This document shows positions 1-47,382 of a DNA stretch of 47,382 nt, in pieces. The notes under the pieces were generated by a model. The model ran no database searches. It saw only the letters and a program-made list of their open reading frames with translations, and was not told where the DNA came from. The translations under genes and the position numbers were made by a program. The first letter of the stretch is position 1, and each line of letters opens with the position of its first letter. This DNA is from Acidobacteriota bacterium (GTDB taxonomy: Bacteria; Acidobacteriota; Thermoanaerobaculia; Thermoanaerobaculales; Sulfomarinibacteraceae): positions 1 to 47,382 of the forward strand of contig JAJDNM010000032.1 in the NCBI GenBank assembly GCA_022340665.1, written 5' to 3'.

Positions 1-2700
1 GCCAACGATGGCATTGCCGCAGGCGCCGGCTTCGCAGTCGTCATCCTCTACTTCGCGGGCGGGTGTATCATCGGTCTCTTCTTTCTGATGAGGCAGAGGT
101 GGGTCATATGGAAGCCGGCGGTCATATGGGCCGTACTGATCGCCGGACTCCAATCGCTGGTATTTCTCAATCGGTGGCCGCTTCTGTGGATGGGGTACGA
201 CACCGCGATATCTCAGCAGACCTTTGTCCTCCAGCAGATCGCCATCGCCCTTGGACAGCTGGTAGGCATGGGAGCGATTCTCGCGCTCTCGTTTATGGCC
301 GCGGAAAGCCTCGGCAGACGCGCATTCCCGCACCACGTTCAGTTCTGGCGAACATGGTCGGTTGAGGTGACACCAACCAAGACGATCCTCGGCCAGACGG
401 TCGCGGGCTTCCTGTTGATCGGAGTGTTCTTCGCCTACGACGTCTGGCTCTACGCCTATGCCGCGAAGAACTTCGGCTGGTGGTCGCCGTCGAGCGCACT
501 TACCGATCCGAACGTGCTCGCCCACTACCTCCCGTGGCTGACCTCGATCGCCAACTCCCTGCAGGCCGGCTTCTGGGAAGAGTGTCTGTTCCGGGCGGTT
601 CCGATCGCGGGCGCGGCACTCCTCGGACGTCGCTTCGGCAAGACCTGGCTGTGGATCGCCGCAGCAATGGTGCTGCAGGCGGTGATTTTCGGAGCCGGTC
701 ACGCCAACTACCCGGCCCAACCAGCCTATGCCCGATTGGTGGAGCTGATCATCCCGGCGCTCGGTTTCGGGGGGCTCTACCTGGTCTTTGGCCTGGTGCC
801 GGCAATCGTGCTCCACTTCGCCTTCGACGTCGTCTGGTTCGCGTTGCCCCTCTTCGCCGCGGACACTCCGGGGATCTGGGTCGACCGTAGCCTGGTCATC
901 GTCCTCGCGATGGTTCCGTTGTGGATGGTGATGCTCGCGCGAGGGTATACGAGATCCTTCGGAGAAGTTCCCGAAGACGACTACAACCGCGCGTGGGAGG
1001 CGCCGCCTGCTCCGGCGCCAACCCCGGCGAGATCTGAAGTTGTCACCTCTGACCTTGCTCCGAAGGTGCGCTCCTACCTCATTTGGCTCGGCGCTGCGGG
1101 GATCGTCGTCTGGGGCCTGACGTCGAACTTCACGACCGATGTCCCGGGCCTCTCGCACAGGGACCGGGAGGCCCGATCCGCAGCGCGCGCCATGCTTGCC
1201 GAGCGCGGGATCGAGCTCGAGCCCGAATGGCGCGAGCTGAGCATGGCGGACGCACCACTGGGTCTGCAGGATCGATTCGTATGGCAGGAGGGCGGGCCCG
1301 AAGCCTATCGGGAGCTGGTCGGACGGTACCTGCCGATCCCACGAAGGATCGTTCGCTACGCGAGATTCGAAGGCGATGTCGCCGAAAGAGCGGAGGAATA
1401 CAGCGTCTTCATCGGACCGGACGGTGAGATCCAGCGAATGACTCATCAGCTACCCGAAAGCCGCCCAGGACCCGAACTCGATGAAGAGGCCGCCCGGAAA
1501 ATAGCCCAGGAGGCGGTTCGCAACCGGTACGAACTCTCCCCGGATGAGGTCGAGGAGGTGTCTGCGGAGCCGGCGCAGCTCCCAGACCGTCGCGACTGGT
1601 CCTTCGTTTTCAAAGACCGTGAAGGCTATCCGCTGGAATCCGGAGAGGCGCGGATCGCGATCGATATCGCGGGCGATGAGGTCGTGGCGACCGGTCGTTT
1701 TGTCCATATTCCCGAAGAGTGGGAGCGTGCATGGCGGAATCGTCGAGGCGTCACCCGCGTGGCCCAGATCGCATCTGTCATTCTCCTAGTCCTCCTCTAC
1801 CTCGCCGGAGCGGTTTTCGCCATCGTCCGTTGGAGCCGGCACCGATTCGCCTCCTCGACCTTTGCCGTCTTCTTCGCCTTCCTGGCGGTTGTCGGTGGTC
1901 TCCAGATCTTCAACAGCTTCCGCTCCGCGAGTGCGCAGTTCGTGACCGCCCAACCATTCAAGCTACAGACCGCCATCCTGATCGTCGGCGGCCTCATCGC
2001 CATGACCGGGATCGCCGCGGTTTCATCCCTGTTGATCGGACTCGCTCACCGGATGGTGCCGGAGCAATCCGGCAATGCCGACCGCGCCTCAATCGCGGCC
2101 GGATTCGGTCTCGGAGCGCTGCTCGCGGCCCTCGGAGCGGTTGGACAGAGCCTCGCGCCCTCGACCATGCCGTCGTGGCCAGACCTCTCCTCAGCAGGCG
2201 ACTTTCTCCCGCTCCTCGGCACTGCGTTCGGTACCGTTACCTCGTGGATCACCGGCACTGCGCTTTTCCTGCTCGCGGTCCTGACCCTCAACACGGCAAC
2301 CGACAGCTGGCGGAGACGAAAGGGTTTGGCCTCCACGGTGCTGGTGCTCTTCGGCCTCGTCGTGACCGGAAGCGAGGGCATCGAGAGCATCCCAATGTGG
2401 CTCGTGGAGGGCGGGCTCACGGGTGTCGTCCTCCTCTCTGTCTGGGTGCTCGTTCTGCGGTACCAGCCGACGATCGTTCCGACCGTCACCGCCGCCGGCA
2501 GCGCGCTCGGGGCGTTCCGCGAGGCGATCATTCGCCCGTATCCGGGCGCAGCGGCAGGCTCGGTGATCGGTGGCCTGGTGGTAGTTGCGGCGGCGTGGTG
2601 GTGGTACCGACGGCTAACTTCGGACTCGAAGGTGCAGGACGCAAGGACTTCCGTTCCGGCAATTGGCCACCAGGTGACTGAAATGGAGGAAGAGTCATGA
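1..2700 (+). CDS. CPBP-family intramembrane metalloprotease with PepSY-like region (5' partial)
   Basis: The reading frame is open from base 1, so the N-terminus lies outside the window. The first half is multi-pass and carries the CPBP (CAAX protease/bacteriocin-processing) signature: an EECLFR motif near 578-595, FGAGH near 690-705 and HFAFD near 812-828, matching the Glu-Glu-x-x-x-Arg, F-x-x-x-H and H-x-x-x-D/N metal-site motifs. A roughly 200-residue soluble stretch (about 1140-1750) holds two PepSY-like segments and lies between membrane blocks, so it is probably extracytoplasmic. Further membrane helices follow to the C-terminus. The substrate is unknown. The stop overlaps the next start (ATGA). 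Family call is firm; the PepSY likeness is by eye. Confidence 0.8.
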   Translation, partial: ANDGIAAGAGFAVVILYFAGGCIIGLFFLMRQRWVIWKPAVIWAVLIAGLQSLVFLNRWPLLWMGYDTAISQQTFVLQQIAIALGQLVGMGAILALSFMAAESLGRRAFPHHVQFWRTWSVEVTPTKTILGQTVAGFLLIGVFFAYDVWLYAYAAKNFGWWSPSSALTDPNVLAHYLPWLTSIANSLQAGFWEECLFRAVPIAGAALLGRRFGKTWLWIAAAMVLQAVIFGAGHANYPAQPAYARLVELIIPALGFGGLYLVFGLVPAIVLHFAFDVVWFALPLFAADTPGIWVDRSLVIVLAMVPLWMVMLARGYTRSFGEVPEDDYNRAWEAPPAPAPTPARSEVVTSDLAPKVRSYLIWLGAAGIVVWGLTSNFTTDVPGLSHRDREARSAARAMLAERGIELEPEWRELSMADAPLGLQDRFVWQEGGPEAYRELVGRYLPIPRRIVRYARFEGDVAERAEEYSVFIGPDGEIQRMTHQLPESRPGPELDEEAARKIAQEAVRNRYELSPDEVEEVSAEPAQLPDRRDWSFVFKDREGYPLESGEARIAIDIAGDEVVATGRFVHIPEEWERAWRNRRGVTRVAQIASVILLVLLYLAGAVFAIVRWSRHRFASSTFAVFFAFLAVVGGLQIFNSFRSASAQFVTAQPFKLQTAILIVGGLIAMTGIAAVSSLLIGLAHRMVPEQSGNADRASIAAGFGLGALLAALGAVGQSLAPSTMPSWPDLSSAGDFLPLLGTAFGTVTSWITGTALFLLAVLTLNTATDSWRRRKGLASTVLVLFGLVVTGSEGIESIPMWLVEGGLTGVVLLSVWVLVLRYQPTIVPTVTAAGSALGAFREAIIRPYPGAAAGSVIGGLVVVAAAWWWYRRLTSDSKVQDARTSVPAIGHQVTEMEEES

Positions 2701-2873
2701 ACAAACCGGTCGTTCTTCTCGTCGTCGGAGTCATGTTGTCCCTCATCAGCCTGACGGCCGATGTCATCGGTATCGGTGAGGGAACCGGGATTGGATGGAG
2801 GCAAATCACGGGCTTCACAGTGGGTCTCGTCATCGCAGTGATCGGGCTGGTACAGATGCGAAAGAAGGGGTAA
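2697..2873 (+). CDS. 58-residue two-helix membrane peptide
   Basis: It starts with ATG overlapping the protease stop codon (ATGA), with GGAGGAAGAG just upstream, which argues for translational coupling. Residues about 4-22 and 39-52 are hydrophobic helices separated by a Gly-rich polar loop; the C-terminus is positively charged (MRKKG). I recognise no family. By position it may be an accessory subunit or regulator of the upstream intramembrane protease, which is inference only. Confidence 0.6.
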   Translation: MNKPVVLLVVGVMLSLISLTADVIGIGEGTGIGWRQITGFTVGLVIAVIGLVQMRKKG

Positions 2874-2995
2874 CCCACGGGTGTCTTGTTTCGATTTGGC
2901 CGATTTCAGCAACGGGTCTTTCGGTCGGCGGGTCACGCTGGCATTCGCCGCAGGAGACCTGTCGAGGCGGAACGTGGCATCCTGTAGGGGAAGCG

Positions 2996-4747
2996 ATGAC
3001 AGATAAGCACAGGGATCCGGCTTACAAACTCAACCAGCTCGAGGCGACCGCGATCTGCGGCAACGACATCACCTCGTCCTGCCTCTACGTGTCTGCCTTG
3101 ACCGTCCTCCAGGCAGGCAAATGGGCGCCGGTTGCGCTCCTGATCGTCGCCGCGGTTCTCTTCCTCTACCGCAAGATTTATGCGGAGGTTGTCGGCGCGC
3201 TGCCGCTCAACGGAGGCGCCTACAACGCGCTCCTCAACACTACCAGCAAGAGGGTCGCATCGCTGGCGGCCTGTTTGACTCTCCTGTCCTACATGGCGAC
3301 CGCGGTGATCTCGGCTTCCGAAGCGATGCACTACGTGCATTCACTGTGGCATGGCTTGCCGGTGATCGCGGCGACCATTGTCCTCCTTGCGGCCTTCATG
3401 TTCCTGACCATCATGGGTATCGGCGAGTCGGCCAGGGTCGCGGTCTTGATCTTCATCACACACATTACGACCCTCGTCCTGCTCCTCGGAGTGGGTGTTT
3501 TCTTCGTGCTGCGTGGCGGGCCGGCGACCCTGGGTGAAAATCTCACCGCGCCGATGGAAATCAGCGTTCCGCAGGCACTGTTCTTTGGTTTCGCGGCGGC
3601 GATGCTCGGGATCTCCGGCTTCGAAAGCTCCGCCAACTTCGTCGAGGAACAGGAACGCGGCGTGTTCCCAAAAACCCTGCGCAACATGTGGGCAGCGGTC
3701 AGCTTCTTCAATCCATCGATGGCCTTGCTGGCGCTTGCACTGGTGCCAATCTCCGCGGTGGCCCACAATCAGGAAGCCCTGCTCTCCCACATGGGACTCA
3801 TCGCGGGTGGAAAATGGCTGTCGGTACTGGTGTCAGTTGACGCCGCGCTGGTTTTGTCCGGTGCAGTTCTGACGTCCTACGTCGGTGTGACCGGGCTCGT
3901 CAAACGCATGGCCCTCGATCGGTGCCTGCCGCAATTCCTCCTCAGAACCAACCGGTTGGGTACCACTCACTGGATCATCATTGCCTTTTTCCTGCTCGCG
4001 GTGTCGGTGCTTCTGTGGACGCAGGGAAACCTTGGCGAGCTGGCCGGCGTCTACACGATCTCCTTCCTGGCGGTGATGGCGCTCTTTGGCGTCGGTAATA
4101 TCCTGCTCAAGATCAGAAGGGCGAGCCTTCCGCGACCGACCATCGCGTCGTGGCCCTCGGTCCTCGTGGCTATCGCCGCCGTGGTGGCTGCACTGGTCGG
4201 AAACATCCTTCTCAACCCCGCCTACCTCAGAGTCTTTCTCGGATACTTCGTGCCGGCAATCCTGATCGTCGGCGTCATGCTGAGCCGAATCGAGATCATG
4301 CGGATCATGCTATTTGCGATCCAGTCTGTAAGCGAGTCGATCCAGAAACACACCTCGCGGGCAGCGAAGGCCATTCTTGACAAAATCGACCAGATCAACT
4401 CACAGCGTTTCGTCTTCTTCACCCGCGGCGACAGCATCGCAAACCTCAACCAGGCCATGCTCTATGTGCGGCGTAACGAACACACCAACCGCATCAGGGT
4501 GGCGATTGCGTACACCGACAAGAAGGAAATACCAGAAAGGCTCGCGCAGGACCTCGAGTTCCTCGACGAGGCCTACCCCGAGATCGACATCGAGTACGTC
4601 GAGGTGGAGGGAGAGTTCGGTCCCGAATTGATCGACAAGCTCTCGAAGCGCTGGCAGGTGCCCAAGAACTTCATGTTTATCGGATCCCCCGGGGATCATT
4701 TCCCGTACCGGTTGGAAGAACTCGGTGGGGTTCGGTTGATCATCTGA
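2996..4747 (+). CDS. APC-superfamily amino acid permease with C-terminal cytosolic domain
   Basis: 583 residues. The ATG at 2996 is chosen because AGGGG precedes it by about 5 nt and the upstream in-frame stretch is low-quality sequence. Residues about 15-450 form around 12 hydrophobic helices, beginning with an EATAICGNDITSS segment like the first helix of APC transporters. Residues about 455-583 form a soluble domain with alternating strands and helices, which could sense a ligand or interact with a partner; it is loosely like the tails of some APC/KUP transporters. It likely imports an amino acid or related amine by cation coupling. The substrate cannot be read from the sequence. Confidence 0.78.
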   Translation: MTDKHRDPAYKLNQLEATAICGNDITSSCLYVSALTVLQAGKWAPVALLIVAAVLFLYRKIYAEVVGALPLNGGAYNALLNTTSKRVASLAACLTLLSYMATAVISASEAMHYVHSLWHGLPVIAATIVLLAAFMFLTIMGIGESARVAVLIFITHITTLVLLLGVGVFFVLRGGPATLGENLTAPMEISVPQALFFGFAAAMLGISGFESSANFVEEQERGVFPKTLRNMWAAVSFFNPSMALLALALVPISAVAHNQEALLSHMGLIAGGKWLSVLVSVDAALVLSGAVLTSYVGVTGLVKRMALDRCLPQFLLRTNRLGTTHWIIIAFFLLAVSVLLWTQGNLGELAGVYTISFLAVMALFGVGNILLKIRRASLPRPTIASWPSVLVAIAAVVAALVGNILLNPAYLRVFLGYFVPAILIVGVMLSRIEIMRIMLFAIQSVSESIQKHTSRAAKAILDKIDQINSQRFVFFTRGDSIANLNQAMLYVRRNEHTNRIRVAIAYTDKKEIPERLAQDLEFLDEAYPEIDIEYVEVEGEFGPELIDKLSKRWQVPKNFMFIGSPGDHFPYRLEELGGVRLII

Positions 4748-4877
4748 TTTCCAATCGACTTCGAGTAAACCGCATCAGCTTCGAGGCGCCGTGCGTCAAC
4801 GCGGACGGTTGGACACGATGAAACCGATCGCCGGCGATGCGCATAAAAGGGTCTGAATCCACGCTCAGGAGGCAACC

Positions 4878-5390
4878 ATGGAATTCAGAGAAACTTTGCA
4901 ACGCGCGAGCGGCATGGTCGACCGGATAACGGCCAGTCTGGCCTTCATCGCTCCGCTGGCCACCCGGCTGGTCATCGGGCTGGCATTCTTCCGGGCCGGT
5001 TCCGGCAAGTTTCGCAACTTCGAAAATGTGATCGGCTTCTTCGACTCGCTCGGGATCCCATTCCCGGCCTTCAACGCCGGTCTGGTGGCCTCGATGGAAA
5101 CCGTCGGCGGGTTGATGTTGATTGTCGGTCTCTTCACCCGTTTCTTCGCTTCGGGCCTGGCCGTCACCATGGTGGTTGCGCTATTGACCGCCGACACTGC
5201 CGATCTGCTGGCTGCCTGGAGCGGCGCGTCCCAGATCTCACCGACCGACGTCACGGCCTTCACCTTTCTCCTCTTCCTGATGTGGCTCGTCTTCTACGGC
5301 GCCGGCAAGTTGAGCCTCGACGCGCTGATGAAGAAATTCCTGCTCTCACATCAGACCCCTGTCGGCTCGCTGAATCCCGACAATCTCTAA
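4878..5390 (+). CDS. DoxX-family membrane protein
   Basis: 170 residues with four predicted helices and the DoxX-type opening (LATRLVIGLAFFRAGSGKF, residues about 33-51) and the GGLMLIVGLFTR segment in helix 2. AGGAGG lies just before the ATG. DoxX proteins are small four-helix membrane proteins of varied redox or stress roles. A DoxX gene is a known companion of bufferin operons (for example gigD in the gig operon of gammaproteobacteria), and this one lies 122 bp upstream of bufA on the same strand, so it may belong to that system. It could also be an independent gene. Confidence 0.82.
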   Translation: MEFRETLQRASGMVDRITASLAFIAPLATRLVIGLAFFRAGSGKFRNFENVIGFFDSLGIPFPAFNAGLVASMETVGGLMLIVGLFTRFFASGLAVTMVVALLTADTADLLAAWSGASQISPTDVTAFTFLLFLMWLVFYGAGKLSLDALMKKFLLSHQTPVGSLNPDNL

Positions 5391-5465
5391 CCCCGCTGTA
5401 ACCAACAGGCCGCAAAGAGCAACTTTGAAACATAGAAACTCATCGAGACGCAGACTCAATCCGGA

Positions 5466-5475
5466 ATATTAATAT
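5466..5475 (+). promoter_or_regulatory. ATATTAATAT palindrome upstream of bufA
   Basis: A 10-bp perfect AT palindrome sits 38 bp before the bufA start inside the only AT-rich part of the DoxX-bufA gap. It could be a -10 region or an operator half; no good -35 is seen. Low confidence. Confidence 0.25.
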
Positions 5476-5512
5476 GTGCGCAGGAATTCGAAAAAGAAAG
5501 AAAGGGGAAATC

Positions 5513-5941
5513 ATGAACTCTCAGAAAATGAAAAAGCTCTTGGTCAACGCGGCGATGGCGGGCATGATCGCTGGAGCGGGCGTGATGGTGCCGGCTGCAA
5601 GCTCGGCCGCTACCACCACCGAGGTCAGCCAGAACAGCTGCGGCGGCAAGGACGGTTGTGGCGGCAAGTCCGACCAGGCGAAGGACTCCGAGCGCCATGC
5701 CTGCAAGGGCATGAATAACTGCAAGGGCCAGGGCAACTGCAAGTCGGGTGACAACGGCTGCGCCGGCAAGAATTCCTGCAAGGGCAAGGGCGGCTGCGCG
5801 TCCGAAGATGCCAGGCACTCCTGCAAGGGCCAGAACGACTGCAAGGGCCTCGGTGGCTGCAAGTCCGGTGACAATGGCTGCGCCGCCAAGAACTCCTGCA
5901 AGGGCAAGGGCGGCTGCGCCGTCCCCGTCAAGGACGCCTGA
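5513..5941 (+). CDS. bufA: Cysteine-rich bufferin-type RiPP precursor (BufA)
   Basis: 142 residues. ATG at 5513 follows AAAGGGGAAATC; an upstream in-frame ATG at 5474 would put a charged tail in front of the signal peptide. Residues 1-32 look like a signal peptide (KK, hydrophobic core, AASSA cleavage). The mature part has 14 cysteines, mostly as CKG, and is rich in Gly and Lys. Residues 62-95 and 102-135 are a tandem duplication with all six Cys conserved in each copy. Bufferins are exported precursors whose Cys are converted by an MNIO enzyme into thiooxazoles that sequester copper; bufB and bufC follow directly. A metal-buffering role here is inferred from this context. Confidence 0.85.
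   Translation: MNSQKMKKLLVNAAMAGMIAGAGVMVPAASSAATTTEVSQNSCGGKDGCGGKSDQAKDSERHACKGMNNCKGQGNCKSGDNGCAGKNSCKGKGGCASEDARHSCKGQNDCKGLGGCKSGDNGCAAKNSCKGKGGCAVPVKDA
5696..5917 (+). repeat. Tandem 34-residue repeat in bufA (120-bp period)
   Basis: Copies at 5696-5797 and 5816-5917 encode near-identical Cys-rich units (differences mainly at MNN/QND, QGN/LGG and AG/AA). All six Cys per copy are kept. It reads as a recent in-frame duplication of the modified core. Confidence 0.9.
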
Positions 5942-5954
5942 GAAACCACGTGAC

Positions 5955-5985
5955 GCGGGCCCCGGACTCGGGTTCCGGGGCCCGC
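5955..5985 (+). promoter_or_regulatory. GC hairpin between bufA and bufB
   Basis: A perfect 12-bp inverted repeat (GCGGGCCCCGGA / TCCGGGGCCCGC) with a 7-nt loop begins 14 bp after the bufA stop. No T-run follows, so it is not a classical intrinsic terminator. It would protect the 3' end of a bufA transcript or partially attenuate reading into bufB, giving more precursor than enzyme. Function is inferred. Confidence 0.6.
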
Positions 5986-6043
5986 GACTTGGAGCGAGCA
6001 CTCTCGCTGCGAGCGCTGGCTCGAAGACACAAGGGGGTCATCA

Positions 6044-6889
6044 ATGAAAGACAACCGTTGGGGATTTCCGGACCTCGGACTCGGGGTCGGTCTCCGCACT
6101 ACTCACTACGCGCACATCCTCTCGGAGAAACCCGACATCGGCTTCTTCGAGATCCTGACCGAGAACTACCTCGACACCGGCGGCCGTCCGCTTTTCATGC
6201 TCGATCAGATTGCCGAGCGCTACCCGACGGTCATGCACGGCGTGTCGATGTCGATCGGTTCCACCGATCCGATAGACTTCGACTACCTCGCCAAGGTCAA
6301 GGCTCTGGCTGAACGCACCGGCTCACTCTGGATTTCAGACCATATCTGCTGGACGGGGGTGCTCGGCCGCAACACGCACGACCTCCTGCCCCTCCCCTAC
6401 ACCGAGGAGACTCTCGTCCACTCGATCAACCGCATCAAAATCGTGCAAGAGTTTCTCGAGCGGCCCCTGGTGCTCGAAAACCCCTCGACGTACCTGGAGT
6501 TCGCCGACAACGACATGACCGAGTGGGAATTCGTCGTCCGTCTCGCCGAGGAGGCCGATTGTGGATTGCTCTTCGACGTCAACAACGTCTATGTCTCGGC
6601 CTACAACCATGGCTACGACCCGGTGGCCTACATCGATGCCATCCCGGCCGACCGCGTCTGCCAGTACCATCTGGCCGGCCACACCAACAAGGGGACCCAC
6701 ATCATCGACACCCACTCGGATCACGTCGTGGACCCGGTGTGGGAGCTCTTCGGCCACACGATTCGCAACGTCGGGCTGCGCGCCACCCTGCTCGAATGGG
6801 ATGCCGACATTCCCCCCTTCGAGATCGTGCACCGGGAGGTGCTCAAGGCTGAAGGCTGGCGCCGCGAGGAGGTCGCCGATGTCGCCTGA
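6044..6889 (+). CDS. bufB: MNIO / DUF692 multinuclear iron oxygenase (BufB)
   Basis: 281 residues, full length for the family. AAGGGGG precedes the ATG. The TIM-barrel signature is complete: MHGVS (His65), SDHICW (His100), LENPSTY (Glu145), FDVNN (Asp178), YHLAGH (His209, His213), DTHSDH (Asp222, His224), and LLEWD near the end, i.e. the residues that bind two or three irons in this family. MNIO enzymes oxidise Cys of a precursor peptide; in bufferin systems the products are thiooxazoles. Its precursor is bufA just upstream and its recognition partner is bufC, whose start overlaps the end of bufB. Confidence 0.93.
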   Translation: MKDNRWGFPDLGLGVGLRTTHYAHILSEKPDIGFFEILTENYLDTGGRPLFMLDQIAERYPTVMHGVSMSIGSTDPIDFDYLAKVKALAERTGSLWISDHICWTGVLGRNTHDLLPLPYTEETLVHSINRIKIVQEFLERPLVLENPSTYLEFADNDMTEWEFVVRLAEEADCGLLFDVNNVYVSAYNHGYDPVAYIDAIPADRVCQYHLAGHTNKGTHIIDTHSDHVVDPVWELFGHTIRNVGLRATLLEWDADIPPFEIVHREVLKAEGWRREEVADVA

Positions 6890-7712
6890 ACGGCCCGGGC
6901 TCGCACGCCTGCAACGCTGGATGCAGGAGGTCGTCGTTCACCCCGGAGCCGTCGAGGAAGCCATCGAGGCCGACGACGCCACTCGACACATCACCAGCGG
7001 CCGGCTGACCGACGTAGTACTTCCATCACATTCAATGACCGCCGTCGAACGCGTCGGCGTCTACCACGGGATGTATATGATGCGGATGGAGGAGGCGCTC
7101 GAGACCGACTACCCGGTGATCCGCTATCACCTGGGCGACCACCAGTTCGGCCACCTTGTGGCGGAGTACGTTCAGCGCTTTCCGTCCACCAGCTACACGC
7201 TCAACCGGCTCGGCGACCACCTTCCGCAGTTCTTCGTCGATGAGCCGGAGTGGCCCCAGGCCGCCTTTCTTTACGACCTCGCCAGGCTCGAGCTGGCCAT
7301 GACAGAAGTCTTCGACGAAGAGGAATCTCCCATTCTCGGCTCCGAGGAGTTGGAAGCGGTACCACCCGACGCCTGGGAAACGGCACGGCTGCGCCCTATC
7401 TCCGCATTCCGATTATTGGATTTCAAGCACGCGGTCATCCCGCACCTGGTCGCCTTCCACGAGGACCGACCGGCGCCAAGTCCACGCCGCCGCGCAAGCT
7501 GGGTCGCGTTGTATCGCCGCGATTACTCGGTTCTCCGCCTCGAACTGAGCCGCGCGGAATACGATCTTCTGCGTGAGATCGTCGCTGCGGCCCCCCTCGG
7601 AGACGCCCTTGCTGCCGCAGCCGCGTCGAAGTCCCCGCGGCAGCAGGCGAAGGTGTTCCGGTGGTTTCGCACCTGGATCTCGGAGGGTCTATTCACAGAG
7701 ATCGAGTCTTGA
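6879..7712 (+). CDS. bufC: DUF2063 partner protein (BufC)
   Basis: 277 residues. The ATG at 6879 overlaps the bufB end by 11 bp and fits the family N-terminus (LARLQRWMQEVVVHP). It has the DUF2063 features: RVGVYHGMYMMRMEEALETDYP at about residues 58-79, then FGHLVAEYVQRFPS and LGDHLPQFF. DUF2063 proteins bring the precursor to the MNIO enzyme. The adjoining C-terminal half is a winged-helix-like extension seen in many members. Order bufA-bufB-bufC matches described bufferin operons. Confidence 0.88.
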   Translation: MSPERPGLARLQRWMQEVVVHPGAVEEAIEADDATRHITSGRLTDVVLPSHSMTAVERVGVYHGMYMMRMEEALETDYPVIRYHLGDHQFGHLVAEYVQRFPSTSYTLNRLGDHLPQFFVDEPEWPQAAFLYDLARLELAMTEVFDEEESPILGSEELEAVPPDAWETARLRPISAFRLLDFKHAVIPHLVAFHEDRPAPSPRRRASWVALYRRDYSVLRLELSRAEYDLLREIVAAAPLGDALAAAAASKSPRQQAKVFRWFRTWISEGLFTEIES

Positions 7713-7715
7713 AAA

Positions 7716-7737
7716 CAAATGAAAATCTCAATATTTG
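7716..7737 (+). promoter_or_regulatory. Inverted repeat CAAAT-N12-ATTTG before the metal sensor gene
   Basis: Half-sites at 7716-7720 and 7733-7737, immediately after the bufC stop. A possible operator or promoter region for the ArsR/SmtB gene at 7770. Weak on its own. Confidence 0.3.
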
Positions 7738-7749
7738 ACGGCGGTCAGA

Positions 7750-7761
7750 ATTCTTGAGAAT
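7750..7761 (+). promoter_or_regulatory. ATTCT-TG-AGAAT palindrome, candidate operator
   Basis: A 5-2-5 inverted repeat that ends 8 bp before the ATG of the SmtB/ArsR gene. Dyads at this position are common for autoregulated ArsR-family repressors. Confidence 0.4.
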
Positions 7762-7769
7762 ATGAATGC

Positions 7770-8147
7770 ATGAACAAATTAGAGGATTCTCCGACTGCTC
7801 CTGAATCGCTTCCGGAGTGGGTTGTCGAGTGCCTGAGTCGACTCTTTTCCTCAATTTCCGACCACACGCGTATTCGCATCGTCCACGCCCTCACCACCCA
7901 GGACAGATTGAACGTTTCCGAGATTGCCGAGCACACGGGACTTTCTGTCTCCGCAGTCAGCCACCAACTGCGATTGCTCCGCGACCGAGCCATGCTGCAG
8001 GCGGCCAGGGAAGGGCGCTCCGTCTACTACAGCCTCGCCGACGATCATCTCCGCACACTGATCCGAACCGGGGTGCAGCACGCTTACGAGGACTGCACCA
8101 ACAACCTCCGGCGCGAAGCCGAGGACCCGACGAATCAAAAGGGTTAA
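7770..8147 (+). CDS. ArsR/SmtB-family metal-sensing repressor with alpha-5 site
   Basis: 125 residues with a winged-helix domain (LNVSEIAEHTGLSVSAVSHQLRLLR, about 46-70; beta wing near REGRSVYYSL). The last helix reads D-x-H-x10-H-x-x-E (about residues 91-107), the alpha-5 Zn/Co site of SmtB/CzrA-type sensors, while the Cys pair of As/Cd sensors is absent. So it is expected to release DNA on binding Zn(II) or a similar ion. It lies 57 bp after bufC on the same strand and may control the bufferin operon, itself, or both. The start is one of three nearby ATGs (7762, 7766, 7770); only 7770 is in frame. Confidence 0.85.
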   Translation: MNKLEDSPTAPESLPEWVVECLSRLFSSISDHTRIRIVHALTTQDRLNVSEIAEHTGLSVSAVSHQLRLLRDRAMLQAAREGRSVYYSLADDHLRTLIRTGVQHAYEDCTNNLRREAEDPTNQKG

Positions 8148-8163
8148 TCGCCCGCCAGTCCAC

Positions 8164-9903
8164 TCATGTTTCGGTCGAATACCGTCTCGAGCGAAGAATT
8201 TTCGTTGATGTGATGAGAGTCGCGCCGTAGGCCGCTAGCACGATCACGAAAACGACCGTCCGGCCCGAAACGAGGTCGACAAGAACAATTCGAAGCCCTG
8301 TCACGGCCAACAGGGGATACACGAGCCAGCCAGCTTCTCGTACTCCCCAACGCGAGGCGAGGACCGCGCAGAGGATGGTCATCATACACAGGGCGACCGT
8401 TCCCATCCAACCCGCTGCGTTCGGCGCCATCAACTCTGCCACCGACACCATCATCGAGGCCAACACCAATCCGCTCATCACGAGCAGGACGGTCAGTGGC
8501 AACCGCTCCAGCCACCCGGACTCCTCACGCCTGCGGTCAAACAGGAGGACCAGCGCCGCGAGGACAGTCAGGAGAGCAACCAGTATCGCTCCGACGTTCG
8601 GAATCGCCTCGAGCCTCGATTGACCGCCGAGATCTCCCACCATTTCGGTGACCACACCGCTCGAAATCCACGCCGCCAGCAGCAGAACGACGGCGTGCAC
8701 TCGCAGCGCCAAACGGTCCCATCGGCTGCCGGCTGCGGCGGCGATCAAGGCCAGCACTGCCCACGCAACCGAGCTCGCCGACCCGATCGTTTCGGCGAGA
8801 CCGAGCAGCACCAGGGCCAGACCGAACGACGAGAGGAAAAGGAACGATTGATTGCCACCCGGTCGCCTCTCGACAACAAAGAATGCCACCACGTAAAACA
8901 CGAGGCCGATACAAAGAGCAAATGCCGCCAAACCCCGCGTCCCGATTCCGTGAAATTCGGCAAGCGCGATCGTGCCTCCCCAACCGATGGTCCACACGAG
9001 GGCCGTCTGCAGGTAATCGAAGGTCCGAATCTGATGGCGTCCCCGGACCGCGCGAGCGAACGACGATCCGGCGTAACCCAATAACAGAGCCCCTTGGAGA
9101 ATGACTACCAGGAGTACATCAGGAGGGTCGATTCCATGTGGACCCTCGGGAACTGTCGCCATCGCGGTCAGGCGGAGCACACCGACATCCGCGCCAACGG
9201 CGGTTATCCACCTCAGGGACTCCCATCTGTGAACACCAGCTGACCACGCCACCGCGAGTCCGACCGCGACCAGCACAGCGGTCGCCGCCTCTCCTGGAGG
9301 ACGCCCGAAGGCCAGGCCGGCGCTGGTGACCATGGCACCAATGACGAAGACCCATGCCGATTCCGGCAATCGCCATCGCGAGGCCACTACGAGACCCGCC
9401 GCGGTCATGATAGCGAGCGTGACCGCACTACCGGTCGGCGACAAGACCCCAAACTCGGTAGATGCCTCGAAAATCAACGGGCCAGCGATCAACGCCGCAC
9501 AGACCCCGAAAAAACCGGCGCTCGCCCGAGCGCCCTTGCGCGCAGCCAAAGCAGCGGCGACAATCCAGCTCGCCGCATACGCAAGCCCAAGGGCGACTCC
9601 AGTCCCGGTTGCCAGTTTCCCCGCCTCGGTGAACGCTCGCAGCAGAAATGCGCCGGCCAAAACCAACAGGCTTCTGCCAACCAGCGCCGGCGTGCCTTTG
9701 ATAGCGGACAACGCCCACTGATCAGCGAGTGGGTCCGGTGCCGGCGCGGTTTCGTCAGCTTCGATCAAACCGTCGTCGCCGGCATCAGGCTCCCAACCCT
9801 CGACATTCCCGCTCTCGATGACACCGATCCGGCGCTCAAGCCGGCTGAACGCTTTCTCAAGAGCCTTGATCGCCTCTTCCAATTTTTCGAGACGCTCCTC
9901 CAT
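8164..9903 (-). CDS. Large multi-pass membrane protein with N-terminal coiled coil
   Basis: 579 residues. AGGAG lies 7 nt before the ATG. Residues 1-32 form a charged coiled coil (heptads of Leu/Ile), followed by an acidic Pro-rich linker to about residue 58, then about 16-18 hydrophobic helices to the C-terminus. This layout resembles the DUF2339 type of predicted membrane proteins; no catalytic motif is seen. It converges on the metal sensor gene with 16 bp between stops and is divergent from the redox operon. Function unknown. Confidence 0.65.
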   Translation of the reverse strand: MEERLEKLEEAIKALEKAFSRLERRIGVIESGNVEGWEPDAGDDGLIEADETAPAPDPLADQWALSAIKGTPALVGRSLLVLAGAFLLRAFTEAGKLATGTGVALGLAYAASWIVAAALAARKGARASAGFFGVCAALIAGPLIFEASTEFGVLSPTGSAVTLAIMTAAGLVVASRWRLPESAWVFVIGAMVTSAGLAFGRPPGEAATAVLVAVGLAVAWSAGVHRWESLRWITAVGADVGVLRLTAMATVPEGPHGIDPPDVLLVVILQGALLLGYAGSSFARAVRGRHQIRTFDYLQTALVWTIGWGGTIALAEFHGIGTRGLAAFALCIGLVFYVVAFFVVERRPGGNQSFLFLSSFGLALVLLGLAETIGSASSVAWAVLALIAAAAGSRWDRLALRVHAVVLLLAAWISSGVVTEMVGDLGGQSRLEAIPNVGAILVALLTVLAALVLLFDRRREESGWLERLPLTVLLVMSGLVLASMMVSVAELMAPNAAGWMGTVALCMMTILCAVLASRWGVREAGWLVYPLLAVTGLRIVLVDLVSGRTVVFVIVLAAYGATLITSTKILRSRRYSTET

Positions 9904-9944
9904 GTATTGCTCCTGAGACAGAGTCTATAAATGATAAAAGGGTC

Positions 9945-9973
9945 TTGAAACTGTCCGGCTTCGAAGATACCAT
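9945..9973 (+). promoter_or_regulatory. Candidate sigma-70 promoter of the redox operon
   Basis: TTGAAA at 9945-9950, 17-bp spacer, TACCAT at 9968-9973, in the only AT-rich stretch between two divergent genes. Confidence 0.4.
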
Positions 9974-9991
9974 AATTGCGATAATGCTCAT

Positions 9992-10453
9992 TTGATCACG
10001 ATTAGGTTTGATTCTGAAGTGAAACCTTCACCACCTACGACAGCCGAACGCCACCGATTCTGGCAGCGTTGTCTGACGCTCGGGAGATGGCTCCTCGAGC
10101 GCGAGGAGCTGCTGGAAGCCACAGAGCGGTCGCCTAACCGACCAGCTGAGCAGGCTCAAATTCGGCGTATGGCGTCAAACGAACCAGGTTCCGACCACGC
10201 GGATCCCCCGCGCCAGATTCGAAATCCCCTTGTCTGGTTGGCCTCGCGTGACGAGCTCCCAAGTCTGCCCACATGGCCGCGCCGACACGATGGTCCCATT
10301 TCGGGGCTGATCTCGCTCGAGCGGCTGCCGGCGAAGCCGCCAGACAACGCACCTCCACAACGGTGTTTCCTCCGTTGGCTCTTCACGCTGGATTCCCATG
10401 AACGTCTCGAGAACCATTTGTTGACCAAGGAGGTTCCGCCCGATGAACCCTGA
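9992..10453 (+). CDS. Hypothetical protein heading the redox operon
   Basis: Up to 153 residues. The start is uncertain: TTG at 9992 or GTG at 10019, neither with a strong ribosome site. The frame stays open and its stop overlaps the next gene by 11 bp, typical of an operon. It is rich in Pro, Arg and Trp, has no signal peptide and only two Cys. The N-terminal helix (RFWQRCLTLGRWLLEREELLEA) is amphipathic. I recognise no family; it may be a cytosolic assembly or maturation factor for the neighbouring electron-transfer subunits, which is inference. Confidence 0.5.
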   Translation: MITIRFDSEVKPSPPTTAERHRFWQRCLTLGRWLLEREELLEATERSPNRPAEQAQIRRMASNEPGSDHADPPRQIRNPLVWLASRDELPSLPTWPRRHDGPISGLISLERLPAKPPDNAPPQRCFLRWLFTLDSHERLENHLLTKEVPPDEP

Positions 10454-10934
10454 GAGTCCTCTCACTCACACCAAGCACGTTTTTCGGGCGGCCATTTTGT
10501 TGCTCGCCGTGCTGATTGCCATGGTCCTCGGGCGATTGCTCTTCGTCCCGGAGACCTGGGGCCAGTACGGCTGGTACAGAGGGGATGCCGTCGCCGAGCA
10601 CCGAAACAAACCGATCCGCCACGGTGGCAACGACTCGTGCGCGATGTGCCACGACGTCGAGTTCGCCGATCACGCCGCGGGAGCGCACGTCTCCGTGCAG
10701 TGCGAGCTGTGCCACGGTCCGGTGGCACTCCACGTCAACCTCGACGATGGGGAGATGCTGGCCGAGATGCCGGTACGCCGCAGCCGAGAACTGTGTGAGC
10801 TCTGCCATCTCAGGCTTGAAGCGCGCCCGGCCGATTTCCCGCAGATAGAGGTTCGCGAACATGTGGCAGAAAACGGCGGTGAACTGACCGTCGACGCCTG
10901 CTTCCAATGTCACGATCCCCACTCACCGCTTTGA
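10443..10934 (+). CDS. Membrane-anchored tetraheme cytochrome c
   Basis: 163 residues. A single uncleaved helix at about 13-33 anchors it; four CxxCH haem motifs follow at 66-70, 87-91, 118-122 and 153-157, with further His residues available as axial ligands. It would act on the periplasmic side. It is followed by a ferredoxin-type subunit and an NrfD-type membrane subunit, as in DsrJOP- or NrfCD-like electron-transfer modules, so it probably passes electrons between the quinone-reactive complex and a periplasmic partner. GTTGACCAAGGAGG lies just before the start. Confidence 0.85.
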   Translation: MNPESPLTHTKHVFRAAILLLAVLIAMVLGRLLFVPETWGQYGWYRGDAVAEHRNKPIRHGGNDSCAMCHDVEFADHAAGAHVSVQCELCHGPVALHVNLDDGEMLAEMPVRRSRELCELCHLRLEARPADFPQIEVREHVAENGGELTVDACFQCHDPHSPL

Positions 10935-10949
10935 TTTCGAGGAGGCATC

Positions 10950-11735
10950 ATGGCACCTCATGACAAAAAACCTGCTCAGCCGCCCGCCACGATTTCTCGC
11001 CGCCAGTTTTTGAGCCGGTCGAGCACCGCTCTTGCCGGCAGCATGGTCATAGCCCTCGTCCTCCCCGAGGGGACGTCGGCTGGTGTCGATGGGGCCGAGT
11101 ACGACTGGAACCGGCACCGCTGGGTCTATCTCATCGACACCACGAAGTGCATCGGCTGCGGCTCCTGCGTCCGAGCCTGCCGAGCAGAAAACTCGGTCCC
11201 GCCACATATGTACCGAACGTGGGTTGAACGCTACGAGATCGCGGTTGAAGGCGAGGCCTTCATCGAATCTCCCAACGGTGCCGAACACGGATTCGATGCC
11301 GTTCCGACCGGCCTCGACGTTCGCAAGGGATTCTTCGTGCCGAAATTGTGCAATCACTGCCGAGCGACGCCCTGCATTCAGGTGTGCCCGGTCGGCGCCT
11401 CATTCGCCACCCGTGACGGTGTCGTGTTGGTGGATCCCGAACACTGCATCGGTTGCGGTTACTGCGTCCAGGCCTGCCCGTACGGCAGCCGGTTCATCAA
11501 CCCCGAAACCCACACTGCTGACAAGTGCACCCTGTGCTATCACCGCATCACCGCGGGACAGAAGACGGCTTGCGTTCAGATCTGTCCGGTCGGGGCGCGC
11601 CGTCTCGGTGACCGCCACGACCCCGATGACGACGTTATGGAGATCCTCGCCACCCGCCCTATCCAGGTACTCCAACCCGAGCTGCTCACCCGTCCACAGG
11701 CTTTCTACCTCGGCCTCGACATGGAGGTGTGTTGA
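10950..11735 (+). CDS. Tat-exported four-cluster ferredoxin subunit (NrfC/DsrO-like)
   Basis: 261 residues. The N-terminus has a twin-arginine signal (SRRQFL at about 18-23, then a hydrophobic stretch). Four Cys groups for [4Fe-4S] clusters follow: CIGCGSCVRAC, CNHCRATPCIQVC, CIGCGYCVQAC, and CTLCYHR with a distant CVQIC. This is the layout of periplasmic NrfC, PsrB and DsrO subunits. It shares an operon with the tetraheme cytochrome (15 bp upstream) and overlaps the NrfD-like gene, its expected membrane partner. Confidence 0.9.
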   Translation: MAPHDKKPAQPPATISRRQFLSRSSTALAGSMVIALVLPEGTSAGVDGAEYDWNRHRWVYLIDTTKCIGCGSCVRACRAENSVPPHMYRTWVERYEIAVEGEAFIESPNGAEHGFDAVPTGLDVRKGFFVPKLCNHCRATPCIQVCPVGASFATRDGVVLVDPEHCIGCGYCVQACPYGSRFINPETHTADKCTLCYHRITAGQKTACVQICPVGARRLGDRHDPDDDVMEILATRPIQVLQPELLTRPQAFYLGLDMEVC

Positions 11736-12901
11736 TGTTCCCGGAGCTGACAGGTTACCTGTTTCCGAATGATGTCCATATCCACTGGAGCCTGATGATC
11801 GTGCTGTACCCGTACATCACCGGGCTGGTGGCCGGCGCATTCCTCGTCTCATCTCTGTACCACGTCTTCGGGCGCAAAGATCTCGAACCACTCGGTCGCT
11901 TCGCGCTCGCTACGGCACTCTGCTTCCTCGTGGTCGCCGGGCTGCCTCTGCTCAACCACCTCGGTCATCCGGAACGTGCGATCAACATCATCGTGACCCC
12001 GAACTTCACCTCGGCGATGGCGGGCTTCGGGATTCTCTACGCCTCGTACTTCATCGTCCTTCTCCTCGAGGTGTGGTTCGTCTTTCGGGTCGATATCATC
12101 GAAACCGCAGCCCACTCTCGGGGAATCAAACGCTGGCTGTTCGCGGCCCTCGCCCTCGGCGTTTATGACACTTCTCCGGAGGCACAGGCAATCGATCGCA
12201 AGATCATTCGGGTGCTCGCAGCGATCGGCATTCCGATGGCCTGTCTGCTGCACGGGTACGTCGGTTTCCTGTTCGGCGCCCTCAAGGCCAACCCGTGGTG
12301 GTCGACGCCACTGATGCCGGTGATCTTTCTCTTCTCGGCCATGGTGTCGGGCATCGCCCTGTTGATCGTGCTTTACCAGATCGCGATGAAGCTCAAAGGC
12401 ATGCCAATCGACCGCCCGGCGATCTCGGCAATGGCGCGCTGGCTGTGGCTCTTCATGATCATGTCGCTGACCATGGAACTCCTCGAAATCATGATGTTGG
12501 CCTACGAGAGGGCCGAAGAGTGGGAGGTTATTGGCCATCTCCTCACTCACCAGCTTTCCTTCTCGTTCATCTCGCTGCAGATGGTCGGAGGCGGGCTGAT
12601 CCCGCTCATTCTGCTCGGCATCGTGGTCTTGATGGGTCGCTACATGGACGACCGGATCCTCAACACGCTGACCATGGTTTCCTCGCTCCTGCTGCTGCTT
12701 CAGGTTCTGGCCATGCGTTGGAACGTAGTCATCGGCGGCCAGATGTTCTCGAAGAGCATGACCGGCTTCCGGGAGACCTACGTCCCCGGGTTATTTGAAA
12801 AGGAGGGCATTCTCGCGGCGTTGGCGATCCTCTTCATCCCCTTCATTCTGCTGCTGATCTTCGAGAGGGTCCTGCCGACGTTCAGACACCTCGAAACGTG
12901 A
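11735..12901 (+). CDS. NrfD/PsrC-family quinone-interacting membrane subunit
   Basis: 388 residues. The ATG at 11735 shares an A with the upstream TGA and has GGAGGT six bases before. About nine to ten helices; the start (HWSLMIVLYPYITGLVAGAFLVSSL) and LPLLNHLGHPERA are typical of NrfD proteins. NrfD subunits bind quinone and exchange electrons with the NrfC-type ferredoxin. No molybdopterin, DsrMK or multihaem catalytic subunit is encoded nearby, so the final donor or acceptor must be encoded elsewhere. Converges with the ABC permease gene, 3 bp apart. Confidence 0.87.
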   Translation: MFPELTGYLFPNDVHIHWSLMIVLYPYITGLVAGAFLVSSLYHVFGRKDLEPLGRFALATALCFLVVAGLPLLNHLGHPERAINIIVTPNFTSAMAGFGILYASYFIVLLLEVWFVFRVDIIETAAHSRGIKRWLFAALALGVYDTSPEAQAIDRKIIRVLAAIGIPMACLLHGYVGFLFGALKANPWWSTPLMPVIFLFSAMVSGIALLIVLYQIAMKLKGMPIDRPAISAMARWLWLFMIMSLTMELLEIMMLAYERAEEWEVIGHLLTHQLSFSFISLQMVGGGLIPLILLGIVVLMGRYMDDRILNTLTMVSSLLLLLQVLAMRWNVVIGGQMFSKSMTGFRETYVPGLFEKEGILAALAILFIPFILLLIFERVLPTFRHLET

Positions 12902-12904
12902 AGA

Positions 12905-13720
12905 TCATGAGAAGCGTCTTTCGACGAGCCAGGCCGCCACGAGCAATAAACCGAGGATGACGACGATTGCCGGTCCGGTCGGCAGATCGAGGTAGTAGGA
13001 ACCGATTAGGCCGAGACCGGACCCGACGACGCCCACGATCCAGCCGACGACCAGACGTGAGCGCATCCCGGCATGCAACAGAATGGCGACGCAGGCCGGG
13101 ATGACCAGGTAGGCGAAGACCATGAGGATGCCACCGATCTCGACCGAAAAGGTGATCATGACACCGAAGCTGAGATAGAAGAGGAAGTCCCACCAGCGAA
13201 TCCGCCAACCACGCTCGTAGGCCTCTTCGGGATCGGTCGAGATGAGCATGAAACGGTGGCGAAGAAACCAGTGGAGAAGACCAATGCCGACATAGATCAC
13301 CAGCACCTTGATCACGGTCGGCCAGGTCACCCACAGGAGTGACCCTGCCAGGGTCTCCTTGATGTGCTCGGCGCCCTCCGGTGCGCGGTCCGCGACCAGG
13401 ATCGTCGCCGCCGAGGCGACGACGAAGGTGATGCCGATGATCGCCTCCTGCGGCAGTTTTTCGATCCGCACCCTGGTCAGCGCAAAGAGGCCCGCCGCGA
13501 TTGTCGCGAAGGCGAGGCTGAAAAGGGTCGACCCGATCTCGCCGGGGTGCTGACCGAAAGCGAAGCCCACCACCGCGCCCAACGCGGCAAATTGTGCGAC
13601 CGCGAGGTCGACGAAGAGAATCCGCCGTTCGATGACGTGGATCCCGAAATAGGCGTGAAGGCCCACCAGAACCAGGCAGGCGGCGAACGGCGCGGCCATG
13701 AAGCTCAACATATCGATCAT
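12905..13720 (-). CDS. Metal ABC transporter permease (ZnuB/TroC family)
   Basis: 271 residues from ATG at 13720 (MIDMLSFMAAPFAACLVLVG). Eight to nine helices and typical family segments: HVIERRILFVDLAVAQFAALG near the start and SVEIGGILMVFAYLVIPA in the second half. It transports Zn(II) or Mn(II) in complex with the binding protein encoded 4 bp upstream. No ATP-binding subunit is found in this operon, which is unusual. The longer reading frame to 13810 overlaps the binding protein gene and was rejected. Confidence 0.85.
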   Translation of the reverse strand: MIDMLSFMAAPFAACLVLVGLHAYFGIHVIERRILFVDLAVAQFAALGAVVGFAFGQHPGEIGSTLFSLAFATIAAGLFALTRVRIEKLPQEAIIGITFVVASAATILVADRAPEGAEHIKETLAGSLLWVTWPTVIKVLVIYVGIGLLHWFLRHRFMLISTDPEEAYERGWRIRWWDFLFYLSFGVMITFSVEIGGILMVFAYLVIPACVAILLHAGMRSRLVVGWIVGVVGSGLGLIGSYYLDLPTGPAIVVILGLLLVAAWLVERRFS

Positions 13721-13724
13721 CACA

Positions 13725-14750
13725 TCACCCCGTTTCGGCGAACGCCTTCTGCAAGCGTGTAATCCACAGATCGACAAGGTCGAAATAGGAGTCGACGCCC
13801 TCCTCCCCACCGACGAACATCGGCACTACTACCGGGACAATCCCGGTACGCTCTGCAATCAGCTCCGGCTTTCGCCGTTCGAAGTAATTGGCGGTGAGAA
13901 GGACGCGGATGTCTTCGTCTTTGATGCGTTCGACAAGATCCGCAACGTGACGTGCAGTTGGCGGGATGCCCGGCTTGACTTCGACATAGTCGACCACGGA
14001 AAGACCGAAAAGGGTTGTGAAATAGACCCAATTCTTGTGATAGCACACGAGCTTCTGGCCTCGAAACGGCATCGCTTCACCTAGCCAGCCACCAAGCTCG
14101 CCGAGCAGCCCATGCTCCTCGAGAAACGGCACCAGACGACCATTCTGGGCGAGCGAGTCGAGGGTCTCGGTGCCGAGGGCTTCCAACAATCGGTCGCCGT
14201 ACAGGCGCCGGGCGAGCCGATCATTGAAATCGTCGAGGTTGACCTTGTAGGCCTCACACCCCGCGGGATCCACCTTGCACAGGCCAGTGGCGATGTTGCG
14301 GGCAATCACAGAGACATTGACTGGCGATGTGGTGATGTGGGGGTTACCGTAGATATGAACATCCCCGGCCGATCGATCCATCGACGCGGGCTTCTCCAGG
14401 AGCGCCACATCGTGGGAGGCGGAAACGTAGCCATCCGCGCCATCGACGATTGCCCGGTTCCCCGACTTGTTGACCAGCACTGGAGCCCAGAGCTCGAGGT
14501 CGAGGCCCGTGCTCACGAATAGATTGGCCTCCTTCAGCATGATCGCGTAAGAAGGTTTTGGCTTGATGAAATGGGCATCGGCATTTCCAGTGACAATGGC
14601 TTCGACTTCGACGCGCTCCCTGCCGATATCACGCGCGATGGCCGCGTAGTCCTGGAGCGTCGTGACCACCTTGACAGTCGCCTCGCCCGCCAGCGGAAAG
14701 GCGAGCAAGGTCGCCACCACGAGGACCAGGGTTGGTTTCGTTCTTCTCAT
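13725..14750 (-). CDS. Metal ABC transporter substrate-binding protein (ZnuA/TroA family)
   Basis: 341 residues with a signal peptide (about 1-24, ending AGEA). Metal-site segments are visible: DAHFIKP (about 58-64), GNPHITTSP (about 135-143), CYHKNWVYF (about 237-245) and a late acidic ligand region (GGEEGVDSYFD). Three His plus a Asp/Glu is the usual site for Zn or Mn. Between the two lobes a long helix is present. GAGGGGG precedes the ATG. It sits between the porin and the permease genes in one operon. Confidence 0.87.
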   Translation of the reverse strand: MRRTKPTLVLVVATLLAFPLAGEATVKVVTTLQDYAAIARDIGRERVEVEAIVTGNADAHFIKPKPSYAIMLKEANLFVSTGLDLELWAPVLVNKSGNRAIVDGADGYVSASHDVALLEKPASMDRSAGDVHIYGNPHITTSPVNVSVIARNIATGLCKVDPAGCEAYKVNLDDFNDRLARRLYGDRLLEALGTETLDSLAQNGRLVPFLEEHGLLGELGGWLGEAMPFRGQKLVCYHKNWVYFTTLFGLSVVDYVEVKPGIPPTARHVADLVERIKDEDIRVLLTANYFERRKPELIAERTGIVPVVVPMFVGGEEGVDSYFDLVDLWITRLQKAFAETG

Positions 14751-14759
14751 GGAACCCCC

Positions 14760-16136
14760 TCAATAGCTTTCGTGCTTGTGCGGGCCGGCCGCAAAAGTAA
14801 TCTGGAGTTGGAACCGCCGATCAGTCCCATACAAGTTGTCTTTCTCGTAGGTTGCCTGTCCTCGAAGCCTCACGAACTCCGACTGCCAGAGCGTCAGGTA
14901 GGGCGACAACCCCCAGGTGTCGTGGCCAGCCTGACGCTGGTCCTCGACCCAGTCCCAGCGTACGCCGGCGATCCAGCGCGACGTCAGCCTGTACTGTCCG
15001 TAAAGGTATGAACCCCACGTGTTGAGGCTGGCGCCTTCCGCGAGGTCCAGCCACGATCGTAGGAGCATGGCGCGGATGGTGAAGCCGCGGTAGTGCTCAC
15101 GTCCTGCCGGGTACCAGTCGTAGGCCAGGTCGAGGGCCAGGAAGTTGTGGTCGAGGTCGCCGTCGTGGTCGGTGACACCGTGGAGGGCGGTGAGATCGGC
15201 CTGCAGGTACGTGTTCGTACTCAGGTCCCAGTAGCTCATCAATGAAGCGAGGAAGGTCGGTCGCTTCCAGTCGGACCCGGCGAAGGCAACCTCGTTGTCG
15301 CCGTTCATGATTTCGACCGTGAGCTCATTACTGCTTGCCCACAAGCTCGGCATCAGCCAGTCCACCGACACGCCGGTGCCAACCAGACCATGCGGGCCGA
15401 AGCTCTCCTGGATGACCCATGGGAAGTCGGTCTGGTCGAGGGCGTGCTTGTGCCACCGATTGAGAACCCCGAACTGCTGGCGCTTCTTGCCGACGGTGAG
15501 CGAGGTGTTGCCGGGAAGCTGGAGCCAGGTGATGTAGCCTTCTCCCAGCCCGAGGCCCTCGTGGTCATGCTCGTCCGCTTCAGCGCCGTTCTCCTCGCCC
15601 TCGTGCTCATGGTCGTCCATGCCGAAGGAGGTCTCGTGGTGGGGGCCGTGGTAACCGATGACCACATGCATCTTCGTGAACGGATCGAGATACGACTGGA
15701 TGTCGAGCTCGAAGTGATCGGCCAGCACCTCTTCCTTCTCGTGTTCCCCACCGACGAAGAAGATGTCACCCGTGACCGAGAGTTCCGGATTGAGCTGGGG
15801 CTGCATGCGGGTACCCGACGCGAACTTGGTCGCCGTGTCCACCTGGTCGGAAGCCCCTGTTTTCGCGGCCTCCGCCGCGGCTGCCCTGCGAAGTTCTTCG
15901 AGTTCGGCCTGCTTCCGCTCCAGCTCCTGTTGTTTTTTGAGCTCCTCCAGTTGTCGCTGGACAACCTGCAGCTGACGGTTCAGCTCCTCGATCTGTCGCT
16001 GCAGCTCTTCTGCGGTCGGAGTCGCTGCCGGCCCCGGTACCGGTGTCGGTTCCGATTCCTGTGCGACGGTTGTGCCCACGACCACGATGAGAGCCGCCAG
16101 CCAGAGGCTCGCGACACGATTGAATTGTCTTTTCAT
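14760..16136 (-). CDS. Outer-membrane beta-barrel porin with coiled coil and His-rich loop
   Basis: 458 residues. Signal peptide about 1-25, then a Glu/Gln-rich coiled coil (about 42-90), then a beta-rich region of alternating aromatic strands to the C-terminus. A loop at about 172-195 is a dense His/Glu/Asp run (DDHEHEG and DEHDHEG), suited to metal capture; the last residues are GPHKHESY. Next to a Zn/Mn uptake system, it is probably a metal-selective outer-membrane channel, as in zinc-regulated porins. GGGGAGAAGACA precedes the ATG. Confidence 0.78.
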   Translation of the reverse strand: MKRQFNRVASLWLAALIVVVGTTVAQESEPTPVPGPAATPTAEELQRQIEELNRQLQVVQRQLEELKKQQELERKQAELEELRRAAAAEAAKTGASDQVDTATKFASGTRMQPQLNPELSVTGDIFFVGGEHEKEEVLADHFELDIQSYLDPFTKMHVVIGYHGPHHETSFGMDDHEHEGEENGAEADEHDHEGLGLGEGYITWLQLPGNTSLTVGKKRQQFGVLNRWHKHALDQTDFPWVIQESFGPHGLVGTGVSVDWLMPSLWASSNELTVEIMNGDNEVAFAGSDWKRPTFLASLMSYWDLSTNTYLQADLTALHGVTDHDGDLDHNFLALDLAYDWYPAGREHYRGFTIRAMLLRSWLDLAEGASLNTWGSYLYGQYRLTSRWIAGVRWDWVEDQRQAGHDTWGLSPYLTLWQSEFVRLRGQATYEKDNLYGTDRRFQLQITFAAGPHKHESY

Positions 16137-16183
16137 TGTCTTCTCCCCTGTCGTCTGAAAATCGGTCGGGTTCCAAATCCGAT

Positions 16184-16525
16184 TCAGGCGCTGCGGGGGG
16201 GGCCTCGCAACAGGGGAAGCTCGGTGCGCAACCTGGACCGCAGATCAGGTGAGGCCGCGCTGGTGGCCAATCCACCGATCGTTATCGATTCGACACCACT
16301 GACCTCGGGCGCTTCTGCAACTGTCGTACCGGCGAGACAGGCAAGGCAGATTTGGCGCGACAGCATCCGACCCGAATGGTGCAAGTGGCTGGTCTGCGAC
16401 GAAGGATGAGAGGCCGAGCAGGCAAGCTCTTCCTGCGGAACCTTGGTGTCGGCATGATCGTGGGGCGTTGCCAGCATCACCCCGTGCCACGCCAACAGCG
16501 TGGCCGCAACGAGAACCACGGTCAT
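16184..16525 (-). CDS. Small exported His-rich protein of the metal operon
   Basis: 113 residues from ATG at 16525; the N-terminus MTVVLVAATLLAWHGVMLA is a signal peptide. The mature part has THPHDHAD-type and SHLHHS His clusters and a CLAC pair (about residues 16-75), suggesting metal or haem binding. It is the first gene of the porin-binding protein-permease run, with 47 bp to the porin start. The longer upstream frame runs through the next gene's terminal region and is Arg-rich noise. Family not recognised, though the layout resembles small DUF2946-type proteins. Confidence 0.55.
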   Translation of the reverse strand: MTVVLVAATLLAWHGVMLATPHDHADTKVPQEELACSASHPSSQTSHLHHSGRMLSRQICLACLAGTTVAEAPEVSGVESITIGGLATSAASPDLRSRLRTELPLLRGPPRSA

Positions 16526-16549
16526 TTTGGCCAACGGCCTCACGGAACC

Positions 16550-16578
16550 ATGATGAACCCCAGCCTTGCTGATGTCAA
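16550..16578 (-). promoter_or_regulatory. Candidate promoter of the metal-uptake operon
   Basis: On the minus strand TTGACA (16573-16578), 17-bp spacer, CATCAT (16550-16555), about 25 bp before the first start codon of the operon. No clear Zur or MntR box was found. Confidence 0.35.
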
Positions 16579-16622
16579 ACCTGTTGGCAATATGTGACTT
16601 GCGCGCAGGCCGACAGAAACCG

Positions 16623-17267
16623 TCAGGAACTTTCGAAGCGCACAACTCCGACTCCGGCTTCGCCGGCGATGGTCGTGAGCGCCGTCCAGGCGGCCTCGAC
16701 CGGGACCACGTCCTTCGGCAAATACGCCACCAGCCAGGCACACGTGGTGCCGGACTGCACCTTGACCCGCTCGCTGCCGGTGATCGGCGTGTCGATTGGC
16801 CCGATCTCATCCACCAGCAGAGGTTTTGCCTCGGCGTTGAACGGCCCCCGCAGTGATTCGTAGCTCTCGCCCTCCTTTCCGGATCGAAAGACCAGCGAGG
16901 TTCCGAGACTACCCTCGGCCATCACGCAGCACGGCACCGCGAGCTCTGCAGACAGGCAGTTGTTGACGTCAACCAGTGGATGAATCGCGGGCAGGTCGGA
17001 ACCCTTGGCCAGCCGTCGCAATAAGGCTTCCGATGCCGGCCGATAGCGCGTCGGGTCGCACCCCGCGGCGCGAAAGAGCTTACGCATCGCCACTACCGTC
17101 GGGTGGCCGCCGATGGAGGCCGTGTCGGCAAACCTCTCTCTCACGGCTGACACGACATCGGTTTTCAGGCCGGCGAGTCCGCTCTGGTCCTCTCCGACCG
17201 TCAGGAAGGCCCAGAACAGCTCCCAGCCGTCCAACTCAATCCTCACGTCAAAAGGCAGTTTCTCCAT
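16623..17267 (-). CDS. B3/B4 tRNA-binding-domain protein
   Basis: 214 residues. It contains the B3/B4 fold known from phenylalanyl-tRNA synthetase beta: DPTRYRPASEALLRRLAKG (about 71-89), LVDVNNCLSAELAVP (about 97-111), and a late SGTTCAWL segment. Stand-alone B3/B4 proteins are thought to handle or edit mischarged tRNAs or amino acid derivatives. The ATG at 17267 faces an 8-nt tandem array and a divergent small gene. Confidence 0.8.
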   Translation of the reverse strand: MEKLPFDVRIELDGWELFWAFLTVGEDQSGLAGLKTDVVSAVRERFADTASIGGHPTVVAMRKLFRAAGCDPTRYRPASEALLRRLAKGSDLPAIHPLVDVNNCLSAELAVPCCVMAEGSLGTSLVFRSGKEGESYESLRGPFNAEAKPLLVDEIGPIDTPITGSERVKVQSGTTCAWLVAYLPKDVVPVEAAWTALTTIAGEAGVGVVRFESS

Positions 17268-17295
17268 GCCGCCACTGTAACAATGCCTTCGGCCA

Positions 17296-17367
17296 TACGG
17301 CTTTACGGCTCGACGGCAGGACGGCGAGACGGCGAGACGGCTCGACGGCAGGACGGCGAGACGGCAA
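17296..17367. repeat. 8-nt tandem array, nine units of (G/T)ACGGCNN
   Basis: Nine perfect-phase octamers: TACGGCTT, TACGGCTC, GACGGCAG, GACGGCGA, GACGGCGA, GACGGCTC, GACGGCAG, GACGGCGA, GACGGCAA. The first six positions are almost invariant and the last two vary in an ordered way. Located between divergent genes. Confidence 0.9.
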
Positions 17368-17492
17368 AGTACATCGCTGGCGATTTGGGGAGCAGGAGCC
17401 GTCGCGCCGTGGCCGGGTGGATGGGGGAACCCGTCGGGCCGTTGAGCCCTCCTCTCGACCAGCTACAATTGCTGTGCCGCGCGGAGGTCACG

Positions 17493-17789
17493 ATGGACGC
17501 TGACGAAATCAGACGAATGTACGAGTGGATCCAGGGGCGGATACACCTCGCCGACGCCACTGACGGGATCGCAATCACCTTCGATGAACCGAACGCCGAC
17601 GATTTCGAGGCGATCGGGTTTACCCCCGAGGCCGTCGAACTGACCCTGCAATCCGACTGGTGGTCTGACATGGCGACCGACATCATTGAAACTCCGGACT
17701 ACGCCGAGCCTGGAGAAGGCCCGGAGCAGGTCCTTGAGTACGCCCGCGATGTGGTCAAGGAGTACGTGGCCAAGCGCCTCTACACGTAG
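17493..17789 (+). CDS. Small acidic hypothetical protein
   Basis: 98 residues from ATG at 17493, preceded by GCGGAGG with a good spacing. The frame extends upstream through the octamer array, but that part is low-complexity Arg-rich sequence and is left out. The protein is acidic (many Asp/Glu), with WSDMATDIIETPDY and a C-terminal helix VLEYARDVVKEYVAKRL. Probably cytosolic. No family recognised. It converges on hisD with 20 bp between stops. Confidence 0.65.
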   Translation: MDADEIRRMYEWIQGRIHLADATDGIAITFDEPNADDFEAIGFTPEAVELTLQSDWWSDMATDIIETPDYAEPGEGPEQVLEYARDVVKEYVAKRLYT

Positions 17790-17798
17790 CAGTTAAAA

Positions 17799-17824
17799 CG
17801 TTTCAACGTTTAAACGTTTGAACG
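17799..17824. repeat. 8-nt array CGTTTCAA-CGTTTAAA-CGTTTGAA at the hisD stop
   Basis: Three octamers plus a partial one. Its centre (17805-17818) is a 14-bp perfect palindrome. The hisD stop codon TAA (minus, 17810-17812) lies inside the array. It may act as a weak bidirectional 3'-end structure between convergent genes. Confidence 0.75.
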
Positions 17825-19099
17825 TGATGACGCGCGTATTCTCTCTTTCAGCCTCAACTCGGCCGCGCGGGCATGGGCCTCCAGCCCCTCGAGGCGAGCA
17901 AGCGCGATCGAGTCTTCGACTGTCTCGCCGGCCTCCGAGAGATTATCAATCTCCATCCACGTCCGAACCCGGAGAAAATCGAAGACCGATAGCCCGCCGC
18001 GATATCGGGCCACACCGCCGGTTGGCAACGTGTGGTTGGGCCCTGCGCCGTAGTCACCGAGCACTTCGGCGCTGCCGTCGCCGATGAACAGGCCGCCCCA
18101 ACAGTCGAGCTGCGATGCCACGTCTTCGGGCCGTTCCGTCATCACCTGGAGGTGTTCGGGCGCCAACCGGCCACAGATCGAAGCCGCAGTCTCCAGATCG
18201 GGTACGACCACCGCGAAACCGTTCACCATGGCCTGCTCCGCGATCGCTCTCGTTGGAAGGGTTTCGAGCTGGCACTCTATCTCGGCATCGACACTCGCCA
18301 CCAACTCCTCCGAGGTGGACACCAGCACCGGCAGCGCGTCGGGGTCGTGTTCAGCCTGGGCCAGGAGATCGGCGGCCACCGTCGCCGCGTCGGCGTTGTC
18401 GTCAGCCAGAATCACAAGTTCGGACGGCCCGGCCAGCATGTCGATTCCGACGGTTCCAAAAACCAGCTGCTTGGCAGCCGTCACCCAGGTGTTGCCCGGC
18501 CCGACCACAAGATCGCACGGCTCGAAACCGTCGATACCGACCGCGAGCACGGCGATCGCGTGCGCCCCGCCCAGGGTAAGCACCTCGTGAGCGCCCGCCA
18601 CCGCCGCTGCGGCCAGAGTCACCGGCAACGGACGTGGAGACGCCACCACCACGCTTTTGACGCCCGCAACCCGTGCCGTCACCGCCGTCATCAGGACCGA
18701 CGACGGCAGAGGGTATCGTCCTCCCGGCGCGTAACATCCGGCCCGCCCGACCGGAGCGATGCGATGGCCGACATGCCCGCCCGGGATTTCGATCGTGGCC
18801 TCCGACAGGGCTTCGCGCTGGGCGCGCGCGAAGGTTTCGATTCGGTCAGCCGTTCGTTCGAGCAGGTCGCGATCGGCCCGCGGGATGCCCTCGAGTGCAG
18901 CGACCAGCTGTGTGCGGTCGACGACCATCGCTCCACCCTCGCGGATCTCCCCGAACTGCTCGGCGTATCGCCGCGCCGCGGCCACCCCTTCCGATCGAAT
19001 CGCCTCCACGATCTCGGCGGCAGCCTCAAGCCTCTCCCGACTCACGGGCTGGCGGTCGAGGTGCCTCACGTCTTCCGGTCGGATTCGTCGAAGCTTCAT
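17810..19099 (-). CDS. hisD: Histidinol dehydrogenase
   Basis: 429 residues from ATG at 19099, which overlaps the upstream TGA. It oxidises L-histidinol to L-histidine in two NAD-dependent steps with a Zn ion. Signature segments are present: GRAGCYAPGGRYPLPSSVLMT, GPGNTWVTAAKQLVFG, GIDMLAGPSELVILAD, LAQAEHDP, LAPEHLQVM and GDYGAGPNHTLPT. It is the last gene of the his operon. The longer frame to 19249 overlaps hisE and was not used. Confidence 0.96.
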   Translation of the reverse strand: MKLRRIRPEDVRHLDRQPVSRERLEAAAEIVEAIRSEGVAAARRYAEQFGEIREGGAMVVDRTQLVAALEGIPRADRDLLERTADRIETFARAQREALSEATIEIPGGHVGHRIAPVGRAGCYAPGGRYPLPSSVLMTAVTARVAGVKSVVVASPRPLPVTLAAAAVAGAHEVLTLGGAHAIAVLAVGIDGFEPCDLVVGPGNTWVTAAKQLVFGTVGIDMLAGPSELVILADDNADAATVAADLLAQAEHDPDALPVLVSTSEELVASVDAEIECQLETLPTRAIAEQAMVNGFAVVVPDLETAASICGRLAPEHLQVMTERPEDVASQLDCWGGLFIGDGSAEVLGDYGAGPNHTLPTGGVARYRGGLSVFDFLRVRTWMEIDNLSEAGETVEDSIALARLEGLEAHARAAELRLKERIRASSRSNV

Positions 19100-20370
19100 G
19101 ATTTCTCTCCAGAGGCAAACGTCGTGCTCCCGTCGCGGCGACGAGTCTGGAGAGAGCGGCGATCGAGCTCGGCCATCACCTCGGCCAGACTCACACCGCG
19201 GCAGGCCAACGCAGCAGCGGTGAAATAGAAAAGGTCTGCTGCCTCCCACACGACTTCGTCCTGACTCATCGCTTCACCCAGCTCTCCCGCCTCCTCGATG
19301 AGCTTGGCCGCAAGCAGATCCGGGTCTGCAGCGAGACGGGCGGTGAACGATCCCTCCGGGACGTGCTCGAGCCTCGATACGAGGCGCCGCTCGAGGGCGT
19401 TCAGGCCTCTGTCATTCCCCCAGCAGCTTCGGGTGCCCAGGTGGCAGAAGCCGTCTCCCCGCTGGCGAACAGTGAAGCGAAGCGCATCGCGGTCGCAGTC
19501 GGCATCGACTCGCAGAAGCTCCTGGGTCGCGCCCGAGGTTTCCCCCTTTATCCACAGGCCTCGCGATCGAGACTGGTAGACGCCGCGCCGCATATCGAAT
19601 GCCGTCTGCAGACTTCGAGCGCTCGAGTAGGCCAGGCCGAGGGCCGCCCCGAGCTCATCGACGACGACCGTCGGCCAGAGGCTGTCCGGCCGGTCGCTGC
19701 CGAGCGGCGCTGCAAACGCCTCGGCCAATCCGAGCCGGCCGGTGTAGATTGCCATTCCCACCTGGGCGTCGGCGCCCATCCGATCGAGGGCCGCTACTTC
19801 CTCGGCGGTCGTGATGCCGCCGGCAATCGTGACCGGTGTGCCACCTGCGGCGTCGACCACCCGTTGGGCCGCATCCAGATCGATCCCGCCGAGACGGCCC
19901 TCTCTCTCGACAAAGGTCACGAGAAAGGAGCCCACGTCCGCCTTCAGCTCTTCCAACCTGTCGAGGACCTTGGCGCCGGTGCCACGCCGCCAGCCTTCGA
20001 CAACCACCTCACCGTCCACACCGTCGAGGGCGGCCATGACCCGCTCACGGGGCAGCTGGCCGAGGACGTCCGGAGTGGCCATGGTCCCGAGAATCACCCG
20101 CTGGGCGCCCCGGTCGAGCCAGTCCTGCGCGGACTCCACAGTGCGGATGCCACCGCCGACGCGACACGGGAACCGGCGCACGATCTCGCCGATCACGCCG
20201 GCATTCGAACCGCGCCCGAGCGCAGCATCGAGGTCTATCACCGCCAGGTCACCAGCGACTGCGAAACGCTCGGCCACCGCGAGGGGATCACCAGCCTCAA
20301 GTGCCCTTTCCCGGCCACCCACGAGCTGCACCGCCTGCCCGTCCATGATGTCGATCGATGGAACGATCAC
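19096..20370 (-). CDS. hisAIE: HisA-HisI-HisE trifunctional fusion
   Basis: 424 residues from GTG at 20370, overlapping the hisF stop, with GGAGGTGAGG before it. Residues about 1-235 are the HisA isomerase barrel; about 236-330 are HisI cyclohydrolase (WPTVVVD, SRSRGLWIKGETSG, DADCDRDAL, FCHLGTRSCWG with its Zn Cys/Asp ligands); about 335-424 are HisE pyrophosphohydrolase (LIEEAGELGEA, WEAADLFYF). The HisA part is of the eukaryotic HIS6 type: IDIMDGQAVQLVGG and FVEREGRLGGID replace the usual bacterial TDIxRDG. One chain thus covers steps 2, 3 and 4. The unusual fusion is uninterrupted and in frame. Confidence 0.92.
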   Translation of the reverse strand: MIVPSIDIMDGQAVQLVGGRERALEAGDPLAVAERFAVAGDLAVIDLDAALGRGSNAGVIGEIVRRFPCRVGGGIRTVESAQDWLDRGAQRVILGTMATPDVLGQLPRERVMAALDGVDGEVVVEGWRRGTGAKVLDRLEELKADVGSFLVTFVEREGRLGGIDLDAAQRVVDAAGGTPVTIAGGITTAEEVAALDRMGADAQVGMAIYTGRLGLAEAFAAPLGSDRPDSLWPTVVVDELGAALGLAYSSARSLQTAFDMRRGVYQSRSRGLWIKGETSGATQELLRVDADCDRDALRFTVRQRGDGFCHLGTRSCWGNDRGLNALERRLVSRLEHVPEGSFTARLAADPDLLAAKLIEEAGELGEAMSQDEVVWEAADLFYFTAAALACRGVSLAEVMAELDRRSLQTRRRDGSTTFASGEKS

Positions 20371-21119
20371 AGCCTCACCTCCATGCCGAGCGCCGCCAGC
20401 CGCCGCTTGATGGCCGACACTGTGGTGTGGCCATCGTGCAGGATCGAAGCCGCCAGGACCGCGTCCGCTCCCGCCAACAGGGCCTGGGCCATGTGCTCCG
20501 CAGTCTCGGCTCCGCCGGACGCGATCACCGGAACGCCCACCGCGCCGCAGACCGCCTCGAGGAGTTCGAGGTCGTAGCCCGATTGCGTACCGTCGCGATC
20601 CCAGCTGGTGAGAAGGACCTCGCCGGCACCGGCCGCTACCGCGGTCGTTGCCCAATCGACGACGTCAAGCTCCAACCGGTCACGTCCGGAGCGGACGACC
20701 ACCCGCCAGCCGTCGCCCACCCGAGCCGCGTCGAGCGCCAGAACCGTGCACTGGCAACCGAACTCCTCCGCCATCTCGGTCAAGAGCTCCGGACGGGACA
20801 CTGCAGCCGTGTTGACGCCGACCTTGTCGGCACCGGCCTCGAGCAGCTCCCTCGCATCGGCGAGAGCCCGAACTCCGCCGCCGACGGTGAGCGGAATCGG
20901 CAGCCGCCGCCGCACCGCGCGCACGGTTTCCAGCGCGTTGGCCCGTCCCTCCGGCGTCGCACTGACGTCCAGCAGGACCAGCTCATCCGCTCCCTGGTCG
21001 GCGTACATTTCGGCCAGCTCCACCGGATCGCCCGCATCGCGCAAGGCCTGGAACTGGATACCCTTGACGACCCTCCCGGCGTGGACATCGAGGCACGGAA
21101 TGACCCTTCGCATCAACAT
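20367..21119 (-). CDS. hisF: Imidazole glycerol phosphate synthase, cyclase subunit
   Basis: 250 residues. TIM barrel with the HisF catalytic Asp in IPCLDVHAGRVVKG and the second in LTSWDRDGTQSGYD; the phosphate loops (VGGGVRAL, ASGGAET) are intact. It forms ImGP and AICAR from PRFAR with ammonia made by HisH, encoded just upstream and overlapping. Two ATGs (21119 and 21113) are possible; GGAG is better spaced for 21119. Confidence 0.96.
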   Translation of the reverse strand: MLMRRVIPCLDVHAGRVVKGIQFQALRDAGDPVELAEMYADQGADELVLLDVSATPEGRANALETVRAVRRRLPIPLTVGGGVRALADARELLEAGADKVGVNTAAVSRPELLTEMAEEFGCQCTVLALDAARVGDGWRVVVRSGRDRLELDVVDWATTAVAAGAGEVLLTSWDRDGTQSGYDLELLEAVCGAVGVPVIASGGAETAEHMAQALLAGADAVLAASILHDGHTTVSAIKRRLAALGMEVRL

Positions 21120-21727
21120 TGCGTCTCACTCCTACAGGCAAGCCAGCGCGTGATCAGCCGCTCTCCCCACGCCCCCGAAAGCTCCGGGTGAAACTGACAT
21201 CCGAGCACGTTGCCTCGCTCCACAGCGGCAACGAACTGGCCGCCATGGGAACTCCAGGCGACGTTCCAGCCTGGGGGTTGGTCGGTGATCCGGTAGGAGT
21301 TGGCAAAGTAGGCAACTCCATCGCTCAGAAGATGGCAGTTACTGTCGGCAGCTATCGAATTCCACCCCAGCTGAGGCACGACGACCGAATCCGGGTAGCG
21401 TGACGCCCGCACCTCGAGGATCCCGAGCCCGCCGGTGTCCATCCCCTCGTCGCTGCCCTCCGCCAGCAGATGGAGTCCGAGGCACACGGCGAGCGTGGGC
21501 AGGTCTTCCGTGACCCGAAAGCGGATGGCCTCGCCGAGACCGTTCTTCCCGAGGCGTTCGGCGACAGGCGCGAATGCCCCGACGCCCGGCAGCACGACCC
21601 GTTTCGCATTTCTCACCGCAAAGGCGTTGTCCGTGACCTGCACCGATCGGCCGACCCGTTCAAAGCCCGCCACCACCGAGGCGAGATTGGCCGCACCTGT
21701 GCGCACGATCAAAACGTCTGCGCTCAT
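21113..21727 (-). CDS. hisH: Imidazole glycerol phosphate synthase, glutaminase subunit
   Basis: 204 residues. Class I glutamine amidotransferase: oxyanion segment LPGVGAF, nucleophile Cys in AVCLGLHLLAEGS, and catalytic His/Glu in CQFHPELSG. The nucleophile elbow reads VCLGLH rather than the common ICLGMQ but keeps the Cys and Gly. It supplies ammonia to HisF. It overlaps hisF by a few bases and lies 2 bp after hisB. Confidence 0.95.
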   Translation of the reverse strand: MSADVLIVRTGAANLASVVAGFERVGRSVQVTDNAFAVRNAKRVVLPGVGAFAPVAERLGKNGLGEAIRFRVTEDLPTLAVCLGLHLLAEGSDEGMDTGGLGILEVRASRYPDSVVVPQLGWNSIAADSNCHLLSDGVAYFANSYRITDQPPGWNVAWSSHGGQFVAAVERGNVLGCQFHPELSGAWGERLITRWLACRSETQC

Positions 21728-21729
21728 CG

Positions 21730-22329
21730 TCAGCCGCCCGCATCGAGAACGCCCTTCGTACTGGGCACTCTGCCGTCATCGGCCGCGGCCATTGCCGCTC
21801 CGAAGGCCAGGGCCAGGGCCTTGAACGCGGCCTCCGCACGGTGGTGATCGTTCTCGCCCCGCAATACATCGACGTGCACTGCAGCTCGCAGGCTGATAGC
21901 CAGGGAGACCAGGAAATGAATGGCGTTTTCGCTCGCCAGACCGCCCAGCATCTCCCGCTCGAGGCCAAGATGGATTTCCGGCCACGGGCGCCCCGAGAGA
22001 TCGACGACTGCGCGCGCCAGCGCCTCGTCGAGCGGCGCGTGCGCCGAGCCGAAGCGCGCGATACCGGCGCGGTCACCCAGTGCACGATCGAGCGCCGCGC
22101 CCAGGGCGAGGGCACAATCCTCGGCGGTGTGGTGATCATCGACCTCGAGGTCTCCTTTGCACTCGAGCTCGAGATCCCAGCCTGCATGGAACGCGAGGCT
22201 CATCAGCATGTGGTCGAGAAAGCCGATTCCGGTGGCGACCGAGATCTGGCGCCCACCGTCAATTGTGACCGCTCCATTGACAATCGTTTCCCCTGTTGCA
22301 CGTTCTATCTTCGCGGTTCGCCTTTTCAT
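21730..22329 (-). CDS. hisB: Imidazoleglycerol-phosphate dehydratase
   Basis: 199 residues from ATG at 22329, which overlaps the upstream stop. Single-domain dehydratase with both metal-binding His-rich motifs (FLDHML, DDHHTAEDCALALG; then ENDHHRAEAAFKALA) and the C-terminal STKG. The phosphatase half found in enterobacterial HisB is absent; that activity is likely provided by the HAD domain fused to HisC next door. Confidence 0.96.
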   Translation of the reverse strand: MKRRTAKIERATGETIVNGAVTIDGGRQISVATGIGFLDHMLMSLAFHAGWDLELECKGDLEVDDHHTAEDCALALGAALDRALGDRAGIARFGSAHAPLDEALARAVVDLSGRPWPEIHLGLEREMLGGLASENAIHFLVSLAISLRAAVHVDVLRGENDHHRAEAAFKALALAFGAAMAAADDGRVPSTKGVLDAGG

Positions 22330-24038
22330 GGCATCAGCTCCTCTATCTCCTGTGGATCGCCCATCACCCATGCCGCTCCCGCGGTCCGCATCGCGTGCTC
22401 AGCCGACCCCGGATCGTCACCGGCCGCGGCAAGGCCGATCGGAAGCACGCCCGCCCCACCGGCAGCGCGGAGATCATCGGGCGTATCACCGACCATCCAT
22501 GCGCTCGAGACTCCCATTCTCTCGAGCGCGAGATGCACTGGCGCCGGGTCCGGTTTCGGCGGCGCGTCTTCCATGCACACGACCGTCGAGAACAGGTCCT
22601 CTACGCCCTGCTCCTCCAGGAAACGCAGGGCATCAGACCGGGGGCGTCCGGTGACCACACCGAGCGGAAACTCTGCCGCGAGCCGCTCGAGGCCGGCGCG
22701 GCCAATCCGCAAGGTCTCGTATCGGCGGAATCCCGGTGCGTCCTCAGTCCCCTGATACAGGGATTCGAAGTGCTCGGTGACCTCGGCCAGCGGGACACTG
22801 ACTCCACGTTCCTCCAGCAGGCGTCGCGTCAGCTCCCAATCGTTGGCCGCGTTACCACGTGTCTTGGCCCGAGCTACATCTTCGGTCGAGAGATCCACAC
22901 CCCATGCGGCCGCAGTCTCGATGATGGCGCGCCGATAGGATTGCGAGACATCAGCCAGAACACCATCCATGTCGAAGAGCAGAGCACCCGGGGCGAGAAC
23001 GGTCTGTAAAGCTCGCCTGAGACGATCGAAGTTCGCCTCGTCACCCGGCATGGTGATCCGCAGCCAGCCATCGAGATCGGTCCGCCCTGGGAATCTGCGC
23101 ACCGAGATTCCGAACGCGCCGAGACTCCGCCAAACCAGCTCCGAATTTTCGAACCGCGCGAACACGAAGCTCGCTTCCGACGGCAGTACCTCGACGCCGA
23201 GATCAACCAAGAACTCGGTCAGGGCATCGCGTTGCTCTCGGATCAACGCCACGCGGGCGCGGTCCGGGCCACCTTGGAGCGCAAACAGCGTGGCTTCCAC
23301 GGACAGGGTCGAGACCGGAAACGGCAGGCCGGCACGCCGCAGCCAGTCGATCACCCGGGGGTCGGCGATCGCGCAGCCCACTCTCAGGCCCGCACAGCCC
23401 CACGCCTTCGAAAAGGTCCTCACGACGACGGTGTTCGGGTACTCCTTCGCAACCGGCGCGAGGTCGTTTTCCGGGTCCGTGAAATCGACGTACGCCTGGT
23501 CGAGGAGCACGAGGGTTTCCGGCAGGCGCTCGAGCAGGGACCTGAACGCGGATGGTGAAGCGAAGGCGCCGGTCGGGTTCGAAGGACTGACGACTGCCAC
23601 CAGGCCGCAGTCATCTCCGGCCAGGCGGCACACCTCGTCGACCGGGTAGTCGCCGCTCCACCAAGGGATTTCGCTGATCTCGGCACCGGCCAGAACAGCG
23701 AACCGCCGGATCATCCCGTAGCTGGGTGTGGCGAGAACCGCTCGACGCCCCGGTGCCACCGCACAGCGAACGGTTCTCTCGAGGGCGTCGTCCGCCCCGT
23801 TGGTGACCAGGACCCATTCCGAATCGACTCCCAAGAATTCGGCGATCGCCGCTTCGATCTCCCGATACTCGGGATACCGATTGATCTGTAGCTCGTCCCC
23901 GGCGAGTGCAGGTGGAGGGGCAAGGCTTTCGTTGAAATCGAGCACCAGGTCCGGGTCGATCCCCGGGCGGTCGACGACGTAGGGGAAGAGCCCTTGGACT
24001 ATGGGGTTCGGCCGGACCAACAATTCCTTGTCTCCCAT
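22326..24038 (-). CDS. hisC: Histidinol-phosphate aminotransferase fused to a HAD phosphatase
   Basis: 570 residues. Residues 1-350 are a class I/II aminotransferase of the HisC type: NESLAPPP, TNGADDAL, SPSNPTGAF, DQAYVDF and the PLP lysine in TFSKAWGCAGLRVG (Lys211). Residues about 352-570 are a HAD subfamily IA hydrolase: LLFDMDGVLAD (Asp356, Asp358), VVTGRPRSD, PPKPDPAP and MVGDTPDDLRAA. Together these would convert imidazole acetol phosphate to histidinol phosphate and then histidinol, two successive steps. The phosphatase role is inferred from the fusion and operon; no other HisN or HisJ candidate lies in the operon. Confidence 0.9.
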   Translation of the reverse strand: MGDKELLVRPNPIVQGLFPYVVDRPGIDPDLVLDFNESLAPPPALAGDELQINRYPEYREIEAAIAEFLGVDSEWVLVTNGADDALERTVRCAVAPGRRAVLATPSYGMIRRFAVLAGAEISEIPWWSGDYPVDEVCRLAGDDCGLVAVVSPSNPTGAFASPSAFRSLLERLPETLVLLDQAYVDFTDPENDLAPVAKEYPNTVVVRTFSKAWGCAGLRVGCAIADPRVIDWLRRAGLPFPVSTLSVEATLFALQGGPDRARVALIREQRDALTEFLVDLGVEVLPSEASFVFARFENSELVWRSLGAFGISVRRFPGRTDLDGWLRITMPGDEANFDRLRRALQTVLAPGALLFDMDGVLADVSQSYRRAIIETAAAWGVDLSTEDVARAKTRGNAANDWELTRRLLEERGVSVPLAEVTEHFESLYQGTEDAPGFRRYETLRIGRAGLERLAAEFPLGVVTGRPRSDALRFLEEQGVEDLFSTVVCMEDAPPKPDPAPVHLALERMGVSSAWMVGDTPDDLRAAGGAGVLPIGLAAAGDDPGSAEHAMRTAGAAWVMGDPQEIEELMP

Positions 24039-24046
24039 CTGACCTC

Positions 24047-24910
24047 CTACGCAACGATCTGAGCCAGGCGAGTGACGACGATATCCGATCCGCCCGCAGC
24101 CTTGATCCGCGGAACGACCCCCGGCAGGTCTACCCGCGGCACAGCCGCCTTGACGGCATACCCCTCACCGCCGGCCAGCGGCGACACCGTCGGTTGGCGC
24201 ATGCAGGGCAACACCTCGAGCAGGTCGGGAAGCTTCTCCTCGGAGACATTGACCTCGACCATCACTCTGTGCCGCGCTTCGAGAACGGATTCAACCAGCA
24301 GCACCAGATCTTCGATTTGCGATCTGAGGCCGGGGTCATCGAGTGCCCTCGGGCAGGCATAGAGCCTGGTTGAGGACTCGGCGAGAACATCGACCACCTC
24401 GAGGTCGTTGGCTTCGAGGGTCGAACCGGTTGCGGTGTTGTCGACAATCAAGTCGGCATCTTCAGGTGGAAAGACCTCGGTCGCTCCGTACGACCTGACG
24501 AAATGCGCGTCGAGCCCACGACCTTCAATCCATTTTCGCGCCAGCCGTTCGTACTCTGAAGCGACCACCAGGCGCCGCAGAGGAAGCTCACCATCGACCA
24601 GCAGGGACGCCGGCGCAGCTGCCACCACGCGCACCGGATCGAGTCCGGTGTCGAGCAGCTCCACGAGGTCGCCGTCGAGCTCGGCGACCCAATCCGCCCC
24701 TGCGAAGCCGAGATCTCTCGAGCCCGCGTGCAGCATCTCGACGATGTTCTGTGGTTTGAGGATCTTCAGCTCGCATCCCGCGAGGCTGATGTGAGGCCTG
24801 TAGCTCCGCGCCGTCTGGCTGATGTGAATTCCGGCCTCGTCGAGGAGAGAGAAGACGCCGTCGTACATCCTGCCCTTTGGCACTGCCAATTTCAGAGTGG
24901 TCGGAACCAT
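24047..24910 (-). CDS. hisG: ATP phosphoribosyltransferase, long form
   Basis: 287 residues: catalytic domain (LAVPKGRMYDGVFSLL, LGFAGADWV, ADLIVDNTATGSTLEAN) plus the C-terminal ACT-like regulatory domain (about 212-287, MVEVNVSEEKLPDLLEVLPCM). The long form is self-contained and feedback-inhibited by histidine; no HisZ is required. First structural gene of the operon, 34 bp after the attenuator T-run, with GGAAAGG before the ATG. Confidence 0.95.
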   Translation of the reverse strand: MVPTTLKLAVPKGRMYDGVFSLLDEAGIHISQTARSYRPHISLAGCELKILKPQNIVEMLHAGSRDLGFAGADWVAELDGDLVELLDTGLDPVRVVAAAPASLLVDGELPLRRLVVASEYERLARKWIEGRGLDAHFVRSYGATEVFPPEDADLIVDNTATGSTLEANDLEVVDVLAESSTRLYACPRALDDPGLRSQIEDLVLLVESVLEARHRVMVEVNVSEEKLPDLLEVLPCMRQPTVSPLAGGEGYAVKAAVPRVDLPGVVPRIKAAGGSDIVVTRLAQIVA

Positions 24911-24943
24911 GTTTTTCCTTTCCCGACCTCGCGCGGCGCCGAC

Positions 24944-24971
24944 AAAAAAAGACGCCGGCGGGGCCGGCGTC
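24944..24971 (-). terminator. Intrinsic terminator / attenuator upstream of hisG
   Basis: On the minus strand a 9-bp perfect GC stem (24963-24971 with 24951-24959), 3-nt loop, and seven T at 24950-24944. It lies between the His-rich leader peptide and hisG. A GGGGCC at 25007-25012, just after the leader His codons, can pair with GGCCCC in the terminator (24960-24965), giving an alternative antiterminator structure. Confidence 0.9.
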
Positions 24972-25000
24972 GTGGTTTCGGTCTGAATGTACCTACACCG

Positions 25001-25063
25001 TCACCTGGCCCCAGCTGGAGTATGTCCATGATGGTGGTGGTGGTGATGACAAGTCATTGCCAT
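25001..25063 (-). CDS. hisL: Histidine operon leader peptide (attenuator)
   Basis: A 20-residue reading frame on the minus strand: M-A-M-T-C, seven consecutive His, then G-H-T-P-A-G-A-R and TGA. Eight of 20 codons are His (CAT/CAC mixed). It lies 30 bp before a strong intrinsic terminator and 90 bp before hisG. This is the arrangement of ribosome-mediated attenuation: with enough His-tRNA the terminator forms; with scarcity the ribosome stalls on the His run and the operon is read. The mechanism is inferred from layout; the His run itself is direct observation. Confidence 0.9.
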   Translation of the reverse strand: MAMTCHHHHHHHGHTPAGAR

Positions 25064-25079
25064 ATGCAATCCAAACGCG

Positions 25080-25108
25080 AACCTACCCCGAATCCATTCC
25101 CGTGTCAA
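25080..25108 (-). promoter_or_regulatory. Promoter of the his operon
   Basis: On the minus strand a perfect TTGACA (25103-25108), 17-bp spacer and TAGGTT (25080-25085). Transcription would start near 25073, about 10 nt before the leader ATG, so the leader peptide has little room for a ribosome site. Confidence 0.5.
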
Positions 25109-25135
25109 TTCCACTCGCCCAACAGACTCTCAATC

Positions 25136-25205
25136 CTAGATGCTAGATGCTGGATGCTGGATGCTGGATGCTGGATGCTGGATGTTGGATATTCGATGTT
25201 GGATG
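25136..25205. repeat. 7-nt tandem array CTGGATG (10 units)
   Basis: Ten heptads from CTAGATG through CTGGATG to TTGGATG. A degenerate complementary counterpart appears at about 25250-25283, ending near the stop codon of the neighbouring gene at 25298, with GGGTGG and GGGCGG between or beside. Same design as the other heptad elements. Confidence 0.85.
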
Positions 25206-25297
25206 CGCCGGTATTTTCGGTTTCAGGCTACCTCGTCGACAGCGCGGGTGGATCGAGGATCCAGGACCGAGCATCGGGCTCAAGGTTGGGCGGTGGG

Positions 25298-25933
25298 CTA
25301 CATTTCGGTCGCTGCGGTTTCCGCCTCGCCAGGGGGTGCTTCGACCCAGAACCAGCCCCGAAGGTCGCCCTCGACGAATCCGGTCGCCAGATCATTCGGA
25401 TAGACGTCCGAGATTGCCGCCATCACGCCGTCGTCGATCTCCTCCGCAGGGCCGTGGCACATCTGGCACTCAGCCTTGAGCCTGATCGGCAGAAGGGCGC
25501 CGAGCTCGCCGTTGGGTCCCGCAACGAATGTTGGATCGTCGACCAGTTCCGACACGTACTCCTCGGCCCATTTCGGCGCGACGTTGGCCGGGTTCCGCAG
25601 CCTGTAGGAGGTCCGCCCGATCTTAACGCCGTACATGCCGCTCACGTGCGCCGCCACGTTCGGCGCCTTGTCCTTGCACACACCGATTGCCGCAGTCGGA
25701 TCACCGGCATCGAGGGCGGCGGTGAGCTCACCCATCATCTCGGCGGCCAACGCGTTGACGGCGGTCGCCACCAGCTCCTGCTGTGCCTTCTGAGTGTCGC
25801 TCATCAAGCCTGGAAGGACCTTTTCCCACTGAACCTCCGCCACCTCCTCGACCGCGACAGGCTCCTCGGACGGACCCGCACAACTCAGTACCAAAAGAAC
25901 GGTCACGCCCAACACCAGATGCCTTCGCCTCAT
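25298..25933 (-). CDS. DUF3365-type haem lipoprotein
   Basis: 211 residues from ATG at 25933, preceded by GGGAGG. A lipobox-like LSCAG at about 16-20 marks a lipoprotein. A single CQMCH haem motif lies at 156-160, with the conserved DUF3365 segments AIGVCKDKAP (about 82-91) and IGRTSYRLRNPANVAPKWAEEYV (about 105-127). Proteins of this Tll0287-like type are periplasmic haem sensors or electron carriers. Its 3' end abuts the heptad repeat upstream of the his promoter. Confidence 0.82.
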   Translation of the reverse strand: MRRRHLVLGVTVLLVLSCAGPSEEPVAVEEVAEVQWEKVLPGLMSDTQKAQQELVATAVNALAAEMMGELTAALDAGDPTAAIGVCKDKAPNVAAHVSGMYGVKIGRTSYRLRNPANVAPKWAEEYVSELVDDPTFVAGPNGELGALLPIRLKAECQMCHGPAEEIDDGVMAAISDVYPNDLATGFVEGDLRGWFWVEAPPGEAETAATEM

Positions 25934-26097
25934 CACGACCTCCCTCTCCGCCACAAATACCCATTACCTCAGAGCGACACACCCCGCTTCTGACGTCCAC
26001 ACCGAACGCCGGCCTTCACCAGACCATGATCGGTTCCGAAGGCGGCGATGTCAAACCTGTCGAGCGCAGGTATTCGCGAGCGCGCCCCGGTTCTCGG

Positions 26098-26961
26098 TCA
26101 AGGATCCAGGCCCGGCGGAACCCCGTTCGGGAATTGGCGGTCGATCGCCGCCTGGATCGTCTCGATCCGGTTCCCGGTGCTGGGGTGGGTGCTGAGGAAC
26201 TCTACCGGCTGTGCCCCTCCGGCGGCCTCGTCGAGGATTTGCTGTACCCCGATCATGGCCCTCGGATCGTAGTGGGCCTCCGACATGAATCGCACCCCGA
26301 GCTCATCGGACTCGAGCTCGTCCTCGCGGCCGTACTTCATGTTGACCATCTGGCCGATGGCCGCCGCCATCTTCGCCTCGCTCGGCGTGCCCGAAGCGAC
26401 CATCACCGCGCCGGTCAGGCCCTGGGTCAGCTGCTGCTTGGCCATGCGCTGGGCTGAGTGGCGCGCCACCACGTGACCCACCTCATGGCCGAGGACGCCT
26501 GCCAGCTGGCCTTCGGTCTCCAGGCGCTGCATCAGGGCGGCGGTGATGAAGATCTGGCCTCCCGGAAGAGCGAAGGCGTTGATCGTGCGGGGATCGCGTA
26601 GCAGGTGGAAGTCGAAATTCCACCCAGTGGTGCCGGCCGCGCTCTGCTCGACGACCCGGGTGCCGACCCGATCGACCATGGCCCGCGCTCGCGGATCCGG
26701 ATGTTCGCCACCGTGTTGGGCCATCATCTCGGGGGTCGCCCTGAGACCGAGGGCGATCTCCTGGTCCGGCGATAGGCTGATGTGCATCTCCTCACCGGTC
26801 ACCGGGTTGTACTCCGTCGAGCACTGGTAGGAAAAGAAGGCGAAACCGGCGATCGCCAACGCGATCCAGAGACGCCAGTGTCCGTTGCTGCGAGGGGCGG
26901 GCTTCCTTCGCATCGGACGGTAGTACGAGGCAGTCGGAACGTTTGGGCTGCGGCGTCGCAT
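26098..26961 (-). CDS. M48-family metalloprotease (BepA/LoiP-like)
   Basis: 287 residues. One helix near 31-46 followed by Cys47 suggests a signal anchor or lipoprotein. The HEVGH zinc motif is at 159-163 and a third ligand Glu lies in EDELESDELGVRF about 50 residues later. The STHPSTGNRI motif near the C-terminus is typical of periplasmic M48 proteases that act in outer-membrane protein quality control. It follows the membrane protein gene at 26965 directly; AGGAGG sits before the ATG. Confidence 0.87.
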   Translation of the reverse strand: MRRRSPNVPTASYYRPMRRKPAPRSNGHWRLWIALAIAGFAFFSYQCSTEYNPVTGEEMHISLSPDQEIALGLRATPEMMAQHGGEHPDPRARAMVDRVGTRVVEQSAAGTTGWNFDFHLLRDPRTINAFALPGGQIFITAALMQRLETEGQLAGVLGHEVGHVVARHSAQRMAKQQLTQGLTGAVMVASGTPSEAKMAAAIGQMVNMKYGREDELESDELGVRFMSEAHYDPRAMIGVQQILDEAAGGAQPVEFLSTHPSTGNRIETIQAAIDRQFPNGVPPGLDP

Positions 26962-26964
26962 GGC

Positions 26965-27486
26965 TCAGGCCTCCTCGGTCACTCGTTCGCCGTCCGTAGT
27001 GACGTAGACGACGACCTCCAGCGCTTCGTAGATGCCGCCGACTGAGGCCCCGAACAGGACATGGGAGAGCACCATCACCCATGTCGCCATGGCGAAGAAC
27101 TGGGGAAAGAAGTATGTGAATGACAGGAAATTGATGGCGAACAGGAAGAGGCCCATCACGGCGCCTCCGAGTATGCCGACGATCAGGCCCCAGCGGTGGA
27201 GGGCGAAGACCAACACCGCCGCGAACACAAATGACAGGACGTAGTGGATCACCAGCGCAACCGCCAGAATACCCGCGTCGAAGGTCGCCGGAGGCGCCAA
27301 AACGCCATCCCCCATCACGATCGAGGCGATCAGCCGGATCACGATCCAGGGGTTTCCGTCGAGCGCTGTGGTGGTCAGAATCAGGTTGATCAGGAGAAAC
27401 AGCGTGCCGCCGATCAGGGCCGCCCAGGCAGCGGCGCTCCAGTCCACCAGCTGCCGCAGCCGGGGTTCGAATTCGAGCTCATTCAT
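26965..27486 (-). CDS. Four-helix membrane protein of unknown function
   Basis: 173 residues from ATG at 27486 (GGAGGGG 10 nt before; the GTG at 27495 is too close to it). About four to five helices, an early helix WSAAAWAALIGGTLFLLINLIL, and a cytosolic C-terminal tail ending TDGERVTEEA. No family recognised. It is 3 bp upstream of the M48 protease gene, so the two may work together. Confidence 0.65.
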   Translation of the reverse strand: MNELEFEPRLRQLVDWSAAAWAALIGGTLFLLINLILTTTALDGNPWIVIRLIASIVMGDGVLAPPATFDAGILAVALVIHYVLSFVFAAVLVFALHRWGLIVGILGGAVMGLFLFAINFLSFTYFFPQFFAMATWVMVLSHVLFGASVGGIYEALEVVVYVTTDGERVTEEA

Positions 27487-27629
27487 CGATGACACTCCCC
27501 TCCGTTCAGTTCGACACGATTCTGCCGAGAGCTTGCTGACACCGTCGAGCGAGGCTCCGCCTCGCCAGGTCTCGACTCCCTCAATGCTCTGGATTCATCT
27601 CGGGATGATCCGCATTCCGGGTGGATATG

Positions 27630-28049
27630 TCAACCCGTCAACAACGGCAGCAATCGTTCACGGATCCGGTCGCGGATCTCGCGGAAGACGGTCATCCTCT
27701 CTTCCTCGGTTCCCTCCGCCATGGCCGGGTCGGCAAACGAGACGTGAGCAGTATCGACGGACCCGGGAAAGACCGGACAGCTCTCCCTCGCCGAGTCGCA
27801 GACCGTGACCACCAGGTCCCAGGGTTCGTCGAAGACCGCTCGGACGTGTTTCGGTCGACCGCCGGTGATGTCGACCCCGGCCTCCCGCATCGCCCGCACA
27901 GCCAGGGGATGAACTGCCTCGGCAGGTTCGGTGCCCGCCGACCTCGCCTCCCAGGTGTCACCGAGCTCGGAGTTGATCCAGCCCTCGGCCATCTGAGAAC
28001 GACAGGAGTTGCCCGTGCACAGGATCAGGACTCGTTTTTTGGTCGCCAT
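27630..28049 (-). CDS. arsC: Thioredoxin-coupled arsenate reductase
   Basis: 139 residues from ATG at 28049. It has the low-molecular-weight phosphatase P-loop CTGNSCRSQMAEG (Cys11, Arg17) and the redox Cys pair in TVCDSARESCPVFPG (Cys84, Cys91), exactly the layout of thioredoxin-dependent ArsC. It reduces arsenate to arsenite, which Acr3 then exports. It is divergent from arsR-acr3 over a 56-bp region that holds the operator. Confidence 0.94.
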   Translation of the reverse strand: MATKKRVLILCTGNSCRSQMAEGWINSELGDTWEARSAGTEPAEAVHPLAVRAMREAGVDITGGRPKHVRAVFDEPWDLVVTVCDSARESCPVFPGSVDTAHVSFADPAMAEGTEEERMTVFREIRDRIRERLLPLLTG

Positions 28050-28061
28050 CTTCGCTCCCCG

Positions 28062-28090
28062 TTGACTTCGTGGACGAATAATACTACATT
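28062..28090 (+). promoter_or_regulatory. arsR-acr3 promoter
   Basis: TTGACT at 28062-28067, 17-bp spacer, TACATT at 28085-28090. The start of transcription would fall within the dyad below, so the arsR leader is very short. Confidence 0.45.
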
Positions 28091-28107
28091 TCGCGAGATG
28101 ACGAAAT
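28088..28107. promoter_or_regulatory. Candidate ArsR operator ATTTCG-N8-CGAAAT
   Basis: A perfect 6-8-6 inverted repeat that overlaps the -10 box and the arsR start codon. Binding of ArsR would block both its own and probably the arsC promoter. Confidence 0.6.
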
Positions 28108-28537
28108 GAAATACTCAACCCTCGATTCCTCCGTCGCCGCCGCCCGCGCCCTGGGCCATCCCGCCCGGCTGAGAACGGTCGCAATGCTCGCCTCTGGAGA
28201 GCTCTGCGTCTGCCAGATCACCGAGGTGCTCGAGCTGGCTCCGTCCACCGTGTCGGCGCATCTGAAGGAGCTCAAGCAGGCCGGATTGATCGGCGAGCGC
28301 AAGGACGGACGCTGGGTTTACATCGACCTCGATGACTCCGAGGCCTCCCGATCGTGGATCGAGGCAGCCCTCTCCCCTCTCTCCGGTGATCCGCAGCTCG
28401 AATCCGATCGGCTCCTGGTGGAGGAGCTGCGAAGCCTGCCGGTGGAGGACCTCTGTCGCCACGGCTACGAGGCGGCGAGGAAGAAGGCGGCCGGCGCGAG
28501 CCCCCGACGCGACACCCACGACGGATGCCGCGAATGA
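28106..28537 (+). CDS. arsR: ArsR arsenite-responsive repressor
   Basis: 143 residues. Winged-helix domain with the As(III)-binding ELCVC motif (Cys34, Cys36) at the start of the DNA-reading region, then [29 protein letters not shown]. The C-terminal extension contains two more Cys (CRHGYEAA and a late CRE). It controls the divergon with arsC and acr3. Its stop overlaps the acr3 start by 13 bp. Confidence 0.93.
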
Positions 28538-29580
28538 CCCCCGGTGAGCACATCGCGGGACGTCTCTCCCTTCTCGACCGCTACCTGACGCTGTGGATCT
28601 TCATCGCCATGGCAGTGGGCGTCGGCTTGGGTTGGATGCGGCCGGGCATCGCCGGCTTCTGGAACCGTTTCACGGTCGGAACCACCAACATCCCGATCGC
28701 CATCGGCCTCATCCTCATGATGTATCCGCCGCTGGCCAAGGTCCGGTACGAAGAACTCGGCCGGGTCTTCAGGGACTGGAAGGTTCTCGGTCTGTCCCTC
28801 ATGCAGAACTGGGTCGTCGGTCCGGTTCTCATGTTCCTGCTCGCCGTCGCCCTGCTCGCCGACAAGCCCGAGTACATGGTGGGTCTGATCCTGATCGGTC
28901 TCGCCCGCTGCATCGCCATGGTCATCGTCTGGAACGAGCTGGCTCAGGGCGACAGCGAGTACTGCGCCGGCCTCGTCGCGTTCAACTCCATTTTCCAGGT
29001 GCTCTTCTTCTCGGTCTACGCCTGGTTCTTCATTACCGTGCTGCCACCGTACTTCGGCCTCCAGGGCACGGAGGTGCACGTCACCATTGCCCAGATCGCC
29101 AAGAGCGTGTTCATATACCTCGGCATTCCGTTTCTGGCCGGAATCACGACCCGGTTCGCGCTGATCTCGCTCAAGGGCAAGGAGTGGTACCACGGGGTCT
29201 TCATTCCGAAGATCAGCCCGCTCACGTTGATCGCGCTACTCTTCACCATCATCGTGATGTTCTCGCTCAAGGGAGAGGTCATCGTCGAGCTGCCCCTCGA
29301 CGTCATCCGTATCGCGATTCCGCTGCTGATCTACTTCGTCGTGATGTTCCTCGTCTCCTTCTTCATGTCGTTCAAGGTCGGCGCCGATTACAGCCGATCG
29401 GCAACCCTTTCCTTCACCGCTGCCTCCAACAACTTCGAACTCGCCATTGCCGTCGCTATTGCCACCTTCGGCATCGACCACGGCGCCGCCTTCGCCGCGG
29501 TGATCGGTCCGTTGGTCGAGGTGCCGGTACTCATCGGGCTGGTGAACGTCGCCTTGTACTTCAGGACGAAGTTTTTCTGA
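28525..29580 (+). CDS. acr3: Arsenite efflux permease Acr3
   Basis: 351 residues with ten helices. Typical ACR3 segments: [43 protein letters not shown] with the essential Cys, and [20 protein letters not shown]. It exports As(OH)3. The stop codon TGA is the first triplet of a GATGCTG heptad array. Confidence 0.95.
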
Positions 29581-29803
29581 TGCTGGATGCTGGATGCTGG
29601 ATGCTGGATGCTGGATGCTTCAAATCGATATATCGGCTGTCTGAATTGTCAACGCGCTAGCCAGGGCGAAGCCGGGTGGGCGGATCGAGAAACGAGTATT
29701 GAGTGGGCGGACGGATCGAGTATCCAGTATCGAGGATCGGGTGGGCGGACGGATCGAGTATCCAGCATCGAGCATCCAGCATCGAGTGACGAGTCACGAG
29801 CAT
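29579..29803. repeat. Heptad hairpin element after acr3
   Basis: Left arm 29579-29620: five GATGCTG and one GATGCTT. Right arm about 29752-29803: GTATCC, AGCATCGAGCATCCAGCATC, i.e. the complement of the same heptad. Between them are three copies of a GTGGGCGG...GGATCGAG block (about 29675, 29703, 29741). The acr3 stop is within the first unit. The arms would form a long hairpin, so this could end acr3 transcription. Confidence 0.8.
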
Positions 29804-29865
29804 CGTTCTGATCATTTTGGAACAAGATCGCAGTACCATGCGTAGGGTAGACAAGAGGAGGAACA

Positions 29866-30063
29866 ATGGCTGGATCGCTCCATCGTTCATCAAGCAATCG
29901 CATCATCGCCGGCGTCTGCGGCGGGCTCGCCGAGTGGCTCGGCTGGAACCCGACCCTGGTGCGTATTCTGTACGTGGTCATTTCGGTGCTTTCGGTCGGC
30001 TTTCCCGGCACACTCGCCTACATCATCCTTTGGATCGTGATGCCGAAAGGAACGTCGGCCTGA
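29866..30063 (+). CDS. PspC-domain membrane protein
   Basis: 65 residues, a minimal PspC domain: SSNRIIAGVCGGLAEWLGWNPTLVRILYVV then a single strong helix and MPKGT. GAGGAGGAAC precedes the ATG. PspC domains occur in phage-shock and envelope-stress membrane proteins. It precedes two exported repeat proteins. Confidence 0.9.
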   Translation: MAGSLHRSSSNRIIAGVCGGLAEWLGWNPTLVRILYVVISVLSVGFPGTLAYIILWIVMPKGTSA

Positions 30064-30077
30064 CGGCCCCCGTCCCA

Positions 30078-30175
30078 ATTATGGATTTTGAGTTTTGAGT
30101 TCCCACCCTCCCAACCCCCGTTTTCGGTTGGACGGGTGGAAAATCAGAAATTCGAAATTTTGAATTCTGAATCCC
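30078..30175. repeat. Heptad hairpin element after the PspC gene
   Basis: Left arm with TTTTGAG heptads (30083-30101), core hairpin CCACCC-TC-CCAACC / GGTTGG-AC-GGGTGG (about 30103-30138), right arm AAAATCAG...TTTTGAATTCTGAATCC, which complements the left arm imperfectly. Confidence 0.75.
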
Positions 30176-30185
30176 TCCCCTCCTC

Positions 30186-30253
30186 CCACTGACCCGGATT
30201 GCCATGGGTGGGCGGGCGGCATTACTCATTCCTAATTCCCAATTCCTCATTCA
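30186..30253. repeat. Half heptad element (core plus right arm)
   Basis: G-rich core GGGTGGGCGGGCGG (30207-30219) followed by heptads ATTACTC, ATTCCTA, ATTCCCA, ATTCCTC, ATTC (30221-30253). No matching left arm of the same sequence is seen, so it looks like a truncated or rearranged copy. Confidence 0.65.
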
Positions 30254-30294
30254 TCAGCGAACTTTTCCCTCCGCCATTCGTTGTCATGAATGAG

Positions 30295-30325
30295 ACGGTT
30301 GTTAACAAAAACGACGATCAACCGT
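30295..30325 (+). promoter_or_regulatory. Inverted repeat ACGGTTG-N17-CAACCGT upstream of exported repeat gene
   Basis: Half-sites 30295-30301 and 30319-30325, 26 bp before the start at 30351. Possible operator or 5' leader hairpin. Confidence 0.3.
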
Positions 30326-30350
30326 TTTGATGACTGAACGGAGGTAGCAG

Positions 30351-30893
30351 ATGAAACAAGCAATTTTCGCCATCGCAGCCATCGTGGCACTCCTGGCGGC
30401 CCCCGCCGCAAGCGCGGCCGACGATACGCGCTGGGTCAACGTCCACGTGACCGAGAACTCGAGCAACACCAACGTCGAGGTGCACCTGCCCCTCAACCTG
30501 GTCCTCACCGTGCTGCGCAACGTCGACGTGGAGAATTTTCACGGCGGGCATGTCGACCTCGATATCGACGACGACATGGAGATCAACTTCCCCGAGATTT
30601 TGGCAGCGGTCAAGGACGCCCCCGACGGGAAGTTCGTCACCGTCACCTCGGATGAGGCCGATGTCAACGTCCACAAGCAAGGGGGCTTCTTCTACGTCAC
30701 CGTCAACCAGAAGGAAGACGAAATGGCACAGGTCGAGGTCACGATGCCAATGGAGCTGATGGACGCGGTCAGCTTCGGCGAGGAGAACACCCTCGATGTC
30801 GCCGCCCTGCTTCAGAGCCTCGAGGCACTGCCAAACGGTGAGCTGGTCAAGGTCACCTCGACCGACGCCAACGTTCGCGTCTGGATCGAGTGA
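30351..30893 (+). CDS. Exported two-repeat acidic protein
   Basis: 180 residues with a signal peptide (1-22, ASAA-D). The mature protein has two similar units: a VxVHLPLNLVLTVL-type strand-helix then DAPDGKFVTVTSDEADVNVHK, and VEVTMPMELMDAV then LPNGELVKVTSTDANVRVWI. The next gene carries the same units. Very acidic. No known family recognised. AACGGAGGTAGCAG before the ATG. Confidence 0.75.
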   Translation: MKQAIFAIAAIVALLAAPAASAADDTRWVNVHVTENSSNTNVEVHLPLNLVLTVLRNVDVENFHGGHVDLDIDDDMEINFPEILAAVKDAPDGKFVTVTSDEADVNVHKQGGFFYVTVNQKEDEMAQVEVTMPMELMDAVSFGEENTLDVAALLQSLEALPNGELVKVTSTDANVRVWIE

Positions 30894-31441
30894 TGAAGAA
30901 CCAACGTGGCATGTCTACCGTGGGTGCGGTGTTGCTCGCCGCTACGGCGGGGGTGCTCACCGCCACCCTGATGATGGATTGGATGGTGGTCGACGTGCAC
31001 GTCATCGAAGACGACCAACCGGTCCACGTCAAGGTGCCCTTCCCGCTCATCATCGCCGACGTGGCCGCCAGCTTCATCCCGGAAGATGCACTGGCAGAGG
31101 CGGAGATCCCGCCCGAGGCGAGAGCTCAGAAAGAACTCGTCCTGGCCACCATGCGCGAACTGCTTGACACCCCCGACGCCGAGTTCGTCAAGGTCAGGAC
31201 TGACGATGCCAACGTAGATATCTACAAGGAGGGCGACATTCTGCGTATCGAGGTCGACGCCGACGATGCGGTCGTCCGGTGCAACCTACCGATTGACGGC
31301 GTCCTCGAAGCGCTCGAAGACTGGGATTGGGAGACTTTCGACCCGAAGATGGTCTTCGACGTCCTGCACGCGGCCGAGAACGGTGACTTTGTGACCGTAA
31401 CCACCGATGACGGAGTCCGCGTCGCGGTCAAAATGTGGTGA
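30893..31441 (+). CDS. Membrane-anchored paralog of the preceding repeat protein
   Basis: 182 residues from ATG at 30893, sharing one base with the upstream stop (TGATG). A single N-terminal helix (about 8-29) anchors it. Two units as in its neighbour: VDVHVIEDDQPVHVKVPFPLIIADV, TPDAEFVKVRTDDANVDIYKEGD, then CNLPIDGVLEAL and ENGDFVTVTTDDGVRVAV. Secreted and anchored forms of the same repeat suggest they assemble together. Function unknown. Confidence 0.72.
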   Translation: MKNQRGMSTVGAVLLAATAGVLTATLMMDWMVVDVHVIEDDQPVHVKVPFPLIIADVAASFIPEDALAEAEIPPEARAQKELVLATMRELLDTPDAEFVKVRTDDANVDIYKEGDILRIEVDADDAVVRCNLPIDGVLEALEDWDWETFDPKMVFDVLHAAENGDFVTVTTDDGVRVAVKMW

Positions 31442-31442
31442 T

Positions 31443-31480
31443 GAATTCGGAATTCTGAGCTCGGAATCCGGAATTACGAG
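31443..31480. repeat. Left arm of a heptad element (GAATTCG type)
   Basis: Units GAATTCG, GAATTCT, GAGCTCG, GAATCCG, GAATTAC directly after the upstream stop. The complementary arm is at 31799-31827, 320 bp away, with a terminator and another repeat between. Confidence 0.75.
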
Positions 31481-31512
31481 CCGCCCTCCCGAAGAACGGA
31501 GGGCGGTTTTTT
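31481..31512 (+). terminator. Intrinsic terminator after the exported repeat gene pair
   Basis: Stem CCGCCCTCC / GGAGGGCGG (31481-31489, 31498-31506) with an 8-nt loop and six T. It ends the PspC-repeat protein transcription unit and may be the core of the heptad element. Confidence 0.88.
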
Positions 31513-31586
31513 GATTGCCATCCCGAGCGACCGCCTTCTACCCCTCGTGTCATTTCGATCGAGCCAACAGAAGACGGTCCACTTTT

Positions 31587-31776
31587 TGTCATCCCGACCG
31601 AGGACCCGAAGGGTCCGAGCGGAGGGATCTATGGGCAAAGTAGTGGTGCGGTTCTGCCCGGGCCACAGATTTCTCTACTCGTTCGCTCCCGGCTTCGCCT
31701 GTTGGCTCCGCGGTGACAAGTCGCTCACTCGGTCGAAAGACACAAAAGGTGGAAAGGCCCTCGGTCGGAATGACAA
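31587..31776. repeat. GTCATYCCGA-type inverted-repeat element inside a heptad element
   Basis: Left end TGTCATCCCGACCGAGG with an internal hairpin GGACCC-GAA-GGGTCC and GAGCGGAGGGATCT; centre with CCACAGATTTCTC; right end CTCGGTCGGAATGACA. The 363-bp gap 31442-31804 contains only this, a degenerate extra copy near 31517-31563, the terminator and heptad arms. Confidence 0.7.
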
Positions 31777-31798
31777 GGTGAGAAGGGCCATTGAAATT

Positions 31799-31827
31799 CT
31801 CAATTCAGACTTCCGAACTCCGAATTC
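31799..31827. repeat. Right arm of the split heptad element, coding for the MFS C-terminus
   Basis: Units complementary to 31443-31480. The stop and last seven codons (RIRSSEV) of the MFS gene on the minus strand are inside the array. Confidence 0.7.
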
Positions 31828-33145
31828 GCAAGGTACTTCTAACCCACGCCACGAAGCGATTCCAGAACTCCGGCATGGCGATGAAAATGCACGCCGCCAC
31901 ACCTGCGTTGAGCAGGGCGAGGATCAGGAATATCCCCGGGATGGACACCGGCACCGCCAGCAACCCGACCAGCATGATCGACGATACGACCATCAGGAGT
32001 GCGTTGAGGATGTTGTTCCCCGCGATGACCCGCGAGCGCTCCTCGCTCGCCGACCGCTGCTGGATGAAGGTCATCAGCGGCACCGTGTAGAAGCCCGAGA
32101 AGACCGCGATCATCAAAAGATCGAACAGGACATGAATGCCTCCCTGCGCCTGCAGGAATTGGGCGGCGGTCGACAGCTCGCCAGCGACCGGAGCGCTGAA
32201 GGCCCAGCCCGATCGGGCCAGATCGACGGCGAAGAGGGATATGCCGATCGAGCCCAGGGGCACCAGACCGAGCTCGAGGTGGCCCCGCGAGAGAAGGCCG
32301 CAGAGCATCGATCCGGTGCCGATACCCACGCAGAAGGTGGCCAGGCAGAGGGTAACGACCGTCTCTCCCCCGGAAAGAACATCCTTCGAAAAGTTGGGCA
32401 GGAGCGAGAGAAAGGAGGCGCCGAGAAACCAGAACCACGAGACGGCGAGGATCGAAATGAAGACCGGGCGAACGCGACGGGCCACCCGAATGATATCTAT
32501 CGTCGGCGTCACCGGATTGAAATCCACCGGGAGGTCCGGATTCGCCGCCGACAGCTTGTTGATGTAGAGGCTCGTCAGGAAGCCCAGGATTGCAACCGTC
32601 ACCACCATCAGTCCGAGCCGCGAAACCCACAGCTCGCCGCCAGCGATCACCAACCCACCGGTGATCGTACCGAGAAGGATTGCAAGGAAGGTTGCCATCG
32701 CCACCAGTGCGTTGCCACCGACAAGGGTCTCGTCATCGAGAAGCTCCGGCAGGATGGCGTACTTCGCCGGACCGAAGAAGGTCGACTGCATGCCCATCAG
32801 AAACAGGACCGTCAGCAGGAGCGCCAGGTTATTGGTGGCGAAACCGACGCTCGCCAGCGCCATCACACCGATCTCCCACACCTTCACCCACCTCATGAGC
32901 TTCCACTTGGGAAAGTGGTCGGCAAGCTGACCGGCGGTGGCCGAGAAGAGAAAGAAGGGGAAGATGAAGATGGCGGCGCAGGCGACAACGATTGTCTTCG
33001 ACGTGACGCCGAGAAGGGTCATGGAGCGGTAGGCGATCAGGATGACGAGAGCATTCTTGAACAGGTTGTCGTTGAAGGCGCCCAGGAACTGGGTCCAGAA
33101 GAGCGGCCAGAAGCGACGTTCGGTGAGCAGGTGGAGCTGTCTCAC
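31805..33145 (-). CDS. LplT-like MFS transporter
   Basis: 446 residues from GTG at 33145, overlapping an upstream TGA. Twelve helices. The opening FLGAFNDNLFKNALVILIAY and GMQSTFFGPAKYAILPELL match LplT and the transporter half of Aas-type proteins, which flip lysophospholipids into the cytosol for reacylation. The C-terminal residues come from a repeat arm. The acyltransferase/ligase partner is not adjacent, though an acyl-AMP ligase lies divergently at 35316. Confidence 0.85.
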   Translation of the reverse strand: MRQLHLLTERRFWPLFWTQFLGAFNDNLFKNALVILIAYRSMTLLGVTSKTIVVACAAIFIFPFFLFSATAGQLADHFPKWKLMRWVKVWEIGVMALASVGFATNNLALLLTVLFLMGMQSTFFGPAKYAILPELLDDETLVGGNALVAMATFLAILLGTITGGLVIAGGELWVSRLGLMVVTVAILGFLTSLYINKLSAANPDLPVDFNPVTPTIDIIRVARRVRPVFISILAVSWFWFLGASFLSLLPNFSKDVLSGGETVVTLCLATFCVGIGTGSMLCGLLSRGHLELGLVPLGSIGISLFAVDLARSGWAFSAPVAGELSTAAQFLQAQGGIHVLFDLLMIAVFSGFYTVPLMTFIQQRSASEERSRVIAGNNILNALLMVVSSIMLVGLLAVPVSIPGIFLILALLNAGVAACIFIAMPEFWNRFVAWVRSTLRIRSSEV

Positions 33146-33327
33146 CGGGCGCCACCCGTTTCTCTCGGGCCCGGCGCAACTCCCATGTGACGGATTTCGA
33201 CCGTTACGTGAGCGATACCGAGATCCTCCGGGATTCTCTCCTTGACCTCGGGCGGCGTGAGTAGGTGTTGACTGAAGTGGTGTTCGTGAAGCAAGAACAC
33301 TCTCCTTTGCCTGCCCGCATTATCCAT
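33142..33327 (-). CDS. 61-residue ORF coupled to the MFS gene
   Basis: The frame ends in a TGA that overlaps the MFS GTG start (GTGA), which suggests real coupling. Its second half (PPEVKERIPEDLGIAHVTVEI) resembles the end of a cation-diffusion-facilitator C-terminal domain, and HEHHF...QH could bind metal, so it may be a CDF remnant or a small metal-binding protein. The ATG at 33327 lies within a CCCGCATTATCCATGA repeat end, so the start may be recent. Tentative. Confidence 0.4.
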   Translation of the reverse strand: MDNAGRQRRVFLLHEHHFSQHLLTPPEVKERIPEDLGIAHVTVEIRHMGVAPGPRETGGAR

Positions 33328-33329
33328 GA
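33314..33329. repeat. Solo end of the CCCGCATTATTCATGA element
   Basis: CCCGCATTATCCATGA, 15/16 identical to the element ends at 37072 and 37230. No partner end nearby. Confidence 0.6.
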
Positions 33330-33419
33330 AGTTTCTCGCGCTGCCGGTGATTCGGACAATCCAGCAGGGATTTCCTGGCTCCATCCGGGTGTTGTATCGG
33401 AGCGACACCGGAGGAAACC

Positions 33420-34469
33420 ATGCGAATCGCCGCGGTCGGATCAGCCTTTCCGCCCCATTATTACGACCAGGACACACTGCTCGACGCGTTCAAGCGTCAT
33501 TGGGCGCAACGCCATTACAACCTCGACCGGCTCGAGGCCCTCCATCGGAACGTATTGGTTGGCGGTCGCCACCTCGCACTGCCGATCGAGGAGTACGAGC
33601 GCCTGGAGCACTGGGGACAGTCCAACGACGCCTGGATCAGGGTCGCCCAGGAGGTCGGTGAGCGGGCGGTCCAGGATGCTCTGCGGAAATCCGACCTCGC
33701 CACCGAAGACGTCGATTCACTGATGACCGTCACGGTCACCGGGGTGGCCACCCCCTCGCTCGATGCCCGGCTGATGAACAGGCTCGGGCTGCCGCCGAGG
33801 GTCAAGAGGGTGCCGATCTTCGGTCTCGGCTGCGTCGCCGGCGCCGCGGGGATAGCCCGCGCCGCCGACTACGTGCGCGCGTTCCCCGATCATGTCGCTG
33901 TCCTGCTGTCGGTCGAGCTCTGCTCGCTGACCCTGCAGCGGCAGGATCTGTCGATCCCGAACCTGATCGCCTCGGGACTGTTTGGCGACGGCGCCGCTGC
34001 GGCCGTGGTCATCGGCAACGGGCGCGCGGCCGCCGGTCCGGCGATCGTGGACAGTCGCTCAATCTTCTACCCGGACTCCGAAGACGTGATGGGCTGGGAC
34101 ATCTCCGAGGACGGATTCCGTATCGTGCTCTCGGCCGACGTGCCGGAGGTCATTCGAAAGTATTTGCGCAACGACGTCGATGCGTTCCTCGATGAGCACG
34201 GCCTGACCCGTGAGGATGTGGCGATATGGATCTCCCACCCCGGTGGTCCGAAGGTCCTGGAGGCGATGCAGGAGGCGCTGGAGCTGCCGGAAGAAGCGCT
34301 GGCGGCGGCGTGGCGCAGCCTGCGAGAGGTGGGCAACCTGTCGTCGACCTCGGTACTGCTCGTGCTTCAGGACGCCATCGAGCGGCAACAGCCCGAGCCG
34401 GGATCGTTCGGCGTGATGCTCGCCATGGGGCCCGGCTTCTGTTCCGAACTGGTGCTGCTGCAGTGGTAA
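33420..34469 (+). CDS. Type III polyketide synthase
   Basis: 349 residues; CCGGAGGAAACC before the ATG. Thiolase-fold synthase with the chalcone-synthase-type triad: Cys138 in GLGCVAGAAG, His273 in ISHPGGP and Asn306 in VGNLSSTS; the His-Asn spacing of 33 equals that of plant enzymes. GPGFCSEL closes the protein. It would extend an acyl starter with malonyl units to an alkylresorcinol, alkylpyrone or similar phenolic lipid. Followed by methyltransferase, ACP, acyl-AMP ligase and FAD oxidoreductase genes. Confidence 0.9.
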   Translation: MRIAAVGSAFPPHYYDQDTLLDAFKRHWAQRHYNLDRLEALHRNVLVGGRHLALPIEEYERLEHWGQSNDAWIRVAQEVGERAVQDALRKSDLATEDVDSLMTVTVTGVATPSLDARLMNRLGLPPRVKRVPIFGLGCVAGAAGIARAADYVRAFPDHVAVLLSVELCSLTLQRQDLSIPNLIASGLFGDGAAAAVVIGNGRAAAGPAIVDSRSIFYPDSEDVMGWDISEDGFRIVLSADVPEVIRKYLRNDVDAFLDEHGLTREDVAIWISHPGGPKVLEAMQEALELPEEALAAAWRSLREVGNLSSTSVLLVLQDAIERQQPEPGSFGVMLAMGPGFCSELVLLQW

Positions 34470-34508
34470 CGAATGCCGGACTTTTGGGAAAGAGATCAGG
34501 AGATGCGC

Positions 34509-35087
34509 ATGGAATTGCCTGACTCACGGATCCTGTACACCGCCCTGGTAACGGCGGTCGCCATCATGCGAGTGGTGGAGCTCTCCGTTTCGCGGCGAAA
34601 CATCGCGCGGCTGTTACAACGTGGGGCGACAGAGGCCGGTCGTTCTCTGTACCCGCTCATGGTCGTGGTTCACGCGGGTCTCCTCGTCTCCTGCGTGGCA
34701 GAGGTCTGGACGCTGGAACGGCCATTCGTGCCGCTGCTCGCGGCTCCCATGCTCGGTACCATGGCGTTGGCAGCCGGCCTCCGCTGGTGGGTCATCTCGA
34801 CCCTCGGCGACCGCTGGAGCACCCGGGTTGTCTTCGTGCCCGGGGAGCCGCCGGTGACCGACGGCCCGTTCCGACGGATTCGCCACCCCAACTACCTCGC
34901 GGTGATCCTCGAGTTCCTGGCGCTGCCCCTCGTGCACACGGCGTGGTTGACCGCTGTCGTCTTTGGCATCGCCAACGGGCTCGTGCTGACATCTCGGATA
35001 CGAACCGAGGAGGCGGCACTGTCCGAGGGCGGCGCATACCTCCGGCTCATGCGCGACCGTCCACGGTTCCACCCGGGGCACAAATGA
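34509..35087 (+). CDS. Isoprenylcysteine carboxyl methyltransferase-like membrane methyltransferase
   Basis: 192 residues from ATG at 34509 (AGGAG six bases before). Four to five helices and the ICMT signature RRIRHPNYLAVILEF (RHPNY at 125-129), plus EE in the C-terminal cytosolic part. Genes of this type adjoin type III PKS genes and O-methylate their phenolic products (srsB next to srsA in Streptomyces griseus). Same role is inferred here. Its stop overlaps the ACP start. Confidence 0.85.
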   Translation: MELPDSRILYTALVTAVAIMRVVELSVSRRNIARLLQRGATEAGRSLYPLMVVVHAGLLVSCVAEVWTLERPFVPLLAAPMLGTMALAAGLRWWVISTLGDRWSTRVVFVPGEPPVTDGPFRRIRHPNYLAVILEFLALPLVHTAWLTAVVFGIANGLVLTSRIRTEEAALSEGGAYLRLMRDRPRFHPGHK

Positions 35088-35326
35088 CCGAGGCTCAGGT
35101 TCTCGCGGTGATCGCGGAGGTGGCCCGAGACCACGGCCTGTGGGATGGTGCGCTCAGTCGGGATCTGCGCCTCATCGAAGATCTGGACCTGGATTCATTG
35201 AAAGCTCTGACCTTGGCGGTGGAGGTCGAGAACAGGTTCCGGGTGTGTCTCGAACCGGAGATCGAAACGGCACTCACGACTGTCGGCGACCTCGTGGACA
35301 CGGTACGGAGGGAGCTTGCACCCTGA
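35084..35326 (+). CDS. Stand-alone acyl carrier protein
   Basis: 80 residues. The phosphopantetheine site is LDLDSLKALTL with Ser38; the four-helix ACP pattern is clear. Start overlaps the methyltransferase stop and its own stop overlaps the acyl-AMP ligase. It is expected to receive the acyl group from the ligase and hand it to the type III PKS. Confidence 0.9.
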   Translation: MTEAQVLAVIAEVARDHGLWDGALSRDLRLIEDLDLDSLKALTLAVEVENRFRVCLEPEIETALTTVGDLVDTVRRELAP

Positions 35327-37097
35327 CGGCCTGACCCTCATCGATCTCCTGCGACGAGCATCGGGCTGCACCGAGGCCGGGCTCCGGCTGCTCGACCACT
35401 CGGAGACGGAATCCTGGTTCTCCTGGGCCGACGTGTACCAGCGGGCCGAAAATGCCTGCGGAGGTTTGCAGCGCCTCGGTCTCAGGCAGGGGGATCGGGT
35501 CGCGCTGATCTTCCCCACCTGTGTGGAATTCTTCGACGCCTTCTTCGGAGTCCTCCTCGTGGGCGCCATTCCGGTTCCGCTCTACCCGCCGGTCCGTCTC
35601 GGGCGACTCGAAGAGTACCTCGAGCGTACGTCCCGGATGCTGTCGGCGGTATCTCCTCGGCTCGTGCTTTCGGATGCGCGCATTCTCCGACTCGTCGGCA
35701 CGGCGTTGCGCGGCGCGGCACTCGAGCTCGGCTGCCGGTCTCCGAGAGAGATCGCCGTCGAAACGGGCCAACCTGCCGCAAAATCCGCGGATGATATCGC
35801 GCTCATCCAGTTCTCGTCCGGCACCACGATCGACCCCAAGGCGGTTGCCCTCAGCCATCGCGCGGTGGTTGCTCAGGCTGCGGCCCTGAACGCACACTGG
35901 CCGGACGTCGGCGATCAGGTCCACAGCGGCGTCAGCTGGCTGCCCCTCTATCACGACATGGGCCTCGTCGGGTGCGTGATCACCGCGCTCGAGAGGCCAG
36001 GGACCATGACCATGATTCCGCCCGAGACCTTCCTGGCCCGGCCGGCAACGTGGCTTCGGGCCATCTCCCGCTACCGCGCGACAATCTCCGTGGCGCCGAA
36101 CTTTGGCTACGGACTCTGCACTCTGAAGGTCCGCGACGAGGAACTCGAGGGCGTCGATCTGTCGAGCTGGCGAATCGGCCTCAACGGCGCCGAACAGGTC
36201 GTGCCGCGGGTGATGCGCGCGTTCCAACGCCGATTCGCGCCGTGGGGCCTCAGACCGGAAACGCTGACTCCGGTGTACGGCCTGTCTGAGGCGACCCTCG
36301 CCGTCACGTTCTCGCGAATCGACGAGCCCTTCACCTCGCGCAAATTCCACCGCGAAACCCTCGGCCGGCATGGCTTCGCCATCGAGTGTCGCGAAGGAAT
36401 CGAGATCGTCTCCCTCGGAACGCCGGTCGACGGCTTCGAGGTGCGGGTGGTCGACCCGGAATACCGCAACCTGCGTGCAGGTAAGGTCGGGCGGCTGTTG
36501 ATCCGTGGACCCTCGGTGATGGAGGGTTACTTCGGCCGGCCCGAGGCTTCCGACGAAGCTCTCATCGGTGGATGGCTCGACACCGGCGACCTCGGGTTCC
36601 TTTACCGGGGCGAGCTGTATCTGACGGGTCGTGCGAAAGACGTGTTGATGATACGGGGCCGATCTCACTCCCCGACCGAGGTCGAGGAGGCGGTGGACCG
36701 CGTCGAGGGTGTGCGCACCGGCTGTTCGGTGGCCGTGTCCTGGATACCCGACGGGGCGGACGGCGAAGAGCTGTTGCTGCTCGTTGAAGCGAGGCGCGGA
36801 ACTCCCGAAGACGGTTATCGAGAAATCGCCGAGCAGTGCCGCGACGCCGTGCGTGCCGCGACCGGGCTCAGCGCCAACACTGTCGAGGTGTTGAGCCCGG
36901 GGACGCTCCCGCGCACGTCGTCAGGAAAGCTCCGACGCCAGGAAGCCCTGCGCCGGCATCTCGACGGCGAGCTCACGCCGCCACGCCGGGTAACGCCGTT
37001 TCACCTGTTCGGGGCTGCCGTCCGCTCGTCTTTCGAGCTCGCGCGAGTACGTCGAGATGGCCGTCGAGTGGCCCGCATTATTCATGAGGATTCGTAG
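35316..37097 (+). CDS. Fatty acyl-AMP ligase (FAAL)
   Basis: 593 residues, start TTG at 35316 with GGAGGG before it and 11-bp overlap with the ACP gene. Motifs: FSSGTTIDPKAVALSH (ATP loop, SGTT), WLPLYHDMGLVG, GLNGAEQV, VYGLSEATLAVTFS, DTGDLGFLYRGELYLTGRAKDVLMIRG. The LPLYHDMGLVG and GRAKDVLIIRG forms are those of FAALs that load ACPs rather than CoA. The final residues RIIHEDS are encoded by the end of a MITE-like repeat, so the original C-terminus may have been different. Confidence 0.9.
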   Translation: MHPDGLTLIDLLRRASGCTEAGLRLLDHSETESWFSWADVYQRAENACGGLQRLGLRQGDRVALIFPTCVEFFDAFFGVLLVGAIPVPLYPPVRLGRLEEYLERTSRMLSAVSPRLVLSDARILRLVGTALRGAALELGCRSPREIAVETGQPAAKSADDIALIQFSSGTTIDPKAVALSHRAVVAQAAALNAHWPDVGDQVHSGVSWLPLYHDMGLVGCVITALERPGTMTMIPPETFLARPATWLRAISRYRATISVAPNFGYGLCTLKVRDEELEGVDLSSWRIGLNGAEQVVPRVMRAFQRRFAPWGLRPETLTPVYGLSEATLAVTFSRIDEPFTSRKFHRETLGRHGFAIECREGIEIVSLGTPVDGFEVRVVDPEYRNLRAGKVGRLLIRGPSVMEGYFGRPEASDEALIGGWLDTGDLGFLYRGELYLTGRAKDVLMIRGRSHSPTEVEEAVDRVEGVRTGCSVAVSWIPDGADGEELLLLVEARRGTPEDGYREIAEQCRDAVRAATGLSANTVEVLSPGTLPRTSSGKLRRQEALRRHLDGELTPPRRVTPFHLFGAAVRSSFELARVRRDGRRVARIIHEDS

Positions 37098-37245
37098 CGA
37101 AAGGCGCGAGGTGCAAGCGTGGTGGCGATCTCGAAAGATGAGCGAGCGGAGGCGCACTTGCGGTACGTCGAGCGAGCGAATCGAGACAGCGCCGCCACGC
37201 GCGGCGCTTCGCGACCTGCAGCAGAAGGATCATGAATAATGCGGG
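37072..37245. mobile_element. MITE-like element with CCCGCATTATTCATGA inverted ends
   Basis: Perfect 16-bp inverted ends at 37072-37087 and 37230-37245 enclose 142 bp with no coding sequence. The left end encodes the last residues and stop of the acyl-AMP ligase; the right end holds the ATG of the FAD gene. A diverged copy lies at 40210-40343 and a solo end at 33314. Confidence 0.75.
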
Positions 37246-38351
37246 TTAGTATCACCGACGTGCTGGTTATCGGCGGCGGTCCGGCCGGGCTCGCGGCGGC
37301 GATCGAGGCGCGGCTTGCGGGGTTCGACGCCCTGGTCATCGAACGATGCAGACCTCCGGTCGACGCTGCCTGCGGCGAGGGCTTGATGCCGATGGGGGTC
37401 GAGCGCCTTCGGGATCTCGGGGTGGAGATTCCAGAGCTGGACCGGGCCGTATTTCGGGGTATTCGTTACCTTGACGGCAGGTTGACCGCCGAGTCGTTAT
37501 TCAAGAGGGGAGTCGGCCTCGGTATCCGTCGCTCGATCCTGCACGACGCGCTCCATCGGAGGGCGATGGAGGTCGGCGTCGAGATCCGCTGGGGCGAGAG
37601 AGCGGTCGCGCTCGGCCCCCGCGGCCTCGAGACCAGCAGGGGTCTCCTGAGCGCGAGGTGGATGGTGGCGGCGGACGGCAGACTGTCGATGGTCAGAAAA
37701 TGGGCAGGTCTCGAGGGCAGCGCCCCGAAGCGCCGGCGCTTCGGCGTACGTCGCCACTATGCGGTCGCCCCCTGGTCGGACCTCGTCGAGGTTCACTGGG
37801 CCGATTCGGCGGAGGCGTACGTAACGCCGATCGGGCCGGACACCGTCGGTGTCGCCCTCATGTCGAGCGAGCTGCCCGTCGACTTCGACCGGCTCCTGCA
37901 GAGCTTCCCCGACCTCCGAGCGCGGCTCGAGGGAGCCGAATCGATTTCACGGGACCGGGGCGCGGGACCCTTCGGCCACCGCCCTCTCGCAGTCGCCCGC
38001 GGTAATCTCGCCCTTCTCGGGGACGCGTCGGGCAGCCTCGACCCGATCACCGGTGAGGGTCTTTCGATTGCCTTCGCCCAGGCCCACTCATTGATTCGAG
38101 CGCTCGAACGGGGGCGCATCGGGGAATATGCGGCGGCTCACAGGCGCATCGAGCGGGCGCCGAGGCTTATCACCGGACTACTGCTCGGCATCGAGCGCCA
38201 CGGTTGGCTGAAACGCCGCGTGGTCCAGACCCTCGCGTCGCACCCCTCCCTTTTCACCGACCTCGTGGACGTTGCGGCCTGTGGCCAATTGTCTTCGATC
38301 CTCCCGGATTTCAGGGCCCACCACCCCGCGACACAAAGCTCCCGGTCCTGA
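37239..38351 (+). CDS. FAD-dependent oxidoreductase (GGR / aromatic hydroxylase type)
   Basis: 370 residues. N-terminal FAD motif DVLVIGGGPAGLAAAIEA (about 7-24), CGEGLMP (about 46-52) typical of geranylgeranyl-reductase-like enzymes, and GDASGSLDPITGEGLSIAFAQAH (about 263-285, second FAD motif). Such proteins reduce isoprenoid double bonds or hydroxylate phenolic lipids (as SrsC does for type III PKS products). The start ATG is inside a repeat end; the next in-frame Met would remove the FAD loop, so this start is functionally required or is a replaced one. Confidence 0.85.
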   Translation: MRVSITDVLVIGGGPAGLAAAIEARLAGFDALVIERCRPPVDAACGEGLMPMGVERLRDLGVEIPELDRAVFRGIRYLDGRLTAESLFKRGVGLGIRRSILHDALHRRAMEVGVEIRWGERAVALGPRGLETSRGLLSARWMVAADGRLSMVRKWAGLEGSAPKRRRFGVRRHYAVAPWSDLVEVHWADSAEAYVTPIGPDTVGVALMSSELPVDFDRLLQSFPDLRARLEGAESISRDRGAGPFGHRPLAVARGNLALLGDASGSLDPITGEGLSIAFAQAHSLIRALERGRIGEYAAAHRRIERAPRLITGLLLGIERHGWLKRRVVQTLASHPSLFTDLVDVAACGQLSSILPDFRAHHPATQSSRS

Positions 38352-38411
38352 GCCCGACACAGTCGACAGAGACCTTCCGGCCCGCTATCCTCCGACGCGG
38401 CAAGGAGAATT

Positions 38412-38978
38412 GTGGATCTCGTCATGCTGCTCGGCATCGCGCTCGGTCTCGCGATGGACGCGTTCTCAGTCGCAATCGGCGTCAGCATCGCCCTCGGTGG
38501 CACATCGAGGCGACAGACCTTCCGCCTGGCGTGGCACTTTGGTCTATTTCAGGCCATGATGCCGGTCATCGGGTGGCTGGCCGGCACCTCCGTCCGACCG
38601 TTGATCGAGGGTTGGGACCACTGGCTCGCCTTCGTCCTGCTCAGCGCTGTCGGTGGACGAATGATCCTGGAGTCGGTTCGCGGCGACGCCGCCGTGACGA
38701 CGCCAACGGACCCCACGCGGGGATGGTCCCTGGTCGTACTTTCCCTGGCGACCAGCATCGACGCGCTTGCCGTCGGCCTGAGCTTCGCCGCCCTTGGAAT
38801 TCAGGTGTGGATGCCGGCCGCGGTCATCGGCATCACGGCCGCTGCCATGACTCTGTTGGGCACCCTCGGAGGCCGCGCGCTGGGAGCGCGCTTCGGCTCA
38901 CGCATGGCCGTCGTCGGAGGAGTTGTCCTGATCTCGATCGGTATCTGGATCCTGTTCGAGCACGTCGTGCTCATCTGA
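38412..38978 (+). CDS. mntP: Manganese efflux pump MntP
   Basis: 188 residues, GTG start with AAGGAG before it. Six helices with the two DAxxV motifs MDAFSVAIGVS and IDALAVGLSF that carry the metal-site Asp residues. Exports Mn(II). The 60-bp gap upstream is too short for a yybP-ykoY riboswitch and none was recognised. Confidence 0.92.
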   Translation: MDLVMLLGIALGLAMDAFSVAIGVSIALGGTSRRQTFRLAWHFGLFQAMMPVIGWLAGTSVRPLIEGWDHWLAFVLLSAVGGRMILESVRGDAAVTTPTDPTRGWSLVVLSLATSIDALAVGLSFAALGIQVWMPAAVIGITAAAMTLLGTLGGRALGARFGSRMAVVGGVVLISIGIWILFEHVVLI

Positions 38979-39025
38979 CCGGCTACAGGCGGCGGCAGTA
39001 ATCGCGCGCGAAGCGGGGCGTGGCT

Positions 39026-40159
39026 TCAGGTGGCGTCGTCACGGCGGCGGCGTTGCATGGCGTACATGCGCTCGTCGGCCTCGGCCAGGGCGTGAGAGAT
39101 ATCCGACGGCGCTGCACACGAGGCGACCCCCCAGTTCACGCGCAGGGGATCCGGGTAGGGAAAGGCGGCGGTTGCTTCCTCGAGCACACGGATGAGGCCC
39201 GCGAACCGCCGCTTGGCGGCTTCGTGATCTGCACCCTGCAGAACCGCCACGAACTCGTCACCCCCCCACCGCACCACCAGATCTCCGGGCCGCGTCGACT
39301 GCTTGAGCACGTCTGCAACGAGCTTCAGAGCTTCGTCCCCGGCTCCGTGGCCGTGGCGCTCGTTGATGCGCCTGAGCTCGTCGACATCGATCAACACCAC
39401 TGAAACGGGCTCGTCACCGCGCCATCGCTCGAACCACGCACGCAGCGCCTGGCGGGTCGGACAGCCGGTGAGCGGATCGGATTCCGCCAGTCTGAGGAGA
39501 TGCTCATGCTCATCTTCGAGGCTATCGAGCGACTCGCGGAGCACTGCGATCTCGGTCCCCGCGAACGAGATGACCGTCGCCGCCGCGAGAACTCCGCAGC
39601 CACCTACCATCAGCAAACCGATGGCTGCATCGGACGCGCTCGCGAACGACGGCCGGATCACACCGAGCATGAGTCCCACGCCGGCAAAGGCAATCGGCGC
39701 GACTGCAAGATCGAAAACCGGACGCCGATCAGCGCCGCGTGCGCGTACGGCCAACCAGATGGCGACCAGGAACAGCACCATGCCGAGAAGGCCTCGCCAT
39801 GCGACCGCGGGCAGGACAAGCGCGCCGACGCTCAGGGCGACGGCCGTGAAAGCCGTCCAGCGGTACGGGTGACGGCCGAGATCCGAGTCGGACGGTTCCG
39901 TGACGAGGGCCAGCATCACGAGCCCTGCAGCGATCAGCGCCTCCCCGACGGCGAAGGGGGCACCTGCCCACAGGAGCCCGCAGAGGCCGACCACCGCTCC
40001 CATTCCTACCACCAGCCATGCCATCCAGGAGCCGGCGCCCTTCTTGGCTGGCATCAGGCGCGCCACGTACCACAGGATGGGCACGGCCGTCATCGCGACA
40101 CCGGCGACTCCCGCGAGCGCCCACCACGTGACGACCGAAATCAGCACGCGGTGCCCCAC
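39026..40159 (-). CDS. Membrane-bound diguanylate cyclase (GGDEF)
   Basis: 377 residues. Start taken at GTG 40159 (40147 is also possible). About seven helices in residues 5-200 form a sensor of unknown ligand, then a linker helix and a GGDEF domain with an intact WGGDEF active site and the RxxD inhibitory site five residues earlier (RPGD). It makes c-di-GMP. A shared 14-nt promoter-like sequence with the hydrolase gene at 41145 lies 30 bp upstream. Confidence 0.88.
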   Translation of the reverse strand: MGHRVLISVVTWWALAGVAGVAMTAVPILWYVARLMPAKKGAGSWMAWLVVGMGAVVGLCGLLWAGAPFAVGEALIAAGLVMLALVTEPSDSDLGRHPYRWTAFTAVALSVGALVLPAVAWRGLLGMVLFLVAIWLAVRARGADRRPVFDLAVAPIAFAGVGLMLGVIRPSFASASDAAIGLLMVGGCGVLAAATVISFAGTEIAVLRESLDSLEDEHEHLLRLAESDPLTGCPTRQALRAWFERWRGDEPVSVVLIDVDELRRINERHGHGAGDEALKLVADVLKQSTRPGDLVVRWGGDEFVAVLQGADHEAAKRRFAGLIRVLEEATAAFPYPDPLRVNWGVASCAAPSDISHALAEADERMYAMQRRRRDDAT

Positions 40160-40189
40160 CGTGACGACGCGACCCTCTGCATTGTGCCG

Positions 40190-40195
40190 ATTATG
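40190..40195 (-). promoter_or_regulatory. Extended -10 box of the GGDEF gene
   Basis: TGCCATAAT within CTCTGCCATAATCG on the minus strand, identical to the box at 41176 and at the same distance from its start codon. Confidence 0.35.
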
Positions 40196-40209
40196 GCAGA
40201 GCCGGCAAG

Positions 40210-40343
40210 CCCGCAATATTCATGAGGTCTCGTGGCGAGGGCGGCGCGGTGCCGTGCCCAGTGGGATCAGCGGCCCGAGGGGCGCGGATACCGCTGGGTA
40301 TGGTGCATCGCAGGCCGCAGCAGGAGCTTCACGAACAGACCGG
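40210..40343. mobile_element. Diverged copy of the MITE-like element
   Basis: Left end CCCGCAATATTCATGA (15/16), right end TCACGAACAGACCGGG (11/16), with a GCAGCAGGAG segment near the right end like the 37072 copy. Fills most of the 185-bp gap between the GGDEF and hydrolase genes. Confidence 0.55.
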
Positions 40344-40344
40344 G

Positions 40345-41145
40345 CTAGGCTCCCACAGTGTTCAGGTACTTCACGCACCGCTCGACGAGTCGACGCGGCC
40401 GTTCGACGACGACCGCGTGGCCTGCTCCCTCGAGGATCTCGAAGCACGCACCGCCGATGCCCTCGGCGAGCCCGCGCGCCCTGTCCGGGGGCACGAAGCC
40501 GTCGAGCTCCGCCGCGATCACCAGCGTCGGACAACGGACCCCCTGCAGCTCCCGGTGAAGCCTTGCCGATCGAACGGAGTCGAGGAGACCGATGAGTCCC
40601 TCGAACCAGCTGTTCGGCAGGGCCGCAATCTGCTCGCGTCGTTGCGCCAACTCGGCCCTGTGCGCCGCCACCCAGGACGGTGAGTACACGACGGTTGCGA
40701 AGGCGTCTGCAAGGTGCCCCCGATCCGGCCCCTCCAGAGAGCGAATGCATGCGGCTCTCCAGCGAGCCACCTCGTCTTCCATCGCACCGTCGAATCCGTC
40801 GGCCGATGCGATCGTGACCAGGGCCCGCACTCGATCCGGGTGACGTGCCGCCACCAGGGTGCCGACGACCCCGCCGAAGGACGTCCCAACCACCCGCGCC
40901 GACTCGATCCCGAGATGATCGAGTAGCGCCACAACGTCGTCGGCGTGTTCGTCGACGCTCTCGGGCGGTGGTACCGGAGTCAGGAGCTGGCCACGAAAAT
41001 CACAACGAATGACTCTGAAATGCCGTGCCAGCGGTCGTGCCACCGGCTCCCACGCGGGCGCCGACATCGCGATCCCGTTGAGGAGAATCAGGGGCGGGCC
41101 CGATCCTTCACTCTGGTGGTACAAATATGTCTGGAAATCGCTCAT
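40345..41145 (-). CDS. Alpha/beta hydrolase (paralog A)
   Basis: 266 residues from ATG at 41145 (GGAGAG before). Nucleophile elbow GTSFGG (about 97-102), acid and His late (ELDGF; GAGHAVV). It is about half identical by eye to the next gene (shared CDFRGQL, PVPPP, HADDVVALLDHL, TIASADGF), so a tandem duplication. Substrate unknown; family includes esterases and enol-lactone hydrolases. Confidence 0.85.
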   Translation of the reverse strand: MSDFQTYLYHQSEGSGPPLILLNGIAMSAPAWEPVARPLARHFRVIRCDFRGQLLTPVPPPESVDEHADDVVALLDHLGIESARVVGTSFGGVVGTLVAARHPDRVRALVTIASADGFDGAMEDEVARWRAACIRSLEGPDRGHLADAFATVVYSPSWVAAHRAELAQRREQIAALPNSWFEGLIGLLDSVRSARLHRELQGVRCPTLVIAAELDGFVPPDRARGLAEGIGGACFEILEGAGHAVVVERPRRLVERCVKYLNTVGA

Positions 41146-41175
41146 GCAGTTGTCTCTCCAACAGGCGCCCTCTCG

Positions 41176-41181
41176 ATTATG
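41176..41181 (-). promoter_or_regulatory. Extended -10 box of the paralog A hydrolase
   Basis: TGCCATAAT within CTCTGCCATAATCG on the minus strand, 31 bp before the start at 41145. Same sequence as 40190. Confidence 0.35.
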
Positions 41182-41219
41182 GCAGAGATGGAGAAGATCA
41201 CTGGTCGGTAAGGCGGTTC

Positions 41220-41310
41220 GAGTCGAGAGTTGAGAGTTTACCCCCGCCATCACTGGAAGTCCGGGTGACCGGCCGGGAACTCTAAATTCTAAACTCTCAA
41301 CTCTGAACTC
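41220..41310. repeat. Heptad hairpin element at a hydrolase stop
   Basis: Arms 41220-41240 and 41290-41310 are inverted copies matching at 19 of 21 positions (GAGTTGA/GAGTTTA type heptads). Core CCCCCGCC...CCGGGTGACCGGCCGGG between them. The stop codon of the 41309 gene is in the right arm. Confidence 0.85.
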
Positions 41311-42121
41311 ATGCACGGTGAGTTTCTTGAAGCTTCAGGAACTCCAGGCACAGATCGGAGACTCGTTGCGGCTGCTCGACGACCACCGCGTGGCCCGCAC
41401 CCTCGATGACCTCGAAGCGCGCCCCTTCTATGCGGTCCGCCATGTCCCGCACCTCCGCCACCGACACGAAACCATCGCGCTCAGCCGCCACCACCAGGCT
41501 CGGACATCCGATCGCGGAAAGCTCGTCGCGCAGGAGGACCGAGTGCGCGCCGTCGAGCAGACCGATCGCGTTCTCGAACCAGATGTCGGGCAACCCAGCG
41601 ATCTGAGCACGGCGTTCGGCGCGATCATCCCTGTGGGCTTCGACCCACTCCGGCGAAAAGACCACCGGCTCGATGACGTCCGAGAGCTCTCCACGATTGC
41701 CACCGTCCAGGGTTCGCCGACAGGCCGCCTTCCAGCGGTCCAGCTCTTCAGCTCTGTGGCTGTGAAAACCGTCTGCCGAAGCAATCGTGATCAGCGATTG
41801 CACCCTGTCGGGATGGCGAGCGGCCATGATCGCGCCGACCACGCCGCCGAGCGAGGTGCCGACGATGTGGGCGGTTTCGATTTCCAGATGATCCAGCAGC
41901 GCGACCACATCGTCGGCGTGCCCCTCCAGATCACCGGGCGGAGGCACCGGCATCATGAGCTGCCCGCGAAAGTCGCAGCGCACGAGCCGGAAGCTCTCCG
42001 CGAGGGGTTCTGCCACGGGCTGCCACGAGGCGCCGGTCATGAAGACCCCGTTCAGGAGCAGCAGCGGCTCGCCCTCGCCCTCGACCTGGTGGAAAAGTAT
42101 CGCCTCCTCCCGGTCGCTCAC
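41309..42121 (-). CDS. Alpha/beta hydrolase (paralog B)
   Basis: 270 residues, GTG start overlapping the TGA of the gene upstream. Nucleophile in GTSLGG, late acid in ERDGF and His in GAGHAVV. Close paralog of the gene at 40345. It shares an operon with the hydrolase at 42118, so it may act on the same or the next intermediate. Confidence 0.85.
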   Translation of the reverse strand: MSDREEAILFHQVEGEGEPLLLLNGVFMTGASWQPVAEPLAESFRLVRCDFRGQLMMPVPPPGDLEGHADDVVALLDHLEIETAHIVGTSLGGVVGAIMAARHPDRVQSLITIASADGFHSHRAEELDRWKAACRRTLDGGNRGELSDVIEPVVFSPEWVEAHRDDRAERRAQIAGLPDIWFENAIGLLDGAHSVLLRDELSAIGCPSLVVAAERDGFVSVAEVRDMADRIEGARFEVIEGAGHAVVVEQPQRVSDLCLEFLKLQETHRA

Positions 42122-43008
42122 GCCGTCGCCTCGCCGTCCGGCATCTCGAAGTCGACCGACTTGACGGCCATGAAGGTTTTCAGGGCCGGGAAGAAGACGT
42201 CCGGCCGCTCGATGTACACCACGTGCCCACTCTCCGGCACCAGCTCGTAACGGCTGTTGGGGAAGATATCGGCGAGCTTTTCCTGCTGCCAGAGTGGAAT
42301 CGCGCGATCGTGGGCGCCGGCCAGGATCAGGGTCGGCGCCTCGACCTTCCGGTATCCCTCCACCCGCTCCTCGATGTTCTCGAAGAACGGATCCTGCGCC
42401 TCGGTGAGGCGGATCAGGCAGTAGCGATAGTCGATGTAGCGGTCGTAGAAGCGCTGCCTCATGGCGGCCAGCTGCTCATCCGAGATGTTCTTCACGAAGC
42501 GTTCGGAGAAGATCTTCTCGTACATGTAGTGGGTGTAGAGCTCGAATTCGTCCTTGGTGCCGCGATAGAAGCGCAGGGAAATGTCCTGATACATCTGGAA
42601 GAGCTTCTCGCGGCTGGCCAGGATTCCGGACAGCACCAGCGTGTGCAGCCTCTCCGGGTAGAGTCGGGCGAACTCGAGCGCGATGAAACCACCGTAGGAG
42701 ATGCCCATCGGGTGCACCTTCTCTATCCCGAGTTCGTCCATGATCAGCGCCAGATAGCGGGCGAGCTCATCGATGAAGTAGGGAATGTCTTCCTTCGACG
42801 ACTCCCCCTGGCCGAGGAAGTCGTAGAGGATGACATCGTATTCGTCCATCAACATCGGCAGGAACCCGTACCAGGCCTTGGTGTGCATCGCCAGGCCGTT
42901 GAGCAGGCACACCGCCTCGCGGTCGCCCTTGCCGTGGTACTCCCACCAAATCCGCTGCCCGTCGACTTCCAGGTGACCACTGCAGTCTGGCGTGGTCTCT
43001 TGATTCAT
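42118..43008 (-). CDS. Alpha/beta hydrolase (third, divergent)
   Basis: 296 residues from ATG at 43008 (AGGGGGG before; the ATG at 43026 lacks it). Nucleophile elbow GISYGG (about 103-108), a cap region of about 60 residues rich in Tyr and Phe, acid in GAHDR, His in ESGHVVY. Similar in type to carboxyl-ester and C-C bond hydrolases, but not closely related to the two paralogs. Substrate unknown. Confidence 0.85.
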   Translation of the reverse strand: MNQETTPDCSGHLEVDGQRIWWEYHGKGDREAVCLLNGLAMHTKAWYGFLPMLMDEYDVILYDFLGQGESSKEDIPYFIDELARYLALIMDELGIEKVHPMGISYGGFIALEFARLYPERLHTLVLSGILASREKLFQMYQDISLRFYRGTKDEFELYTHYMYEKIFSERFVKNISDEQLAAMRQRFYDRYIDYRYCLIRLTEAQDPFFENIEERVEGYRKVEAPTLILAGAHDRAIPLWQQEKLADIFPNSRYELVPESGHVVYIERPDVFFPALKTFMAVKSVDFEMPDGEATA

Positions 43009-43023
43009 GAGCCCCCCTGTTTC

Positions 43024-43124
43024 CAATTAGGCATTAGGAGTTAGGAATTAGGAATGCCGCCCACCCGCCCTAATCGGTTTTTGGGAGGACGGGTGGGAAT
43101 TCCTCATTCCTCATTCCTCATTCA
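43024..43124. repeat. Heptad hairpin element at the thiolase stop
   Basis: Left arm with TTAGGAA-type heptads (43024-43055), core CCCACCCGCCC / GGACGGGTGGG (43060-43070, 43087-43097), right arm ATTCCTC heptads (43098-43124). The thiolase TGA is in the right arm. Confidence 0.88.
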
Positions 43125-44330
43125 GTTCTCCGCACGGCGGAGAACTGTGCAGACGGACGCGCATATCGGTCCGCCGATGTTGAATGTTGCCGCCATCTTC
43201 GGATCCGGGACCTGCAGCTCGTCCGGCGCCTTGCCCAGCAGCTGCCAGGCGCTCCAGCCGATCATCGCCACCCCGGTCGCACCGACCGGATGGCCCTTGG
43301 CGATCAAACCGCCGGAGGTGTTGATGGCGCACTCACCCTTCGAGTCGGCCTTGCCGTCCACCCAGAAACGCGCGCCCTCACCGTAGTTCGCCTTGCCGAT
43401 GACCTCGGTGCCGATCGCGCCCATCACAGTGAAGCAGTCGTGGATCTCTGCGACGTTGACATCATCCGGTCCCACGCCAGCCATCTCGTAGGCGTCGTTC
43501 ATCGCGCGGAAGGCCCCGGCCGGCTTGAGAATGTCACGCCCCTCCTTCATCAACGGGTCCGTCGCCTGACCGTAGCCGGCGATCTCGACACAGTCCGCCT
43601 TGGCGACGCCGAGCTTCGCCAGACCTTCCTCGGTGGCCAGGATCAAACCCGCATACCCATCGGTGATCTGCGAGCAGTCGTAGGTTTTGAGCGGCAGGCC
43701 CTCGACGATGTAGCGATTGCGTCCCTCCGGGGTCGCCGCCTCGTCGAGCGAGACCTGGATCTTCTGCATCTGCGCGTAGGGGTTGTGGTTGGCGTTGGCG
43801 TACTCGCGGGCCGAGATCTCGGCCAGCTCGCGCTCGGTCGTGCCGTGCGCGGCCATGTAATCGCGCATGACCTCGGCAAACAGGTGGGGGAAGATGTAAA
43901 CCTTGCCCTCGCGCTCGTCGGGGTGCGAGAAATAGCCCAGCACCTCACCGATCAGGGCGCCGTCCATCTTGCCCTCGTCGTTACGCATCTTTTCGTAGCC
44001 GATTGCAATGCCGATATCGCCGAGACCGAGCTGCAGTTTTTGCGCCACGCTCAGCACCGCCTGGCCGCCGGAGGCGCAGGCATTTTCGACCGCTTCGATC
44101 GGCTTGGCCCCGAGCCCCGGCACCATCGCCACCAAACCGGCAAGCAGCCCCTGCTTGTTGAGTGAGAAGTTGCAGGTGGCGCCGATCGACCCGACTTCGA
44201 TGGTCGATGGCTCCGCGCCGATCTCGGCACAGGTTTCGGTGACCGCATTGGCGATGATCTCCGGCACGGTCATGTCGAAGAGCTTGCCGAACTTCGACTG
44301 GTGATAAGCGGCGATATAGATCTTTTTCAC
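43122..44330 (-). CDS. Thiolase-family acetyl-CoA acyltransferase (SCP-x-like)
   Basis: 402 residues, GTG start with GGGAGGTCAC before it. Nucleophile Cys in ENACASGGQA (about 83-92), HDCF (about 291-294), and GGLIAKGHPVGATG (about 338-351). The HDCF rather than NEAF motif places it in the SCP-x/non-specific lipid-transfer thiolase group, involved in breakdown of branched or sterol-like acyl-CoAs. Lies downstream of an acyl-CoA ligase, consistent with a degradation pathway. Confidence 0.88.
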   Translation of the reverse strand: MKKIYIAAYHQSKFGKLFDMTVPEIIANAVTETCAEIGAEPSTIEVGSIGATCNFSLNKQGLLAGLVAMVPGLGAKPIEAVENACASGGQAVLSVAQKLQLGLGDIGIAIGYEKMRNDEGKMDGALIGEVLGYFSHPDEREGKVYIFPHLFAEVMRDYMAAHGTTERELAEISAREYANANHNPYAQMQKIQVSLDEAATPEGRNRYIVEGLPLKTYDCSQITDGYAGLILATEEGLAKLGVAKADCVEIAGYGQATDPLMKEGRDILKPAGAFRAMNDAYEMAGVGPDDVNVAEIHDCFTVMGAIGTEVIGKANYGEGARFWVDGKADSKGECAINTSGGLIAKGHPVGATGVAMIGWSAWQLLGKAPDELQVPDPKMAATFNIGGPICASVCTVLRRAEN

Positions 44331-44370
44331 GTGACCTCCCTGATCAGATTCCCATCCACGTTTCTATTCA

Positions 44371-44470
44371 TATTTCGAATTTGAAATTTCGAATTGCGAA
44401 ATTGCCCCCACCCACCCGAGAAACGGGAGATTGGGCGGGAAATCCGAATTCCTAATTCGTAACTCCTCAT
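44371..44470. repeat. Heptad hairpin element
   Basis: Left arm with TTCGAAT/TTTGAAA heptads, core CCCACCCACCCG...CGGGAGATTGGGCGGG, right arm AAATCCGAATTCCTAATTCG. First part of the 406-bp gap 44331-44736, which otherwise holds only the GTCATTCC element and another heptad arm. Confidence 0.8.
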
Positions 44471-44509
44471 GCATTTCCCTTGGACCAGCCAGATCTTTTT
44501 TCATCCCGG

Positions 44510-44690
44510 CCGAGGGCCCGACTCCTCCCCGGAGTAGCCGGAGGCGAAGCCGAAAGGGCCCACCCCCTTCTTGTCATTCCGAGCGAGGCCGCGAAGCGGC
44601 CGAGTCGAGGAATCTGTGGGCCGCACGGAATCGCGCTGCCGGAGAACCACAGATCCCTCCGCTCGGCCTTCGGCCTCGGTCGGGATGACA
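44510..44690. repeat. GTCATTCCGAG-type inverted-repeat element
   Basis: Ends 44572-44619 and 44647-44690 are inverted copies (TGTCATTCCGAGCGAGG...GAATCTGTGG). Each contains a GGCC-type small hairpin. A further degenerate copy is at 44510-44566. Same family as 31587-31776. Confidence 0.8.
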
Positions 44691-44710
44691 CAAAGGGGAG
44701 ACCGGGTGAC

Positions 44711-44745
44711 AATTCCTCATTCCTAATTCCGAATTCCTAACTCTC
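44711..44745. repeat. Heptad arm at the acyl-CoA ligase stop
   Basis: AATTCCTCATTCCTAATTCC and GAATTCCTAACTCTC; the stop TAG (minus, 44737-44739) lies within a TTAGGAA heptad. Confidence 0.75.
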
Positions 44746-46275
44746 ATGTTCCTTCTTCCACTGCTCGACGAGCTCCCCCTTGACGACCTTTCCGTACGGC
44801 GTGCGGGGAAGTGCATCGACCATCCGGAACTCCTTCGGGATCTTGTAGCGCGCGAGCCGCCCTCCGACGAAATCCGCGAGTTCATCGGCGGTCACCTTCT
44901 GGCCCTCGACCGGCACCACGAACGCGACCCCGACCTCGCCCCAGGTACCGTGCGGCACGCCGACGACTGCAGCGTCGGCGAGCAGGGTGTGCTGCAGCAG
45001 GATATTTTCTATCTCGGCCGGATAGACGTTGACCCCACCCGAGATGAACATGTCCTTGGCCCGGCCGGCGATATAGAAGAAGCCATCTTCATCCGTGCGC
45101 GCCATGTCCCCGGTGTGGAACCAGCCCTCGCTGTCACGCGAATCCGCGGTTGCGGTCGGGTTTTTCCAGTAGCCGGCGCTGACGTGGGGGCCGCGAAAGC
45201 AGAGCTCGCCGACCTCTCCCGGCGGCAGCTCCTGCCCGGTCTCGCCGATCACCCTCGCCTCGGTAAACATCAGCGGCCGGCCGATCGAGCCGGCCTTGGC
45301 CCACGCCTCTTCGTTCGACATCGCGAAGCAGTTGACCCCGACCTCGGTCAGACCGTAGCCCTGGCGCATCACCACGCCGCGGTCGCGATAGATGTCGATC
45401 AGATGACGGGGCAGGGGCGCGCCGCCGGAAAAGAAACAGCGTACATGGCTGAGATTTGTCGTCTCGAACTCGGGCGCGTCGGCCAACATCTTCCAGATCG
45501 TCGGTACACCAAGCACCACTGTGCACCGCTCCTCCTCGATCACTCGCCACACCTCGGCGGCGTCGAAATCGCGATGGAGCACGATCGTGCCGCCGGCGAG
45601 CAGAATCGGCGTCAGAAAGGCGCCGAGACCGCCGGCGTGGTAGAGCGGCGTGAAAATCGAACTCACATCATCCTCGGACAGCTGCCAGCAGGCTGCCGTG
45701 TTGTAAGCGTTCCACGCCACCATCCGGTGCGGAATGATGACGCCCTTCGGCTTGCCGGTCGTGCCCGAGGTGTAGAGCAAGCAGTAGGGATCCTCCGGAC
45801 TACAGAGCGCAGGTACGTGGTCGGCTGCGCCCACCGCGCCGAGCAGCTCGTGCCACGAGAGATCGCTCGGGTCGTTCGGGTCGTCGAGCGCCACCACCAG
45901 GCCCAGGTCTACCGAGGTTCGCAGATCGCGCACGGTTTCGGCATGTTCGCCACTGTAGATGAATGCTGACAGCTCGGCATCGGCCGCGATCCCCCTCAGC
46001 TCGCCCGCGGTCAGCCGAGTGCCGAGGGGGACCAGGATGACGCCCGACTTGGCGGCGGCGAAGAACGCGTCGAGGAATTCGAGCCGGTTGCCCGACAGAA
46101 TGCCGATGCGGTCCCCGTGCTTCAGGCCCAGACCGTAGAGCCACGCCCGTGCGCAGGTCGCCGCCCGATGGTCGAGCTCGCTGTAGCTCAAGCGCTGACC
46201 GGTAGCCACATCGACGAGAGCCGTACGGTCCGGTGACAACCGGCTCCGCTCACCGACGATATCTGCACAGATCAT
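44737..46275 (-). CDS. Class I acyl-CoA synthetase (AMP-forming)
   Basis: 512 residues. Adenylation motifs LLYTSGTTGKPKGVIIPH (about 165-182), QGYGLTEVGVN, GWFHTGDMARTDEDGFFYIAGRAKDMFISGGVNVYPAEIE, and the catalytic Lys in RTPYGKVVKGEL. It activates a fatty or aromatic carboxylate to its CoA ester. Followed downstream by the thiolase and hydrolases. ATG overlaps the stop of the upstream hydrolase. Confidence 0.9.
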   Translation of the reverse strand: MICADIVGERSRLSPDRTALVDVATGQRLSYSELDHRAATCARAWLYGLGLKHGDRIGILSGNRLEFLDAFFAAAKSGVILVPLGTRLTAGELRGIAADAELSAFIYSGEHAETVRDLRTSVDLGLVVALDDPNDPSDLSWHELLGAVGAADHVPALCSPEDPYCLLYTSGTTGKPKGVIIPHRMVAWNAYNTAACWQLSEDDVSSIFTPLYHAGGLGAFLTPILLAGGTIVLHRDFDAAEVWRVIEEERCTVVLGVPTIWKMLADAPEFETTNLSHVRCFFSGGAPLPRHLIDIYRDRGVVMRQGYGLTEVGVNCFAMSNEEAWAKAGSIGRPLMFTEARVIGETGQELPPGEVGELCFRGPHVSAGYWKNPTATADSRDSEGWFHTGDMARTDEDGFFYIAGRAKDMFISGGVNVYPAEIENILLQHTLLADAAVVGVPHGTWGEVGVAFVVPVEGQKVTADELADFVGGRLARYKIPKEFRMVDALPRTPYGKVVKGELVEQWKKEHES

Positions 46276-47231
46276 TCTCCGGCTTCCTCCTCGGGTTCAA
46301 TTGCAGGCGGCGGCATCGCCAGCGCTGCCTCGAGCGCCTCCAGGGTCTTGTCGGGGCACTCGCGATGCGGCACGTGGCCGCACCCGTGAACGAGGTGCAG
46401 CCGCGCCCTCGGCAGACCGTCGAGCAGGCGCTGGGCGTAATCCAGGGTGAACAACGCGTCGGCATCACCCCACACCAGCTCCACCGGCACGACGACCTCA
46501 TCGAGGCGATCGTCGAGCAGATAGGTTTCGATGTTCTCGTTCGGATCCGCGAGACGCCCCGCCAGGCGGCTCGCAGGACCTTCATTCATGTGGCGAACCA
46601 TGTCGTCGAGCACGAAGTCTGGCGGCGGCAGGGTGGCCGGACCCATCAGGCCCTTCATCGTCTCCAGCGCCTCTTCGCGGTTCTGTGGGAAGAGATTGAC
46701 GGCAGGATCGTCCTCCTTGATCGCGCCACCGTTGATTGCCACCAGCCGCGACACCCGGGCCGGATAGTCGTGGGCGTAGAGCATCCCGAGCCAGGCGCCG
46801 AGCGAGTTACCGACCAGCATCACCTCCTCACCGGCGCACACCGAATCCATCACCACCTCGACACCCGACAGGAGCTGATCGATGCCGAGCGGGCCCTCAC
46901 GCGGGTCGCTCTTCCAGTGGCCGGGAAGGTCCGGAATGACGACGCGGTAATCGTCAAGCAGCGGCTTCAGCATCCGCGCCCAGGCTCCAGCCTGGTCACC
47001 GGCACCGTGCAGCATCACCATGCACGGGCCCTCACCGCCGATCCATACGTTGACGTGGCCGTCCGGAGACGGGACCGAAACCTCCTCCATCCCGAGCTTG
47101 CCGAGCGCGAAGCGGCTGAATCTCGCGTCCACCGAAAGTGGCCGCTTCCAGACCATCCACACACTCGCGATGATCGCGATGACCATCACAACACCGATCG
47201 CGACGAGGACTTTCAACAATGTGCTCCTCAT
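46272..47231 (-). CDS. Membrane-anchored alpha/beta hydrolase
   Basis: 319 residues from ATG at 47231 (AAGGAAG six bases before; ATG 47249 lacks a site). One N-terminal helix (about 6-28), then a hydrolase fold: HGAGDQAGAW oxyanion region, nucleophile elbow GNSLGAW, acid in WGDADALF and His in GCGHVPH. Similar to anchored lipases/esterases. Overlaps the acyl-CoA ligase gene, which could activate the acid it releases. Confidence 0.85.
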   Translation of the reverse strand: MRSTLLKVLVAIGVVMVIAIIASVWMVWKRPLSVDARFSRFALGKLGMEEVSVPSPDGHVNVWIGGEGPCMVMLHGAGDQAGAWARMLKPLLDDYRVVIPDLPGHWKSDPREGPLGIDQLLSGVEVVMDSVCAGEEVMLVGNSLGAWLGMLYAHDYPARVSRLVAINGGAIKEDDPAVNLFPQNREEALETMKGLMGPATLPPPDFVLDDMVRHMNEGPASRLAGRLADPNENIETYLLDDRLDEVVVPVELVWGDADALFTLDYAQRLLDGLPRARLHLVHGCGHVPHRECPDKTLEALEAALAMPPPAIEPEEEAGE

Positions 47232-47260
47232 TGGCCACTTCCTTGTCATCACATCATCGC

Positions 47261-47366
47261 AAGTTTTGGGTTCTTAGTTTTGAGTTTTGAGTTTCCAAAC
47301 ACCCACCCACCCGGGTTTTAGGAGCGGGCGGGAACTCAAAACTCATAATTCAAAACTCATAACTTG
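47261..47366. repeat. Heptad hairpin element at the window end
   Basis: Left arm TTTTGAG heptads, core ACCCACCCACCCGGG...GAGCGGGCGGG, right arm ACTCAAA/ACTCATA heptads complementary to the left. It lies upstream of the 47231 gene, probably at the 3' end of the next gene outside the window. Confidence 0.85.
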
Positions 47367-47382
47367 CGCCCATCACCTCATC

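Follow-up and report, generated by a model that had tools for sequence, protein, structure and literature searches.

A predicted ribosome-mediated histidine attenuator upstream of the his operon in an Acidobacteriota bacterium

The his operon of an Acidobacteriota bacterium is very probably controlled by a ribosome-mediated transcription attenuator of the trp/his type. The operon lies on contig JAJDNM010000032.1 (assembly GCA_022340665.1), in a stretch of 47,382 nucleotides that was analysed as a whole and is referred to here as the window. By its closest HisG relatives, the source genome is of the Thermoanaerobaculia type. It is well supported that this represents a known kind of switch, ordinary in principle, in a little-studied phylum. 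Such switches are hardly annotated in Acidobacteriota, and the finding assigns this leader a specific putative function, with a design that is widely shared. From the comparative side, the proposed attenuation is supported by the identity of the His run, a near-constant spacing to the terminator, mutually exclusive pairings and a complete his operon.

Parts of the leader and their alternative pairings

The features, read on the minus strand in the direction of transcription, are the following.

25080..25108, minus strand: promoter, TTGACA (25108-25103), 17 nt and TAGGTT (25085-25080), assigned from sequence and conservation in relatives
25001..25063, minus strand: leader peptide ORF MAMTCHHHHHHHGHTPAGAR, with its ATG at 25063 and stop codon TGA at 25003-25001, assigned from sequence and from the conservation of His-run leaders upstream of hisG
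25028..25048, minus strand: seven consecutive His codons (CAT CAC CAC CAC CAC CAT CAT), the putative control codons and also the 5′ strand of the protector hairpin
24996..25012, minus strand: segment 2, which spans the leader stop codon and pairs either as protector or as antiterminator, assigned by folding
24960..24969, minus strand: segment 3, CGCCGGCCCC, the 3′ strand of the antiterminator, overlapping the 5′ arm and loop of the terminator, assigned by folding and pair conservation
24944..24971, minus strand: intrinsic terminator, a 9-bp stem (24971-24951) followed by T7 (24950-24944), found by a terminator scan
24047..24910, minus strand: hisG, long form (HisG plus HisG_C), the first gene of the his operon (Pfam PF01634 and PF08029)
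17810..24038, minus strand: the rest of the his operon (Pfam)

The his operon downstream of the leader is complete, with some genes fused according to Pfam. Starting from the hisG ATG at 24910, hisG is followed by a hisC-HAD fusion, hisB (IGPD), hisH, a gene of the hisA/hisF type, a His_biosynth-hisI-hisE fusion and hisD. In the first fusion, a hisC-like aminotransferase is joined to a HAD phosphatase domain (22326-24038, minus strand). The other is a single frame of 519 aa (19096-20655, minus strand), in which a second His_biosynth barrel is joined to PRA-CH and PRA-PH (hisI, hisE).

The leader ORF reads ATG GCA ATG ACT TGT (CAY)x7 GGA CAT ACT CCA GCT GGG GCC AGG TGA, with a second in-frame ATG at 25057. 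Its 20 codons, with seven consecutive histidines plus one further histidine, are as the initial annotation had read them. A pattern search of the 3.95-Mb assembly returned this ORF as the sole occurrence of (CAY)x6 or longer. A search of the genome for similar leader ORFs at three further genes (HMGL-like, TPP enzyme and chorismate-binding) gave nothing convincing.

Between this ORF and hisG lies the intrinsic terminator, whose GC-rich stem has the form GACGCCGGC-CCC-GCCGGCGTC (24971-24951); the stem, its T7 tract and the hisG gene beyond it are arranged as first described. Folding of the leader RNA, suggested at the outset as a check, recovers mutually exclusive protector, antiterminator and terminator pairings, that is, three alternating hairpins in the classical 1:2, 2:3, 3:4 design. 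Segment 2 is shared by two of these. As the protector, it pairs with the His codons at 25036-25030; in relatives this pairing is formed by CACCAUC with GAUGGUG, and the window copy has one mismatch. As the antiterminator, GGGGCCAGGTG (25012-25002) pairs with the 5′ arm of the terminator. This helix comprises 10 bp between GGGGCC(A)GGTG (25012-25002) and CGCCGGCCCC (24969-24960), and the GGGGCC motif earlier suspected of being an antiterminator is borne out as part of this longer strand.

The full RNA folds into the protector and the terminator. When a stall is simulated, with the 5′ part covered and the 3′ arm of the terminator still to be transcribed, the partner of CGCCGGCCCC is GGGGCC(A)GGUG instead, and most of the relatives that were folded show the same exchange. 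The terminator hairpin is present in the fold of the window leader alone, ending at the T run. Against the attenuator, the full-length minimum free energy structure of the window copy, computed with sequence beyond the T run, lacks the terminator hairpin as such.

From these parts, their conservation and their alternative pairings in silico, we infer the following course of events in the cell, from initiation through stalling to termination. The RNA would start approximately 10 nt before the leader ATG. When charged tRNA-His is plentiful, the ribosome would translate all seven His codons, reach the UGA and cover the segment around the stop codon. With this segment covered, the terminator at 24971-24944 would halt transcription before hisG. 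A shortage of charged tRNA-His would instead make the ribosome stall on the His codons and break the protector hairpin. This would free GGGGCCAGGUG to pair with CGCCGGCCCC, prevent the terminator and allow transcription of the his operon. If no ribosome occupies the leader, the His codons would pair with the stop-codon segment as the protector, and the terminator would form.

An alternative is that the leader works mainly through translation, by re-initiation or by masking of the hisG ribosome binding site, rather than through termination. Translational variants of attenuators have been described (PMC9413887), and several leader loci carry no recognisable terminator (L049, L073, L108 and L130-L133). 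This mode of action is nonetheless improbable, as the window and 52 of the 60 leader loci compared below have an intrinsic terminator ending in a T run, and the start of hisG lies 41 nt beyond the terminator in a AGGAAAAAC-ATG context of its own.

Conservation of the leader upstream of hisG

Leaders in relatives were compared, as the initial annotation had advised, and the case that it named as contrary evidence, a conserved hisG with no His run or terminator, is not what the close relatives present. All eight with available upstream DNA (L010-L016 and L043, HisG 70-77% identical) have a short His-run ORF located approximately 90-120 nt before hisG. A strict scan detects the terminator in seven of the eight, and a looser scan adds L016.

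On a wider scale, 103 non-redundant loci from five or more phyla were compared, all with a HisG identity of 40% or more, and a His-run leader precedes hisG at 60 of them. Where the identity is 60% or more, leaders are present at 49 of the 86 loci (8 of 1,720 shuffled controls), and in the 40-60% range at 11 of the 17 (3 of 340). The pooled controls thus give 11 of 2,060, or approximately 0.5%. Upstream of distant HisG (<40%), no leader was found at any of 18 loci. The leader and the terminator occur together: an intrinsic terminator lies before hisG at 52 of the 60 loci with a leader versus 5 of the 43 without one (odds ratio 49, p = 1e-14). The distance from the leader stop codon to the terminator is mostly 23-43 nt.

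Among the 60 leaders, the His run is written in 57 different CAC/CAT patterns (187 CAT and 140 CAC). As these patterns vary freely, selection would act on histidine and not on the DNA. In another reading, the ORF encodes a functional small peptide, for example one that binds metals, and lies upstream of hisG by happenstance; a run of seven histidines can bind metals, and a leader peptide that acts in trans has a precedent in peTrpL (PMC7298713). This is very improbable, however, as the His run alone is common to all leaders, the residues at both termini vary, the bases of the antiterminator account for the GxR at the C-terminus in the close relatives, and the ORF is tied to a terminator and the his operon. 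The least credible origin is a chance CAY repeat beside an unrelated terminator that belongs to the upstream gene. In its favour, the region upstream is rich in short ATCCAGC repeats, of a kind that recurs about fifty times in the genome. The relatives refute it, as the leader is conserved in several phyla while its codons vary; in addition, (CAY)x6 is unique in the genome.

The protector and terminator pairs are kept in 90% of alignment cells and the antiterminator pairs in 89%; sliding the partners by 1-3 columns lowers retention to 28-61%. Covariation is limited, with mostly invariant helices and few truly compensatory changes, and the excess over the shuffle control is slight. Compared with shuffled versions of segment 2 at 53 loci, the protector pairing has a mean z of -2.0 and the antiterminator a mean z of -1.1. 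On average across these loci, the antiterminator, which is favoured by the stall and exclusive with the terminator, pairs better than shuffles, with weak cases among them; in a minority, such as some Gemmatimonadota (L103, L104 and L109), it does not surpass the shuffles by this simple measure. A covariance model built from 12 sequences, of Acidobacteriota plus L117 (Myxococcota), also detects the element before hisG in other phyla, with E-values down to 7e-17.

On a tree of 101 HisG proteins, the leader is clustered but patchy, with at least 17 changes versus 33 for shuffled labels. Such a distribution may mean that the leader was gained or lost repeatedly or was transferred, or that the scan missed some leaders. 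The many distant hisG genes with neither leader nor terminator are other lineages that have lost or never had the device. At three Gemmatimonadota loci (L105, L116 and L118), a terminator lies upstream of hisG, the His run is below the threshold and the covariance model matches weakly; these possibly carry a shorter or diverged leader.

Promoter spacing and the start of the leader

The promoter first proposed, TTGACA-17-TAGGTT, is present on the minus strand and its pattern is kept in relatives, with a weak -10 box. TAGGTT matches TATAAT at three of six positions, and for this reason a strict consensus scan of the window copy reports no promoter. The weak -10 box counts against the attenuator in the window copy. 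In relatives, TTGAC-16..18-TAnnnT (or GATAAT) is kept at the promoter position; among nine aligned sequences at the level of the class, TTGAC is invariant and the -10 box is TAnnnT or GATAAT. Just upstream of the promoter, at 25140-25205, there are short direct repeats of an ATCCAGC unit.

The position of the promoter relative to the leader was studied in 59 leaders that begin with ATG or GTG, by a search blind to the position of the start codon. The best promoter ends 5-10 nt (counted after the -10 box) before the start codon in 49 of the 59, versus 8.5% with shuffled upstream DNA, and its mean score is 9.4 versus 4.4. The modes of this spacing are 7, 9 and 6 nt. The distance from a -10 box to the transcription start is usually 6-7 nt. 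Together with the 5-10 nt spacing, this would place the start codon at or within a few nucleotides of +1. It therefore appears, from promoter spacing, that the leader ORF is leaderless in most relatives.

The window copy is an exception, with 16 nt from the -10 box to the ATG and 10 nt to an in-frame TTG, and agrees with the earlier estimate that the leader begins only about 10 nt after the transcription start. Another exception is L014, with 21 nt from the -10 box to the start codon.

Across the assembly, TTGACA-TAnnnT-5..10-ATG occurs 11 times, and a reversed control gives no occurrences. Three of the 11 sites, e.g., L148, L151 and L152, precede long ORFs that resemble transcription regulators. 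Leaderless starts are therefore plausible in this organism, and the regulator-like ORFs with a 5-10 nt spacing suggest ordinary leaderless genes in the source genome.

It is rather probable that, in Acidobacteriota, Planctomycetota, Gemmatimonadota, Myxococcota and some Pseudomonadota, the prevailing his attenuator is one whose leader peptide is read from a leaderless RNA, and that one Acidobacteriota family has his attenuators in tandem, acting in two stages. If the leaderless interpretation holds, initiation at the first base of the RNA would be part of the sensing. The repeated spacing of approximately 7 nt points to leaderless initiation as the usual start of the leader peptide in these phyla.

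Relation to known attenuators and tandem units

The hisL leaders of E. coli and Salmonella have seven consecutive His codons before hisG, exclusive hairpins and an intrinsic terminator (PMC3896937). The initial annotation had seen a full attenuator of this enterobacterial type. The mechanism stands: a His-run leader before hisG, mutually exclusive hairpins and an intrinsic terminator are shared. Membership of the RNA family does not. The Rfam His_leader family (RF00514) gives no match at the gathering score in the window or in 13 related loci, and none at E up to 10 within 24800-25250. The window copy, from an Acidobacteriota bacterium, differs from the enterobacterial leaders in its very short 5′ UTR and in its hairpin sequences, and its relatives mostly appear to have leaderless ORFs. 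As for a histidine T-box, the Rfam scan returned no T-box match.

His-leader attenuators with runs of three to five His codons have been proposed in some Firmicutes (PMC9413887), and hisS/hisZ leaders have been reported in bacilli (PMC2965389). Like the present leader, the Firmicutes leaders are His-run peptides outside RF00514 with a terminator and an antiterminator, found by comparative genomics. Compared by description only, the leaders of PMC9413887 differ in having three to five histidines, whereas there are seven here, in another phylum.

Leaderless leader ORFs of attenuators have been mapped experimentally for trpL of S. meliloti (PMC7298713) and for leuL, trpL and ilvL of Streptomyces lividans (PMC8079986). 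In these, the leader start codon lies at the 5′ end of the transcript, as promoter spacing suggests for the relatives studied here. They differ in responding to other amino acids, and the window copy would have approximately 10 nt before its ATG. No description of a his leader in Acidobacteriota was found in the literature searched; older comparative surveys (Vitreschak 2004, Lopatovskaya 2010) could contain one, and priority is not established.

The literature search likewise returned nothing on tandem attenuators of his operons, which may give steeper or two-stage control. In one Acidobacteriota family (f33, L123-L126), two units of a His leader and terminator are arranged in series within the 450 nt upstream of hisG. 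In L124, MVTATLSRLHHHHHPIIGPGTGAHAV with CCCCCGGCCAAGGCCGGGGGTTTTT is followed by a longer ORF ending in FHAHHHHHFHLPSG with ACCCGGGCTCCCGTGCCCGGGTTTTT. The covariance model matches both of the tandem units in L123 and L124.
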